The notes under the pieces were generated by a model that made no database searches, was not told where the DNA came from, and saw only the letters and a program-made list of their open reading frames with translations. Both the position numbers and the translations under genes were made by a program. DNA of 64,000 nucleotides from Botryosphaeria dothidea (taxonomy: Eukaryota; Ascomycota; Dothideomycetes; Botryosphaeriales; Botryosphaeriaceae), in the NCBI GenBank assembly GCA_011503125.2, contig WWBZ02000011.1:558001-622000 (forward strand), in the 5' to 3' direction. Shown here in pieces: positions 1-64,000 of the stretch. The stretch's first letter is position 1, and each line of letters starts with the position of its first letter.

Positions 1-40
1 CGCTCTTCCATCGCCGCCTCCATCCTAAAACGCGCCCGAA

Positions 41-876
41 ATGTCCGCCCAAGAGTTGCACGCCGCCCTCCTCCGCCCGGCTATCCTCCACATCCTGCGC
101 GCTGCCGGCTATCATAGCGCCCGTCCCTCCGTCGTCGATGCCGTGTCCGACATAGCCGCGCGCTACATGCTGCTGCTGGCCCAGCGCACCTCATACCACG
201 CCTGGTCCAACCACAACGATGCCGTCCCGAACATCACCGACGTGCGCATGGCCATGACCGACGCAGGGATACTCATACCCTCCATGACCGGCGCGGAAGA
301 GGCGTGGAAGGAGGTCCTGCGCAGACCGCTAGAAGAGTTCCCCGAGCGCAACGGCCTGCGCCTCAAGGAGCAGCGTCGCCGCGATCTCGAGGACACGGCC
401 GACGTGCGCGAGTTCATAGACTGGGTTACGGGCCCCGCGAACAAGGAGATCATGCGGATTGCCGGGCTGGACCGTGATGCTACGTCTGGAGGCAAAGGCC
501 TTGATGCCGCTGCCGACGCGAATGCTGTGAAGGAGGACTATCTGACTGGTGAGTTTTATGCGTAATCTGTCGCTCTTAGAACCCCAATGATTAACCAGAC
601 ACTTCCAAAGCTCTTAAGAAGAAGCACAGTAAGACTGGCGAAGAGTCACGATACCAAGGAACGGTTCTAGGTATTCCCGCGGACGACAGATCAATACGAA
701 TTGAAGGTGGACCTCCGGAATCAATCAACGACTGGATAAACCAGATGCAAGAGAGAGCCGCTGCCGTGGCGAAGCTAGAAAGCGAAAAAGCAACAAGCAA
801 CGGAAATAGCGCGGCTCCACGGTCACCTCCGGCGGAGAAAGAAGAAGACGTTGACCAGATGGATGTGGAAAGCTGA
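41..876 (+). CDS. TAF3-like bromodomain-associated histone-fold protein (TFIID subunit)
   Basis: Exons 41-548 and 599-876 give 261 aa; the 50-nt intron is GT-AG and the junction keeps frame. Residues about 5-80 match the bromodomain-associated (BTP) histone fold: LLRPAILHILRAAG is helix 1 and ITDVRMAMTDAG is the conserved end of the fold. The rest is charged and low in complexity, with a Lys-rich start to exon 2 and an acidic tail ending in DVES. In fungi this fold occurs in TAF3 and TAF8, which pair with another histone-fold TAF inside TFIID and bind core promoters in the nucleus. Order and short length fit TAF3 better than TAF8, and no PHD finger is present, as is usual in fungi. The ATG at 41 is the first in frame and directly precedes the fold. 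Function follows from the family, not from anything unique here. Confidence 0.75.
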
Positions 877-1484
877 GGTGTTCTTGGATCATTCGGTTTC
901 TTGCAAACATCGTTTATGCATAGCGGCGGAGTTTCTTTGGGAGAGGATCCAAGCACAACAGTGTTCAAACACTGCAATACCACAAAAGTCAACGACCTCA
1001 GCGGATAGGAATGTTCCGTCTGTAGGATGCCACTATGTAACATCTGGAAGTACTAGCCACTTGGAAATGCTCGTCTTCTGAAACAGTCCGCTTACTACCA
1101 TGCAACTCCGTGGAGGGCATGTGTATCAAGAGTAGGACAAAAGACATCAATGCTACAAGAATGGACATGGGAGGACTGAGCTTGGACTTAGGACGGCCGA
1201 ATGGCAACGACGACTCTAAAAGGAATGATACGCCGGGTTTCAGACGAAGAAACGTATAATCGACTGGAAAATATAGGATTCATGGGTCAGCTCCACGGCG
1301 TCCGGAAAGCACTTACTCGACCATCATGAGTGGCACAGGAAGGTCAATTATGGTCATATAAAATATCCCCCTCAATCGGCATTCGTACACCTATTGTGAT
1401 GCCGCATGCAAATTGTGTTCAATCTCTTTCCTAAATTTTTGTCGTCCCCATCTGCCGTAATCCCTCAGTGTCATCCTGCTATAC
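877..1484. other. Convergent intergenic region
   Basis: This is the tail-to-tail spacer between the TAF3-like gene and the 184-aa unknown gene. I see no open frame with a credible start, no RNA gene and no repeat. It should contain both 3' UTRs. Confidence 0.6.
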
Positions 1485-2110
1485 TCATGCGCTTCCAGCA
1501 TTCGGATAGTCGCCCTTATCGACCGGGTTCGCCGGTCCGCCCTTCTGTCCCAGCACGCCACCCACATCGACATTGTGCTGTCTCTCTTCCTTGATCGCCT
1601 CCCTCAACGGCGCCTGCTCAGCTTTCTTCCTACAGAGACGAAAACGCACTCATTAGCACCTCGTTTCGAGAGCAAGAAAACCAGAAGAAAGCAAACTCAC
1701 CTATCCAAATCAGTCTCCAACCCCCTCTCCGCCCCACTCGCACCCGTCTTCCCCTGCCCTCCTGCCACCGCATCCCTCACCCTGCCCTCGCCCGGCGCCG
1801 CCATCTGCTCCGCATCCAGCTCGTTCTGCCTGCCGACGTCCTCCTCGCCCAGCCCGCCCTGCTCCTCGCCGCCGATCCCGGGCTTGCGGACGCCGCGCCC
1901 CAGCGACGACGGGGTGGCCTCGTCGATGCTCGAGGTCTGCTTGGTCGGGACGCGCTGGTCGACGACGGCGGGGGAGTGCTGGTTGGCGTGCGCGGTGGCG
2001 GACGCGGTCGCCGATTCGGCTGGGTTGTGGGTGGCGGGGTTGCCGGCGGTGGTGTAGGCTTGGGATTGGGTGGGCTGGGAGGGGCCGGTGGGGTTGAGGC
2101 CGTCGGTCAT
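1485..2110 (-). CDS. Uncharacterised low-complexity protein, 184 aa
   Basis: Exons run 2110-1701 and 1629-1485, with a 71-nt GT-AG intron (1630-1700). I do not recognise the family. The N-terminal half is rich in Thr, Ser, Ala, Gln and Pro and looks disordered. The second half is rich in Gly, Glu and Gln, with a GxGVRKPGIGG-like segment. The last exon ends with GGPANPVDKGDYPN just before the stop, a motif-like tail that supports this splice. The ATG at 2110 is preferred because the frame extends upstream only with Thr/Ser-rich sequence of a different character. No signal peptide or membrane segment is visible. It is probably an intrinsically disordered, soluble protein of filamentous fungi. 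Confidence 0.6.
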
Positions 2111-2876
2111 GGTTGTGGTGGTGGGTTGTTCGTGGTAGCTGTCGTGGTCGTTGGGTGATGTGTTTGAGGTGTTGTCTGCTCGTGGGCTGTCAATTGCAGA
2201 TGGTAGGCGTTTTGAAGAGGAAGGTGGTTCTTGGTTGTGTAAGATTAGATGCAGGAAGAGATTTTGTTTGGCAAGTGATGCGTGCAAAGCGCGATGATGC
2301 AGCTCAAGAGGGAATCTAGGGCTATGACGTAGGCGGGGCGTCGATTGCCCCTCTGCTCCACGCCCGACCTGCAATTGGAAAGAAAACAAGGCCAATTGGC
2401 GGACAGAGGCCAAGCTTATCGCACAAGCATTTGACACGCATATTTGTCGTCCATGATCGTTTGATCTGCCATTGATACGACGCCAGTCTCAAATGTAGCG
2501 CAAATACCCTTGGGAAATTGAATCATTCATCCAAACACGGACAAAAGCATGTTACTTTCGCCTTCACACGAGATCTTCACTCTCTCACAATATGTGCAAG
2601 TGTAATATCTCGACCGACCTTCATGCTTTCCCCGCTCTGTATGCCGCCATGGGTCATCGACTTCTTTTATGCACCACCGATGTCTATCAACCCGTAAAGG
2701 AAAATGAATCCCAGCCTATGAACACCCTCGCTGATGCCATGCTGCTAATATAACACCCCCGCTATGAAGAATAGAATCTTTTTTTGGTTCCCATGAACTC
2801 CGACCCGCCATGCAAAGAAATTAGTTTTTATCCCCCGTCAGACCGCCCTCTTTCAGGTCACTGTAGACATCCCCTT
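2111..2876. other. Intergenic region, promoter of the 184-aa gene and 3' end of the next
   Basis: About 770 nt between two minus-strand genes. The part next to 2110 should hold the promoter of the 184-aa gene and the part next to 2877 the 3' UTR of the 369-aa gene. I see no distinct element. Confidence 0.5.
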
Positions 2877-3986
2877 CTATCCGAAACGAGGAGGGACGTC
2901 CGTCAAGCTGGTGTAAACAGGTGTGTGCCTGTGCGTGTTGACCTCATCAACCAGCTTCTTGATATCCTCCCTCAAAACGTTGACGTTGCGATCCATGGCC
3001 TGCACGAGCCTCTCCAGTTCATCCGCCGGAATAGCCAAAACACCGTCGTCGCGAAGACGGGCGTTGGTCACGGAGTGACTCTTGACATGACCTCTCTTGC
3101 GGCGAGCATTGCTGCTGGCAGCAGCAGCAGCAGCAGCAGCGCCTCCGCCGCCGCTAGGACCGCTCGGCGGCGGCTGTTCGATGGGCGGCATAGTAGGCGA
3201 GTTGTTCTCGTAGAACACTGACTGGGGCGCATCCTCGCGCGCGGAGTCGTGCTTCGCCTTCATCTCCGCCTTTTTCTCCCTCTCCTTTTCCCTGCCCTCC
3301 TTCCTACCCAGCCCGATCTTCCTCATCAACGAATCCCTCCTGCGCGCCCGTGGCTCGGGCTGCTTCTCCCCTTCTTCCTCCACTTCTCCAGCCTTCTCCA
3401 CAGCCCTCTCCTGCACCTTCCTCACCTCCCGACAAACCTCCCACTCTCTCCGGTGCGCGCCCTCCAGCATATCCAGCGTCAGCCGCGCCAGGCTCTTCAG
3501 CTCCTCGACCCGATCCCGGTAGCGATCCCTATCCTCGCGCATCCCGTCGACGTGCTCGTGCAAGAACCTGATGACCGAGTTCGCCGTGCTGAGCTGGTCG
3601 CGCATGTGCTGGATCAGGTCCTCCCTTCCCTCACCACCGTTGCCATTCCTTGGGGAAGCGTTCGCGGCGCCGGCTCCAACGAAAGCGCCGGCGGTGGATT
3701 CCTCGCCGTTGCCGTTGCCGTTTCCGTTGCCGGTGCCGTTGCGCCCCTCGCGGATACCGTCCGAAGTGGCCAGCGCGACGGGCGCCAGCGTCGCCGAGCA
3801 GTGACGCAGCTCAGGGCCGGTGGGCGCGAGCGACGAGTGCAGAGTTGAAGTGTTGAGGTCGCGCGGAGGAGGGGGAGGCGGCGGCGGCATCAGAGCTGGC
3901 GCTGTCCGGGGCCGTTGGGGCTGTTGAGATTCAGAGGCCGCCCTCCTGCGCCTGTGGCCCGCGGTTCGTAGTCTAGGGAAAGCCAT
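2877..3986 (-). CDS. Uncharacterised coiled-coil protein, 369 aa
   Basis: A single exon from the ATG at 3986 to the TAG at 2877. I do not recognise the family. The N terminus is basic and Pro-rich with a run of eight prolines near residue 40. Residues about 85-110 hold a GN-repeat stretch. Residues about 120-215 are strongly charged and heptad-like (EDLIQHMRDQLSTANSVIRF and onward), so a coiled coil is likely. A basic linker and a Gly/Ala tract follow, the latter encoded by a CAG-type repeat at about 3117-3142. The C terminus is another amphipathic helix (IPADELERLVQAMDRNV) with a conserved-looking end, TSLTDVPPRFG. It has no signal peptide or membrane helix. It may be a cytoplasmic or nuclear scaffold, but nothing shows a specific role. 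Confidence 0.65.
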   Translation of the reverse strand: MAFPRLRTAGHRRRRAASESQQPQRPRTAPALMPPPPPPPPRDLNTSTLHSSLAPTGPELRHCSATLAPVALATSDGIREGRNGTGNGNGNGNGEESTAGAFVGAGAANASPRNGNGGEGREDLIQHMRDQLSTANSVIRFLHEHVDGMREDRDRYRDRVEELKSLARLTLDMLEGAHRREWEVCREVRKVQERAVEKAGEVEEEGEKQPEPRARRRDSLMRKIGLGRKEGREKEREKKAEMKAKHDSAREDAPQSVFYENNSPTMPPIEQPPPSGPSGGGGAAAAAAAASSNARRKRGHVKSHSVTNARLRDDGVLAIPADELERLVQAMDRNVNVLREDIKKLVDEVNTHRHTPVYTSLTDVPPRFG

Positions 3987-5057
3987 GGCGCGCTCTCGAC
4001 TCTCTCACCTGTGTGCGGCACGCCGGCGGGGAGAGTGGAGATCGAGCTGTGCGTGCAAGGTGATAGAGGAATTAAGAGAAGGACGCAAGATGAGACCGTC
4101 GTTTCGGCGTGATCCTTCGAAAAAAGGAAATGGTCCGCAAGGAAGAGGTAAAGAGAGTGATGGAATGTTTGTCTTGGGCGTGTGAACAGAAAAGAAAAAG
4201 AGAGTGAAGGGCTACGTCTAAAGCGCGCCGCCGCCTGCGAGAGTCCAGTAGTACCGGGAGCCTCACCGGCTCTTTGCTGCTCACAAGTGAGAGTGCTGTC
4301 CGCGTGGACGCTCCAACGAGGCGCGCTCAGCGGACGCGTGCACGTGAGCTTTGGGCCTTTATCGGCGAAGACCGGGAAATTTCAGGCGACGCGAGTTTGG
4401 GCTTCCACTCCGGGTGGCTTCCTTGGGGTCGGGCCTTTTCTCGATATTGGGCACTGGTGAGAAGAAAGGTTGCTCCCGCGCCTTTAGTGGATCGAAGCGG
4501 GAAGAAGTAGTGCGCGAGAGCGGTGAAGTAGATTTAAGCGCGCGAGGCGCTTTGTGAAGGACCGACTGATTTAGAAATGCTCGCTTAGTTTGGATGATCG
4601 TTTTTCTTTTCTAGCCTGCGGGCGCGTAGAGCTGTGGATTATACAGGGCCCAACTGGGAAATGCTCGCTGCAGACCCCAGTTTGCCCCGGCGGCTGTTTG
4701 GCGTCTCCGTGGCCCTTGCGTAGGATCGTTAGCCAGCAGTCAAAGCGTTGGCATTCACCGGGCAAACGGAGGGTCTTGTTGGAACTGGAAATGAAATTGC
4801 GCTTAAATACATTGGCCTCATCGCAGCCCTCCATAACCCGCCGCTACGAGACCAAGGAGCCGGTGTATCAACTGCGGTAACAAAGGAAAAAGGTCGCGCA
4901 GCGATGAGGTGGTCTCGAGAATGCACAAGAGGTTTCCCAATTGAAATCGCCGTTTTTGGTCACGCATGCTCTATTATACATCTCTAAAAACGTCACCGTC
5001 ATCAGCGACGCTCTAATCGACAGGGTAGATTAGAACGTACTCCCTCAATTCCCCCGC
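3987..5057. other. Intergenic region upstream of the 369-aa gene and downstream of ATP1
   Basis: About 1.07 kb. Several short overlapping frames occur but none has a plausible product. The stretch near 3990-4200 is the likely promoter and leader of the 369-aa gene. The stretch near 5000 should be the ATP1 3' UTR. Confidence 0.5.
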
Positions 5058-5800
5058 TTACAAGAAGCTCTTGGTGAAAGACTCAACAACGTCCTTGAGC
5101 TTGCCCTCAAGCTCCTTGCTGAGAGCACCCTCGCGCTCGATCTGGCCGAGGAGCTCGGACTCGTTGGTCTTCAGGTGGGCAAGGAAGTCGGCCTCCCACT
5201 GGAGGATCTTGGCGACGGGGACGCTGTCAAGGAAACCGTTGACACCAGCGTAGATGAGAGGAACCATCTCGTTGACGGCCATGGGAGAGTACTGCTTCTG
5301 CTTGAGCAGCTCGGTCAGACGCTCACCACGGTTGAGGGTCTGCTTGGTGGCGGCATCCAGGTCGGAACCGAACTGGGCGAAGGCAGCAACCTCACGGTAC
5401 TGGGCCAAGAAGAGCTTCAGGGAACCAGCGACTTGCTTCATGGCCTTGAGCTGGGCGGCGGAACCGACACGGGAGACGGAAAGACCGACGTTAATAGCGG
5501 GGCGGACACCCTTGTAGAAGAGCTCGGACTCCAAGAAGATCTGGCCGTCGGTGATGGAAATGACGTTGGTGGGAATGTAAGCGGAGACATCACCACCCTG
5601 GGTCTCAATGATGGGAAGGGCAGTCAGGGAACCACCGCCGTGCTTCTCGTTCATCTTGGCGGCGCGCTCGAGGAGACGAGAGTGGAGGTAGAAGACACTG
5701 TGCTTGTTAGATTGAATTCAACGTCGAAACGATAAGTAGTACTTACTCGCCGGGGTAGGCCTCACGACCAGGGGGACGACGGAGCAGCAGGGACATCTGA

Positions 5801-5837
<37 letters not shown>

Positions 5838-7122
5838 TGATGACGGCGTGCTTGCCGTTGTCACGGAACCACTCACCCATGGAGCAGCCAGTGAAGGGAG
5901 CAATGTACTGCAGGGGAGCGGCCTCGGAGGCGGTGGCAGCGACGATGATGGAGTACTTCATGGCGTCGTTCTCCTCGAGGGTCTTGACGAGCTGGGCAAC
6001 GGTGGAACGCTTCTGACCAACAGCGACGTAGACGCAGTAGAGCTTCTTGGTCTCGTCGTTGCTGTTGTTCCACCTCTTCTGGTTGAGAATGGCGTCGAGA
6101 GCGACGGCAGTCTTACCGGTCTGACGGTCACCAATGATCAACTCACGCTGACCACGGCCAATGGGAACCATAGCATCGACGGACTTGAGACCGGTCTGGA
6201 CGGGCTGGTTGACAGAGCGACGGGGCAGGATACCGGGAGCCTTGAGCTGAGAACGGCGCTTCTCAGTGGTCTTGATGGGACCCTTGCCGTCGATGGGGTT
6301 ACCAAGAGCATCGACGACACGGCCGAGAAGGGCCTCGCCGACCGGAACGTCGACCTTATATCTGTTAATTGAGGTCCTCAGAGCGATTTCGGAGGCTCAG
6401 AATACATACGATCTCGCCGGTACGCTTCACGGTCTCACCCTCCTTGACGAGACGGTCGGAACCGAAAAGCACAACACCGACCTGGCCGGCCTCGAGGTTC
6501 ATGCACATGCCCTTGACGCCAGAGGCGAACCTTGATGGCCGTTAGTCGGAGGTATTTGAGAAGCGCCGATTCCGGAAAACTTACTCGACCAGCTCCTCAG
6601 CCTGGACGTTTCTCATGCCATGGACACGGGCAATACCGTCACTGTAGCCCAATTGTCAGATACCACGTTTCCCAATAGCATTGAATCGAGATGGAATCGT
6701 CTGGGAGAGCGTACCCGACTGATAGCACACGGCCAGTCTCAGCCAGATCCACGGAAGCACTGGCGCCGCGAATGCGCTGCTCGAGAATCGAGGAGACCTC
6801 GGTCGGGGTGGCCTTGGCGTCGGCAGCATAGGTGCGGACGGCGTTGAAGACGGCCGGCGAGGATCGGGCCTAGGGAAGCGCGAAAAATCAGCACGGTGGT
6901 CGCGAAACAGCTTCACAGCAATGCATTGCGGATCGCAGCGCCCCATCCACACCGAGACAATGGATCAATGGCTCGGTGCGAATTGATGCGCCGGTGACGG
7001 AGGATGCGGAGTGCGATGGACGATGGGTGGGTGAGTTGAGGTCGATGGCTACTCACGAGTCTGCCAGAAGCAGAGAGCGCTCCGACGCTGCGGGCGCTCG
7101 ACCTGAGTGCCGTACGGAACAT
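5058..7122 (-). CDS. ATP1: Mitochondrial ATP synthase F1 subunit alpha
   Basis: Six exons: 7122-7057, 6869-6715, 6641-6585, 6530-6410, 6354-5747 and 5697-5058, giving 548 aa. All five introns are GT-AG, from 49 to 187 nt. The protein is the non-catalytic nucleotide-binding alpha subunit of the F1 head of complex V, in the mitochondrial matrix. The first about 40 residues are Arg/Ser-rich and lack acids, as expected of a mitochondrial presequence. The Walker A loop GDRQTGKT lies at about 208-215. Further alpha-subunit hallmarks are TGEIVDVPVG, the [15 protein letters not shown] segment and the [11 protein letters not shown] loop. The acceptor of the fourth intron is the ATATAAG site rather than an earlier AG, because only that keeps the TGEI-VDVP frame. 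Length is normal for fungi. Exon 1 encodes only 22 residues. Confidence 0.97.
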
Positions 7123-8001
7123 GTTGATGTGTTCAGGAAGCTCCTGCCGATAGCTCTGCTATCAATTGAGATCGAAAAGAGGGGAGAGGTGATGCTTCGG
7201 GGCGATGGGAGCTGGTAGTAAGAAGAGATCTAAAGCGGAGGCTCTTGCGTCCGGCGCGAAGGCCAAAGCCACTAAGCCGAAATTTGAACCTTAGTCACGG
7301 GTCGCCAAGCATCCCCGGCCACACCCGCACTTTCCAACACGCAGCTGCCGATGCAACAATGTCCGTCTCCACTGCTTCCCTAATGCTCGGTTGCTGCTGC
7401 ACGGCGGAGGTTGTCTCAATGCATTCATCTCGTGCTCCGTCGGTTGCGTTGAGCAACACCGCGCTCGCCCACCAACACCCGAGCTCCGTTCCTTGTGCCC
7501 GCTCTGCCGCCGGTTCCCGGCTGAATGTGCGAGAGCGTGCAGACGCACGCATGCTTGCATGTACGCACCTCACACCACCTGTAAGCTGTTACCCAGTGGA
7601 CCTGTCAGTCTATTTGATCTTCGCTTCATCAATTTGCATATCTTCACGCATCATCACTCACGTCCGGCGCAATGGCACGGCTGCGCTACGGTTCATTCTC
7701 GCAAAGCCCAACAAGTTCGAAATGGATACGCATTACTTCTTGACGATTGAAATACCACATGGGCGAAAGCAAAGCATGGTCGTCTATCTTACGCCAGAAT
7801 AGCAATCTTACGTACCCGTCACCTACCGAGTTAAAAGTCCCCGTCCATATCGTCAGGCAAGAGGGTCTTGATAGCTTGACGACTTCATGTGTCATACCGA
7901 GCCTATCAGTGAGGTCCTCTTCCTTCTGCGGTAGCGAGGTCGCCGCCAAAGTCTCAACATCCTCCATTTCCACGCTGTTCAGGCTCTACTTGTCGTCTCC
8001 C
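7123..8001. other. ATP1 upstream region plus gene debris
   Basis: The part next to 7122 should contain the ATP1 promoter. Positions 7495-7580 carry one copy of a diverged module also found at 9911-9981. Positions about 7820-8001 on the minus strand hold protein-like sequence that appears to continue the decayed gene at 8002-8748 in another frame. Confidence 0.45.
7495..7580 (+). repeat. Copy 1 of a diverged dispersed repeat
   Basis: It shares a 25-nt identical core (7556-7580) with 9957-9981 in the same orientation. It also shares the block GTGCCCGCT at 7495-7503 with 9911-9919. Spacing between blocks differs by 15 nt, so the copies have diverged by indels. The element type is not clear. Confidence 0.5.
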
Positions 8002-8780
8002 TCAGACATCTCCACCTTCTTCTTCTTCTTCTTCTTCTTCTTCTTCTTCTTCTTCTTCTTCTTCTTCTTCTTCTTCTTCTTCACCGTCTTCCTCAGCCAC
8101 CTCGGATTTGGTGCCCTTCCTCTTCGACTCGTTATACTCCTGTTGCACCTTGAGCTGTAGTGCATGCGTTTTCCTCCTTAACCGGTCGCCCTTATCCTTG
8201 TTTACCATCTGATCGTAGAACAACAGAGCTTGCTCTGAGTGATACATGGCATCCTTGTATGGCTCATTACCCCCAAGATATGGAAGAGCTCGCATCAAAC
8301 GGAGCGTGAAGTGGACGCTTTGTTGTAGATCATTCGAAGCAAAGCTCGCGGCACTTGTCCCAGCGGTCCTCACAAAGGAGCTTATATGCACGGTAGAGCA
8401 TCGCGTGGTAGAAGAGAGTAATGTTGGTGTGTCCCCTTGGGTTGGTTGGGTCGACAGATTCTCCGAGCTGTTGGTCTTCGATGGTGTCGTTTTTGCTTTC
8501 GGCGCCGCCTTGGTCACCCTCACTTTGACTGGGGTGGCTGTCCTCCGATAACTCGTCTCTCTCTCACATGCGTGCTTGCCGCCCTTGTATGTTGGACATG
8601 GCTCAGTTGATGCGGCCGCCGATAGAAGATTGAGAGTACGGGATGGAGATGAGGCTGAGCTTGGTCCGCTAGATGAAGATAGGGGCTCAAATGCTGGCGG
8701 TTGTCTTTCCATGGATGCAGGTGACGACGCCGCTGCTGCTGAGCGCATCTACTCGCCTTCGCTTTGTTGGGCCATGTCAA
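8002..8780 (-). pseudogene. Acidic-tail protein gene, probably decayed (open frame 8748-8002)
   Basis: The open frame starts at the ATG at 8748 and codes for 248 aa. It has a Ser/Ala/Pro-rich N-terminal half, then a helical segment with residues such as HFTLRLMRALPYLGG and EQALLFYDQMV, and finally a poly-Glu run from a GAA microsatellite. I do not recognise the family. Two features suggest decay. The codon just before the ATG is TAG, and upstream of it lies an in-frame ATG and the short peptide MAQQSEGE. After the Glu tract the frame stops at once, whereas a second frame continues with protein-like sequence (VEMSEGDDK, TAG, then SLNSVEMEDVETLAATS). Both TAG codons could be CAG altered by C-to-T change. 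It may instead be a functional short gene starting at 8748. Confidence 0.45.
8017..8082. repeat. (TTC)22 microsatellite
   Basis: A perfect 66-bp run of TTC on the plus strand, read as GAA (Glu) in the minus-strand frame of the gene at 8002-8748. Polypurine-polypyrimidine tracts of this length are prone to slippage. Confidence 0.95.
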
Positions 8781-9613
8781 AGGTTAGTGTGGGCGGTAGG
8801 GAAAGGGGATTTGGATGTGGCCGAGAGGAAAAGTGGAAAGGTTGCGCAGTCGTGAGTGAAGTTGACTACAGAGTACGTAATCGATAGCGTCGTTCACCCG
8901 TTCACAGGTAGGTATTTAGAGACCTGACCTACTGGGCAAATTAATATTGCGTTAGACGCTCGTAGATTTCCGCGTCTTTCACGGGGGCCGCACATATACT
9001 CCATCGCCAATGCACTCATACCGCACCACCCGCGCACGCACTCTCTCCAACCCCCGACACCACCAATAATTGACCGAAGGAACTCCTCAATTCTATGTGC
9101 CAGGTTAGCGGTAGTGGAGGGTAGGTACTAATTCCCCACCTCTCAACTCCCTTTAGCGCCTTATCATCCACTGCCCCTCGCGCCGGTATCCACCAACTGT
9201 TGCTTGTGGGTCTTCTTTTAGTCTTCTTGGTAAGTTCTACCCATAGTTATCTTCTTTAGTTCCCGTAAACTATGTGAATCAGCGAGCCAACTCCGTTGCA
9301 TCTCGGCCATCACAGGCCCCAACACGTTGCACATGACACCCAACGAACCGTCGTCAGCACGCTAGATAGACGCCCGAAGGTGCTTCGGAAATGGATCAAG
9401 CGGCTTCAAGGATGCTTGAAGGGAAGCTCAAGGACAAGGCCCTCCTGGGTGAACCCCCTCGAAGAAGCTTGTCCCTGAGGAACCCCGCAAGAACCCGTCA
9501 GCGGTCGGTATTGCCCCAGGGTGTAAGCGCGCCGCTATCTCGTCCTGAATTAGAAGAGTGGCTTTGGCTTGTGTGAATGTACATTGATGACGATGAACGA
9601 GAAGAAAATAGGA

Positions 9614-9660
9614 GAAAAAAAAAGTCGACACTCAGCCGGGATTGAACCTGGAAGCCCTGG
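9614..9660 (-). other. tRNA 3'-half-like fragment with Pol III terminator
   Basis: On the minus strand there is a B-box-like GGTTCAATCCC followed by an acceptor-like segment and then a run of ten T residues (9614-9623). The putative T stem has two mismatches out of five pairs. I found no matching 5' half with an A box upstream. It is therefore most likely a tRNA relic or a chance B box. Confidence 0.3.
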
Positions 9661-9910
9661 AGAGAGTAACTTGTTGAGAACGGTAGAGGAGAAAAGTAAT
9701 TTGTTTTAAGTATTCGATTTCCTGGAGATGGGTTCTATCGTGGATGGAAACGCAAATAGTAATGAGTAAAATTGTCGATTGCCCGTTGCTCACTCAGTGC
9801 CCGACGCTACTGCACGGTTAAACGTGTCTCAGAACCTTCTACTCTTGCGCTGGCAGTCGGGTTCAGCAGTGCCACGTTCCCGGGCATGCATTTCCATGTC
9901 TGCCATGTGC

Positions 9911-9981
9911 GTGCCCGCTGTTCGCCGAGGTTTCCCGCGCGAGCATGCAGCGCATATGCATGTACGCACCTCACACCACCT
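9911..9981 (+). repeat. Copy 2 of a diverged dispersed repeat
   Basis: Positions 9957-9981 are identical to 7556-7580 over 25 nt, with a second shared block at 9911-9919. See copy 1. Confidence 0.5.
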
Positions 9982-10289
9982 ATACGCCATCACACAACAG
10001 ATTATTCGAACAGCTTCAATTGCCTATAACTATCTACGTACCTGTCAAGCCATGCTTCATATATTCAATTTGGACATCCTCGCTATGCTCCTAACTCTGT
10101 GAGATCCTTCAGACCATGCCAATGAGTAGGAAACAAACATAGATGCTTTGCCCATGACTCTGCGTATTGCATAGTCGCCAATCGTTCAGGGGGCTGACTT
10201 TGGGGTTCATGGACGCTTGCGCGCCCTTCCAAGAAATGCGCTATCCAGGGGCCCGATGTCGCCGGTCTGGAAATTGTAAGAAGTTGCGC

Positions 10290-11060
10290 TTAGTGCGCCT
10301 TCCCGTTCGCGCTGCCGTTCGCGCTGCCGTTCGCGGCTTTCTTAGCCTTCTCCTCCCTGAACTTCTTGAGGTTTTGCTCGACAGCCGTGTCGATCCGGCT
10401 CTTCAGTTCGGGGCGGTAGCCGAAGTGGAAGAGAACCTCGAGCCAGACAAAGAACGGCGCCAGGAACAGGGCCTGGACAATGTTATCCAGCAGCGCAGGA
10501 GCGCGGCCCTCAAACTTTCCGTGTCCGATAAACTGGGCAATCCACGCGACGACGTGTACCCCGATGGCGTAGTAGTTGACCGTCGCGCCGTACGTCGCCA
10601 GCAAGTGCTGGACCCCGGCGGTGCCAGCGAAGATCAGCGGCGCCAATAGACCTCCGGCGACAGGTTCCATCAAGATATAAAGAAAGGAATACAGAGCCGC
10701 GAAGCCGGTTCCAGCATTGAGCGGAAGGTTGGGGATCGACAACGCATCGGGGAGCGAGATAGCCGGGGTGTTCGCAAGCTATGGGCGCATGTTAGATGCC
10801 TTCGCTCTGGCAGCCGTGGTGTGAGCCTTACGAAGAGGAAAGCCGTCATCATAATCAGAGGCACACAGGTGATGTGAACACCGATGTTCACCTAGGTTGC
10901 GCCGTCAGCACCGAGAGGGAGAGCCTATGCCTGAGGCGTGGAATAGAAGCATACGGGGTTGTGGTGATAACTCCCATACTACAGCTAGAGTCAGCGCAAG
11001 CCGAGAGCGTGGTGTGATAGCTCTTACAAAAACGAGCTGCCGCTCGAGGTTGAGTGCCAT
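10290..11060 (-). CDS. MPO1: Mpo1-like 2-hydroxy fatty acid dioxygenase (DUF962)
   Basis: Four exons: 11060-11028, 10978-10955, 10891-10832 and 10778-10290, giving 201 aa. Introns are 49, 63 and 53 nt, all GT-AG. The DUF962/Mpo1 family is shown by the N-terminal LERQLVFYGSYHHNP and by IGVHITCVPL, whose His residues are the iron ligands in yeast Mpo1. Yeast Mpo1 is an ER membrane Fe(II) enzyme that shortens 2-hydroxy fatty acids in phytosphingosine breakdown by alpha-oxidation. Four hydrophobic segments are visible between residues about 25 and 150, then an Ala/Lys-rich cytosolic tail with repeated NGSA units and a KAH end. Exons 1-3 are tiny (33, 24 and 60 nt) but all splice in frame. It is divergent from RPB7, with 717 nt between them. 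Activity is inferred from the family. Confidence 0.9.
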
Positions 11061-11777
11061 GGTGGGTGGTTGGAGCGGGTATGCGCCGGATGCGGGTGTG
11101 AGAGGTGCACAAAGAAGAAGACCTCGAAGGATTTAATAGATGGCTACATCAAGCAGAAGCAAGCCAGGGTCCCGAGGTTGGTTAGTTCTCGACGACCAAG
11201 AAGAGAAGTGATCTCGCGACGGGAGGGAGAGCGTTGGAGGGGAAGCAAGCGAGGCCGATCCTAGCAGCTCCTACATCCGACGGATTCCACGTCCTACCGC
11301 GGGGCGTCACATGTGCTCGCGCAAAGCCCCGTTGCATCGCTGCGAAACACCCCCGGCCGAGAATCGCTGCCCGGCCCTGCAATCCGTTTCACTCGCACTG
11401 TCCTGTCCGCGGCGCGTCGTGCCAGGCATTGCCGGTCTCCAGAGGCGAGGGTTGAGGTTGAGCGTCCCGTCGCGTTGCTCGTCGTTGTGGTCGCGCGCGC
11501 ACCGGCAAAAAGGGCACGGCCTTCGCGCGCATGGAATATCGATACAGACCTAAGTAGCTCGAGCTCGACACCGCGACCTGGAGCGTCCACGCTCAACCCC
11601 TCCTCCCGCCCCACGCCGCTCTCTACTTCTACCACCCCGGCTGACATCCGGGCGTGTGCCACCCATTGCCCTTGGACCCGCTGTCCACCGGTGCCTACGC
11701 GCTGTCTCGATCGCGCCGCAACCCATATCGCTACGCACAACATTCTAGCCTGACCACCGCCGCGCCATACACCCACC
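11061..11777. promoter_or_regulatory. Divergent promoter region MPO1 / RPB7
   Basis: 717 nt between two start codons on opposite strands, so it must hold both promoters. I see no clear TATA box. The half next to RPB7 is C-rich on the plus strand, as in many fungal leaders. Confidence 0.6.
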
Positions 11778-12470
11778 ATGTTCTTCCTCCACGAGCTCGA
11801 GCGCACCATTACGCTCCATCCGTCCTTCCTGGGCCCCAACGTGCACGAATACATCGAGGACCGCCTGAAGCAGGATGTCGAGGGTATCCAGATCGAGAAC
11901 TACTACATCATCTGCGTGATGGACTCTCAAGACAAATCCGAGGGTCGCGTGCTGCCGGGCACCGGCTACATTGAGTACAACGTGCATTTCAAGGCCATTG
12001 TCTGGCGTCCGTTCAAGGGAGAGATCGTAAGTTGCGGGCTGGTCCTCGACCTCCAGGCAGCATTAACACGGACCTCTAGCTTGACGGCATCGTGTCCGCG
12101 GTCGTCGACTCTGGCTTCTTCGTAGACGTGGGCCCTTTGAACGTCTTCGTCGCCTCTAGTGTGCGTCTCCCCAGCGGCCCTCGAGCTTCCAATGGACAAA
12201 GAAGGGAATTAACAGGCAGCAGATGATCCCCAGCTCTATCAAGTACGACGGCAACGCCACCCCGCCTCAGTGGACGGACAACGCAGACCAAGTCATTGAG
12301 AAGGGCACGCATATCCGTGTGAAAATCAAGGGTATCCGTACCGAGCTAGGCAACATGTACGCGATTGCAACGATCAAGGAGGACTATCTTGGGTACGTCA
12401 ATAAATCTTATAACTTTCTGCAAGAAAACATTGATTCTAAGAAGCTGTTGTTAGCCCTCTCGGCGGTTGA
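11778..12470 (+). CDS. RPB7: RNA polymerase II subunit RPB7
   Basis: Four exons: 11778-12026, 12080-12160, 12220-12392 and 12455-12470, giving 172 aa, against 171 in yeast. Rpb7 pairs with Rpb4 to form the stalk of RNA polymerase II in the nucleus. The N-terminal RNP-like domain begins MFFLHELERTITLHPSFLGP, and the C-terminal OB/S1 fold contains LDGIVSAVVDSGFFVDVGPL and HIRVKIKGIRTE. The end was chosen by homology: fungal Rpb7 proteins end shortly after KEDYLG, and splicing to the 16-nt last exon gives KEDYLGPLGG and a stop. Without that splice the frame would run on for about 40 unrelated residues to 12519. The last exon is small enough to be missed by automatic prediction. Confidence 0.93.
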
Positions 12471-13087
12471 GTCTGCGAATGGAGGCACTGGGAGTTTAAA
12501 GGTAAAGCTTTATGGTTGAGTCTATACCCGGGAAGGATGGTTCGGAGCTTTGCGCAACACACGAACGAGGGCGCAGGAAGGCTACCATGTGGGATGAAAG
12601 CAGCCATATGGAGTGCTGGGGCTCATGGCCTTGCTCGCGCTTGTCCTATGGAGGATTCAGGCGGACAGCCGCGACTTTGACCAACGTGGCAATCTGTAGA
12701 ATACGAGTATGGCATGAACCGGTGGCCCGAGCTGCAGGGCTGGATGCGAATTACGGTAAAAGTCAAAAGACAGAAGCGGAGTCTTTGATCCCAAAAAGAG
12801 AACAGGCGAGTCGCCGCATGGAGTTCTCAATAGCGGTCTGGTCATCTCACCCAATAAAGCATTTTCTTGGCGCCAGCCTGCCCCAGAGCTAGCCAGACCG
12901 GTCCTTCCAGCATGCTTCGCAGCCGACAAGGTCCGCGTAGCTGAAACATATTTGCACCGTGTTGAAATCAGGAGCCCCGTCGCCCTCGTTTTCGCCGTTG
13001 GTCGCGCAAGACGGACGCCCGGGAATGCTGCACCTCCACGTCGTCCGCGTCTGAGCACCTCCACACACCCCACACGCCCGCGCCGCC
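12471..13087. other. Intergenic region RPB7 to dipeptidyl aminopeptidase
   Basis: 617 nt between two plus-strand genes: the RPB7 3' UTR followed by the promoter of the peptidase gene. No other feature is visible. Confidence 0.5.
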
Positions 13088-15927
13088 ATGTCCAAGGAGC
13101 GCGCCATCAACAACGAGGAGACGCAGCCCCTCACCAAGGAGGCCACCGACCTCCGCCAGTCGCAGGACGACCCGCGCCCCTCGACCGACACCGACTCCAC
13201 GACTTCTCTCGTCTTCGAAGGCATCAATGGCGCCTACAACAAGGATCAGTTGCCTGAGGCTTATTCCGACTTCAACTCAACCTCGCGCCGCCGCGAGGAA
13301 GAGTTCGACGTCGAGGATGGCCCCTACTACGGCGTGAGGCCTGCGGACAAGAAGCTGCGGCGGTGGATATGGATCCTCGGCGTCATCTGCATCGTCGGCT
13401 GGGTGTTCGCCCTGCTCGCCTTCCTTTCCAAGGGGTACTACAAACCTGCCTCGAGCAAACCACACGATCCGCAAGCGACGTCGTCGAGAGGGAATGGGAA
13501 GAAGGTCACACTGGATCAGGTCCTGAAGGGAGAATGGTCTGCGCAGCGGCACGACCTGTCTTGGATTTCTGGGCCAGGTGGCGAGGATGGTCTGTTGCTG
13601 GAGAAGGGCGGATCTACAAAAGGGTACCTTGTGTTGGAGGATGTCCATAACAGGGGAGGGAAGAATCTCGCGCCGAGTTCGACGGTGCTGATGAAGAATG
13701 GCGGGTTCTACGTTGGCGAGCGTTGGGTGGCTCCGTACGAGACCTGGCCGAGCCCGGATTTCAGGAAGGTATTGGTCATGTCGGAGAAGGAGCACAACTG
13801 GAGACATTCCTACTACGGACACTACTGGATTTTCGATGTCGAGTCGCAAACCGGCCAAGCCTTGGACCCCATGGATCCGGAAGGACGTATCCAGCTTGCC
13901 CAGTGGTCACCAAATTCGGATTCCATCGTCTTCACCAGAGAGAACAACATGTTCCTGCGCAGGCTTGACATTAGAACAGTCACACGGATCACCAATGATG
14001 GCGGCGAAGATCTCTTCTACGGAGTCCCTGACTGGGTGTACGAAGAGGAAGTCTTCGGAGGCAATAGTGCCACCTGGTGGTCCAAGGATGGCAAATACAT
14101 CGCATTCCTTCGGACGAACGAGTCGCTCGTTCCCACGTATCCTGTCCAGTACTTCATTTCCAGACCCAGCGGAACGGACCCTGCACCAGGCGAGGAAAAT
14201 TACCCTGAAGTACGGGAAATCAAGTATCCCAAGGCTGGAGCACCGAATCCTATCGTTAACCTGCAGTTCTTTGACATTCTCAAGAATGAGGTCTTCTCCG
14301 TCGACATCAGCGATGATTTTGCTGACGATGACCGTCTTATCACGGAAGTGGTTTGGGCTGGAGGCAAGCAGGTGCTCGTCAGGGAAACTAACCGTGTGAG
14401 CGATCTACTTCGGATGACGCTAATTGATGTTGAGAAACGATCTGGACAAACTGTGCGGATAGACGATGTGAACAAGCTTGACGGAGGGTGGATGGAGGTT
14501 TCCCATACTACCACCTACATCCCTGCGGATCCTAAGAATGGTCGCCCGTATGATGGATATATTGACACCGTCATCCATAATGGATACGATCACCTCGGAT
14601 ACTTTACGCCCATGGATGCCAAGAATCCCATTCTTCTCACTGAGGGCAATTGGGAGGTCGTGGACGCTCCGTCTGCCGTTGATCTCAAGAAGAACTACGT
14701 CTACTACGTGTCGACGAGGGAAAGCTCAATCCAACGTCATGTCTACCGTGTCAAGCTCGATGGTAGCGGGACCGAAGCTCTTACGAACACCGAAATAGAA
14801 GGCTACTACGATGCCAAGTTCTCAACCGGCGGAGGCTACGCACTGCTTTCCTACCAAGGCCCTGGTATCCCCTGGCAGAAAGTCATCAGCACTCCCAGTG
14901 CTCCAGAACCATATGAAAGCCTTGTCGAGGACAACCCGTTGCTCTCCAAGAAGGCACGGGAACACGAGCTCCCCATCCTCTCCTACACCACGATGACGGT
15001 CGACAACGTGGAGCTGAACATCGTCGAGTACCGCCCGCCCCACTTCGACAAGAACAAGAAATACCCCGTCCTCTTCCACATGTACAACGGACCCGGCAGC
15101 CAGCAAGTCAACAAGAAATTCAGCGTCGATTTCTCCTCCTACATGGCCTCCTCGCTCGGCTACATCGTCGTCACGCTCGACGGGCGCGGCACCGGCTACC
15201 TCGGGCGCGCCGCGCGCACCATCGTGCGCGGCAAGCTCGGCTACTACGAAGCCCATGACCAGATCTCGGCCGCCAAGGTCTGGGCGTCGAAGTCGTACGT
15301 CGACGAGAAGAAGATGGCCATCTGGGGGTGGAGCTACGGCGGCTTCATGGCGCTGAAGGTCCTCGAGCAGGACGCCGGCCGGACGTTCCGCTACGGCATG
15401 GCCGTCGCGCCCGTCACCGACTGGCGCTACTACGACTCCATCTACACCGAGCGCTACATGAGCACCCCGCAGCTCAACCCGGACGGCTACCAGGTGGCGA
15501 CCGTCACCAACGCGACGGCGCTGGCGCAGAACGTCCGGTTCCTGCTGATGCACGGCGTCGCGGACGACAACGTGCACATGCAGAATTCGCTGTGGCTGCT
15601 GGACCGCCTGGACCTGGCGGGCGTCGAGAACTACGATGTCCACGTTTTCCCGGATTCGGATCATAGCATTTACTTCCACAATGCGAACAAGATCGTTTAT
15701 GATAGTAAGTCATCTTCTTCCCCCCCTGGGCTTTGAAGTTTCCCATGTGTCCTCGCCAAAAGAGAAGAGAACTGACAGTCATTCCTCTTTCAGAGCTGAG
15801 CACCTGGCTCATCAACGCGTTTAACGGCGAGTGGCTGCGCACCGACGATCCGGTACCGATATCAAACGACGTGGTGCGTGAGCGGGATGGTGAGGATGAG
15901 GACGGTCTGCAGTTCGTGAAAGCATAA
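13088..15927 (+). CDS. dapB: Dipeptidyl aminopeptidase B (vacuolar type II membrane serine peptidase)
   Basis: Exons 13088-15704 and 15794-15927 give 916 aa. This is a family S9B (DPP IV-like) peptidase that removes X-Pro and X-Ala dipeptides. The cytosolic N-terminal tail of about 90 residues is followed by one membrane helix (about 93-113, [20 protein letters not shown]). A beta-propeller (about 170-620) and an alpha/beta-hydrolase domain come next. The catalytic triad is visible: Ser749 in GWSYGG, Asp in VADDNVH (826 or 827) and His859 in DSDHSIYF. The active-site Glu pair motif DWVYEEEVF is also present. Type II topology and length match fungal DapB/yeast Dap2, which reside in the vacuole membrane. 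The last exon restores the [15 protein letters not shown] end typical of the family. Retention of the intron would replace the last 44 residues with 10 others. Confidence 0.95.
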
Positions 15928-16101
15928 GTTGAAGCATTTTGTACGAACAGTTTTTACTACGTTTGCATTCTTATAGGGAATGGGCGTTCATTTGGGTTTT
16001 CTGTAAACGTATCGAAGAGGGAGAGAGAGAGAGACACACGTCAATACCCGTTTGTACAGCATGGTAGCGGTATGAATGCCGATTCCGCAGGCTTCTGGAG
16101 A

Positions 16102-16120
16102 GCATAATTTTTAATTATGC
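16102..16120. repeat. Perfect 8-bp palindrome with 3-nt loop
   Basis: The arms GCATAATT and AATTATGC flank TTT, about 175 nt downstream of the dapB stop. It could form a hairpin in the 3' UTR, but AT-rich palindromes of this size also occur by chance. Confidence 0.6.
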
Positions 16121-16182
16121 TAATGGTTGTAAGCTTTAGGCGGGCTTTGGTCTACGTGTGGTTCACTGAAAATGTGCTACCA

Positions 16183-16210
16183 ATCTATCTATCTATCTAT
16201 TTATCTATCT
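16183..16210. repeat. ATCT tetranucleotide microsatellite
   Basis: Seven tetranucleotide units with one T-for-C change in the middle. Confidence 0.9.
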
Positions 16211-16304
16211 GTCAGCAATTGAGGTATAGTGCTTCTTGCGTTCGGCTTATGCGGACTGACCGGCGTCGCAAGCGTTATTGCAGCGTGCCCCTAATGTGGG
16301 AAGT

Positions 16305-16371
16305 AGAAGCATTCATCCAGACGTAAGTGTCTCGCAAGATCGATTACACTTGAATACGGATGAATGCTTCT
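16305..16371. repeat. Inverted repeat, 14-bp perfect arms with 39-nt loop
   Basis: AGAAGCATTCATCC at 16305-16318 is the exact reverse complement of 16358-16371. The pairing continues outward imperfectly for about six more bases (GGGAA against TTCCCC with one indel). It lies in the gene-poor stretch after dapB. Confidence 0.8.
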
Positions 16372-19021
16372 ATTCCCCACGCGTTGGTCCTTACCTATAG
16401 ATGTGGTCACTTGCACCACACGGTTCGCACAAGCCGAGCTTGAGAAGCATTGTATGGACTTTTTGTCTAACATGTTCTTGCTCGGGGCGATCGAAGTATA
16501 AAATGCAAACACTTTCAACGGACAGTTCCAGTTCAAGCATAGCAAAGCACTGGCACTGAAAGGACAAAGTAATTCAATACAAATGTAGTTGCATTAAGCT
16601 ACACAAAGGAGCTCGTCTTAGCTTCGCCGTCTCCCGATCCTACGAAGAGTAATCGCAACAGCTACTGGTCACCAGCACTCCGCAGAAGTGCGAGCTCCCC
16701 TCAGATCGCTGGTGTCCCTCCTCTTGCCGTCCATCAGCATGAACGCTTTCCGTACCTTTCAGCCATGGTTCTCTTGCGAATCCAAGAATTGCCAGAACGC
16801 CGGGGAAATCCAGAAAGAGTAGTGCACATTCGCCAAGTCCAGGTTGTTTTTTTCGTGTTGTTTTCCGCGTTTGTGTGCCAGAGAAAAGCCCGTCAATGAC
16901 AGTTTGCCAAATATGCCGCCAGGAATTTGAGGTCTCAAAACACAACGCTGGTAAGAAGCTAAAAAAGGATGTACAAGAAAAATCCAAGAACAGTCGTTCT
17001 ATCCAGGTATGTCGTTAAAAAGATCCCTCAAAGGCTAGTTAATCGGTATAAACGGTGATGATCATGCGGTAATAGCTAAACGTCCGATACTTTTGTCCTT
17101 TACGTTAAGTCCTTTGGGCCGAACACGAGCGGCCGTTACCAGGGAAAATTCAGAATCAAACAGACACGTTTGGAGAACACGAGCTCCAGGAAAACGGTAC
17201 GGAGACACGAGCTCCGGGGTAAAAATTCGACGCGTGCGTGTGGCTTGGCAGTCGGGGAATGGTTTAAAGGAGGGCTTTGGAAGCCGAAGAGCCGGTCTCA
17301 AGAGGAGAAAACGCCGCTACGAAGGTGCGCAGGTTATTACGAGGATTGAGGGAAGGCTTTAAATGGTATACGCGATGACGGCGTCACGAGCGCCGGAGCA
17401 CCAATAAATAAGGCGAAGTGAGCTCGAGGGGACCTGCGCTTGTGAGCAACGACAGATGGGGTTCGTGTCAGCAGCAGCAAGTCAGTGTTCTCTCGAGGGC
17501 GTAATGTTGTTTCGGCAGGTTTTTTTTTTTTTTTCAGAGCAGGAAGGGCGGAGGTGGGTTTGAGTGGCAGAATGGTAGACGAGTACGCGACGATGATATA
17601 CCGAGAAGCAGTCGACTCCAAAGGCGATGCGAGGAAGGAGTGTGGAAGAGGAAGTGCCAAGGTGCGATGCGAAAGGCGATCAATGTACTGCGGTACGATC
17701 CATGGAAAAGGGCCCCAGTCCAAGAAGAATTACTGGCGAAAGCAAAAGAAAAGGAAGGCGATGCCACGAGCGAAGAGGCGAAGAGCGGGTGGGTATATAT
17801 ATTTCGAAAGGGGCGGCCCGTGCGAGGTGTGGTGACCGGTCATGAGGACTGTACGTACATGCCGTGGCGCCACCGGAACATGACGTAGAATGACCAGATC
17901 AGAGCTACACAACTAAACCTCGAGTGACCACGGGTCTGAAAAATGGCGTGGCCATTCATGGCTGCGCGGATTTTGCGTGCAGCTTGTGACGGTGCCCAAC
18001 AGAAAGCGAGACAAGGGAGCCTGATCGGGATGATGTGGAGTTGCCATGCTGGACGAGGCTACTGCACACGATTATAGCAGGCTGTGCCTGATGGGTGGCA
18101 TCTTCGTTCCCAAACCAGTGGCCATCTCGCAGAGAATGTCCAAGAACACACCCTAGAACAATGCGCATACACTCACGCCGATGGAAAGCCATGATTACCA
18201 AAGAACCGCTCAAAGAATACTTATTTTTCGACAGCTCTCAAGGCGCAGGGGCTCCACACCTCGTAAGCGCAGCAGGTGAGAGCTGTATTCTGAAGTATTT
18301 CGAAGTACTTCCCCGCACGACGCAAGCACTCAGCTGGCAAGGGGCTGCGCTACTCGTGCCGCGCGAAAAACATGGACTAAGGAGCCCGACCGCTAGGAAC
18401 AGCATCGCCATCCCTCCATTTTCCTGCGGGGTTGAAGCAGTCGCCGAGATGTGATTGCTTTCATCAGTCTCCTGAATCATACACCCGCATCGTTACTTCA
18501 GCTCCCCTTGCATACTCGTGATTGCAGCTGCAATACGTCAAGACCCACGATTTCTTTGTTCTTGTGCGACATGAACAAATGGCACAGATATCAACCTGGG
18601 GGAGAGATGGTTCACTTCACCATACTAGCTGAGACTTCCGGTAGAGAAATGTGAATCTGTATCTTATTCATGAAAACCGTTAGACACATGCATGCATTTG
18701 ATCATACAACCAACTCCAACCGCTTACGCTGAAGAAAATACCAAATATAAGTTTCGCCGCCACAAAAAGCGAAGAACGAAGCCCACCCATAGCACGTACA
18801 ATCCAAGAGAAAAAAAAAGTAAAGCTCTCCTCACAATATCCAATTCGCCCCAAAGCCCTCGACATGCGTCATACATCATAACGTCCTCACATTCAGCCGT
18901 ATCTCCAAAACTCCATTGAAACCTCATTCCGGACCTATCTTCTCCCCTTCGAACCGACTCGTCGTTGCTGCTTAATCCGTCCCAAGGGCCGAACTGAAGG
19001 TAGTTCCAGCCTCAGTAACAC

Positions 19022-19817
19022 TCATCTTGCCGGCTCGACCTTCTTGTCCTCGACATCCGGACTCAGCAGGCCGGCCGCGGCAAAATCCTCGACCGAGGGG
19101 CCCTGCGGTATGTCCACGAGCACTGCCGGATCGCTTTTCCGGGATTTGAGGAGCGCGGTGCGGTTCTGTAGAACAATCAAAGAAGCAAATAAGTAAAAAG
19201 TTATACAACTTTTGCAATCCCGAACACACAATGCAAACATTATGAAACGAAAACAGGCAGAGAGACGATGCGAAGGTGGTCTCTGCACTACACGCGTCTG
19301 CTTCAATGTCTCACACGACAGCAAAACACCACGCGCCCTAGGAAAGAAGACTCAAGGAAAAGAATCCCGCAAAAAGTTGCAAGATGATCTCACAGGAAAA
19401 CAACAACTCCCCTGTTTCCCCCTCTCGAGATTGCAGAAGAGAACAAAAAAAAAAACTCACCTCACCACCCTCAATCAAGCCAAACTCCTCTAACACCTCG
19501 ACCTCCCTCGCCAAATGATCCGGACTGCTCCCCTGCCTCTGCGGCTGCTGCTTCTCCGGACCACCACCAAAACTCCCCCTCCCCGCCTTATTGTTCCCCC
19601 AACTGCCCTTCCGCAGCATGACCTTGTCGGGCGACGTGGGGGTGCCGTCGATCTCGACGGGGCTGGCGTTGATGGCGGGCGTCGAGGTGTCGAGGTGCGC
19701 GACGATGGAGCCGCGAATGCGCGTGCTCGGGGTGGGCGTTTTCGCGCCTTCGGTGTTGGTCGCGGGAGGGTCGGCGGCGGGGGGGTTGTTGCGGGGTGAT
19801 GATGTTGATGATGCCAT
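19022..19817 (-). CDS. Uncharacterised small protein, 166 aa
   Basis: Exons 19817-19461 and 19165-19022, joined across a 295-nt GT-AG intron in phase 0. I do not recognise the family. The N-terminal 45 residues are Ser/Pro/Asn-rich and disordered. The middle has a conserved-looking block (RIRGSIVAHLDT, then VMLRKGSWG). The join gives EVLEEFGLIEGGE followed by NRTALLKSRKS. The C terminus is VDIPQGPSVEDFAAAGLLSP and a charged tail. No signal peptide or membrane helix is present. The intron is long for this genome and is flanked by a T-rich donor-side tract; I saw no snoRNA boxes in it. The protein-like character of both exons and the clean splice support a real gene. Confidence 0.6.
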
Positions 19818-21634
19818 GGGGGGATGTGCACGTGCGCGAGTGTGGGGCTTGGGCTTTGGAGGGGGGGAAACAAAAAGGTATGCTAGAGTTATGTATGCGT
19901 GGGTGTACGTGCGCGAGGCGTGGGTGTTGTGTCTATTGTCTTGGCTCTGAGTGGTAGGGAAATGACGCTGCTGCTGCTCAGGTGGCGTGTGGATGTCGAT
20001 GTGGCGGAGGATTAGGTTTTGGTTCGGCGGGGTTCAGAGAGGACAGGTGATCCAAAAATTGGTTGAACGAGCAGCAGCAGGCAGCCGTTTCATGAAAAAA
20101 AAAAAGTGGAAGAGAGGGAGGAAACACGAGCAATAAGGCTAGTTCGGTGCCTCAGGAAGAAGGAACCCGGCAAGCCTACACGTGAACAGGGTGTGCAAGA
20201 AGACTAATTCACTGCAGGGGAAACGATGCGAGCGTGAGGGGGACACACCGAGGTCTTCTCGAAAGGCCAGAGTTTGTATAGAGTCGTAGGAAGCGATAAG
20301 CCGTCTGCGTTGTGGCAATTTAGGGCAAACGACCGGCGGAAACGTACGTATGGCGATATAATTTATTTATATACTGATATAGTCTCCACACGGCGGCGGC
20401 GCATCCCGCCGGCTCAGCTGGCGTTGGGGCAAAACGAGGTGGAAAAACTTGGAGCGCAAGCGTCAAGGGCGCGGCGGAGGCAACGGCGATGACCGAAGAC
20501 GACGGGAACCGGTCAGGCTTGTGCTACTGCTGCCTTGCCCTGCGCGTTCTTGCCCGCAGCGGGCAGAGAAAGCGTCGAGGAGAGCAGAAAATAGTACGCA
20601 GCAGCTAGCCGGAACTGGAGGCGGGCAGATCCACCGGAAAACTCGGCCGGTCAGCGGCGTGCTGAGGACGGGGAAAGCAGAGGGAATGGCCGGGCCTGGG
20701 CACTCTGGTGATGATGAGACACGCGAGCGTGGCTGAGCAGGCAGAGAGCGCACACCAGACAGACAGCAAAGCACCACCCTCGTCTCAACCAGCTTAGGGC
20801 GCGACACCCATCGGCCGGTCGTGCCCGAGGTTTCAGCTGCTTGGGCCCAGGTGAGATGGATACCTTCTGGCGACTACGCGGCACAGCATGCCTCTCTGTA
20901 CCCACCACCCGCAAAAATAGCATCCTCGTAAGCGCTCGATTACGACCGCGTTTTCTGTCTATCAACGTGACTACCTAGAGGGCACATCTCTCGTGGCGAG
21001 TGAGGCTGAGCAGCCCATCTGCTTCTCCGCTGCTCCCCTCCAGTTGGTCACACCGTGAACCAGGCGTAGCCCTGCCACCTCCCCTCACCTTTCCCCCCTG
21101 CCCCCTTCAATGCCTTTTGGGAAAGAAGTAGAATCCGCAAAAAAAAACAAAAAAGAGAAAAGAAACAAAGGACGAGCAGCAACCAAACGGGAAGCCAACG
21201 CATCGCAGAATGCAGCGGCCGTGAAAGTAAAGTCCGCAAAAACTAGAGTACACATTAAATGTCGGCGGTTGTGGTATCATGAACAAAGCCCAGGAAGAGA
21301 GGTCCGCCAACAAACCTTTTACCTGTGCCCCATCAACGCTAAGCGAAAACGACTGGAAAAGGAGATTGTGAGAGTGCTCGCAGACGAGAGTTGTCGAGGG
21401 TGGGGTGCAGGAAAGAAAATGCAAGATGAGTGAAACAGGCAACGCCTGCATAGATGCAACCCATAAAGCGCGCTTCATGTGTGAATCGTATGCCAGCAGA
21501 ATGATCGACAAGAACTGAACTGTAAGAGAAAAATAACCCCGAAAATACGCCTGGTGCGCCTTGCCGAGGAGCCCGCTCGCATTTGTACATTCGCTCATTA
21601 GAAAAACCAGAATCAGACCATCACCACCTCAAGC
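19818..21634. other. 1.8-kb intergenic region
   Basis: It holds the promoter of the 166-aa gene and the 3' flank of RAX2. Open frames here overlap on several strands and lack credible products. No RNA gene or repeat was recognised. Confidence 0.5.
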
Positions 21635-24600
21635 TCAGAGTCTCTCCGGCCCCCCGGGATTGTCGAGGTTGCCGAGAATGTGCTCGGGCGGAATGCGACT
21701 CATGTTGGCATTCTTGTCTCCCATCTGAGTGGGCGCTGGCACGTAGCCTTCGCGCGCCCTACGGATGCGTTCGGCTGCGATGCCAGCAACGACCAAGAGC
21801 ATGATTAGGGCCAGCGAAATCGCAAGAGCGATCAGCACAACCAGGCCGAGCGCAAGGTTACCACCTGAATATCTTTTAGTAAAAAGAACAGCGTATTCCA
21901 TAGCTACAAAACTTACCACTTGACCGGAAGACGTTTTGAGGCTTTTCGACGAAGACTTGCGAGAGGCTGCCTTGGCCATTGCTTGCGGTGGTAGAGAGAA
22001 TAAAGGGTTGGAAGTCAGTGCCGTTGTAGATGACAGCAGATGCGTTGCCAAATCCAGGAAGGTTCAGCTCGCCGAGCACCATGAGAATCTTGTCTTTGTC
22101 AATGTTGTCGCTCGAGTCATGGTTCTCTGAGACCGAGAAGACCTGGAGGCCGCGAACGACTGAGCCTTCGCCGAGATCTTGGCCAACAGAAATCCAGTCG
22201 TCGGTGCTCTTTCCGGTAAGCATGACAAAAGCAGAGCCATTGGAGGCTGTGCCGGCGACCCAGTACTGCGTGCCATCGCTGTTGGCTGCTGTGATCGCAT
22301 CGACGGGGCCAGGAACCTGTTCAGATCCGGGAAGAGTCGTGAACTTAGAGTTCTTGGCTGTGTAGCTGACCAACGCCGTAGTGTTGTCATCCACCGTGAG
22401 GTTGCCGCCAAGGATAAGATCGTTCTGCGTGACCCAGAGCATCGAGGAGACCGTTCCACTAAGACCGCTGCCAGGGGTGACCCACTGTCCACGGTCGGTT
22501 GCATAGACGCACAGAGCAGGGCATCCAAAGGCGCCAGCAGAGTCGAATTCTCCGCCAACGTAGATGTCATCCGAGTCCGGCCTGGGAGCGACGGCATTGA
22601 CGGAGACTTCGCCTTCGCTGCGATCGAGCGCTTGAGGCTGAGTCGCGGAAAAGTCTGAGCTTGCCAGACTGTACGAGAAGAGGCCATTGAGGCTCGTGCC
22701 GCTAGCATTGCCAGTGAATCTGCCACCGACCCAAAGAGTCGAGTCAGCCTCCTGGGTGGCCAGGGTAACAATCGTAGCGGAAGCGTCTAGCTGGTCGCCC
22801 AGACCTGTGACCTGGTTTGAGTTGGAGGTGTTGACAAAAAGCAGATTGTTGATCTCGGAACCATCTGATCCCGTAGCTGCGAAGTGACCTCCGATGATAG
22901 TGATGTTGAGGTTGTTCTGTTCGAAAACTAGACCTGTGACCACCCCTGTGACGTTCTGATTGCTTGTAGAGCGCTTGGTCAGGCTTGATGTCGACTCTGC
23001 CTGGGGCTCGATTGAGATAGGGTAGCGCTGCAGGCCGAGCTGTTTCGAGTTGATCAGGCCGACAGCGCCGCTCGCTTCGAGAGCCTGAGACGACACAGCT
23101 CCGGCATACAGGGGGTCCAAGTCAGGCACCTCAGTCCAGGCAGTGAGCTGACCAGATACAGCGATGGTCTGAACGTCCAGGTTGTGGACCCAGTTTCCTC
23201 TCGAAGGCGACCAAAGAGCAACACCTTCAACCGGGAAGGTTTTGTTGTCGCCAAATTCTTGAACGCCAGTGATATCTCCGCTCAGGGCAATCACGTCCTC
23301 CGGTCCATCGCTTGTGAGGTTGACAGAAAGAGGGACAATGTGGGAGACGCTACCATTGATGCCGGCGCCCAAAGCAGACCAAGTGTTGTCTGAAGTTGAA
23401 TACAACGCGACGCCGTTCAGGCCCGCGACGTCACCAGTAGCAGTCTTGGAGAAGTTACCGCCAACGTACAGGTTGGTGCCGTTGAGGTAGAGAGCCCGCA
23501 CTTCACTATCGAGACCGCCGTCGGCCAGACTGACGGTTGTGTTGTCTCTGATGGCGAATATGTAGCTGTAGTTGCTGTTCGAGAAGTTCCCGCCGACGTA
23601 GATCGCCCTGTCGTCAGTGACCATCGTGTTGATACCAGCAGTATCACTGAGTTCGGTTCCTGCAGTGTCAATGATAGAGGCTGAAAAATCATCGTCGACG
23701 GTAGCGAGATCGGGATTGTACTCAAAGAGACCATTGAGACCGCCGGACGTGCCACTCATGAGTTCAAACCGCACCCGCTGAGCGACAACAGTAAGGGGCC
23801 CACTTTGGCCGTTAGCGGGTGTGAGGGTAATGGACGGACGGTATGAGCCGGAGATCGCATCCACGTAGCCATAATAGATCGTATCGTACTTGTCGTAGTA
23901 GTTGGTCTGGAAAAGGGTTGTCGAAATTGGGGCGCTTGCCGTGCTTGTACCATTTCTCACAGATCCAGTAATGTTCACTTGTCCACGGCTTGAACAACTA
24001 TCATCCAGATAGCATCCAGGAGTGTACAGACGTACGGTATAATTGCCGGATTGTTGGACGTTGGGCTGGAAAACAACGGATGCAGAACTTCCATTGATGG
24101 TTTCACCGAGCGGAAAGGTTGCAGTGAGCCATTCCGAGCTGCTGTTGACGGAGGGGTGGCTTTCCCAAGGACCAGTTGCGGTCGCAGCAGCAGACATGCT
24201 ACCGCTTCCACAGGTGGGCTGGTTGAAGTCATTGATGGCATACGCGTAAATGTCATCCTGGAACAACTCGATTCCTGCCAGACCACCACCATCGCCGTAC
24301 CATTCAGAAATATCAATACGGAAGGAGTTCATGCCGACTCTGTTGACAAAGTGAAAGTCCTGGTACGAAGTGTTTCCTGATGGAAGCGGACAACGAGCGT
24401 CGCATGTGATGTTGTTGCCCTCGGAATCGACATGGGTGAAGTTCATAATACCACCATCAGGCAGTGCGGTGTAGCGCCAAGTCCTGGTCCCACGGCCATC
24501 CTGGTTGGTGTTGTAGAGGCGGAGCTTGGTAGGTTGGAATCCAAATCCGAATTCAGCAAGCCAGGATCCTGGCGAGTTATCCTCCAAGAGCCAAACATTG

Positions 24601-25394
24601 CCAGATCCACCCTGTCCATCTTTGCAAACGATGTTCTCGGGATTGCTAAAACCAGACTGCGAAGACGAGGCCGTTGCACTGATGTTTGCAGATCCCAGGG
24701 GAATTACCTGTTGGTCCTTTTGCTTCGGGGTCGTGGTGTTTCCGAGGCCATCAAAGCTTCCTCCAAAAATGATATGTCCATCAGGACTCTTGACGATAGA
24801 AGAAACAGGTCCGTTGAATCCAGCAAATGGTAGGTTCGTCCATCCGTCGACCCAGGCAATAGCATTGGTGGAGTTTGCGGCAGAAAAGGAGCCGCCGACA
24901 TAGACTGTTCCAGAATCCGAGTCGCAGTACAAGCTCTTGACATTACCGTTCAGACCCTCCAATGCGGTGATGGCGGACGTGTTTGGGTTGAATAGCGCAA
25001 CACCCTGTGTCTCGACATCGCCTAAGCTGGTGAAGTTTCCTCCGATGACGATGCCAGCCAGGGTTCCATCCTGCACGAACGCACACATCGCTTCGATGTT
25101 TGCATCGCCGATAGCGACGTTAGTGAAGGCGCCGTTGGGGAAACGCCCCAAAACGGCCTGGCTGCCATTGGTAAGGTAGGTATTTTGTTCCTGGCCGACC
25201 CATTCGTAGATGGAGAGCGCGTCGAAATTACCAGCAAGAGCAACGCGACCGAGTTCGGAAATGTCGATGTTTGGCGACTCAACGGGGGTGAAGGACACGG
25301 CGTGGGTAGGGGCAGTGCCGACCAGGGCCGCGGTGAGAAGAGCCGTTGCAAACTTGCCGGCCGACATGCCTGGCGATGAGGAAGGGGTCCTCAT
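21635..25394 (-). CDS. RAX2: RAX2-like cortical polarity membrane protein
   Basis: Exons 25394-21917 and 21864-21635 give 1235 aa. Rax2 is a large type I membrane glycoprotein that marks growth sites (bipolar budding in yeast, hyphal polarity in filamentous fungi). A hydrophobic signal peptide covers about residues 10-33. The ectodomain is rich in NxS/T sites and in repeated kelch-like units with the pattern VGGNF or GGSF (for example IVIGGNFTSLGD, VYVGGSFSAANS, IYVGGNFSNSNY, LYVGGNFSKTA). A Cys-containing GYCxD-type insert lies in the middle. A single membrane helix (LALGLVVLIALAISLALIML) begins the last exon and is followed by a short basic cytosolic tail. The 52-nt intron separates ectodomain and membrane anchor; without splicing the protein would lose its anchor. 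Length matches fungal Rax2. Confidence 0.93.
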
Positions 25395-27052
25395 GGCCTG
25401 AGCCGGCGGCGGCGGGTTGTGGTGAGCGAGAGGCAGTGCGGAGGGAGAGCGCGTCGTGGTTGTGTCGGTGTTGAGGAGGGTTCAGTGGTGACGGAAGCAC
25501 GACATGCCGGAGCGGAAAGCTGGTCGTAAGGTACCCGGCGCGCAAACGGGAGGTGATGAAGCAACTGGGGCGACGACGAATGGGAAGCGGCGCACAGGGT
25601 CGGAAACAAGGCGGGCCCGGGGCGACGGCGCAGGGGAAGGGTTGGTGTGCGACGTGGCGCTGATTCGGATAACGAGTGACTGTGGGTGAGAAGGTTCGAG
25701 ACGCGGGAAAAGCAAAGGAATGGCGGACGTCGACGGACGTGCGAGTCGGTCAGTCGTGGAGACGGAGAGGACGCAGATGGAGTTCAAGATCTCCTCTGCA
25801 GCGTGCAGAGTCAGCGGCGCGCTGGGGGCCTTCGCAAAACAGCCTGAGACGCTCGCGCCAAGCCCACGTTAGATGAGCTCCTGAGCGGCCTGAGCCACGG
25901 CCGACGCGACGCAGTCGGTTGAAGGTCCACTTCGCGTCCGCACGGGGCCATGCACGGTGCAGCTTGCCCTGGCAGGACGCCCGGCCGATGATACGCCAGC
26001 TGCCTCTGCTGCCAAAAGCGAGTGACACCGTCAGCCAGCGCCCGCCAGCACGCCAAAGCGACCGTTGCGATGCGCGCCGCAAGGGAGCCTGCTCCACGCT
26101 GGCTCCCACGCTACACCTACATGCGCCTGGCGCTCCCCAGTCCACTCTATCCCGACCTCGCTGGCAGCGCCGCCCTACCAAGCGCGCGCCGCTCCCCTGC
26201 TCGTGTGCGCGGACATCCCGGATGTGCTCATTACTTCACTCCGCCGTCTGGGCCAGGCCTTTCCCAGAATGGCCAATGGCAGCGCCGCGTCCCGTTGCCC
26301 ACGCTGCAGCAACCGGCATCTTCCTCTGCTGCCCATCTGCGCTCCCGTGTGCCTGCTCCAACCTTATACGATGCTGCATGCAATTCGCACATACAGGAGA
26401 TCGCATCTGCCCGCCGTCATCAAACTGACTTCGCCTCAGGAGCTCTTAATTGGCGATCTGCAGGGCGGCCGATCTGGAAGCTTCGCATATGCCGACTCCA
26501 CTGTTCCCTTGCCCAGTTATTTACCGAGCCGCCGCCCCCCCCGGCGAACAGCTCTTTTGCAGCCTGCGTCATGTGCAAGCGCTCTGTGCAGCTGCACCTC
26601 CAAGACTGTGTCTCGCACAGAAGTTGGCGCCGCGGGAACAGAGCGCGCTGTGCGACGTGTGTGACCCCAGCCGGTCTTGAGGTATTGGCATCGTGGAGCC
26701 GGCAGCCCCCCGTCTGCCACTATGAGGCCGTGCGAGACAGCTCGCTACTGGACATTGACTTCAGAATGCAAGAGCATGCAGGATAGATTCAATTCATGCT
26801 ATCTAGTGTGTCCGGTGGCAGCCGGCTGTCCCGATCTTAAGCTCATCCTGAACCAATCTGCTGGGGAACTCATTTCTAGCAGCATTTCGATAAACACAGC
26901 AGCAGCGTGCAGGATACTCTGTGCCACAGTCTCAGGTACGCATGCGCTGCACGATCGAGCGCATCCTTGCAAAGAGTACCACCCCAATCCGTCAATCATT
27001 CTCGTGAAGTCGTTACCGGCATCGCGTCGTAACAGGCACGTTGGTCGTCGGT
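25395..27052. other. 1.66-kb intergenic region upstream of RAX2
   Basis: GC-rich spacer holding the RAX2 promoter and the 3' flank of the LanC-like gene. A 254-codon plus-strand frame at 26022-26786 has no recognisable domain and biased composition, so I do not call it. Confidence 0.5.
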
Positions 27053-28189
27053 CTAGATGTCGTTATAGCCCAAGAACCTCTTCTCGAGATGCTTGTCCGC
27101 TACCGCCCACGTCCAGGCCCGCCCTGCCTCCCCGCACCACAATGCGGATGGATCATCTGATTTCTCCATCATTCCGTCCTTCTCCATCTGCTTGATCTCG
27201 TGGCCCGTGGTGAAAGTGAGGAAGTGCTCAAACTCCGGATCCTCAAGCGCGAGCGCGTTGCCGGAGATACCGTGACACAGGCACGGTTCCTTTGTCAGAA
27301 GGCCGCGCTCGAGGATACATTCCTGGCCACGTTTGATTGCTCTGTCAATGCGGTCTTGCATCTTCGGAAAGTACTGCTTGATCGACTGCAGAGATGCAAC
27401 AACGCCTGGAGCCCCGTGGCAGAATTGTACAAGACGGTCCTTGCCCGGTGGAATAGAGGAAGGCCAGTTACCGCCATCATACTGATAGCTAAGAACAGCT
27501 CCCAAGTCCGCCTCTAGCTTTGGCGCCATGGCAGGATCAGTGAGCACAATCTGCGTGATGATACCGATGGTGCCATGGACTGCACCGAGGTAAGCCTTTC
27601 CATGCCACTTCCAGGGCCGAGGAGAATCCATGATTGCGTCGATAATCTCATCGCTAGTATCGTCGAGGAGCTCTTTGGTTTCTTCGTCATCCTCGAAGGA
27701 CGCTCTTACAAGTCGCAGAAGGTACAGGTAGCCTGCACGGCCATACAGCCATTCATTTCCAGCGTCCTCATCCGCAGTCACGGCGGCATAGTTGCACAGC
27801 TCCTTAGCCATTTCCGCATCCTTTGCAGAGGCCGCGCCGAGAGCAAGAAGAGCCATAATGTCATCAGACACTCCGCACTTGTTGATGGAGGGGCCGGGAT
27901 AGTTCTTCATATGCTTTTGAGCAAGCTCAAGGTACGCGGCAGACCAGGAGCCGAGCGGATAGTCACCGATAGTCATTTCTGGGTAAAGCTGCTGCAGGCG
28001 GAAGAAGAGAAATGACACACTGATGGGGCCATAGTAGAGACCGCCTCCCGGAGGTACCGTATCTGGAGGGTAATCGTTGACCAAGCGGACAAGAGAGGCA
28101 GTGAGTTGCTTGTAAGGGTCCCTTCGAGAGAGGGGCTGATCGTTGCGAAAGTAGCGCGGGAGCGCTTTCGGTTGCGCCGTGGTAGTCAT
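27053..28189 (-). CDS. LanC-like (LANCL) protein
   Basis: Single exon, 378 aa, from the ATG at 28189; an upstream in-frame extension has no ATG. The family is the eukaryotic relatives of bacterial lanthionine synthetase C, an alpha/alpha toroid with repeated GxxG loops. Visible repeats are YGRAGYLYLLR (about 149), HGTIGI (205), CHGAPGV (257) and CHGISGNAL (305). The zinc ligands are present: Cys257, Cys305 and His306, spaced as in human LANCL1 (276, 322, 323). Animal LANCLs add glutathione to dehydroamino acids in damaged proteins; the fungal role is not established. It is soluble, without a signal peptide. No peptide-precursor or dehydratase gene lies nearby, so a role in lanthipeptide synthesis is not supported by context. 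Confidence 0.92.
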   Translation of the reverse strand: MTTTAQPKALPRYFRNDQPLSRRDPYKQLTASLVRLVNDYPPDTVPPGGGLYYGPISVSFLFFRLQQLYPEMTIGDYPLGSWSAAYLELAQKHMKNYPGPSINKCGVSDDIMALLALGAASAKDAEMAKELCNYAAVTADEDAGNEWLYGRAGYLYLLRLVRASFEDDEETKELLDDTSDEIIDAIMDSPRPWKWHGKAYLGAVHGTIGIITQIVLTDPAMAPKLEADLGAVLSYQYDGGNWPSSIPPGKDRLVQFCHGAPGVVASLQSIKQYFPKMQDRIDRAIKRGQECILERGLLTKEPCLCHGISGNALALEDPEFEHFLTFTTGHEIKQMEKDGMMEKSDDPSALWCGEAGRAWTWAVADKHLEKRFLGYNDI

Positions 28190-28938
28190 GGTGACAGGTG
28201 GGTTTGCAGTTGACGTACGCACCCCAAATCGAGAGGTTGATGGTCGCTGTGATGCTGCACGGGATGTCGATCAGAATGTTTGGCGCAGAGGCTTGGTGGT
28301 GCTGTCGGGCCTGTGCCGCTGCCGGGGCGGGAGATTTATGACGTAATGGGGTGGCTGCTGCCTCAGGTTCGGGTAACAGCGACACGCGCTCCCTTGCTGG
28401 TTCTTGAATTTGAGCAAGCTGGCGGGAGCGAGGGATGTGAGTCGGTTGCAAACTGTGAATACTTGAGGATCGGGCTGATGATGGAGGCAGCGGGGAGGTT
28501 AAAGGCAAACTTGGTTGTTTTTCGAGAAGGCTGGAAGATGTTGTTGGGCTGCGTCGCTGCGACTAGGATTCGGGCTGTCTCAGCGTCCGATGATCCTGCC
28601 CCGCGACTTGTTTCGAACCGAAAGCCTAACCTAAAACCACTCACCCAGCCACTTCAGTGACCCTCTCATCTGCACGGCCGGGCTTGCGGGAAAACATTAC
28701 ATCGAAATTATGCTGCCTGCTGACTTCCCACTTGTTCGTGAGAAGCTCAAGCTGCAGCTGACAACGGGCTTGACCCTGTAAACTTCCGATTCGCAAGCTA
28801 TGCCAAGCTTACATCATTGGGATTTCTATCGATGTATCCATAGCCGCAGTTCTACATCTTCGGATTTCTAAATATTTATACCGAGATGTTTAGCCACACC
28901 GAGCCTCTTTCGGAATGACATTCCATCCACTACACATA
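28190..28938. other. Intergenic region LanC-like / OGG1
   Basis: 749 nt between two minus-strand genes: promoter of the LanC-like gene and 3' flank of OGG1. No other feature is visible. Confidence 0.5.
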
Positions 28939-30294
28939 TCAGTACTCCCGTGCGCTCCTTGTTGTCCTTCTGACCCTCTTAACTTCCTTCTCCTTCACTT
29001 CTAGAACAGGGTGCTCGTCCTCAGGCTCTCTCTTTATCCGCTTGCTCACTGCCTTCTTCTCCGTCGTCTTTCGCTCTACGGTTACTCCATCAGGGTCTGG
29101 TTTGATCGTCTTTTCTTCTTCCTTCGTCTCAACTTTCGCAACAAGCCGCTCAGAGAAAGCTCTCAGATCGGCTGTGAACAGGACTGAATGAGCCCATCCA
29201 GCCTCTTTGCCCCACAAACTACGGAACTTATTTGCAACTGCGTCATATGTTGCTTTGGTCAAGCTGCTGTGTTTGCCTTTTCCGAATTTGTAGTCTCGCT
29301 GCGCGATTTGCCACACTGAATCATCGTCAGTCGCAGAAGCTTTGTCTCACATTTACGTTACTCACCGTGCGTGTCAACTGGAACGGCTTCTCCCCACCCA
29401 AGCCCCATAAGACAGACACAATCGGCCACCTTTGGCCCCACCCCCTGTAAGGCCAGCAACTCTTCATGCGCCGATCTGTAGCCTTCGCGCCCATTTTCCA
29501 CGAATTTTCCAGCTGGGCGGGCTTCGAAACCTAGAACGGGGCTTTCTGGGTTCCGCAGGCTGTCCAACCAGCCTTCTTCCTTCTCTGAAATCATGACTGC
29601 TGTCTGATACAGATACTTGGCTCGATACCCGAAACCGAGTTGTCTGAGCTGCTGCTCGACTTTGGAGTCTGTCAAGGCAGACGCTGAAGGGAAGTCATGG
29701 AAGGCCTGTGAGCCTACGTGTCCAATGAGAGGGCCGTAGTTGGTGCACAGCTTTTCCACCATCTGCGATATTCTCGCGATATTATTGTTGCTGCTACAAA
29801 TGAACCCGACCAACGCCTCCCAGGCGTCTTGTTTCAATATCCGGACTCCGGTGAACTTTGGTGCCTTCTTCTTGAAATTGGCGTCCGCTGCCGCCCACTC
29901 CTCGTATAATTGACCCAGGTTTGGCTTCAAGTTGAAATAGTGGTTGATGAGTTCGAGAGTATCGTCCCCATCCGGGGCCGGGGAGTCTGTTGTGGAAGTC
30001 GCCGTGGAAGGAGGAGGAGTGGGAAGGATTTTGGAGGCTTCGGGGAATATAGCGCGGTAGTGAAGATATTCAGGGTCTTGTCGGAGTGAGAGAATTCGGC
30101 CATGCAAGGCGCAGGACCATTCGTCCTCAGCGGACTTGCGCCACCTGCCAGCAAACGTGTCAGAAATCACTTGTGAATTTGCGCCGTCGCAGGACGCACC
30201 TGAAGGATTGACCGCAGCGTAATGTGGTGTTGATGCAGAGCTCGGTCAGGCTCATTGGCAGTCGTTTCCATTCGGTAATGCGCAAATTGCCCAT
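28939..30294 (-). CDS. OGG1: 8-oxoguanine DNA glycosylase/AP lyase
   Basis: Exons 30294-30200, 30144-29366 and 29315-28939 give 416 aa. OGG1 removes 8-oxoguanine paired with C and nicks the abasic site, in nucleus and mitochondria. The N-terminal domain includes [10 protein letters not shown], where the splice joins SF-R-W. The helix-hairpin-helix is [17 protein letters not shown], with catalytic Lys270, and the catalytic Asp289 is in [14 protein letters not shown]. The Lys-Asp spacing of 19 equals that of human OGG1 (249 and 268). The last about 70 residues are a Lys/Glu-rich tail with [11 protein letters not shown], a plausible nuclear localisation signal absent from the core family. The gene is divergent from the U2AF gene, sharing a 629-nt promoter region. 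Confidence 0.95.
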
Positions 30295-30923
30295 CCTGTA
30301 ACGAGAAAAATGACACGGATGAAGAGGCGTAGGGATATATGATGATCCAGACTATTCGCTAAGGGCAACAGTGTCCTGGCTTTGAAAAGTTATGCAGGCA
30401 GGTGCTGAAGGTGGAGTGCAGCAGCCAAAGTCCAAACTTGGGGGAGGAGACGAGCTAAGGAAGACGCGGCCGGCGGCGCCATTCACGCGTTTCGCTGCCC
30501 GCGTAATTATGCGCACACGTTTGGAGCCCGCCAAGGCATTGCTAGCGCGGCAGAGACATAAGGCATTCATGCATCAACAACAGCAAAATCAAGACGCCGG
30601 ATCAGACCTGGCAGACGTGCATTATCGCTGCGCCGGATGCAGATAAATGTAGAGACATCTAGGCGCTACGATGCAGATAGTGGCCATAGGTGGCGGAGCA
30701 ATACGTTCAGACGTGTAGAATGCCCGCACGGATGAACTTCGGCAGGCCAGTTGAAGATGCAGTCGCCGGGCGAGGCTCTTCAACTGTTCTCGTAGCTCCA
30801 CGACCCTGCACCCAACCTCACCGACCCACCTTCCTCCCAAACGTCGCTTGTGCTTGCTCAGCTCGGCGGCCCTCCAATCGCGCAGCTCAAAGCCATCGTA
30901 ACTTTTGCGCTCGTCCGCCGACC
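30295..30923. promoter_or_regulatory. Divergent promoter region OGG1 / U2AF large subunit
   Basis: 629 nt between divergent start codons. It must hold both promoters; no clear TATA element or repeat was found. Confidence 0.55.
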
Positions 30924-32876
30924 ATGAACGGCGACAGAGGTGCGCCTAGCTCAGCTCAGTTCTTCATCCGCTCAAGATGCTAACTTCACCAACAACAGAT
31001 GGCGGCCGGTCGCGCGACCACTACGTAAGCTTCTCGCAACCCGCATGTGCCTTCCATCTCTTTACTAATGCTTCAGCGCTCTAAGTCCTCGCGCGGAGAC
31101 CGCGATGAACGCCGCGACCGCGACCGCGAACGCCGCCGCCGCTCTAGATCGCCCGGCCACCGCGGCTCCCGGCGCGACTACGAGGTAGACACCTACTCTT
31201 CTAGCCGTGACTACAGAGAGCGGGAGCGTGAGGACCGCTACGCGGGAAGGGAAAGGCACCGCGGCGACGATCGCTGGGACAGAGACCGTGGCTCGCGCAG
31301 GGATAGGCGGGACGATGACGAGAGGCCATCGCGCCGGGACCGCGGCGACCTATTCGATGACCGCGGTGGACGTGGTAGGAGGGAAAGGGACGAGTTTGGT
31401 GGCCGTGGAGGTGGAGGTGGAGGTGGTGGTGGAGGCGGTAGGAGGAGGAGTGCGTCGCCGCCGCCTAAGAAGAGGGAGCCCACTCCAGACCTCACGGATG
31501 TTATCCCCATTCTGGAGCGCAAGCGGCGCCTGACGCAGTGGGACATCAAACCGCCGGGATATGAGAATGTCACCGCAGAGCAAGCCAAGCTCTCAGGCAT
31601 GTTCCCTCTGCCGGGCGCACCCCGCCAGCAGCCCATGGACCCAAGCCGTCTCCAGGCATTCATGAATCAACCCGCCGGCTCGGCGAGTGCCTCTGCCCTC
31701 AAGCCCTCGAATTCGCGACAGGCGAAGCGCCTCTTTGTCTACAACTTCCCTGCTTCTGCCACGGATGATTCTATCCAGGACTTCTTCAATCTTCAACTGA
31801 ACCACCTCAACGTCATCTCCAGCTCCGATCCTTGCATCTCGGTTCAAATTTCAAAGGACCGCCAATTTGCACTCTGCGAATTTAAGACGCCGGAAGACAC
31901 CACGATTGCATTGGGTTTGGATGGACAATCCATGGAAGCGGAAGATGCGTCTAATGGAGCCAGCAACGGAGGCCATTCCGGTATCCAAATCAGTCGTCCC
32001 AAAGATTATATCGTCCCGGCGCAGAGCGATGACTCTGAATATCAGGAGGGCGTGGTCTCCGATAAGGTCAAGGACGGTCCGCATAAGATTTGCATTGCGC
32101 AGATTCCGATCTTCTTGACTGAGGAGAATGTCACGGAGCTGCTCACGTCCTTTGGCGAACTCAAGGCTTTCACTCTGGTCAAGGATACTGGCACTGACCA
32201 ATCAAAGGTAAGAAGACATTTCTACGGTACGCAGAATGTCTGATATTAATGCGCTGCAACTAGGGTATCGCGTTCTGCGAATATGTTGATCCAACTGTGA
32301 CCGACGCCGCTGCAGAAGGCTTGAACGGAATGGAGATTGCCGAGCAAAACCTGAAGGTCAGGAAGGCATGTGTTGGCATTCAGCAGGCATCCGGTCTGGA
32401 AATGGGCGTCAACGCGATGTCCATGCTCGCTGGAACATCTTCTGGGGATGCCGAGCAAGGCCGTGTTTTGATGTTGCTGAACATGGTCACGGCGGAAGAG
32501 TTGATGGACCCACAGGAGTATGAAGGTACGTACCCCCGAGGTGAATTAATGGTGAGAACGGTTACATCGCTGACAGTCCAACAATAGAAATCCACGAGGA
32601 CGTTCACGAAGAATGCAGCAAGTATGGACACGTCTTGGAGCTCAAGATTCCCAGACCTCAACCGCCTAAGGAGAACAAGGGTGTCGGAAAGATCTTCGTC
32701 AAATATGACACTCCTGAATCGGCTAAGAAGGCTCTGCGGGCCTTGGCTGGACGGAAGTTTGCGGACCGTACCGTTGTTGTTACCTTTTTTGGCGAGGTAA
32801 GCGCGCCCTCGGACGTGGACCATGATTCGAGAGACTGACTTATTGATAGGAGTATTTCGATGTCGATGCTTGGTAA
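30924..32876 (+). CDS. U2AF2: Splicing factor U2AF large subunit
   Basis: Six exons: 30924-30939, 30999-31024, 31077-32207, 32264-32525, 32588-32796 and 32850-32876, giving 556 aa. U2AF binds the polypyrimidine tract and recruits U2 snRNP to the branch site. The N terminus is an Arg-rich RS-like region with many RDR/RRD units and an 11-Gly run. The linker has the U2AF35-interaction-like segment (RRLTQWDIKPPGYE). RRM1 starts at KRLFVYNFP, RRM2 at HKICIAQIP and the atypical C-terminal UHM at RVLMLLNMV. The UHM ends FGEEYFDVDAW, equivalent to the aromatic end of human U2AF65. Exon 1 is only 16 nt and exon 2 only 26 nt, yet all junctions keep frame, which supports the start at 30924. Confidence 0.93.
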
Positions 32877-33441
32877 ATGGCAGCAAATGCCGGTTGGCGA
32901 GGCCGATGCTCTTCGGGGGGTGTAGTTCATGGCGTCTTTGGCTTCGAGCAGATTGTTCTCATACGGCATCATTTGGGGATTGGGGCCCGTCTGGTATGCG
33001 AAGCCTCGCGGGAGCTATTTCAGCTGTAATTCTAGCGGAACTTGGGTAGCTGGTCACTAAAAAGCACGAGGCATCGGGGGAGCGAATTAGGTGGAGGCCT
33101 GGAACTGAAAATATACATGCGGCGCCGTCCCTGCCACGCAGTCCGGCAATTTGAAACTGTGTCAAATTGAGCGCGTTCATGTAGATCGGTATACCCCGCG
33201 AGCCGGAGAGATTTAGGTCACCTAGCAGGATGACGGGGGCGGCGATTTGATTGACGAAGAGTCGTCATTCGACTATCTCGCTTACACGACGCCTCAACGG
33301 CTTGTCTAACCCCAAACCTGCGCGCGTCTTGAGGCAACCGGTCTCTCTTATTATGCGGGATTGTCGCGTGCTTCCTAGCATGATATCACCAAAGAGCCGC
33401 CGGCAGGACCACTTGCTCCGCCAACCCGCACCACCTGTATC
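32877..33441. other. Intergenic region U2AF / dehydratase
   Basis: 565 nt between two plus-strand genes: 3' flank and promoter. No other feature recognised. Confidence 0.5.
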
Positions 33442-34994
33442 ATGTCGTCGGAAGCCAGCAGCCCGCTTCAAGAGCTGAGCCCGATCAGCAGTCGATCTCG
33501 TAAGTAGCATCGCAGGCTGGAGGAGCACATCGAAGCGCGCGCGCAACAGCAGTAGCCGACCAGACGACACTGACCAGACGCAGGCCGCCGCAGCTCGACA
33601 GTCCTCAACCCGCGATTCTACGTCGACAACACGATATGGCAGCAAGCTCCCGTGCTCATGGGCACGACCAAGTTCGAGGCGCTGCCCGATGCGCGCAACA
33701 TCATGGTGACTGGAGGGGCGGGCTTCATGTGCGTCGCAACACCACAGCACTGTGGAACGGTGGTTGTGAGAGGGCTTGCTAACTGACAGCGACGCAGCGC
33801 GTGCTGGTTCGTCCGCCATCTCACGTTGACGTACCCCGACAAGTACCGCATCTATTCGTTCGACAAGCTTGACTACTGCGCATCGCTCAACAACACCCGC
33901 ATCCTTGACTCGGCGCCCAACTTTACCTTCGTCCAGGGCGACATCACCTCCCCGGCCGACGTGCGGCGCTGTCTCCGCACCCACGACATAGACACCATCG
34001 TCCACTTCGCCGCGCAGTCGCACGTCGACCTGAGCTTCGGGAACTCGTACCAGTTCACCAACACCAATGTATACGGCACACACGTCCTACTTGAGAGCGC
34101 AAAGGCACATGGGGTCAAGAAGTTCATACACATTTCCACGGACGAGGTGTACGGGGAGGTGGAGGAGAATGGCGACGACCTGGGAGAAACCAGCCTGCTG
34201 GCACCCACAAACCCATACTCGGCGAGCAAGGCGGCGGCAGAGATGATGGTGAACGCGTACTGGAAGAGCTTCAAGCTGCCAGTCATTATCGTGCGCGCGA
34301 ACAACGTGTACGGGCCGCACCAGTTCCCAGAAAGTAAGAATAGCAGCAACTTTTATTCCATACTCCACTCCGCACAGATCAGGTCGGGGAAGCGATGCTG
34401 ATCAGTCACGCCACAGAGATCATTCCTAAGTTTGCGATGCTGCTGCACCGCGGGCGCAAGTTGCTCCTGCACGGCGACGGCACCCCCACGAGGCGATACC
34501 TTTACGCAGGCGACATCACAGATGCGTTGGACACAATATTCCACAAGGGCGCGGTCGGTCAGATATACAATATTGCGTCGAAGGACGAGATATCGAACAA
34601 GGAGCTCTGTCGCAGACTATTGAGGCTGTACGGACTTCCGCACAATACGCCGGAGGAATTCAAGCGGTGGGTAATGCATACAGAAGACAGGCCGTTCAAC
34701 GACCACCGATACGCGACAGACGGGTCGAAACTGGCACGGCTCGGATGGCGGCAGCAAACGAGCTTCGAGGAAGGGCTGCGCATTACGGTCGACTGGTACC
34801 GGCGTTTCGGCGAGGTATGGTGGGGAGACATCAGCCGCATCCTGACACCCTTTCCCGTGGTCGAGGGCAACGAGATCTTCACGCAAGAGGAGCATGACGC
34901 ACTAGACGAGGGGACGCAGACGGAGGAAGACGAGGAGTACGTGTGGAACGATAGAGCGTTATATCATCTACAGGCGTCAGGAGGAACGGTGTGA
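33442..34994 (+). CDS. NDP-glucose 4,6-dehydratase (UDP-glucose 4,6-dehydratase type, RmlB family)
   Basis: Exons 33442-33499, 33584-33728, 33798-34333 and 34417-34994 give 438 aa. The protein is an extended short-chain dehydrogenase that converts NDP-glucose to NDP-4-keto-6-deoxyglucose, the first step to NDP-rhamnose. The NAD-binding loop is GGAGFI at 62-67. The RmlB signature triad is TDE at 181-183, and the catalytic YSASK has Tyr207 and Lys211. HFAAQSHVDLS and NVYGPHQFPEK are further family hallmarks. The first about 55 residues and an acidic C-terminal tail are additions to the bacterial core. In Botrytis and Magnaporthe a homologue makes UDP-4-keto-6-deoxyglucose; which nucleotide sugar is used here cannot be read from sequence. 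The epimerase/reductase partner is not in this window. Confidence 0.88.
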
Positions 34995-35655
34995 CGAGGC
35001 TCGTTCAGCACAGCATCATGTCCAGAGATTAGCGTGCACAAGAGCGCGCAGCATTTTTGGCTAAGAAGCAGTCGTTTAGATTGATAAGATACCAATACAC
35101 AAGAGGCTCTTTTCGAGCATTCCTTATCATGATTGCGGTGGTGGACATTGTGGAGCATCGGACCCTTCATTCAGGCGCCAAGGCCGCCGTCGGTGGCGGC
35201 AGCGGAGGCGGAGCGCCAGGCGGGACTGCGACCCAGCGAACCGCCCGCCAAACGACAGCGCCGCCTGGGATCCCCCCGGCCCCGTATCTCGCAGCCCAAA
35301 GTGAGACGTGCACCGCCTCAGACTGACATACGCAGCCTGTCCAGCCAGCCCCCCTTCTCACCCGGGCAACCTTTCCTTTTACCTTTAACCACACAACCAC
35401 CCTTCTGCTTGCCTTGTTCCAAGCAATTGCGCAGCACCACCCCCGACGCGAGAGCCCCGAGGTCCCTTCGCAATCAAAAACGAACCCTTGATTCGGAAAC
35501 TCCCTTTAGGCTTAACCTCCCCTATTAAAACATACGAGCCGCCGCCGAACGAACGAACAACCCCTCCCTCCAACGAAACAGCCTGTACAAGCTCCCCCCT
35601 CCCTCCCTGCACACGAACTCGAAAACATACAAAAGGGAGTGCCACCAAAAAAACA
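34995..35655. promoter_or_regulatory. Dehydratase 3' flank and SEC9 promoter/leader
   Basis: 661 nt. The last about 150 nt before the SEC9 ATG are C/A-rich with CCCTCC runs and end AAAAAAACA before ATG, a favourable start context. No other feature seen. Confidence 0.5.
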
Positions 35656-37102
35656 ATGGGCCTCTTCAGCAAGAAAGACAAGTCGGGCTCCTCCGACGCC
35701 GCCAGCGACGCCGACCGCAACGCCCTCTTCGGCAGCAAGAAGGGCTCGCCCGCCCCCTCCAACAGCAACCCCTACGCCCAGCCCGCCGCGCCCCCTCCCT
35801 ACTCCGGCGGCGGCCTGAGCGACCGCGTCCGCGCCGAGAAGTCGCCCGTCCCGCCCGGCGGCTACGGCAACGCGGGCAGCAGCTACGGCGGCGGCGGCGC
35901 GTACGGCCAGGACAGATTCGGTGGTGCGAGCGGCGGCGCCGGCGGCGGTACCGCGAGCAGGTACGGTGCTGGGGGTTATGGCGGTATGGGCGACTCCGAT
36001 GCTGGCAGGCAGGAGCTGTTTGGCAATGCGGCGCAGCGCGCGCAGCAGCAGCCGGCTGGCCCGCCGTCGGGCGCGGGTGGGACGATGGGAGGCGGCAGCA
36101 GCGCGGCCGGTGGCGGGTATGGATCGTATGCGGATAGGCAGTTGACGCAGGAGGAAGAAGAGGAGGAGGATGTGCAGGCCGCGAAGCAGCAGATCAAGTT
36201 TAGTAAGTTTCTCGATGTAGGTGGTGTTGTGTGGGGAATTGAGGGCTAATAGCTTTGCAGTGAAGCAGCAGGATGTCTCGTCGACGAGGAACGCGCTCCG
36301 TTTGGCGGCTCAGGCTGAGGAGACTGGTCGGGACACTTTGAACAGGTTGGGCGCGCAGGGAGAGAGTGAGTGCTTTGCTATACTTGGAGTCCTGCTTTTC
36401 AGGGCATGGAACTGACGCTGTTGGCACACAGGAATCCACAACACGGAGAGGAACCTCGACCTGGCGGAGAACCAGAACAGGCTTGCGGAGGAGAAGGCGC
36501 GCGAGCTCAAGACCTTGAACAAGTCTATGTTCGCGTAAGTTGCTCAGACGCTTCGGCACACCACGGTGAATGGGTTCAATCGCTAATGTGAATATGGTAC
36601 AGCATGCACGTCTCCAACCCCTTCACCGCGTCCAAGCGCCGCGAGGCCCGCGACCAGGCCATCATGGACACGCACCGCAAAGAGAAGCAGCAGCGCGAGG
36701 ACACGCGCGCGGCGGCGTTCGAGTCGCAGCAGCGCCAGCAGCAGACGCAGCGCACCATGGGCCGCGGCGGGCCCGGCGGCAACAAGGCCGCCAACTTGGC
36801 CGAGCGCTCCAAGTACCAGTTCGAGGCCGACTCGGACGACGACGAGATGGAGAACGAGATCGACGCCAACCTCGACGCCCTGCACGGCGCCGCCGGCCGT
36901 CTCAAGGGCCTGGCCGGCGCCATGGGTAAGGAGGTCGACGAGCAGAACAGGCACATCTCTAGGATCACGGATAAGGTGAGTCTCCTTCCTCCATGTCCAA
37001 TGTCTCGATTTTTGGAAAGCTTTGCTAACATGATTGTTCTAGACCGACCGTGTCGACGACCAGATCGCCATGAACCGCGCCCGCCTGGACCGCATCAAAT
37101 AA
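35656..37102 (+). CDS. SEC9: SNAP-25-like t-SNARE Sec9
   Basis: Five exons: 35656-36202, 36261-36365, 36432-36534, 36603-36975 and 37043-37102, giving 395 aa. Sec9 supplies the Qb and Qc helices that pair with Sso and Snc SNAREs for fusion of secretory vesicles with the plasma membrane. The N-terminal about 180 residues are disordered, rich in Gly, Tyr, Ser and Pro, with an NPY-type motif (NPYAQP). The Qb helix runs from MKQQDVSSTRNALRLAAQAE through RIHNTERNLDLAENQ. The Qc helix is at the end: EVDEQNRHISRITDKTDRVDDQIAMNRARLDRI. There is no membrane anchor or Cys palmitoylation cluster, as in yeast Sec9. Introns interrupt both SNARE helices. A SEC10 exocyst gene lies about 1 kb downstream in convergent orientation. 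Confidence 0.93.
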
Positions 37103-38175
37103 AGGGATCGCGAGATCGAAAAGACATTCAGAGTCTTTTTCTTGCATCTTTGTAAATAGCATACCCGCAAATCCTTTCTTGCAGTGAACCTCAGAGAAAA
37201 AGACGGTTTGACGAAAACCATGACGCGGGTAACTCGCACTGGCGGGAAAAAGTGGAGGATACATCTCTCCTTATACGGCAGTTGGAAGGCGTTGAACGGA
37301 TCATATCATTTTTCATTTTATAACGGCATGACTTTTATCTGCTTGATGCGATGCATGCATACCGTTTCTATGGGCCCTTCTTGGTTCGTGTGGTAGAGGA
37401 GAAATGAATTTCAAAGAGGTGACTTTTGCCTCTTTCTACTCAATCTGTCTGGCTACCTGAGTTTTACTCGCTCGGTCAAGAGTGTTCTAGTCGGCACGGT
37501 CTAGTCCCCACGTAGGTGGTTGACCTGTTGCGACTGCGTGCGTTGGCGGTTGCCTGGCTATCAAAGAGATGGACTAAGACAGCTTCAAACAAGGTGTCAG
37601 CTTGGTGGATGAGACAGCAATGGTGGCGGTGCAGTGACGTATCCAATCCCAAAAGGGTATGATGTCGAAGGCGGTTGTGAAGTCCTGGGTAGTCTGAATG
37701 CTGGCGCCTGCGGGCAGGTGTGCGGACTCCATACAGAGTAGTGTCAAACTTTCAGCTCACGGCAGTAACAGACACGAACGATGCTAAAGCTTGACCGGGT
37801 ATACACTTTCAGAACATCCAGTCGATATGCAGACAAAACGCAAATCCGAAAATACGACTGACCACACAAACGAAAGGAGTTATACATAGTGGATATAGAA
37901 CGACAAGTTGATATCATACGCATCGAAGGGAATCAACAGGTAAATAAACAACAGAAAAACATAAAAAACATGGAGGCGTCCAAGCTTTGTTCAGCAATCC
38001 CCAAAACGCCTCTTTTTCCCACTCACACATGATTCCCATCCCACGAAAATGCATATATGCTTGTTGCGAGAAGGGAAAGACAAGGACGAGACGAAAACGG
38101 TCCCAACGCCACTCCCATGCCCAACGGGAATTATATCCACTCAACCACAACTCCATCTTTGCAAATTAACACACC
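37103..38175. other. Convergent intergenic region SEC9 / SEC10
   Basis: 1.07 kb between two stop codons on opposite strands. It should hold both 3' UTRs; no further feature recognised. Confidence 0.55.
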
Positions 38176-41027
38176 CTACAATCCCGCCAACACGGTCTGC
38201 ACGCCCACAGTTCCCGCATCCTCTCTGTTGCGCACGAAGCCCCTGAGCGCTTCCCTCTCCGCCCCGTTGACACCCCTGAGCCTCTCCCGCAAAGCCTCTG
38301 GGCCGATGACGAACAAGTTCGCCACCTCGACCAGCACGTCCATGCCACCCTTCTCGAAGCCGCCAGGAGTACCATTCGCGGAGCGCTTGTTGGCATCCTG
38401 GGATCCGCGCTTGCCGGTAGGGTCGGCGCTGGAGCTGCCGGAGGTGGGCCATCCGCGGACGAGCTCAGCGTACTTGGTTGCGTCCTTGGATACGACGAGG
38501 CCGCCGGTGAGCGAAACAGTGAAGCGACGGAAATGGTCGAGCAGTTGGCTGCGCAGGCCGACGGCGAGTTCGCTCAAGAAGAGGCCGAGCGCCGGTTGGC
38601 TAAGCGTGGCGGTGGCTTGGGTGGCGGCTTTGTCCAGGAAGCGCGTCACTGCCAGGCACGTCGGGGTCTCGGCGCCTAGAGAGACGAGATCGTCATCGCG
38701 TGGTCGGAAGTCTTGCTTCTTTTGGCCTTGCAGGAGTTTTGTTGTCCAGGAAAGGGCGACGTCGATAGTCTTTTGGAGGATGTTACTGATTTTAGTCTCG
38801 AGGTTGGAAATCGTGGCGTTGGTAGTCTTCTCGATCTCGCGACGGGTGATGAGAGAGGGAGATGCGAGGGGGAGGAGAACGGTATTGATAGACATCTGGA
38901 GGAGGTGCAGAATGCCTATTGCTGTACGAAGAGAGTATAGATATGAGATGTCCGGAGGGTTGTTCTTTATGTTCTCCTGAGAAGTTGCCAGTTCGGTGGC
39001 GCTGATATTCTGTCAGTAAACGAAGATATAATCGTGTACAGATATCAACTTACGCGTCCAATGCTGTTTCCAGGTAAATCTCGCCGACGTGTGATAGGAG
39101 AAGCCCAAGCATGGCCTGGACATCCTTAGGCGTTTCGTTGCCTCCACTCAACTCGAGACCACGACCAACACCTTCGGCCAACCACTTAAGCATACGCTTT
39201 GCTACAGGCAGACTGAGTTGGCCATCCTCTTCTGAGACTTCGATTTCCTTATCGCTGTCTGCTTCTTTGATACCAGCAAGCCGAAGCATCATACTCCTCT
39301 GTGAGCTTGAAATGTCTGCGGACCGCAGTCTTTCCATGTAGGCATCTTTCGCCGAGGCGAAAAGCTCGCGACCTCTCTGGCTGAGAGAGCCAAGGTAAGA
39401 GGTCGGAATCTTGCGCCTCTTGGATTGGTAAACTGTAAACTTGAAAAGAAGTGAAGAGTACAGCTCTTCTAGGTTCTTCTTTTCCCTCTCGATGTAAGAA
39501 GAACCAAGGAGATATGGAATAAAAAGATCCTCGAGTTGCTGGTCCAGCATTGCGGCGACTTGCGTAGTGACGGGTTCGGGATGCTCAGTCAAGCCGTGAG
39601 ATTTCAAATCATCCACGAGAGATCCAATATAGCTCCTTGCCGCTTGCAAAGAACGAAGAAATGCTAGAGAGGAAATGGAATTCGCTTTTTCAAGCACCAT
39701 TTCCAGCCGGGCTTGGATCTACACGGCAGGTTAGTATCATTGATCAGCCAAATGAAAAAAAAAGGACGCAAGACGTACGGATTGCTGGAAGACACGCTGC
39801 AAAAATCGAATAAGAACCTCGTCAGAGTATGGGAATGCTTTCTTGATAATGAAAGATTCCTCTTGGACGACAAGTCTGACTTCGTCGACCAATGACTGGA
39901 GACTTGGGTCCACGCCTGGAGGTTCAGCGTCCGGATCCGCAAGACGATCCCAACTGCACGTATGTCAGCATATACACGTAGCTTATCGTGTGAGAATTGG
40001 GAAGTACGTTTCACTATCGCCAGCAACCTCTTCGGTAACGAGCTGGCTTCGGTCGATAAAGAACTGATGTTGGTTGACGAACAACCCCATCACACTTGCA
40101 CCATCGTTGAAATCACGCAGCGCTGCAGCACATTCCTAAAAGGACATTCAGCACAGGCTTTAGCCAACACGATTGGGACATTCTCACCCTCATGCCATCG
40201 AAGTTCTGCCTCCGATAGAAGTCGTCGAACTGCTTCAGCAAGTCCTTCTCCAACATCTCCAGGAATTTCTCAATTATTTCCCTGGTATTGTGCTTCTTTG
40301 GCGGTGCACCATTTTGCCCATTTGCATCCACGCCGTTGGTTCTGTGTCCGTTTATTTGCGAGTTTTCAGGATCCAGCCTGTGACTGAGACGAAGAAGTTG
40401 CCTGGCAATGTGTGCGCAGCGAACTTTTCCATCTCCACCTCCAAGCCGCCTCACGTCTTCCAGTGAGGACAGATCCCCGCGCTCACTGACCTCCATCCAG
40501 CATTGAATGAGGAACTTTGCGTCCTGCGCACGTTGTCTCTGGCGGTCAAGTTCCTCCAGTCGCTCTCCGATCCTGACTGCAACGTTACCACCGGTTTCAC
40601 CGTCCACTCCATCACTAACACTGCCATTGAGGGAATTATCCAGCCTGTTGAACTGCTCGATTGCATCCTCGAGCTTCCTCCCTAGCGACTCAGTCTTCTG
40701 GCCGTGCTGGGCCTCGGCGCGTCGCACGGAGCCGGAGAGCTCATTTTCCTGAAGCTCTAAATCTTCAGACAGTGTTCCCAGCCTGGCCAAAGCATGTTCG
40801 AAAGTGCGGATCAAAGGTTTCGGGTCAAAGGCCACCTGGCGGGTCGGGTTTCCGGAGCGACGGCTGGCGGGTACAGCAGCATCGGAAAGGGTCTCAATGA
40901 AGTCCTTGACGATAAAGTCCTGGCTCTTGAAGGTTTCGAGGGAGAACTCGGGACCGCGATAGGAGGTGGCTCGCGAGGTCCTGGTGGAGGCGGCGGCGGA
41001 CTTTGTGTCGGAGGCGGGGCCGACCAT
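38176..41027 (-). CDS. SEC10: Exocyst complex component Sec10
   Basis: Five exons: 41027-40188, 40135-40008, 39953-39779, 39718-39054 and 39001-38176, giving 877 aa. Introns are 52, 54, 60 and 52 nt. Sec10 is one of eight exocyst subunits that tether secretory vesicles to the plasma membrane. The family is recognised from the N-terminal FSLETFKSQDFIVKDFIE, the AFDPKPLIRTFEHAL coiled coil, and the helical-rod C-terminal region. Typical segments are GASVMGLFVNQHQFF and LLLSHVGEIYLETALDA. The start is the first ATG; the frame continues upstream for three codons only to a GTG. Its stop-to-start distance to the upstream ORF is 5 nt on the same strand, so the SEC10 5' UTR must lie inside that ORF. 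Confidence 0.95.
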
Positions 41028-41032
41028 GACGA

Positions 41033-41542
41033 TCACCAGTTGCTGACGAGTCGCTCGTAAGACAGGCCAGTGGAAGCACGACGGCGAGCCTCTCGGAGCT
41101 CTTCAATGGCTTGCTGCTCGCGGCGGTTGTACTGCTCTTCGGCCTGGCGAAAGTCCTCGTAGGAGCGGAAGGGGCGGTACGGGTGGTAGGGCACGCCGGG
41201 GGGAGGATCGTCGTGCAGGCCCTCTTCGTGCTCGGAGGGAGTGACGCAGCGGATGCTCTGGTAGCCCGGCGGGGTTTGGCGGGGCGGCGGCAGCGGGGTG
41301 TCAAAGCGATGGTGGTGCTTGTGGGCGAGGCGGGTCGGTGGTTGTGTGGCGGAGCCTGAGGCGGCAGCGGCAGCTTGAGCGGCGGCGGCAGAGCTCTGGT
41401 CAGTGCTCGAGTGGACGAAGACGGCGTGCAGCAGGTCCTTGAGGCGATGCACAAAGCGGACGAGGTCGTGGCGCGGGTGCAGCTCGCGCAGTTTCTGACG
41501 CAGGCGCTGCACCGACTGCTTTTTTCTGCGCTGGACGGGCAT
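41033..41542 (-). CDS. Uncharacterised ORF directly upstream of SEC10, 169 aa
   Basis: A continuous frame from the ATG at 41542 to TGA at 41035-41033, ending 5 nt before the SEC10 ATG. I do not recognise the family. The N terminus is basic (RRKKQSVQRLRQKLRELHPRH) and then LVRFVHRLKDLLHAVFVH, which looks like an amphipathic helix. An Ala-rich linker follows. The second half is Pro/His-rich with PYHPYRPFRSYEDFR and a charged helix (RREQQAIEELREARRRAST). Composition is protein-like. Possible readings are a separate short gene, the first cistron of a bicistronic mRNA with SEC10, or a long uORF. I see no splice that would fuse it to SEC10, whose own N terminus is complete. Confidence 0.5.
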   Translation of the reverse strand: MPVQRRKKQSVQRLRQKLRELHPRHDLVRFVHRLKDLLHAVFVHSSTDQSSAAAAQAAAAASGSATQPPTRLAHKHHHRFDTPLPPPRQTPPGYQSIRCVTPSEHEEGLHDDPPPGVPYHPYRPFRSYEDFRQAEEQYNRREQQAIEELREARRRASTGLSYERLVSNW

Positions 41543-41884
41543 GCGACGACCTGAGGAGAGAGAGACGCAGAGCTGGCGGCGGCGGCGATGGTCTGGACGG
41601 CCATCCTGGTCAGCCAAGTTAAGCTCGCGTGTTGAGCCACACAGGCCACATCACTGCACCCTCGCACCCTCGTAGGGCTGCTGCCGCTCTCCCGCGCCGA
41701 GCCTGCCCGTCCAGTCTGCGCCTGCCCAGTGACGACGCTCTCAACACTTTCGCCCGACCTCCAGTCCAGCTATATACAGGCCCTGGTTCCCGCCTGCTTC
41801 GATGCACTCGCACTGATCCGCCGCCCGCTCCGCCATCTCTCCACGCCGCGACATCTCCCGTCTCCTTCTCTGAAGCCTGCAGCT
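41543..41884. promoter_or_regulatory. Short divergent promoter region SEC10 unit / NUS1
   Basis: 342 nt between divergent ATGs, so both transcripts start within or next to it. It is C-rich on the plus strand, with no obvious TATA box. Confidence 0.5.
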
Positions 41885-43028
41885 ATGGTCGGTCTCCGCG
41901 AATCAGCTGCTCTCCGCAACGGCGCCCATCCCGACGGCCGCCCACTGGCTCCCCGTGAGCGCGAGGCTCTCCTCAAGCCTTACCTTCCCGCCAATTCCAC
42001 AAACCAGCGCAGCTCCGCCGACTCCGATGCCGCTCGCCGTCCCGCCCAGAAGCCGCAGCGCAAGAAGCCAATGCGCGATTTCCTTCGTCAGCAACTCTAC
42101 CTCTTCACCTACCTCACCATCCAAGCTTTATTTTCGCTCTATGTCCGCCTGCGCACTGCCTACCATGCTGTCTCCGACCGCATCTTCGGCCTCCTGTACT
42201 ACCACCATCGGTCACCCGAGCTCATCCAAAAGGACATCAAGGACCTGGACCGCCTACCCCAGCACCTGAGCATTATCCTGGACTTCAACGACGACGAGCA
42301 ACGCGGAGCAGGGCTTGAAGGTCTAGTGAATGACATCAGCGAGGTTGCCGCATGGTGTGCCAGCGCCGGAATCCCGGCCCTCAGTGTCTACGAGAAGACA
42401 GGTATGTACGCTACCGCGCGTTGGCGAAACGCATGCTAAACGTTTTCAACAGGAATCCTCAAGAACTACCTACCCGCCACACACCGCAAGATTTCTCAAA
42501 CGCTCGAATCCTACTTCGGTCCTACGAAAAAACCTACGCTCTCCCTCCGCGCACCGAACCAGCCGTCTTTCAGCCCTCCCGCAACACCTCCCGAGCTGGC
42601 CGCTGCCTCGCCTTCTGACACCAACAATCGCGCGCCTCTTTCGCACCTCACAATCCTTCTGCTAAGCGCCGAGGACGGACGTAGCACCTTGGTCGATTTG
42701 ACCAAAACCCTTGCCGAAATGTCGCAGCGGAACAAGATTACACCTTCAGACATTTCTATGGAGCTCATTGATGCCGAAATCACCGAAAGCGTTATGGGCG
42801 AGCCGGATTTGCTAATCTTATTTGGCCCGAGAGTCGCACTCAAGGGCTACCCCCCGTGGCAGGTCCGATTAACGGAGATCTTGTAAGTTGACTCTTCCAG
42901 AAATGCTTTATCCTTCGCCCGACTAACATCAACCTAGCCATTCTCCAGACACTTCGGGTGTTGGGTACCAGACTTTCCTTCGTGGCCTGCACAAGTTTGC
43001 GAAGGCCCAAATGCGTTTTGGCCGGTAA
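41885..43028 (+). CDS. NUS1: Dehydrodolichyl diphosphate synthase complex subunit NUS1
   Basis: Exons 41885-42401, 42453-42882 and 42938-43028 give 345 aa. Nus1 is the non-catalytic partner of the cis-prenyltransferase Rer2/Srt1; together they make dolichol diphosphate at the ER for N-glycosylation and GPI anchors. The N-terminal about 60 residues are followed by a hydrophobic segment (QLYLFTYLTIQALFSLYVRL). The degenerate prenyltransferase domain includes LPQHLSIILDF and ISEVAAWCASAGIPALSVYEKTG. The C terminus, FLRGLHKFAKAQMRFGR, carries the conserved RxG motif needed for complex activity, here Arg-Phe-Gly-Arg at the very end. The ATG at 41885 is the first in frame; the upstream extension lacks an ATG. 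Confidence 0.92.
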
Positions 43029-43864
43029 AGAAATGGACACGAAAGGTGATCGCATATCCCAGATTTTCTTAAGAACGAGAACAGAATGAGCGGACTGCAT
43101 TTTCGTCTTGAAAAGCATGTCGACGGCGTTGGCGTTGGGTCCTTTGCTCAAGCATCTCTTTAATGCAGCAGGTTTCTTTCCGCAGCGTTGTATCTTTGAG
43201 AAGATACCCTTGGATCCTCTTTATTGGAGCGGTTCACGTAGAGTAGAATATTTACTTCTATATCATTCTAGTCACGTAACTGATGCGACCACATATGCTT
43301 GCAGGTATTGGAGTGTGCATAGCCCTCGTGAAATACCCCTCTTCAGATAACACATTCCACCTGCTTGATACGAGGATCTCGGATCACTAGAGCTCACCGC
43401 CTCGCTCTTATCTACGCTGAAGCCTTGCCCTGATTCCGCCGATCATTGAATTATTTTGGTTCCTAAGCACTTGGGAAAGCTTCGTCAGCTATTCTCGACT
43501 CCAATGGTGCACAGACAGTTTTGACAAGATCCAGGCCATAGTCTGTTGCACGTTGCTCATTGTAGCCAATACAAGGGGTTTGAAAACATTCACCTTCTTC
43601 AATGAGCAGTTCCCCCTCTTAGATGGCTTTGCAGTGGTGGGTCGGAGGTGGTGGCTCGATAAGATATGATCTCTGTATCACCGAGATGGCGCCTTCCGAA
43701 AGCTTCCAGCAGATCCCCGCGCTCGCTGTCGTCATCGCGGGGTCTGGATCGTGCAATAGCTCCTCGACATAAATCCCATAGCAATCGCAATCCTCGCAAT
43801 TCTACTCTTTCTCCTCTCCCCACCCCCAATTCTCAAAGCAAAATTTCAAACTTCTGCATCAAAA
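43029..43864. other. Intergenic region NUS1 / DsbA-like gene
   Basis: 836 nt between two plus-strand genes; 3' flank and promoter. No coding or RNA feature recognised. Confidence 0.5.
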
Positions 43865-44652
43865 ATGGCATTGAACCCGAAATTCGCCGGCCAGAAGCTC
43901 GCCTCCGGCGTGAAGACAGTCCACACTCTCGAGCTTTGTAAATCTCCCATCTCAACTCATGTGCACTCATACTAATACAATTGTTCGCGCCAACAGACCT
44001 CGACTATGTCTGCCCGGTTTGTAGCCTTCTTATCGCCTTCCAAGCGAAACCGCTAACATCCGAACCTGCAGTTCTCCAAGAAACTGTTCACCACGCTCTA
44101 CGACCACGTCCTCCCGACCATCAAGACCAAGTACGACTCGAAGCTCCAGATCATCTTCCGCCAACAAATCCAGCCGTGGCACCCGTCCTCGACCCTCGTC
44201 CACGAAGCCGGCGCGGCCGTCCTGCGCCTTGCGCCCAACAAATTCTACGACTTCAGCAAGGCGCTATTCGAGAAGCAGGGCGACTTCTTCGACGTCAGCG
44301 TCGTCAATGAGACGCGCAACAACACCTATAAGCGCCTCGCCAAACTCGCCGGCGGCGTTGACCTCGATGAGAAGGAGGTCTACTCACTGCTGGAGATCTC
44401 GGACAAGCCAGGTCCAGATGGCGCCTTGAACACCGGCAACAAGGTGACGGATGACGTGAAGGTGTTCGTCAAGACGAACCGCCTCGTTGGCATCCACGTC
44501 ACTCCCACCGTCGTCTTCAATGTGAGTTTTGCTCCCCTGCTTATGTGTGTTCAGGTACTGATCTGTGTGGTTAGGGCGTCGTCGAGAACAGCATTTCCAG
44601 CAGCTTCACCAAGGAGCAGTGGGAGGAGTGGCTCGAGAAGAACATTGTCTGA
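43865..44652 (+). CDS. DsbA-like thioredoxin-fold protein
   Basis: Exons 43865-43937, 43997-44016, 44072-44521 and 44575-44652 give 206 aa. Residues about 20-35 read TLELYLDYVCPFSKKL, the strand and motif of the DsbA/FrnE-type thioredoxin fold with a single Cys (C30-P-F-S). A helical insert with FRQQIQPWHPSS and a return to the fold at VGIHVTPTVVFN, with the cis-Pro TP, complete the domain. It has no signal peptide, so it is probably cytosolic or mitochondrial. Fungal proteins of this group are annotated as thioredoxin-like oxidoreductases; substrates are unknown. Only one active-site Cys is present, which argues against classic disulfide exchange. Exon 2 is only 20 nt and its donor is GTTTGT, weaker than usual, but the join is forced by the motif. 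Confidence 0.85.
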
Positions 44653-45753
44653 AACCACACCTGTATACCGCTTGCAGATAAACGAATTCCATGACTGATT
44701 GGGCGTGTTCACTGTTAAAATAGGTGGAGCCTCCCAGTTCCGTTAAATCAATCCAATCGATCACTCCAGTTTCTCGCCTTTGACTGTTTCAAACAGAATC
44801 TCTTAGCATTAGTCAGTGAATGGTAAGCCTTACAAGTACTGGATCCTCGAGTTTGAAGCTTTATCTTGTCTAACTGAATGGACCGATCACCTGCCCACGT
44901 CATCCCGTAGGAACGCAAGTGATACTGCAGCTTGAGCCACATGAGTTCATGCACCTAAAGTTTGTAAAATGCATCTAACGTTCTGCATTGAGAAATTGGG
45001 AAGAGTTGATATCCGCTTTTTGCAGCATCCCCATCCAGGCCGCATGCATCCCCATCCATCGCATCCTTTTCATCGCCTCGCCTTGCTTATCCCGCTCTCG
45101 GCAATGCAATCAAGCATCTATCCCTTCCGCCGCAAACCTCCTAGCCAATCATTCGCCGCAAGTCAGGAACGTTGTTCCTCTCAAACCCCACAAAAGTGTG
45201 GGAATCGGGGTTCCGTTACGACAAGCCCCGAAGAAAATCAATCGAAAGGAGCGCCACGACCACGGGGACGGAACATCGAAAAAGAGACAAACCGAACCAG
45301 AGATCGACCATGCGGCTCAGCAAGGCACACGCGATCCAGGCGTGCCATCCTACTCGCTCGCGCTGATAACCGGCGGGCCCGACGCCGGCCAGCCAAGCGC
45401 TTGGCGGTGGATAAACCCAGGCGTAATCCGCTTCCTCTTCCGCAGAGCAAGCGGGGATGCTCGTATGTCGCTAGTCAGCCTAAGGGAAAAGACCTCTTGG
45501 GCGCACGAGCTGCGGGCTGAATGATGCAGCTTGGATTGGGGGGGGGGGCAGCAGACGGACGTAAGGGCACACGCCGTTAGCGATAAGGCGGGCATTGCGG
45601 AGAGAGAGTATAAATTGAGTTGGAGTGCGCGCGGGATTATCCTTTCGAGTTCCTGTCATTCACCGCGCGTCATCGTCGTCTCCCCCCCTTTCTTTGCTTC
45701 GTGACGTCAATTGCGTTGTTTCGTCCTCCTCCTCTGTTCGGTTCCAAAGTAAT
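44653..45753. other. 1.1-kb intergenic region
   Basis: Between the DsbA-like gene and the secreted phosphodiesterase gene. It contains a G-tract of 12 at about 45537-45549 and no credible coding region. The end should contain the promoter of the next gene. Confidence 0.5.
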
Positions 45754-47066
45754 ATGGCTGCTTCGGCACTCGCTGTCGCCCTCGGCGCTCTGCTCGTCGG
45801 CAACGCCGCCGCGTACCCCATCCCGCACAATGACTTGCACGGACGCGTCGAGGTGCAGGGTCATCGAGGAGGCTTGGGTTTGCGGAACGAGGAGTCCCTC
45901 TGGGTAAGCAGAAGCGTTGTTCCTGTGCCTCGGTGGCTGAGAGGGGGAGAGAGGATGGGGCTGAAAATGCGGAGCGTTGCGCTAACTGGTTTTGGCAGGC
46001 GTTTGCGTACGCAATGGTGAGCGCCCGGAACATGGCGAACAACTGTGCAGACCGTGTGTTGCTGAATTTTTGTTCAGGAAATTGGCGTCGATACGTTGGA
46101 GATGGATACTGTGTTCACGAAAGATGGGATCCCGGTGATCTGGCATGATGTGAGTGACTGAAGCCTTGTGTTTGTTGGGTATCATGTGCGCTGACGACGC
46201 GAAAAAGCACTACATTTACCCAACCAAGTGTACTGGTGATTATGTCGGACAGTACATCAACAGCTTGACTCTGGCTCAGGTCAAGTCGTTGGACTGTGAT
46301 CTCCAGCTTGAGGAGCATCCTCAACAAGAAAGTATGCCGATTCCATCCTGGAAAGGAGATACAACGGGGAATGCTGCTTGCTAACCACGTCCCAGTCCAC
46401 CCCGGCACCAAAATTGCCACGCTCGAGGAAGTCCTCGATCTGGTCAACTGCTACGGCGACAAGGGCGTGACCATCAACCTCGAGACCAAGATCGACCCCA
46501 CGACGCCCGAGCAGACCTGGCCGGTCGAGAAATACATCGAGCTGATCCCCATCCTCGAAAAGCACGGTCTCCTCGAGCGCACCTACATCCAGAGCTTCGA
46601 CTGGCGCACCCTCGTCCTCATCCACGAAAAGTATCCCTCCATCCCCACCGTTGCCCTGCTCGACGACACCACCGTAGTTCCGGACGCCAACGGCACGTAT
46701 CCCTGGCTCGGCGGGCTCAACCTCGACGACTACGACGGAGACTGGGTCGCCGCGGCCGCCGCCATCGGCTCGAGCGTGCTGAGCCCCGTGCATGGGACCC
46801 CGTCGAACTTGACTGTCAATTCGCCCGGCTACACGCCTTTCACGACCAAGGAGATCGTCGATGAGGCGCATGGGCTAGACATGCAGGTCATCCCCTGGAC
46901 CGTGGACTACGAGGTTATGATCAGCAAGCTGCTCGATGACGGTGTTGACTCGATCATCAGCAACTACCCCGAACGGGTCATTGCCGTTGCCAGACAGAGA
47001 GGGCTTTCTGTTGGCCGGGCCAGGAACCCCAGCAAGCCGGAGTGTCTTGCGAAAGCAAGTGCCTGA
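45754..47066 (+). CDS. Secreted glycerophosphodiester phosphodiesterase-family protein
   Basis: Exons 45754-45903, 45999-46016, 46078-46149, 46208-46331 and 46396-47066 give 344 aa. The GDPD family (TIM barrel) hydrolyses glycerophosphodiesters to glycerol-3-phosphate and an alcohol. A signal peptide is clear (ASALAVALGALLVGNAAAYP). The catalytic GHRGG is at 36-40 with His37. The metal ligands fall in TLEMD (Glu64, Asp66), and the second His is His79 in VIWHD. The C-terminal strands are VIPWTVD and GVDSIISNYPERV. Several Cys residues and two NxT sites fit secretion. Exon 2 codes for only six residues (AFAYAM) but restores the spacing seen in the family. It may recover phosphate from lipid head groups outside the cell; that role is inferred. 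Confidence 0.9.
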
Positions 47067-47179
47067 GAGAGAAACTGGAAAAGTTGATACAATGCCCAAG
47101 TGCTGCACTTAATGTCTACTGAATGCCAATGTATAGAGAAACTTAAAGGATAATGAAAGAACGTACAGCAAGCATTTGC

Positions 47180-48593
47180 TCATATATTCCGCACTCCGTC
47201 CACCGCAACGATCTCCTCAGCATTGACCGTGCTTGTTGTCGAGATTTGCCGCCTTGTGTCCACGGATCCGGTCTCTTCGTCACCGGCGCGGTGTTCGCGT
47301 TCGTTGATCGTCCGCATCGTGATTGCGACCTCGTCCTCCTTGAGTGTGGTCTCTCCTTCAAGCGTGGGCCACCATCCACGTTCCTGCCTTTCCCTCTCCT
47401 CTCGGTCCTTGCTTCCTTCTTCAACGAGTTCCACTTGGCCGCGCGCTGCTACTCGAGCTTCCTTCCACCGAAGGAAAGGATAGAGTATCCGGATAAGTAT
47501 AGGCCTGCACGCTGGGAGACACCCGCATACAATTCCCATATTGGTCTCAATGGCGGGGAGAATGAATATCCATACACCTTCCCAGAATTTATCATCTGCC
47601 TTGAACCAAACAAAAAAGTACCATATGCGAATCACTCCTGCAGTTGAAATCCTGGCGCTGGTGTCAGTAATTAATGAGCACTAGGTGGGATGTCAATGTT
47701 TCCAGAAGTCCACGCACTGATCAAAGACAACGGCGAGAAAGTCGACTTACAAGCACCCCACGCAGAAAAGGCCAATCAACCCCAAACGCTGTTCCTTTGG
47801 AAGTTGGACGTCCCAGAGGAACCGTGCCGGCCATAAAAAGACGATGACATCCGTGAAGCTATTGAGAGCCGCGGCGGCTATGATGAGACGTCCCCGATGG
47901 ATGCAGAATGTCAAGTGCTCTCCTATCCCCCATGCTTTGTCCGGGGTAGTCGATTCGGGACAGAGAGCCGCATTGACTATCATCACTGTGACAACGCTGA
48001 CGCAATAGCCAATGGAATAGGCTATGGCCATCCAGCAGAACCACTTGTTGGCTCGGACATGGGAGAATATACGTAGATACGCAATGCACACCGATATCTT
48101 GTTCAATGAGACGCCGGGGTACCAGATGCGTTCATAGACCATATTGAGCTACCCAGTGCCTCGTCAGAAATTTTATTGAGATTTTTCAAGCAGCCACATA
48201 GGGGAAGGAACTCCAGCTGATTATACCTTCATGATTTTTGGAACAAGTTCCGGTCTAATATCACGAGTATGCCTTCCGTACCCCAGCTTCGTCATGTAAA
48301 GGATCAGAATTGATTGGCATAAAGTGAAAGCCTACATTGCTTCGTAGTCAGCTTTTTTTCTGCTCTGGGCAAACAAATCTATCATGCGTGTCGAAATCCT
48401 GAAGAGCAAGTCTTACCCAAGCAAGCAACATGATCCAATCATCCCATCCAAGAACCCGGCGCGTGTATCCTCTGATGTAGAAACGGATGGCCACGATAAT
48501 GGTCATCAGGACTGCCAGAGGCACCATGAATCCGAACAGAAGACCGGCCCGTGTCGGAGGATCGACGTAATTAGGCGCGGGGCCGGCTTCCAT
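47180..48593 (-). CDS. PTH11/rhodopsin-type seven-helix membrane protein
   Basis: Exons 48593-48417, 48331-48227, 48148-47751 and 47657-47180 give 385 aa. It belongs to the large fungal family of rhodopsin-domain integral membrane proteins related to Pth11, without an N-terminal CFEM domain. The first helix is LLFGFMVPLAVLMTIIVAIRF, followed by the family motif LGWDDWIMLLAW. Further helices are in exon 2 (FTLCQSILILYMT), exon 3 (VCIAYLRIF and onward) and exon 4 (IFILPAIETNMGIVCGCLP). The last 100 residues are a charged cytosolic tail rich in Glu and Arg. Pth11-type proteins are thought to be surface receptors in plant-associated fungi, but ligands are mostly unknown. The exon 3/4 splice (CVGC-FARISTAGVIR) follows the family pattern. 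Confidence 0.85.
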
Positions 48594-50442
48594 GACTGTG
48601 GATGCAGGTTCCGGAGATCACGACTCAAAAATCCGCCGAAACCTGTTCGGCCCTCCGAGAAATCGGGTGCGGGATGATGATTGTTGGGGGTTAACGACGC
48701 GGATGACTGTATAACAACAGCGCTATGGAGGGCATCTATTTGGAATCAGAAATGATCGGAAACGGCCATGAGAGGCATCTATGAATGTTGATGAGTTGAT
48801 CAGGCGCAGAAGATTCCCCATAGGACACTCGGAGTAATTGCATTTGAGCAATGCGCTGGATTAAAACAAAACTCGGGGTTCAGATATAGAGTTCTCGGGT
48901 CTCTGTTCGAGGAAACCCGCCTGGGACACTCAAGCTCTTTTGGTGGAAAGCAGAAGCCTATGACTGAAGCGAAGCGCCATGATTCACGATAGAGGTGGCG
49001 GACGGTCACGGCAAGGCCATTCGGATAACGCAGGAGCTGCGGGAAATTCCAGACGACACGAACGAACCGGAAGGCATATTGAAATGCCTTTCCTTCGCGG
49101 GCCAGACCTGCTGGGCTCGACTTTTCTTACAAACCGATATCGTGAGTATATCGGGGAATAGCTGCTGGTTGGAGGACACCGGTCTTGTCGAAGTATAAAA
49201 TGGCCTATCGGGCCGTCAAACAACCTTAATCACGGCTCGGGTACTGATCGAACCCAGTGGTCCGGCAAGGCCAGCAACTTTGCCTCTCGCGTATCGGCTC
49301 TGAGGGGTAGGCCTGTGAATGCGGCAAATGAGCATAAGCTTCCCCGGGGTGCTGGCTCCGGGACTCTCTTCCCGGTTGAGAACGGATAACGACAGCCAAC
49401 GTGGAAACATGGAAGGCAGTATGCGGATCATCTCGGACGCAGCCGGTGACAGAGATGAGAATAGATATGCATGGGCAGTTTCGCAATTTTTTTCACTCCA
49501 CAAGGAGATGCCTTGCGTGGTGGTGGTGACGTGCAGCCGAAGGTGGAACGTTGCCCGAGAGTCTCATGACGCTCGCAAAGGCTCTTACTCGGGAAATGCT
49601 AATCTCGTGGTAGGACCATTCCTGTGTCATGCTGTCAGTTGTTTTTCGGAAGAAGTTGAGAAAAGAGAGTAGAGCCGCGCGATTTTTTGGAAGGAAGTTG
49701 TGACGTCGGCCACGTTTTTCATCCATGGCGAAAACCACTAGCCCCGAAATGGCCAGCATGCGCTTTCCGCTTCCATCCCTCCCTGTTCTGCTGCTCCATC
49801 TGAATAGTAACACATACCTTCACTTCAATGGGCTGATTCGAATCAGGATTCCTGTGTCTAGCTGACACTGTTTTCACCTCTGATTCCTCGGTTGGTCGGA
49901 TAAGAGGAGCTTCCAGAAGAGCTGTGATGTGTTGTTGTCACTCACATCCACGATGATATCAAATTCTAAAAACATCCGTCTTTGCTGCAGAGCGTTTTCT
50001 CGAATTTCCTTCCCAAGACTTTCCCCTGGCACTCGTGAATGGGGCAAGCACGAAAGGATTCTTGGCGTTGTCAATCGTGATCTTGCACCAAGCAAAAAGC
50101 AATGTTCAAGTTATCTAAAACAGATAAACAGAGCGAGTGGAGTCGTCCAGGGTTCGTGCTCAAGACAGGACAGTGCCTTCCCAGTCAGGCACTGCCAACA
50201 AAGATACTAGTCCAGAAGAAGCAATCTCGCCTCAACCACTTCGTCATCGCTTCCTTCCATACGGCGCGGCCCGGCATCAATTCGTCGTCGGCCTGCCACC
50301 GGCTCCGTCGGTACGACACCAGCCTTTTTTTTCTCCGGCTTACCATCTCTCTCTGTGCATCGCCTCACTTATCTCACCGCTTCATCTCAACACCAAGCTT
50401 GACTGAACAACCTGCCTGGGCACCTCAATCAAGCCTGCCGCC
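48594..50442. other. 1.85-kb region with F-box relic
   Basis: Upstream of the receptor-like gene and of the F-box gene. Positions 49929-50040 contain an F-box-like fragment (see separate entry). The rest shows no credible coding region. Confidence 0.5.
49929..50040 (+). pseudogene. Relic of an F-box gene
   Basis: In one frame this stretch reads KNIRLCCRAFSRISFPRL, close to KNLRLCCNTLSRITTPHL in the intact F-box gene 500 nt downstream. The frame stays open for a while but the downstream sequence has no similarity to the rest of the intact protein and no start context. It looks like the left-over of a duplicated or related F-box gene. Confidence 0.55.
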
Positions 50443-51408
50443 ATGGAATCCTCACATCACCTGTTGCAGCTCCCACTGGTCCGGGGTGACAAGCTCTTCC
50501 CGGAAGAGCTCTGGGACATGATCGCCGCTTGCACAGACCAAGCCACACGCAAGAATCTCCGCCTGTGTTGCAACACACTCTCCCGCATCACCACCCCTCA
50601 CCTCTTTCGGACTATTTATTTCCAGCACAATGACCCCAAGACCCGCCTCCATAGCATCACCCGGAGTTCCGGGATACAGGATCATGTCAAACGTCTGGTG
50701 ATGCGGCGCGGCGATCTTATGCGGCGCCTTGAGGACAGCTCTGGAGACGTGTGGAGTCCTTTCCCAAACCTGACCAGCGTGGACTGCAAGCTCTCCTATG
50801 ATCCATCGGGGAGGGACATTCCAGCGTCCACCTTTTGGTATTTTCTGACATCGGTCGAGAAACTCGAAGTCCTGGAAGTTGAAGACAGGAACTATCGCGA
50901 CCTGGTTCGGACTTTTCGCTGCACGAAGGGTCGCTGGAACGAGAGTCACTGGAACAAACTCCACACCGTCACGCTGAGTGCTGTTGTCACCGGTGCATCC
51001 ATCTTAGCCTTCCTCTCTCACCTGGCGCCTACCCTGCGAAGCCTCCATCTCATCGATTGCTCGATCACCCAGCCTGGATATACCTGGCCTCACATCATGG
51101 ATCAAGCTCGAAAAGTGCTCTCGCTGGAAAGCATCAGACTCAACAACCTTGAAGATGCTGAGGACCTTTATCTCCCGTTCGGAGAGTGCGAGTGCGAGAT
51201 CATCACCAAATTCCAGCAGAGAATCTACGACTACTTGCTCAGAACGACGGACGACTATCCAGAGTGGAACGAAACAAAGGTTATCAAGGCTCATCTGAAT
51301 CTTCTTAGTACTCCCCCTGCTGTACAACACCATAAGGAATGCTTTGAGCAGATGAAAACTTCGCCGAAGTTCGACGATATCATGGATAAATTGAATAGCT
51401 ACCTATGA
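50443..51408 (+). CDS. F-box domain protein, 321 aa
   Basis: Single exon from ATG 50443 to TGA 51408. Residues about 18-60 form an F-box: LFPEELWDMIAACTD, then RKNLRLCCNTLSRITTPHLFRTIYF. F-box proteins recruit substrates to SCF ubiquitin ligases through Skp1. The remainder has Leu-rich repeat-like pieces (FPNLTSVDCKLS, KLEVLEVED, LRSLHLIDC, LESIRLNN) as in many fungal F-box proteins, giving a likely substrate-binding surface. There is no membrane segment or signal. Such genes form large, rapidly changing families in filamentous ascomycetes, so a specific target cannot be named. A relic of a related gene lies just upstream. Confidence 0.85.
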   Translation: MESSHHLLQLPLVRGDKLFPEELWDMIAACTDQATRKNLRLCCNTLSRITTPHLFRTIYFQHNDPKTRLHSITRSSGIQDHVKRLVMRRGDLMRRLEDSSGDVWSPFPNLTSVDCKLSYDPSGRDIPASTFWYFLTSVEKLEVLEVEDRNYRDLVRTFRCTKGRWNESHWNKLHTVTLSAVVTGASILAFLSHLAPTLRSLHLIDCSITQPGYTWPHIMDQARKVLSLESIRLNNLEDAEDLYLPFGECECEIITKFQQRIYDYLLRTTDDYPEWNETKVIKAHLNLLSTPPAVQHHKECFEQMKTSPKFDDIMDKLNSYL

Positions 51409-51799
51409 TTGGTCTCAGCTGTTTCTAGCTTGTAAGCATTAAGGGGACCTGCTTCGCTATCTAGTCTATCCGGTCACATTCTCCATCTCATAGCTTTCGA
51501 CGAGGTTTTCTCCTCATGCTCACAAGAAGCGAGATTCTGGACACTGAGCTTCCCGCCGGCAACTCACCCTGCCTTCTTCAAGAAAGCTGATTCGAGTCCT
51601 TAACAAAATCTTTTGAATATGTCGAAGGCCGCAAAAATAGAAGAATCACACTGTCCTCTTCCGGCGGAATCGGCGTGTCTAACACACACAAACCCGTGGC
51701 GGATCTCCGGCCGGACTACCTTCAGCGCACAGATACCACAAGGGAAAAAAAGACCATCTGGACCCACAGCAAAAAAAAGGAACCAAAACACAAAAAAGT
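51409..51799. other. Intergenic region F-box gene / 5S rRNA
   Basis: 391 nt; contains the Pol III terminator of the 5S gene at its end (six A on the plus strand at 51792-51797). No other feature seen. Confidence 0.5.
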
Positions 51800-51918
51800 A
51801 CGTACAACAGCCGGGATTCCCCAATGGTCACCCACTTGAGTACTAATCAGCCGGTTCGCAGGTTCAATATCGGGGAGCGGACGGGACCCGTTGCTTTCTG
51901 CGGCCTATGGTCGTACGT
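51800..51918 (-). rRNA. 5S ribosomal RNA
   Basis: 119 nt, the usual 5S length. Helix I pairs ACGTACGAC at the 5' end with GTTGTACGT at the 3' end over nine base pairs (one G-U). Conserved 5S segments are present in order: GACCATAGG, GGGTCCCGTCCGCTC, TTAGTACT and GTGGGTGACCA, then GAATCCC. A T6 terminator follows directly on the minus strand. It stands alone rather than in the rDNA repeat, as is normal for Pezizomycotina, whose 5S genes are dispersed. The helix III/loop B part differs from textbook fungal 5S, so a variant or ageing copy is possible. Confidence 0.9.
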
Positions 51919-52600
51919 GGAAGGTGGAGTTGCAGACAGGCATTATAGATATTGGAAACGTGCGGCGACGGCGTGCGTGCTGGGACGGCAAGTGGCTGCG
52001 GGTGAGCATAATGGGGTCAGCGGGATAGGAAGAACTGAAGAAATCATAGAGGACCCTATACTACGGGGGAATAAGGCTGCTTGAAGGACAGTGGTGTCTC
52101 TACTCCATAATCCTTTTCCTCTGCGTCGGCCCGATTCCAGTAGCAGATATATTTGAGATGGAGCTCTCCCTCCCTCCCTCCCTCTCTCTCCCGATAATTG
52201 AGGACAGTTCCCTTTTTCTCTTACCTCTTGCTCCAGTGAGGCCGTCTGTATCTGACGTGAGGGAGTTCCCGAAGAAGTTCTTGATGACGCAAGCTATGGT
52301 TACCTACTTGCTGTCTGTCTTACCGCATCGAGCGGTCCGGCGAGGTGTTTCTGCGGCACAGAAAAACTCATCAAAGACCACCGTCACGCCCAGACACGCC
52401 TTTTCCTGGCAAATCAGCGTCTTCAGCGCATGGATCAATCTTGTTTTTGTAAATTAGGACAAAAGAGGTTCGAAAACCCAAAAGTGTTGTTGGTCCGCGC
52501 AGGCAGCCGTCCTCCACGAACAGTCATCACGACACAACAAAGAAAAAGGGTCGGCACCAACAAAGCATTGCTGCATTTCAAAATGACGAGAAGAAAAATA
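51919..52600. other. Intergenic region 5S rRNA / tRNA-Trp
   Basis: 682 nt with a CTCCC tandem near 52164-52186 and the Pol III terminator of the tRNA at 52594-52598. No coding region recognised. Confidence 0.5.
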
Positions 52601-52601
52601 T

Positions 52602-52753
52602 GAGGACGGTGCGATTTGAACGCACAGCCTTCAGGAAACTCCAGGTGAATGGTTGCTGGAATCTGACGCTATGAGGGGGATTAGTATAATGTGTGTATAG
52701 TGAGGATGCTGTGAATCAGGGATTGCGTACCGCTACCATTGCGCCACGCCCCC
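52602..52753 (-). tRNA. tRNA-Trp(CCA) with a canonical intron and a second GT-AG insertion in the D stem
   Basis: On the minus strand the acceptor stem pairs GGGGGCG (52753-52747) with CGTCCTC (52608-52602) over seven pairs including two G-U. The A-box region TGGCGCAATGG and the T arm GTGCG-TTCAAAT-CGCAC are perfect, the discriminator is A (52601), and a T5 terminator follows. The anticodon CCA is at 52659-52657. A 19-nt intron (52655-52637) after position 37 contains CTGGA, complementary to the anticodon loop, as usual for fungal tRNA introns. The anticodon stem has one A-C mismatch next to the loop. Between positions 24 and 25 there is a further 62-nt insertion (52730-52669) with GT and AG ends. 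Removing it gives GCGC-AATGGTA-GCGC, the exact tRNA-Trp D arm, so the gene may be functional. Confidence 0.8.
52669..52730 (-). other. 62-nt spliceosomal-like intron inside the tRNA-Trp gene
   Basis: On the minus strand it begins GTACGC, has TACTAAT at 52686-52680 and ends CTCATAG. These are the donor, branch and acceptor motifs of protein-gene introns in this window; the U2AF second intron also has ACTAAT shortly before its CAG. Its length fits their 50-80 nt range. It lies between tRNA positions 24 and 25, not at the standard 37/38 site. Confidence 0.7.
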
Positions 52754-52964
52754 AAGTTCATGCGAGGAAAAGGGCGTGTTGCACTCATGGCACCTTGAAC
52801 CGCTCTTGCAAGGCGGACTCACTGGCCACTGGTGGAAGGGGAAGGACGGAGGATGTAGCAACAACCCACCACGCCAACAAGACCACGCACTAACCACGAA
52901 CAACGAAACATTTGCACAGAACCAGAAGACACTGAATCATATTCACAAAGACTACGCAGAGAGC

Positions 52965-54332
52965 TCACAACTCATCCTTCTGCCTCTGTTCCTCCTCCTG
53001 CTGCTGCTGCGCCTCGAACTTCGCCCTCTCCGCATTCTCATCCCACATCCTCTTCTTCGGATTGCGGGGCTTATCCGACTCCACCAGGGGCTCTCCATCC
53101 CCCCTCCTAGGCACATCATCTTCCGCCTGCGGCGCTGCGTCACCGGTCGCCGCTGATTCCGCCATCTGGCCGACCTGCTCGGACAGGCTCGGGTTCTGCT
53201 CCTGCTGTTGGGGATCACCCCGCTTGACCCCTGCGCCGCCGGCGCCCGCGCGCACGTGCTGGACGGGCTGGTCGGACATTCTGCGGTGTGGTTTGTTGCT
53301 GGCGCTGGGCTGGACAATGAGGCTCGTCGACGACGAAGCCGATAAAGTTGCTGCCTGAGATGAGAGGGCTTGGGTAGGTGCTGCGCCACCGGCGAGACCG
53401 ACTGCGACGAGGATGCTAAAGAGAAACTTGTACGCGAACTTGAGGGGTAACCAGGCGAACCACCAGAGGGGTCCGTAAAGGATGCGTCTGAAAAGGAGCC
53501 AACAGATTGTCGTGAGGAGGATGTAGAAGGTGGTCTCGAGGTACCAGGTGTCGCTCTTCTGGGATCGAAGGAGCGAGTTGACGAGGGTCTTCGAGTTGGC
53601 GAGGAGGGTGCTGAGGTCCGTGTATCGCTCTCCGAGCTCTGCGAGCGCGGCCGTGGATTGATCGAGTGTTTCTTGTGCGAAGCGGGAGCGCGACAGCTCC
53701 GATGTCATCAACTGGTGCGTGCGTCTCAGGGCGGCGGTGACGTCGCTCGAAGCGTTGGCGACGATCTCGTCCTGGGTGAGCTTCTCGGTGCCGCCACGTC
53801 GTCTCCCCGCGCCAGGAGTGGTGTTGCCTTCTTGGATGCCGGCGAAGAGGAGCTCGCGTTCTTTCTGCTTCGCGGCCTCTGCGTTGCGCTTGGCTTGTAG
53901 TTGAGCTTTGCGGAACTGGCTTCGTGCCCTGTTGGAGCTGGGGATCAGTGTTCATGTCCATTGGTGCTTTGGGAAGAATGTGCCCACTCACTGCTTGAGG
54001 CCTTCGCCCAGGCGCGCAACCTGTATGCTCAACCTGCTCTTCTCGCGCTCCTTCTCACTGTCTTTCTTCTTGCTACCGAGCGCACCGCCGGTGGCAAATT
54101 CCTCAACCTCTTGTCTTAGGAATTCAAGCTCCTCTTCTTGAAGCTTCAAGCTATCGTGGATCTCGGAGCTTAGCTCAACTCGTACGTCGCCCTCTTCGCC
54201 GTCGAGTGGAGTGGAACCGGGCTGGAACTGCAATTTGGCGAGACGGTAGATGAGCTGGACGGTCTGTTTGTTCTGATCGGACAGACCCGCGAGGCGTGTT
54301 GCGAGGGAGGAGGTGGTGGTTGAGGTTGTCAT
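52965..54332 (-). CDS. SEC20: Golgi-to-ER SNARE Sec20, ending in KDEL
   Basis: Exons 54332-53992 and 53928-52965 give 434 aa. Sec20 is a Qb SNARE of the ER that works with Ufe1, Use1 and Sec22 in retrograde fusion of COPI vesicles. Coiled-coil segments cover about residues 25-110, and the SNARE-like part ALRRTHQLMTSELSRSRFAQE is at about 180-200. A membrane anchor follows (TFYILLTTICWLLF, about 243-257) with a second hydrophobic stretch behind it. The long C-terminal part is polar and Gln/Glu-rich. It ends in KDEL just before the stop, equivalent to the HDEL retrieval signal at the lumenal end of yeast Sec20. The splice (CA-G, GCA CGA) keeps frame. The start ATG is the first in frame. Confidence 0.9.
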
Positions 54333-54717
54333 TGTGGACGAGCGGCCACGGTGGGCGATGGCCGAAAGCGCGCGGATCAGGGAAAGATGCGGTTGCGCAG
54401 CAAGGGCAGCGCCGATGTCATCGGGACGCGGAAAGTCATGGCCGCTCGGACTTGCCGAAGAGCCAGAAACTCCCGCCGCGCCGACAATTTCCAAAGCGCA
54501 GTGTTTGGACGCGGCCGCTGCGAGAGAGCTCACACGCCTGTTTGCACCCCCGCGCCTTCAGCCAGACTCCTCCACACGTAAGTCTCCACATGCTGCACTT
54601 TCCAATGTATATCTGACGACCGAAATATAGGTTGTTCATTGCTTTCTCGCCGTTCCTTCCATCTCCCTCCCTCCATCCGCTATCCTCCGCCAGCGAGCAC
54701 CGCAGTCGCCGTTCACG
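54333..54717. promoter_or_regulatory. Divergent promoter region SEC20 / mL53
   Basis: 385 nt between divergent start codons; must contain both promoters. No clear motif recognised. Confidence 0.5.
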
Positions 54718-55131
54718 ATGATCACCCGCTTCTTGACCGAGGTGAACACCAAGTTCAACCCTTTTACACGCACCGCAAAGACTGCACGCAACTTCCTTGC
54801 GCTGCTGCCGCCAAATGCCCGCGCAGAGATGAAGATCAACGCGAATATGCTCCCCAGAACCAGCAAGGACCCGACAACATTGGATTTGAAATTCAGTACG
54901 TACATGAGGTCTCGCTGTCCGGTCATGCATGGCTGCATTTAATTTGCAGATGGTTGCTTGCAATGGCGTTGTGTTCTATTTCTACAGACTTATCGCTAAC
55001 ACGAACTCACCCCCGCAGAGGACGGCAAGGAAATGAAGCTTGACCTGGAGAAGCTCAAGATCAGGGACGTGGAAGAGGAAGTCAATAGACACTCACGTTT
55101 GCTGGCAAGACAGGAGGAGCTGTCGGGCTAG
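54718..55131 (+). CDS. MRPL44: Mitochondrial ribosomal protein mL53 (yeast MRPL44)
   Basis: Exons 54718-54895 and 55019-55131 give 96 aa; the intron is 123 nt. The start MITRFLTEVNTKFNPFTRTAKTAR and the following NFLALLPP are typical of fungal mL53, a small thioredoxin-fold protein of the large mitochondrial ribosomal subunit. The second exon supplies KLDLEKLKIRDVEEEVNRHSR, the conserved C-terminal helix. Yeast Mrpl44 has 98 residues, so the length fits. The N terminus is basic without an obvious cleavable presequence, as often for this subunit. It is divergent from SEC20 and convergent with the pyrophosphatase gene 228 nt away. Confidence 0.88.
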
Positions 55132-55359
55132 GGCTTAAAAGGATTTAACGATTGATTTGGGTTCATTGCATTTCACGGAGTTATATCACAGGGATGCACA
55201 CGTGGATTTGAAGGGGACCTTGAAATTCATCACAGTCGGTTCCATTGTTCTTTTGTCTATACCATCTCCACGACAGCTATGTAAAGTGTTCCAACTTTGT
55301 ACCGTCCGAGCCCCAGTCTGCTGGCGTTTTCACGCGCCTACAGCTATGGAACAGGTGAT

Positions 55360-56447
55360 TTACTGGGTGGGAGCACCAGAGATGAAGAACCACTTGTCAA
55401 TGCTGGGGTCAATGGGGGCGGGGTAGTGGTTCTCGCCCTGGGGAATGTTGAGGGTCGAGGGGTCGATGCGGTCGGGGGACGAGCCGAGGGTGGTGTTGGT
55501 GCTGGGTGAATCATGTTAGTTAGAGGACATGCAGGTCTGGGGGACAGAAACTTACAGAGAGATCTCGCCCTTGGGGGTCTTGCCAGAGATCAGGCGTTCC
55601 CAAGCCTCAGCGCACTCGCGGACAATGTCGGTGGCGTACTTCCTGTTCTTGCACTCGCCGGAGAAGGCGAACTGGTTCTCGGGCTTGCCGTCGGGGATCT
55701 TGTAGATACGGAACCACTCGTTGGTGGCCCTCAGAAGACCGGGCAGGTGCCTCTCGACATCCTCAATGTCGTTGAGCTTGGGAGCAAGAGGATCGTTGAC
55801 GTCGATGACGATGATCTTCCAGTCGGTTTCCTCCTCGTCAAGCAGAGCCATGACACCGAGAACCTTGACCTGCTTGATCTCACCAGGCCTGGCGACAAGC
55901 TCGCCAATCTCGCAGACATCGAGCGGGTCATTGTCGCCCTTGGCCTTGGTCTCGGGGTGGATGACGTTGGGGTCCTCCCAGGTCTGTGATTGTTTGTCAG
56001 TGCGATTGTCCCCTGACGACGGCGGGGTTGCTCGAGAGCGGTGCGGGGCTCACCTGGGGGAAGGCACCGTAGTTCCAGAGGTAGCCCTTGTGGGGGAAGC
56101 AGTTGCGGACGAAGCGGAGCTTGCCCTTCTTGGTGTCCTGCTTGATGGGGTTGAGGGTCTCCTCCTTGGAGATCTGGTGGGGGCAGCAGGTCAGCGTGGC
56201 TCGCTCAACGACGGGGTTGACGGCGACGGCGGAGGGCACTCACCTCCATCTTCGCGTTGGTCCAGCGGGGAACCTCGACAATCATGTTGAGGATGGTCTG
56301 CTGCTCATTGGCATACAGAGGGATGTCGTGGAAGGGCGAGACGGGAACGCCATCCTTCTCGATGTAGACGCGGTGCTCAAGGGTGTTGGGCGCGGCGACC
56401 CTGCGGGCAGTAAACTGCTTGGGGGCGTTGGACGAGACTTGGGCCAT
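55360..56447 (-). CDS. IPP1: Soluble inorganic pyrophosphatase
   Basis: Exons 56447-56244, 56173-56054, 55983-55556 and 55501-55360 give 297 aa. The family I enzyme hydrolyses pyrophosphate to phosphate in the cytosol and pulls biosynthetic reactions forward. The active-site signature DNDPLDV and the preceding [17 protein letters not shown] are visible, as are [25 protein letters not shown] and the substrate-binding [12 protein letters not shown]. Family members in yeast have 287 residues. The last exon, 142 nt, adds the C-terminal tail that ends [10 protein letters not shown], as in fungal orthologues. No targeting signal is present, so this is the cytosolic form, not mitochondrial Ppa2. Confidence 0.96.
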
Positions 56448-56900
56448 GATGGTGGATGATGGATGTGATGGAGGGGTGAAGTGTCCCGCTACCTGCTGCG
56501 TGCGAGATTGAATTTTGTCGAGGCTGGTGGGGTAGCGGGAGGCGGCCAGGTTGCGTGGATTATTAGGAGCAGCCAGCGTTGCGAACGTCAGGGCGGGCGG
56601 TCTGCGCGAGACTGCCTGCCGACAACAGCCAAGGTCGGTCGCAAGGAATAATTTGCCCGCGAGGGTCGCCGGTCGTCTGCACGCGTGCTGCACGCCGTTC
56701 ATACAGCCCGGCACGTCACGTCAGTAGCCCAGAGTGGCAGATATGCTAGTTTTCCGTTGGCTGATGACCGAGGCTCTGCGTCGGGAAAGCGACGGGCAGT
56801 ATGTATTGGCAGCCCTCGCCCTCGCCGCCCGCCGCCTCTCTCCGCCGTGTTTTCGCCTAGACAGGGGGACGTGGAACGGGCGGACGGAATCTTTTCACCG
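56448..56900. other. IPP1 promoter and 3' flank of the 697-aa gene
   Basis: 453 nt between two minus-strand genes. No distinct element seen. Confidence 0.5.
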
Positions 56901-59117
56901 CTAATACAGCTTATGTGGACGCCAGAATCCTGCCAATGCCCCTTCAGACTCCGCCAACGAGCTCTTCTGCCCGGATTTTTGCCCGTCCCTTCGTCCAATG
57001 CTGTGCCTATTCTCTGCACATTCAAAAGTCACGTCGGCGTACCCCTCGCTCCGGTCTCGGGGCAAGTAGAGACCTGCCAGATCGTCCTCGAATGTACCCT
57101 CCTCGTCATCAATCGCATCTCCCGTCATGTCTGGCACGCATATCTTCCCAGCAGTCGCATACTGTGCATCGTGGTTATCAAAGCCGGCCTCGTCTGGCAC
57201 TTGCATCTGATAAAGCCCGGGACGCTTCGGCGCAATCCCACCAGCCCAACGTGGTAGCACAGAGGATGGATGCACCTCAGCTTGGCTTGCAGCATAGTCA
57301 ATCTCAACAGACTTTTCGAAGTACCCCATGTCCGTGTCTCTTGACTGCTGCTCCAAAGGCGCGTTTCGCGCCGGCAGCACATCATGACAGGCATTATCGC
57401 ACTGGCGCAGCAGCCGGCCAAGCGGCGATGACGATCTGGGAGGGGCTCGCATTTTTGTCGCGTCAGTAGTGCCATCAATTGCATCTTGCGCCATCTTCAC
57501 ATTCCCGTTTCGGACAACGCAGAGACCAGGCCTTCCGGCGGACGCACGCTGGATCTGATGGCCTTTTCCTACAAGGTTTGTACGCTTCTCCTGCTGCTCA
57601 TCGACGTCACGCTTCGGAGCATTGTCCTCGCCCTTTCTAGATGGTAGACGAGTTGCTGTATACGTTAACTCTTGACGCTTCCTGTCAGTCCAATGCTTGT
57701 GGGACGAAGGGGGTACTGGGCTTTTAGTCTGTGGAACGTCTAATCCAACATGTGGGTCGTCTTGCGCTTTCGGCTGGGAGAACGCTGCGCCATCATAACC
57801 TGCAAGTTCGTTGTCAGACTTGCGGCGGTGTCTGTTTTCAGACCCGAATGGCACTTCGTCAGGAGTACCCGGCCGTGTTCGTTGAAGTAGGGTCCCGGTG
57901 GAATCACTTGAGATATCATCGCAATCATCTTGCTGCTTCCTAGCCTCCATCCGAAGCGGCAATGAGCGTCCCAGAGACCTCTGAGACGCAGCTTCATCAG
58001 TATACCGACCAGATTCCGACCAAGGTATGTGGTAGGTGGCATCCGAATGGCTCGAAGGGTGGACGCCGTGTGTCCCAAAGCCCAAATAGGGTCTATCAGG
58101 AAAATCGACCGGTGGCTTCACGGGTGTTCGGTTCTTGGAGGACACTGAGGTACGATGCGCTTTGCGTACGTTACTCTTAGAGAGTTGATTTGGCCGCTTT
58201 GTGGTTGGAAGGATGGCGTCTTTCTCCGCAAGGATGGGCCGCTTCGCAAAGTATGCCGATATCTCGTCCTCCTGCGCGGCGGCGTTGCCGCTCTTCTTGC
58301 GTATCCTTGAAGTTTCCTCCGCTGACTGGCTGTCCTTAGGGTTGCTCCGATTCTGCAAGAAGCGCATCTCGGAAAAAACCAGGTCAGGTACTACTTGCAA
58401 GGTTAGAGGAGCGATGCGGAAGTACAACGCACAACAGAGAAGATCGGCTCACATCCGCGTCCTTTGACGGGTGACGATACGCGCCCCTTCTTGAACAACC
58501 CAAGGCCCTCTTTCGGTTTTAGCTGTGGGCAACAGGCGGATGCGTCAGTACCTAACAGTTTTTGCGGGACATGCAGGCCGTCTCACCGTCAATCTGTCAC
58601 TGGTCACATTCTTGGCGTGGAAGGCATGGCCTGGATCTGGCTGGTTGCGCCTGGTTCGGCGGCGATCTTCGTGTTTGGCCGGCGCGTGTCTGTCCTTCCT
58701 TCTCCCACGGTCCGGTCTGCTCTGTTTCTTGTCCCCCTTTGGCTCATATATCTCAGGACGTGTCCTACGGCGGGGCCTGCGAATGTAGAGTCGAGATTCG
58801 CTGCGATCAGCCGACCCGGATAGCTCAGAAGAACAGCGGCTAGCCGTTTTATCCGATGCAGTGTGCTGCCGCGCGCGATCTCCATTCCCTGTGCTCTGCG
58901 TCACCGCGTGGTAATAGTCATTGGTTCGATCGACCTGGAGCAGCGAGCTATCCGAAGAGGAGTGCTTCTGCGGCCGCTTGCGCTTGCGTTCGTGGTGGGA
59001 TGACCGTTTAGCCGCGTCTCGGGGACCGGTTTCCCTTGCTTGCTGACCTGCCGGTAAGCCCAACGACGCAGGAGAGCCCGGGGTCTTCGTCTCTTCTAGC
59101 CACCTGCGGATGTCCAT
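56901..59117 (-). CDS. Uncharacterised 697-aa protein beginning MDIRRWL and ending FWRPHKLY
   Basis: Exons 59117-58587, 58522-58453 and 58393-56901, joined across GT-AG introns of 64 and 59 nt. The protein is hydrophilic and largely disordered, rich in Arg, Lys, Ser, Asp and Pro. It starts with MDIRRWLEETKTPGSPAS and has a basic RS/RK-rich region (about 50-160). A more ordered island lies at about 170-230, containing LKPKEGLGLFKKGRVSS, LVPDLVFSEMRFLQ and EDEISAYFAKR. The very C terminus, ALAGFWRPHKLY, looks like a conserved end motif. Basic clusters (KRKRPQK) suggest nuclear location. I do not recognise the family. The short motifs at the termini and around the small middle exon look like docking sites, which is inference. 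The ATG at 59117 is the first in frame. Confidence 0.75.
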
Positions 59118-61071
59118 GTGCGGTGGTGGCTGCTTGCTGCAGCTGCCAGCGTCTGGGGCCCGGCCAGCAGCGGACTCCAAGCCGGCAAGACCCGTTCACC
59201 GACTCTCTGAAGGCCGTGCTGGAGGCAGTTGTACAGCATGGAGCGGAGCGCTGTGGTCGAGGCTAGAAAGGAGATGGGAAGGACATGACGCGGGAGCGAA
59301 GCGGAAAGGGTTTACTGGCGGCGGTGCGCCGTGTAACGACGGCTCAAGCTGGGGGATAGCAGAGCGCCCCGGCGATGTGACAGCGGCTATCGGGTGGCAG
59401 CCAGAGGACTGAGGCCGCAGATTGAGGCTGAAGGAGATGGGTTCGATTGGACGTAGGGAGGGGGAGATGGAGGAAGTGCGTTTGGCGCAGCAGCTGGTGT
59501 TTCCTGGAAGGCGCGAGGCAGTGAGGGCTCTGGGCAAGAGCGAGGGCCCTACCGGCGCATACGGTGCAGAGAACAGACTGGTCATATCAACGCTGCTGCT
59601 GCATCAACCATGTCAATTAATCACTCATCCTAAGGGCGTCCGGCCCACAGGTGCTGCGGCCGCCGCGTACTGCTACGCGCTGGGCGGGCAACCGCGCGAG
59701 ATCTGGAGGTGGTTCGCCATCTCGGGGGCAGCGGTCCCGCGCAGCACCCGCGGCCGCGACGGACGGTCGTTGTTGGAGACACGCACGGCGGACGTCCGCC
59801 TGGCGGAGCTGGCAGCGGCGAGCAGCGGGCCTGGAGGGAGCCAATCCGGGGCGGGGCTGACGTCGCACAAAGCGTCCGCTGGTGTGTCCAGGCGCTGCGG
59901 GGGATGCCCGTTATCGCAGGCGGGCTCGAGGGCTCGCAGGGCGCTGGCGGCGCTCTGGCAATTATGTAAAGAGGACGTAGGAGGCAGTGGTGTATGTGCG
60001 AACACGGTGTTTGTATATGCATATGCCGGTCGACCGTTATTCCCAGGCTCTCGGATGGCGCACCCACGCACGCCCACCAGCTGATCGCTCCTCGCAGGCG
60101 CGCCTCAGGGCCCACGGCTCAGCGCTCAGGGCTCAGGGCGCCAGCCCAGGGCGCTCACTGCACTCACCTTACACGGCCGCCGAGCACGAGCCAGGAGGAG
60201 CCTCCACGCGTGCAGCGACGCGATAAGCTTGAATCCGCGCGAGGGCCTGGGCGCCAGAGCCCGTAGGGATGCCGTCGTGTGCGCGCCCTTCACCACCACG
60301 CGCGCCAGCCAATCGCGCCCGGCCACCGCGCGCGCTGCGGGGGCAGTGGAAAAGCGGGCGCCGCTGCTTGACTCCTGCCATTGGGCCTTATAGGGCCAGG
60401 CTAGCGATGGGCCGCATGATCTTTTGAACACGGGATGTCGATGCCAGAGCCCTCGACGCTTTCGGGATGGCCGCCACAGGCTGCCTTCGCACGCGTGTCC
60501 AATGGCGCGCGCGAGAGGCCCCGATCCGCCCCAGGGCCCATCCATAATACGGACAAGCCCCATTCCGGCTGCTCACCTTTCCCTGCCATTCTTCCCTCCA
60601 AGGCCGTCGCCGCTGAGAGTGAGAGGCGAGTCTTCGATCTCCCTACCGGCTAGCGCAAATTGCAGACAAGCTGCCCCGCGCCCAAGGTGCTGACTGCTGC
60701 CATCCCATCCCACCTCTTGCCTCCGTCTGACTCTGAACACCAATCTTTTTCTGCGACAAGCCGCCTTCTGCCCTCCAGTGCGCTCCCCAAACCCACGCTG
60801 CTCGCTCCGTCAGCCCACGAACTCTGTTCCGCAAGTCCGTACCTCTCTCTCCTGTGTCTGCTTTCATTTTGAATGGGGCCTCTCCGCGCCCAGCCGCGCG
60901 TCGCTTTTGCCTGATTTTTTCTGCGCCGTCTGCCTTGCTGTTTTCCCCTTGTCGTCCATCCAGCGAGCCTTCTGTATTTCGTTGTTCCCTCGTCGTCGTC
61001 ATCGCCGCCGCTGGCCCGAGAGCATTCCGTTGAAACATTCCGCACAGGACCCAGCATTTGCGCGTTTTGAG
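59118..61071. other. 1.95-kb intergenic region, divergent promoters
   Basis: Between the start of the 697-aa gene (minus) and the start of the RRM gene (plus), so both promoters lie here. The last about 400 nt before 61072 are pyrimidine-rich (many CTCC and TTTTCTG runs), a plausible long leader. Long open frames occur because the region is GC-rich; none has a recognisable product. Confidence 0.55.
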
Positions 61072-62034
61072 ATGTCGAAACTATTCATAGGGTAAGCTCA
61101 TCTGTCCGTGTCGCCATGGCAAGCGCGTAGGCTGACCTGACTTCAGCGGCCTTGCGTGGCACACCGACGATGCTACCCTGCGTCAGAAGTTCGAGGAATT
61201 CGGTCAAGTCGAAGAAGCTGTACGGACTCCCGCATGCCAGCCCCATTGCAGCCGGCGCATTCTAATTCCGAGCCCTCACAGGTTGTCGTGAAGGACCGCG
61301 ATACTGGCCGCAGCCGTGGCTTTGGCTTCGTCCGCTTCACCCAGGAATCCGATGCCGAAGCCGCCATCCAGGCCATGAACAACGTCGAGTAAGTCGCAAG
61401 ACGTCCCTGAAGGCGGTGAAGCGTCTCAGCTTGGGCCGCCACTGTATTCGCGACGGACCCTGTTCCGTCATTTGAATCAATGCCACCGTTGCTGACTTTG
61501 TTGCAGGTTTGACGGCCGCACCATTCGTGTCGACAAGGCCTCTGACCGTTCTGGCGGCGGCGGCGGCGGCGGTTTCCGCGGTGGATATGGCGGTCCGCGT
61601 GGTGGAGGCTACGGTGGAGGATACGGTTAGTCACCCCCAGTTAACTCCCATGTACTTTCATGTTGTGGGAAGACCAAAGCATCTACTCGAGCGACCTTTG
61701 TATTGGCTGTTACCCTAGCACACGCTACAGTCTTTCACTTTTCAAATGCTCGCCATGGCCCCTGAGAACACAGAACGTCCCTTGCTCTTCCTCGCTAATA
61801 TATCTCTTTCAGGTGGTGGTGGTTTCGGAGGCCGCGGTGGTGAGTACAAGCGCAATTCTACTGGCGCATTTGACAATTGATTCTCACGCACTCTCAGGCT
61901 TCGGTGGTGGCGCCAGCGGTGCTGGCAACTGGGGCCCCAGCCAGGGCGGCTACGGAGGCCAGCAACCCTACGGAGGAGCTCCGCAGGGTGGATGGGATCC
62001 CAACCAGGGCCAGGGCCAGCCAGGCCAGTGGTGA
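61072..62034 (+). CDS. Glycine-rich RRM RNA-binding protein
   Basis: Six exons: 61072-61091, 61147-61219, 61282-61388, 61507-61625, 61813-61839 and 61898-62034, giving 160 aa. One RRM occupies residues 1-80: RNP2 is LFIGGLAW and RNP1 is RGFGFVRF. The rest is Gly-rich with GGYGG, RGG and GFGG units and ends in a Gln/Gly tail (QGQGQPGQW). Proteins of this class bind single-stranded RNA and are often induced by cold or stress; in fungi they act in RNA processing or stress granules. The first exon has only 20 nt and ends inside the RNP2 motif, and the fifth has 27 nt. The intron before exon 5 is 187 nt, longer than the others. All junctions keep frame. Confidence 0.92.
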
Positions 62035-62968
62035 TGCAGCATCTTCTTGTCTTCTCTTCTTTTTTCTTCGTCTTCTACGCGGCAGCCTTCAGGGCTCCTA
62101 CTAAAACACTGGTCTGGAGGAAAGGAATACCCTTAGCCACACTCTTTGCGGGCGTCAGGAATAGTAGCTTCTGGCGCAGGATGGGGATTTCAAGAAGATT
62201 GAGGATAAGGACTGGTCAGCTCTTCTATTTGCTTTGAAAGGACGGATCGAGGTACAACAGACACCGGAACTTGCATTTCTCTGCCCGTACCTAGGGATGA
62301 TACCCCCATGGAATCATGCATATTGTCAGGGCTCTATTCAACGTCCGTTTGCACCAGTGACAGACAGGGCAGGCGGCAGCCAGTCAGATTGGGCGGCCCG
62401 TCGGGCGGAGTCTCATGACCTCGCACGCAAAGGTCTAGTGGGAGCTACGGGGAGAGGCGGGAGGTCGCAAATGTAACACGTCGCACGGCAGTTGGCGTAC
62501 TGCTAGCTAGGGCGACAAGGCTGGGGGGGCACAAGTAGCGCCGGTAAGGGGTCCAGGCGATTAAAGAAACGCGCCCCGCTGGGCATGCTCGGAGGTGAAG
62601 GATCATGGCTCAGAAAAGGACCGCCTTGTTGCTCCGGCGAACTCTGCGGAAGCCAAAACGTCGGAAAATCATTTCATCAAACGCACACGACTCGGGCCAG
62701 GGCACGTGACCGGGTGCCAGCCGCCAGCCGCTGCCCTACGGCGTGTGTGGGCCAACCGCGCCGGCGACAGTCAGCAGCCCAGATGCGACCCCGGCCGCCT
62801 GGCAGCACCCCGCCACCCGCACGGGGGCCACACGAGCTTATCGCCTATCTTGATCAGCGCCGATGATATGATGCCCTCTTTACATGCCCACCACCGCAGC
62901 GCCCTGCTGAGCGGTCGCCACCTCTCTTGCAGACTCCCACTGTGCATCCTGGTGCTAACGCGTCCACC
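62035..62968. other. Intergenic region RRM gene / hydrolase gene
   Basis: 934 nt between two plus-strand genes. No other feature recognised. Confidence 0.5.
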
Positions 62969-64000
62969 ATGAAAGCGCCCGCGACCGACGAGCGGCTGCC
63001 CGCCCGCCCACCCGCTTCCGTCCGGCCTGCGGCTGCCACACGCACCGCCCTGGCCCTCCTCGTTGTTCTGTATTTTGCCGTTGCCGCCTTCGACCGCCTG
63101 GTTGCCTTTGTGAGCTCCGAGCTGGAGCAGCGCGCTCGCGAGCAAGCCGGAGCAGCAGAAACACCAAGCTTCTCGTGGGATGCTGTAAGCCGTCCCTGCG
63201 GCCGTGGCCCTATGCATGGCCTGGCCTACCCAAGGACCCTGCTTTCGAGCCGTTGCGCTCTTGTGCTCTCCATCTTATCTGATTTTCCCCGCCTGTCCTT
63301 ACGTACTCACACGCCGCGCAGATTCCAACGATAAAACACCTCCAGTTTCAGCCATGCTACCGCGACTTCCGCTGTGCACGTGTCGAAATGCCGCTGGACT
63401 GGTGGAACGGCACCTTTCCCGACCGGTCCATCAGCCTGGCAGTAGCAATGCTCCCGGCAAAGGTTCCCGTCACTGACCCGCGCTACGGAGGCCCAATCCT
63501 GCTGAACCCGGGAGGCCCAGGCGGCCCTGGAGTCCTTCTTGTCGCCGAGAGGGGGCTCGCCATTCAAACCATCGTCGATTCACCCGTCGACCCAGGATCA
63601 GAGTCGCCGGCAAACTCCACTTCCAAATACTACGATATTGTTGGCTTTGATCCCCGCGGCATTGGGCAGACCAAGCCTGGCGCTCACTGCTTCCAGTCCG
63701 CTTCCATCAGGGAGTCATGGAACCTCCGACTGGACTCCCAAGGCATCCTGGGCAGCTCCGACGCTGTGCTTGGCCGGCGTTGGGCCATGGTCAATGCGCT
63801 TGGAGCATCGTGCGCAGAGTTGGCAGTGGAAGGCGACGTGAAACACTACGTCACCACCGCGTCAGTGGCTCGAGATATGCTGGAGCTTGCCGAACTCTTT
63901 GGTCAATATCGTGAGGCCGAAACTTGGCGTATACTGACTGAGAACGCGATCCAGAAGTGCGAGAAGCACGGCGTATGCGCCTCCCTGCAATTCCCCGAGA
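62969..64000 (+). CDS. Membrane-anchored S33/TAP-like alpha/beta hydrolase (5' part)
   Basis: Exon 62969-63184, a 137-nt intron, then an exon open from 63322 to the window edge; the gene continues beyond. The N terminus has a membrane helix at about 25-46 (ALALLVVLYFAVAAF), so a type II membrane or signal-anchor protein is likely. The second exon reads CARVEMPLDWWN, then GGPILLNPGGPGGPG (oxyanion-hole region) and YYDIVGFDPRGIGQTKP. These are hallmarks of the tripeptidyl aminopeptidase-like S33 family found in filamentous fungi. The nucleophile Ser (expected in GxSYG) would lie past the edge and cannot be checked. The substrate is unknown; secreted members cleave N-terminal peptides. Confidence 0.85.

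Follow-up and report, generated by a model that had tools for sequence, protein, structure and literature searches.

The tRNA-Trp(CCA) gene of the window, the 64,000-nucleotide stretch of Botryosphaeria dothidea DNA analyzed here, is interrupted in its D stem by a 62-nt insertion with the signals of an mRNA-type intron, and this gene together with at least 15 other tRNA genes very probably represents a set of functional Pol III genes that carry U2-type GT–AG spliceosomal introns in the tRNA body. The window corresponds to C7:558001-622000 of a 51.7-Mb assembly of 78 contigs. Across this assembly, 16 distinct tRNA genes at 19 places contained 20 GT–AG insertions, distributed over eight isotypes (Trp, Ser, Glu, Leu, Ala, Val, His, and Pro) and eight sites (8/9, 16/18, 18/19, 19/20, 24/25, 25/26, 30/31, and 57/58). 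The proposal of the initial annotation, that an mRNA-type intron had entered a tRNA gene, is supported at this level, and the phenomenon appears wider than claimed.

The window gene is read from 52753 to 52601, with the discriminator A at 52601, and has the following parts:

52601..52753, minus strand: tRNA-Trp(CCA) gene, 153 nt, with two introns
52731..52753, minus strand: 5' exon, tRNA positions 1-24, with paralogs for comparison
52736..52746, minus strand: A box TGGCGCAATGG, uninterrupted by the insertion
52669..52730, minus strand: GT–AG intron, 62 nt, between positions 24 and 25, GTACGC ... CATAG; paralogs provide an empty site and a diverged homologue
52680..52686, minus strand: branch-point motif TACTAAT, branch A 12 nt upstream of the intron end
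52656..52668, minus strand: middle exon, positions 25-37, anticodon CCA
52637..52655, minus strand: ordinary 37/38 tRNA intron, 19 nt
52601..52636, minus strand: 3' exon, positions 38-73
52609-52625, minus strand: T arm holding the B box, inside the 3' exon
52594..52598, minus strand: T5 run, Pol III terminator

The insertion reads GTACGC...TACTAATCCCCCTCATAG, with TACTAAT within. The locus had been described correctly as a tRNA-Trp(CCA) gene with a 62-nt insertion at 24/25, apart from a start placed one base away from the discriminator; the normal 37/38 intron is present, the A box, T arm, and terminator are intact as reported, and excision of the 62 nt restores the D stem GCGC/GCGC. Two other features of the window were recorded: a full-length 5S rRNA gene at 51799-51918 on the minus strand (81.1 bits), about 680 bases from the tRNA-Trp gene, and a Rax2 frame with 86% identity to Macrophomina phaseolina, 81% to Lasiodiplodia hormozganensis, and 80% to Diplodia seriata.

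Searching the assembly with the Trp 5' exon as a pattern (up to 3 mismatches) returned six places, five of them Trp and one Arg(TCG). The Trp gene at C12:5049207-5049294, of which a copy lies on C67, is intron-free and reads straight through the 24/25 site. A second insertion-bearing Trp gene, found on both C36 and C78 within a 3-kb stretch that is 100% identical between them, carries a different GT...TACTAAT...AG insertion of 58 nt (GTAAGT...TACTAATTCTCCTCATAG), also at 24/25. The middles of the two Trp introns were no closer to each other than shuffled sequence, with 130 of 200 shuffles scoring as well, and the spliced exons differed at few places, among them one T-stem pair altered on both sides. 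An A31-C39 mismatch is common to all three Trp genes, including the intron-free one. Because a second Trp gene has a different intron at the same site and 14 further distinct genes carry such insertions, a chance origin of the window insertion is excluded. The initial annotation had advised counting the tRNA-Trp genes and held that other intact copies, together with a lack of spliced reads, would point to a pseudogene; the count yielded the five Trp places, and the intron-free gene on C12 and C67 supplies one half of that ground for doubt.

The remaining genes were collected by several routes. Three patterns in which a branch motif and AG were combined with a B box were run, and the matched places were then read for tRNA identity; they yielded Ser(AGA), Glu(TTC), three Leu(CAG), three Ala(AGC), and Val(CAC) genes. 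With one pattern, 8 of 13 places were tRNA genes with a GT–AG insertion, against 3 places for the reversed pattern; the other two were not enriched (14 places versus 28 reversed, and 5 versus 6 reversed), and the tRNA genes among their places were identified by reading. A 14-mer from the Ala anticodon arm matched 7 places representing 6 distinct genes. Each has an insertion in the D loop, and three of the 6 distinct Ala(AGC) genes had a second one in the T loop; all 7 Ala(AGC) places found therefore carry an insertion. B-box and terminator searches brought in a His(GTG) gene with an insertion at 8/9, and a Pro(CGG) gene with two insertions was met by chance in a search with the Ala 5' exon. 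That search (up to 3 mismatches) gave 45 places against 46 for its reversed control, and its 7 exact matches were the known bearing genes. The other places examined were one at 2 mismatches, where no tRNA was seen, and three at 3 mismatches; some of the others were known Gly or Pro genes. Among further loci read, insertions were present in 1 of 20 (His), 0 of 5, 0 of 9 (two unclear), and 1 of 4 (Pro). No such insertion was present in the 44 tRNA family hits read on presumed nuclear contigs; these are the hits left from 61 once 16 on the presumed organellar contigs C14 and C26 and the C67 Trp duplicate had been set aside.

The catalogue is a lower bound: the three B-box patterns match a subset of B boxes, 63 of the 1497 candidates from a first look received a score in the tRNA family search, and Phe, Tyr, Asn, Ile AAT, and elongator Met are among the isotypes met in no search of the assembly. 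Genes were counted as distinct sequences because the assembly is partly redundant. C36/C78 and C3/C12 contain colinear tRNA genes in stretches with 100% identity over the 3 kb compared, and they differ elsewhere, for example in two Ala genes; C36 also holds an Ala 3' fragment. Neighboring tRNA-like genes with Gly-like ends at C12:1356560 and C12:1357000 (46.3 and 43.6 bits) have long anticodon-loop inserts, and U33 is not evident in them. Beyond this genome, the Trp 5' exon followed by GTANG had one match in viral contigs, with no tRNA there; a looser 17-mer matched 111 stretches, and bacterial and archaeal genomes contained no exact match.

All 20 insertions, 50-62 nt long, start with GT and end with AG at the exact border. 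The 5' sites are GTAAGT (9), GTTAGT (4), GTAGGT (3), GTAAGA (2), GTGAGT (1), and GTACGC (1), and the 3' ends are CAG (10), TAG (5), and AAG (5). A branch motif of the form CTAAY is present in 19 insertions and TTAAT in the remaining one, placing the branch A 10-13 nt upstream of the intron's 3' end. Since three of the searches demanded CTAAY, a fairer set consists of the 11 introns that came in otherwise, namely those of Trp C7, Trp C36, Ala C12, C36, and C78 (two each), His, and Pro (two); CTAAY occurs in 10 of these 11, and in 9 of 10 once the window intron, whose TACTAAT had already been singled out, is set aside. An intron-free paralog provides the empty site for the Trp, Ser, Glu, and His introns and for both Pro introns, and the borders in these genes are exact within about one base of sliding; those of the Leu, Ala, and Val introns rest on tRNA structure. 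The Glu C58 and Leu C8 introns, which lie at different tRNA positions, have their last 17 bases in common (TCTAACAATCTCAACAG).

These features were compared with mRNA-type introns of the same genome, as the initial annotation had suggested for the 62-nt insertion. De novo identification in 177 kb of the genome gave 19 unvalidated candidates, against 1 in reversed sequence. They are 49-89 nt long and have similar 5' sites, and the GTACGC start of the window intron recurs in 2 of the 19; the tRNA introns resemble these candidates in length and signals. The candidates more commonly have CTGAY (15 of 19) in place of the CTAAY of the tRNA introns, whose branch motifs are rather stronger than those of this unvalidated set. 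One tRNA intron (Ala C58) contains TTTT, where some Pol III transcripts could end.

Splice signals persist in all homologous D-arm introns. When the middles of 19 homologous D-arm intron pairs (Trp, Leu, and Ala) were each compared with 200 shuffles, the observed similarity was reached by at least 10 shuffles in 16 pairs and by 3-4 of 200 in two more, and the Ala C1/C69 pair exceeded all 200. The middles of the Ala T-loop introns are much better conserved, at 77-100%. Signals that are kept while intron middles diverge are what selection for splicing predicts, unlike decay.

The tRNA bodies obtained after splicing in silico also bear marks of constraint. Between the spliced bodies of paralogs, stem pairs showed 12 double-sided changes (Trp 2, Ser 1, His 3, Leu 3, Ala 1, and Pro 2), 1 G-U/G-C change, and no breaks. 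Glu was uninformative, its exons being identical to those of the intron-free paralog, and Val had no compared paralog. A U-U in the D stem is common to Ala, Val, and both Pro genes. After splicing, the predicted minimum-energy fold was a cloverleaf for Ser and His and a different structure for Trp and Pro; this comparison covered insertion-bearing genes for Trp. The best reading of these sequence data is that the bearing genes are functional tRNA genes with spliceosomal introns.

Standard tRNA finders handled these genes poorly. Given 15 of the genes unspliced (Pro was left out), ARAGORN called nothing in 7 and reported in the other 8 a tRNA with one intron of 64-98 nt placed at the anticodon loop; isotype and anticodon were right for Trp C36 and Leu C3. 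Once the GT–AG introns were removed, all 15 were recognized as tRNA genes, and for 10 the isotype and anticodon were correct; the isotype was wrong, with the 37/38 intron misplaced, in Trp C36, Leu C3, Leu C12, Ala C12, and Ala C36. Nine insertion-bearing sources all escaped cmscan at E<=0.1, a threshold at which it detected the intron-free genes of Trp, Glu, and His; it also missed the intron-free Pro piece, which was scanned as an incomplete sequence.

Pol III signals were then read by eye. The A box, B box, and T-run are retained in the bearing genes; the Ser A box is altered at its end by the insertion, and the T-run of three Ala genes lies more than 38 bases beyond the B box. Introns at 57/58, in the T loop, interrupt the B box itself in three Ala genes and one Pro gene. 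The B-box core GTTCRANYC occurs exactly in three of these four introns, as GTTCGAATC in two Ala introns and GTTCGATTC in the Pro intron, and is one base off in the third Ala intron; it is absent from the 16 other introns. In the three Ala genes with a T-loop intron, GGTTCAATTCC, an exact B box, also lies between the gene and the T-run. This arrangement suggests that the promoter is retained inside the introns that split it, and a tandem copy of the T-arm region is a possible origin of the intronic B box. Yeast U6 genes have a downstream B box, which, as here, has moved outside the mature RNA; in the present genes it lies within an intron, and for Ala after the gene as well. Unlike in yeast U6, the intron that holds it is the one that splits the normal B box.

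Several other elements with Pol III-like ends were noted. The 3' flanks of Ala(AGC) genes contain a short hairpin-like CTGGTT...CCAG or CTGGTTCAATTCCG between the gene and the T-run. A recurring GGTTCAAYYCCGGYKGAGTG followed by a T-run was seen at window positions 9605-9648 on the minus strand and at C1:4011707, C58:275890, and C58:3080788; a tRNA body was not evident upstream in the two copies read, that of the window among them, and no Rfam family matched at the gathering score. These copies may mark where transcripts of an undescribed family of Pol III RNAs end. A dispersed repeat ending in GGTTCGAATCCGGGTGGGGACTGTTRC and a T-run, which resembles a B-box-bearing SINE, occupies at least 11 places, among the matches listed:

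C1:12703, C1:63609, C1:4876885, C1:5685601, C3:9722, and C3:21658
C3:751080, C4:599847, C5:532057, C6:37470, and C6:859653

Four other explanations were weighed. The insertion-bearing genes might be pseudogenes while intact copies serve the cell, and intron-free paralogs do exist for Trp, Ser, Glu, His, and Pro. Against this stand the stems preserved among paralogs, bearing ones included, the splice signals that persist where most intron middles are near the shuffle level, and the Ala(AGC) family, for which no intron-free gene was found in two pattern searches and the 44 family hits read. Decay of the whole set is highly improbable on these grounds, and the suggestion in the initial annotation that the window copy might be dead is unlikely in view of the double-sided T-stem change relative to the C36 copy and the signals kept in that diverged intron. 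The same annotation had raised the idea of an introner. Twenty introns in 16 genes at eight sites do suggest repeated gain, and the Glu C58/Leu C8 pair had the top whole-intron score between isotypes (34 versus 25 for the next), a value uncalibrated by shuffling. The 17 bases that these two introns share are mostly branch and 3' signal, no pair of intron middles scored above the best of 200 shuffled pairs (21) except the Ala T-loop homologues (29-62), and the 62 nt of the window intron matched themselves alone in the genome at E<=10, a search that covered this one intron of the 20. The introner suggestion is thus unsupported for the window gene, and a mobile family spreading into tRNA genes has a very small probability of accounting for the set.

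Red algae, nucleomorphs, and archaea have ectopic tRNA introns that are cleaved by the tRNA splicing endonuclease, and the same process would here account for introns outside 37/38: sites 25/26 and 30/31 are among the archaeal non-canonical sites, and nucleomorphs and a red alga have introns in the D and T arms, according to the accessible part of PMC4090602. The enzyme probably acts on these transcripts anyway, given the 37/38 intron in all bearing genes but Ser. Its substrate motif is a different matter: with borders slid by -1 to +1, none of the 20 introns had the four-pair central helix of a strict bulge-helix-bulge motif with two 3-nt bulges, the best score being 3 of 4 pairs, in His and in two of the three homologous Ala T-loop introns at different slides. 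Nor does the endonuclease model predict that all 20 insertions should begin with GT, end with AG, and have a branch motif within a narrow range of distances, and we consider it extremely unlikely. The spliceosome might instead act on Pol II read-through transcripts and not on Pol III pre-tRNA; at the window locus, a Sec20 reading frame on the same strand stops at 52965, about 210 bases upstream of the tRNA-Trp gene, which would then lie in the 3' part of a Sec20 transcript. Retention of the Pol III signals, namely A boxes that adjoin introns, T-runs, and a B-box core within the introns that split the B box, argues against this reading, which is very unlikely.

Under the preferred explanation, spliceosomal introns in Pol III genes, a bearing gene would be transcribed by Pol III from its A and B boxes, the intronic B-box copy maintaining the promoter where a T-loop intron at 57/58 splits the original. 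The spliceosome would excise the GT–AG intron in the nucleus, allowing the D, anticodon, or T arm to form, and the tRNA splicing endonuclease would then remove the 37/38 intron where one exists. We infer transcription, spliceosomal removal, and the order of steps from positions, signals, empty sites, covariation, and divergence read from the sequence. End processing, export, and 37/38 cleavage have established requirements on the tRNA arms. Spliceosomal removal should precede the 37/38 step, and take place in the nucleus, because the interrupted arm cannot otherwise form.

This fungus thus probably needs its mRNA-splicing machinery for part of its tRNA supply. In the case of Trp, Ser, Glu, His, and Pro, the bearing copies could in principle be dispensable because an intron-free gene exists for each. 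Obligate use of the spliceosome is best argued for Ala(AGC), since all matches to its anticodon arm and all exact matches to its 5' exon bear insertions and the family hits read include no Ala(AGC) gene; these searches could have missed an intron-free Ala gene that has diverged.

Spliceosomal introns are known in the U6 snRNA genes of some yeasts and fungi, including Schizosaccharomyces pombe, and these, like the tRNA insertions described here, are spliceosomal introns in a Pol III non-coding RNA. U6 differs in being part of the spliceosome and in having no tRNA body, no second, endonuclease-type intron, and no split B box. Rogers and colleagues reportedly described in 1993 an mRNA-type intron in the nuclear 18S rDNA of deuteromycete fungi; as here, an mRNA-type intron would reside in a fungal structural RNA gene not transcribed by Pol II, although that transcript is a Pol I product and an rRNA. 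The canonical nuclear tRNA introns, those at 37/38, are the substrates of the tRNA splicing endonuclease. They co-occur with the insertions in the bearing genes, except in Ser, and differ from them in their one fixed site and their lack of GT–AG ends or a branch motif. Nuclear tRNA genes with several introns in the D, T, and anticodon arms are described for Cyanidioschyzon merolae and for nucleomorphs in the accessible parts of PMC4090602 and PMC3978253. According to the same parts, the ectopic introns of C. merolae rely on bulge-helix-bulge motifs, which in strict form are absent here, and those of Guillardia theta are 3-24 nt long, compared with 50-62 nt and splice-site and branch signals in the present genes (PMC4090602, PMC3978253). 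No report of spliceosomal introns in tRNA genes was found in the open-licence literature searched: the accessible parts of PMC13149111, PMC11782384, PMC3978253, PMC6543705, and PMC6777427 contain none, and 'spliceosom' has no occurrence in the accessible part of the review PMC4090602. To our knowledge, a known intron class is found here in a host RNA, tRNA, where it had not yet been described.

In the usual account, the spliceosome serves mRNA and a few other RNAs, and 37/38 tRNA introns are handled by a dedicated protein enzyme; here, both splicing pathways seem to act on one precursor. If this is true, standard tRNA finders miss or misread the bearing genes, and testable questions follow: how the spliceosome recognizes a Pol III transcript that is uncapped and about 150 nt long, in which order the two splicings occur, and how structural RNA genes gain introns. 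Introns harboring a copy of the very B box that they interrupt would clearly exemplify the relocation of a promoter element into intronic sequence. It is likely that the spliceosome regularly takes part in tRNA maturation in this lineage, acting on all Ala(AGC) tRNAs and on parts of at least seven other isotypes, with some pre-tRNAs losing two spliceosomal introns and one endonuclease intron and with Pol III promoters moved into the introns that split them. Translation in this fungus would then need the spliceosome through the supply of tRNA.
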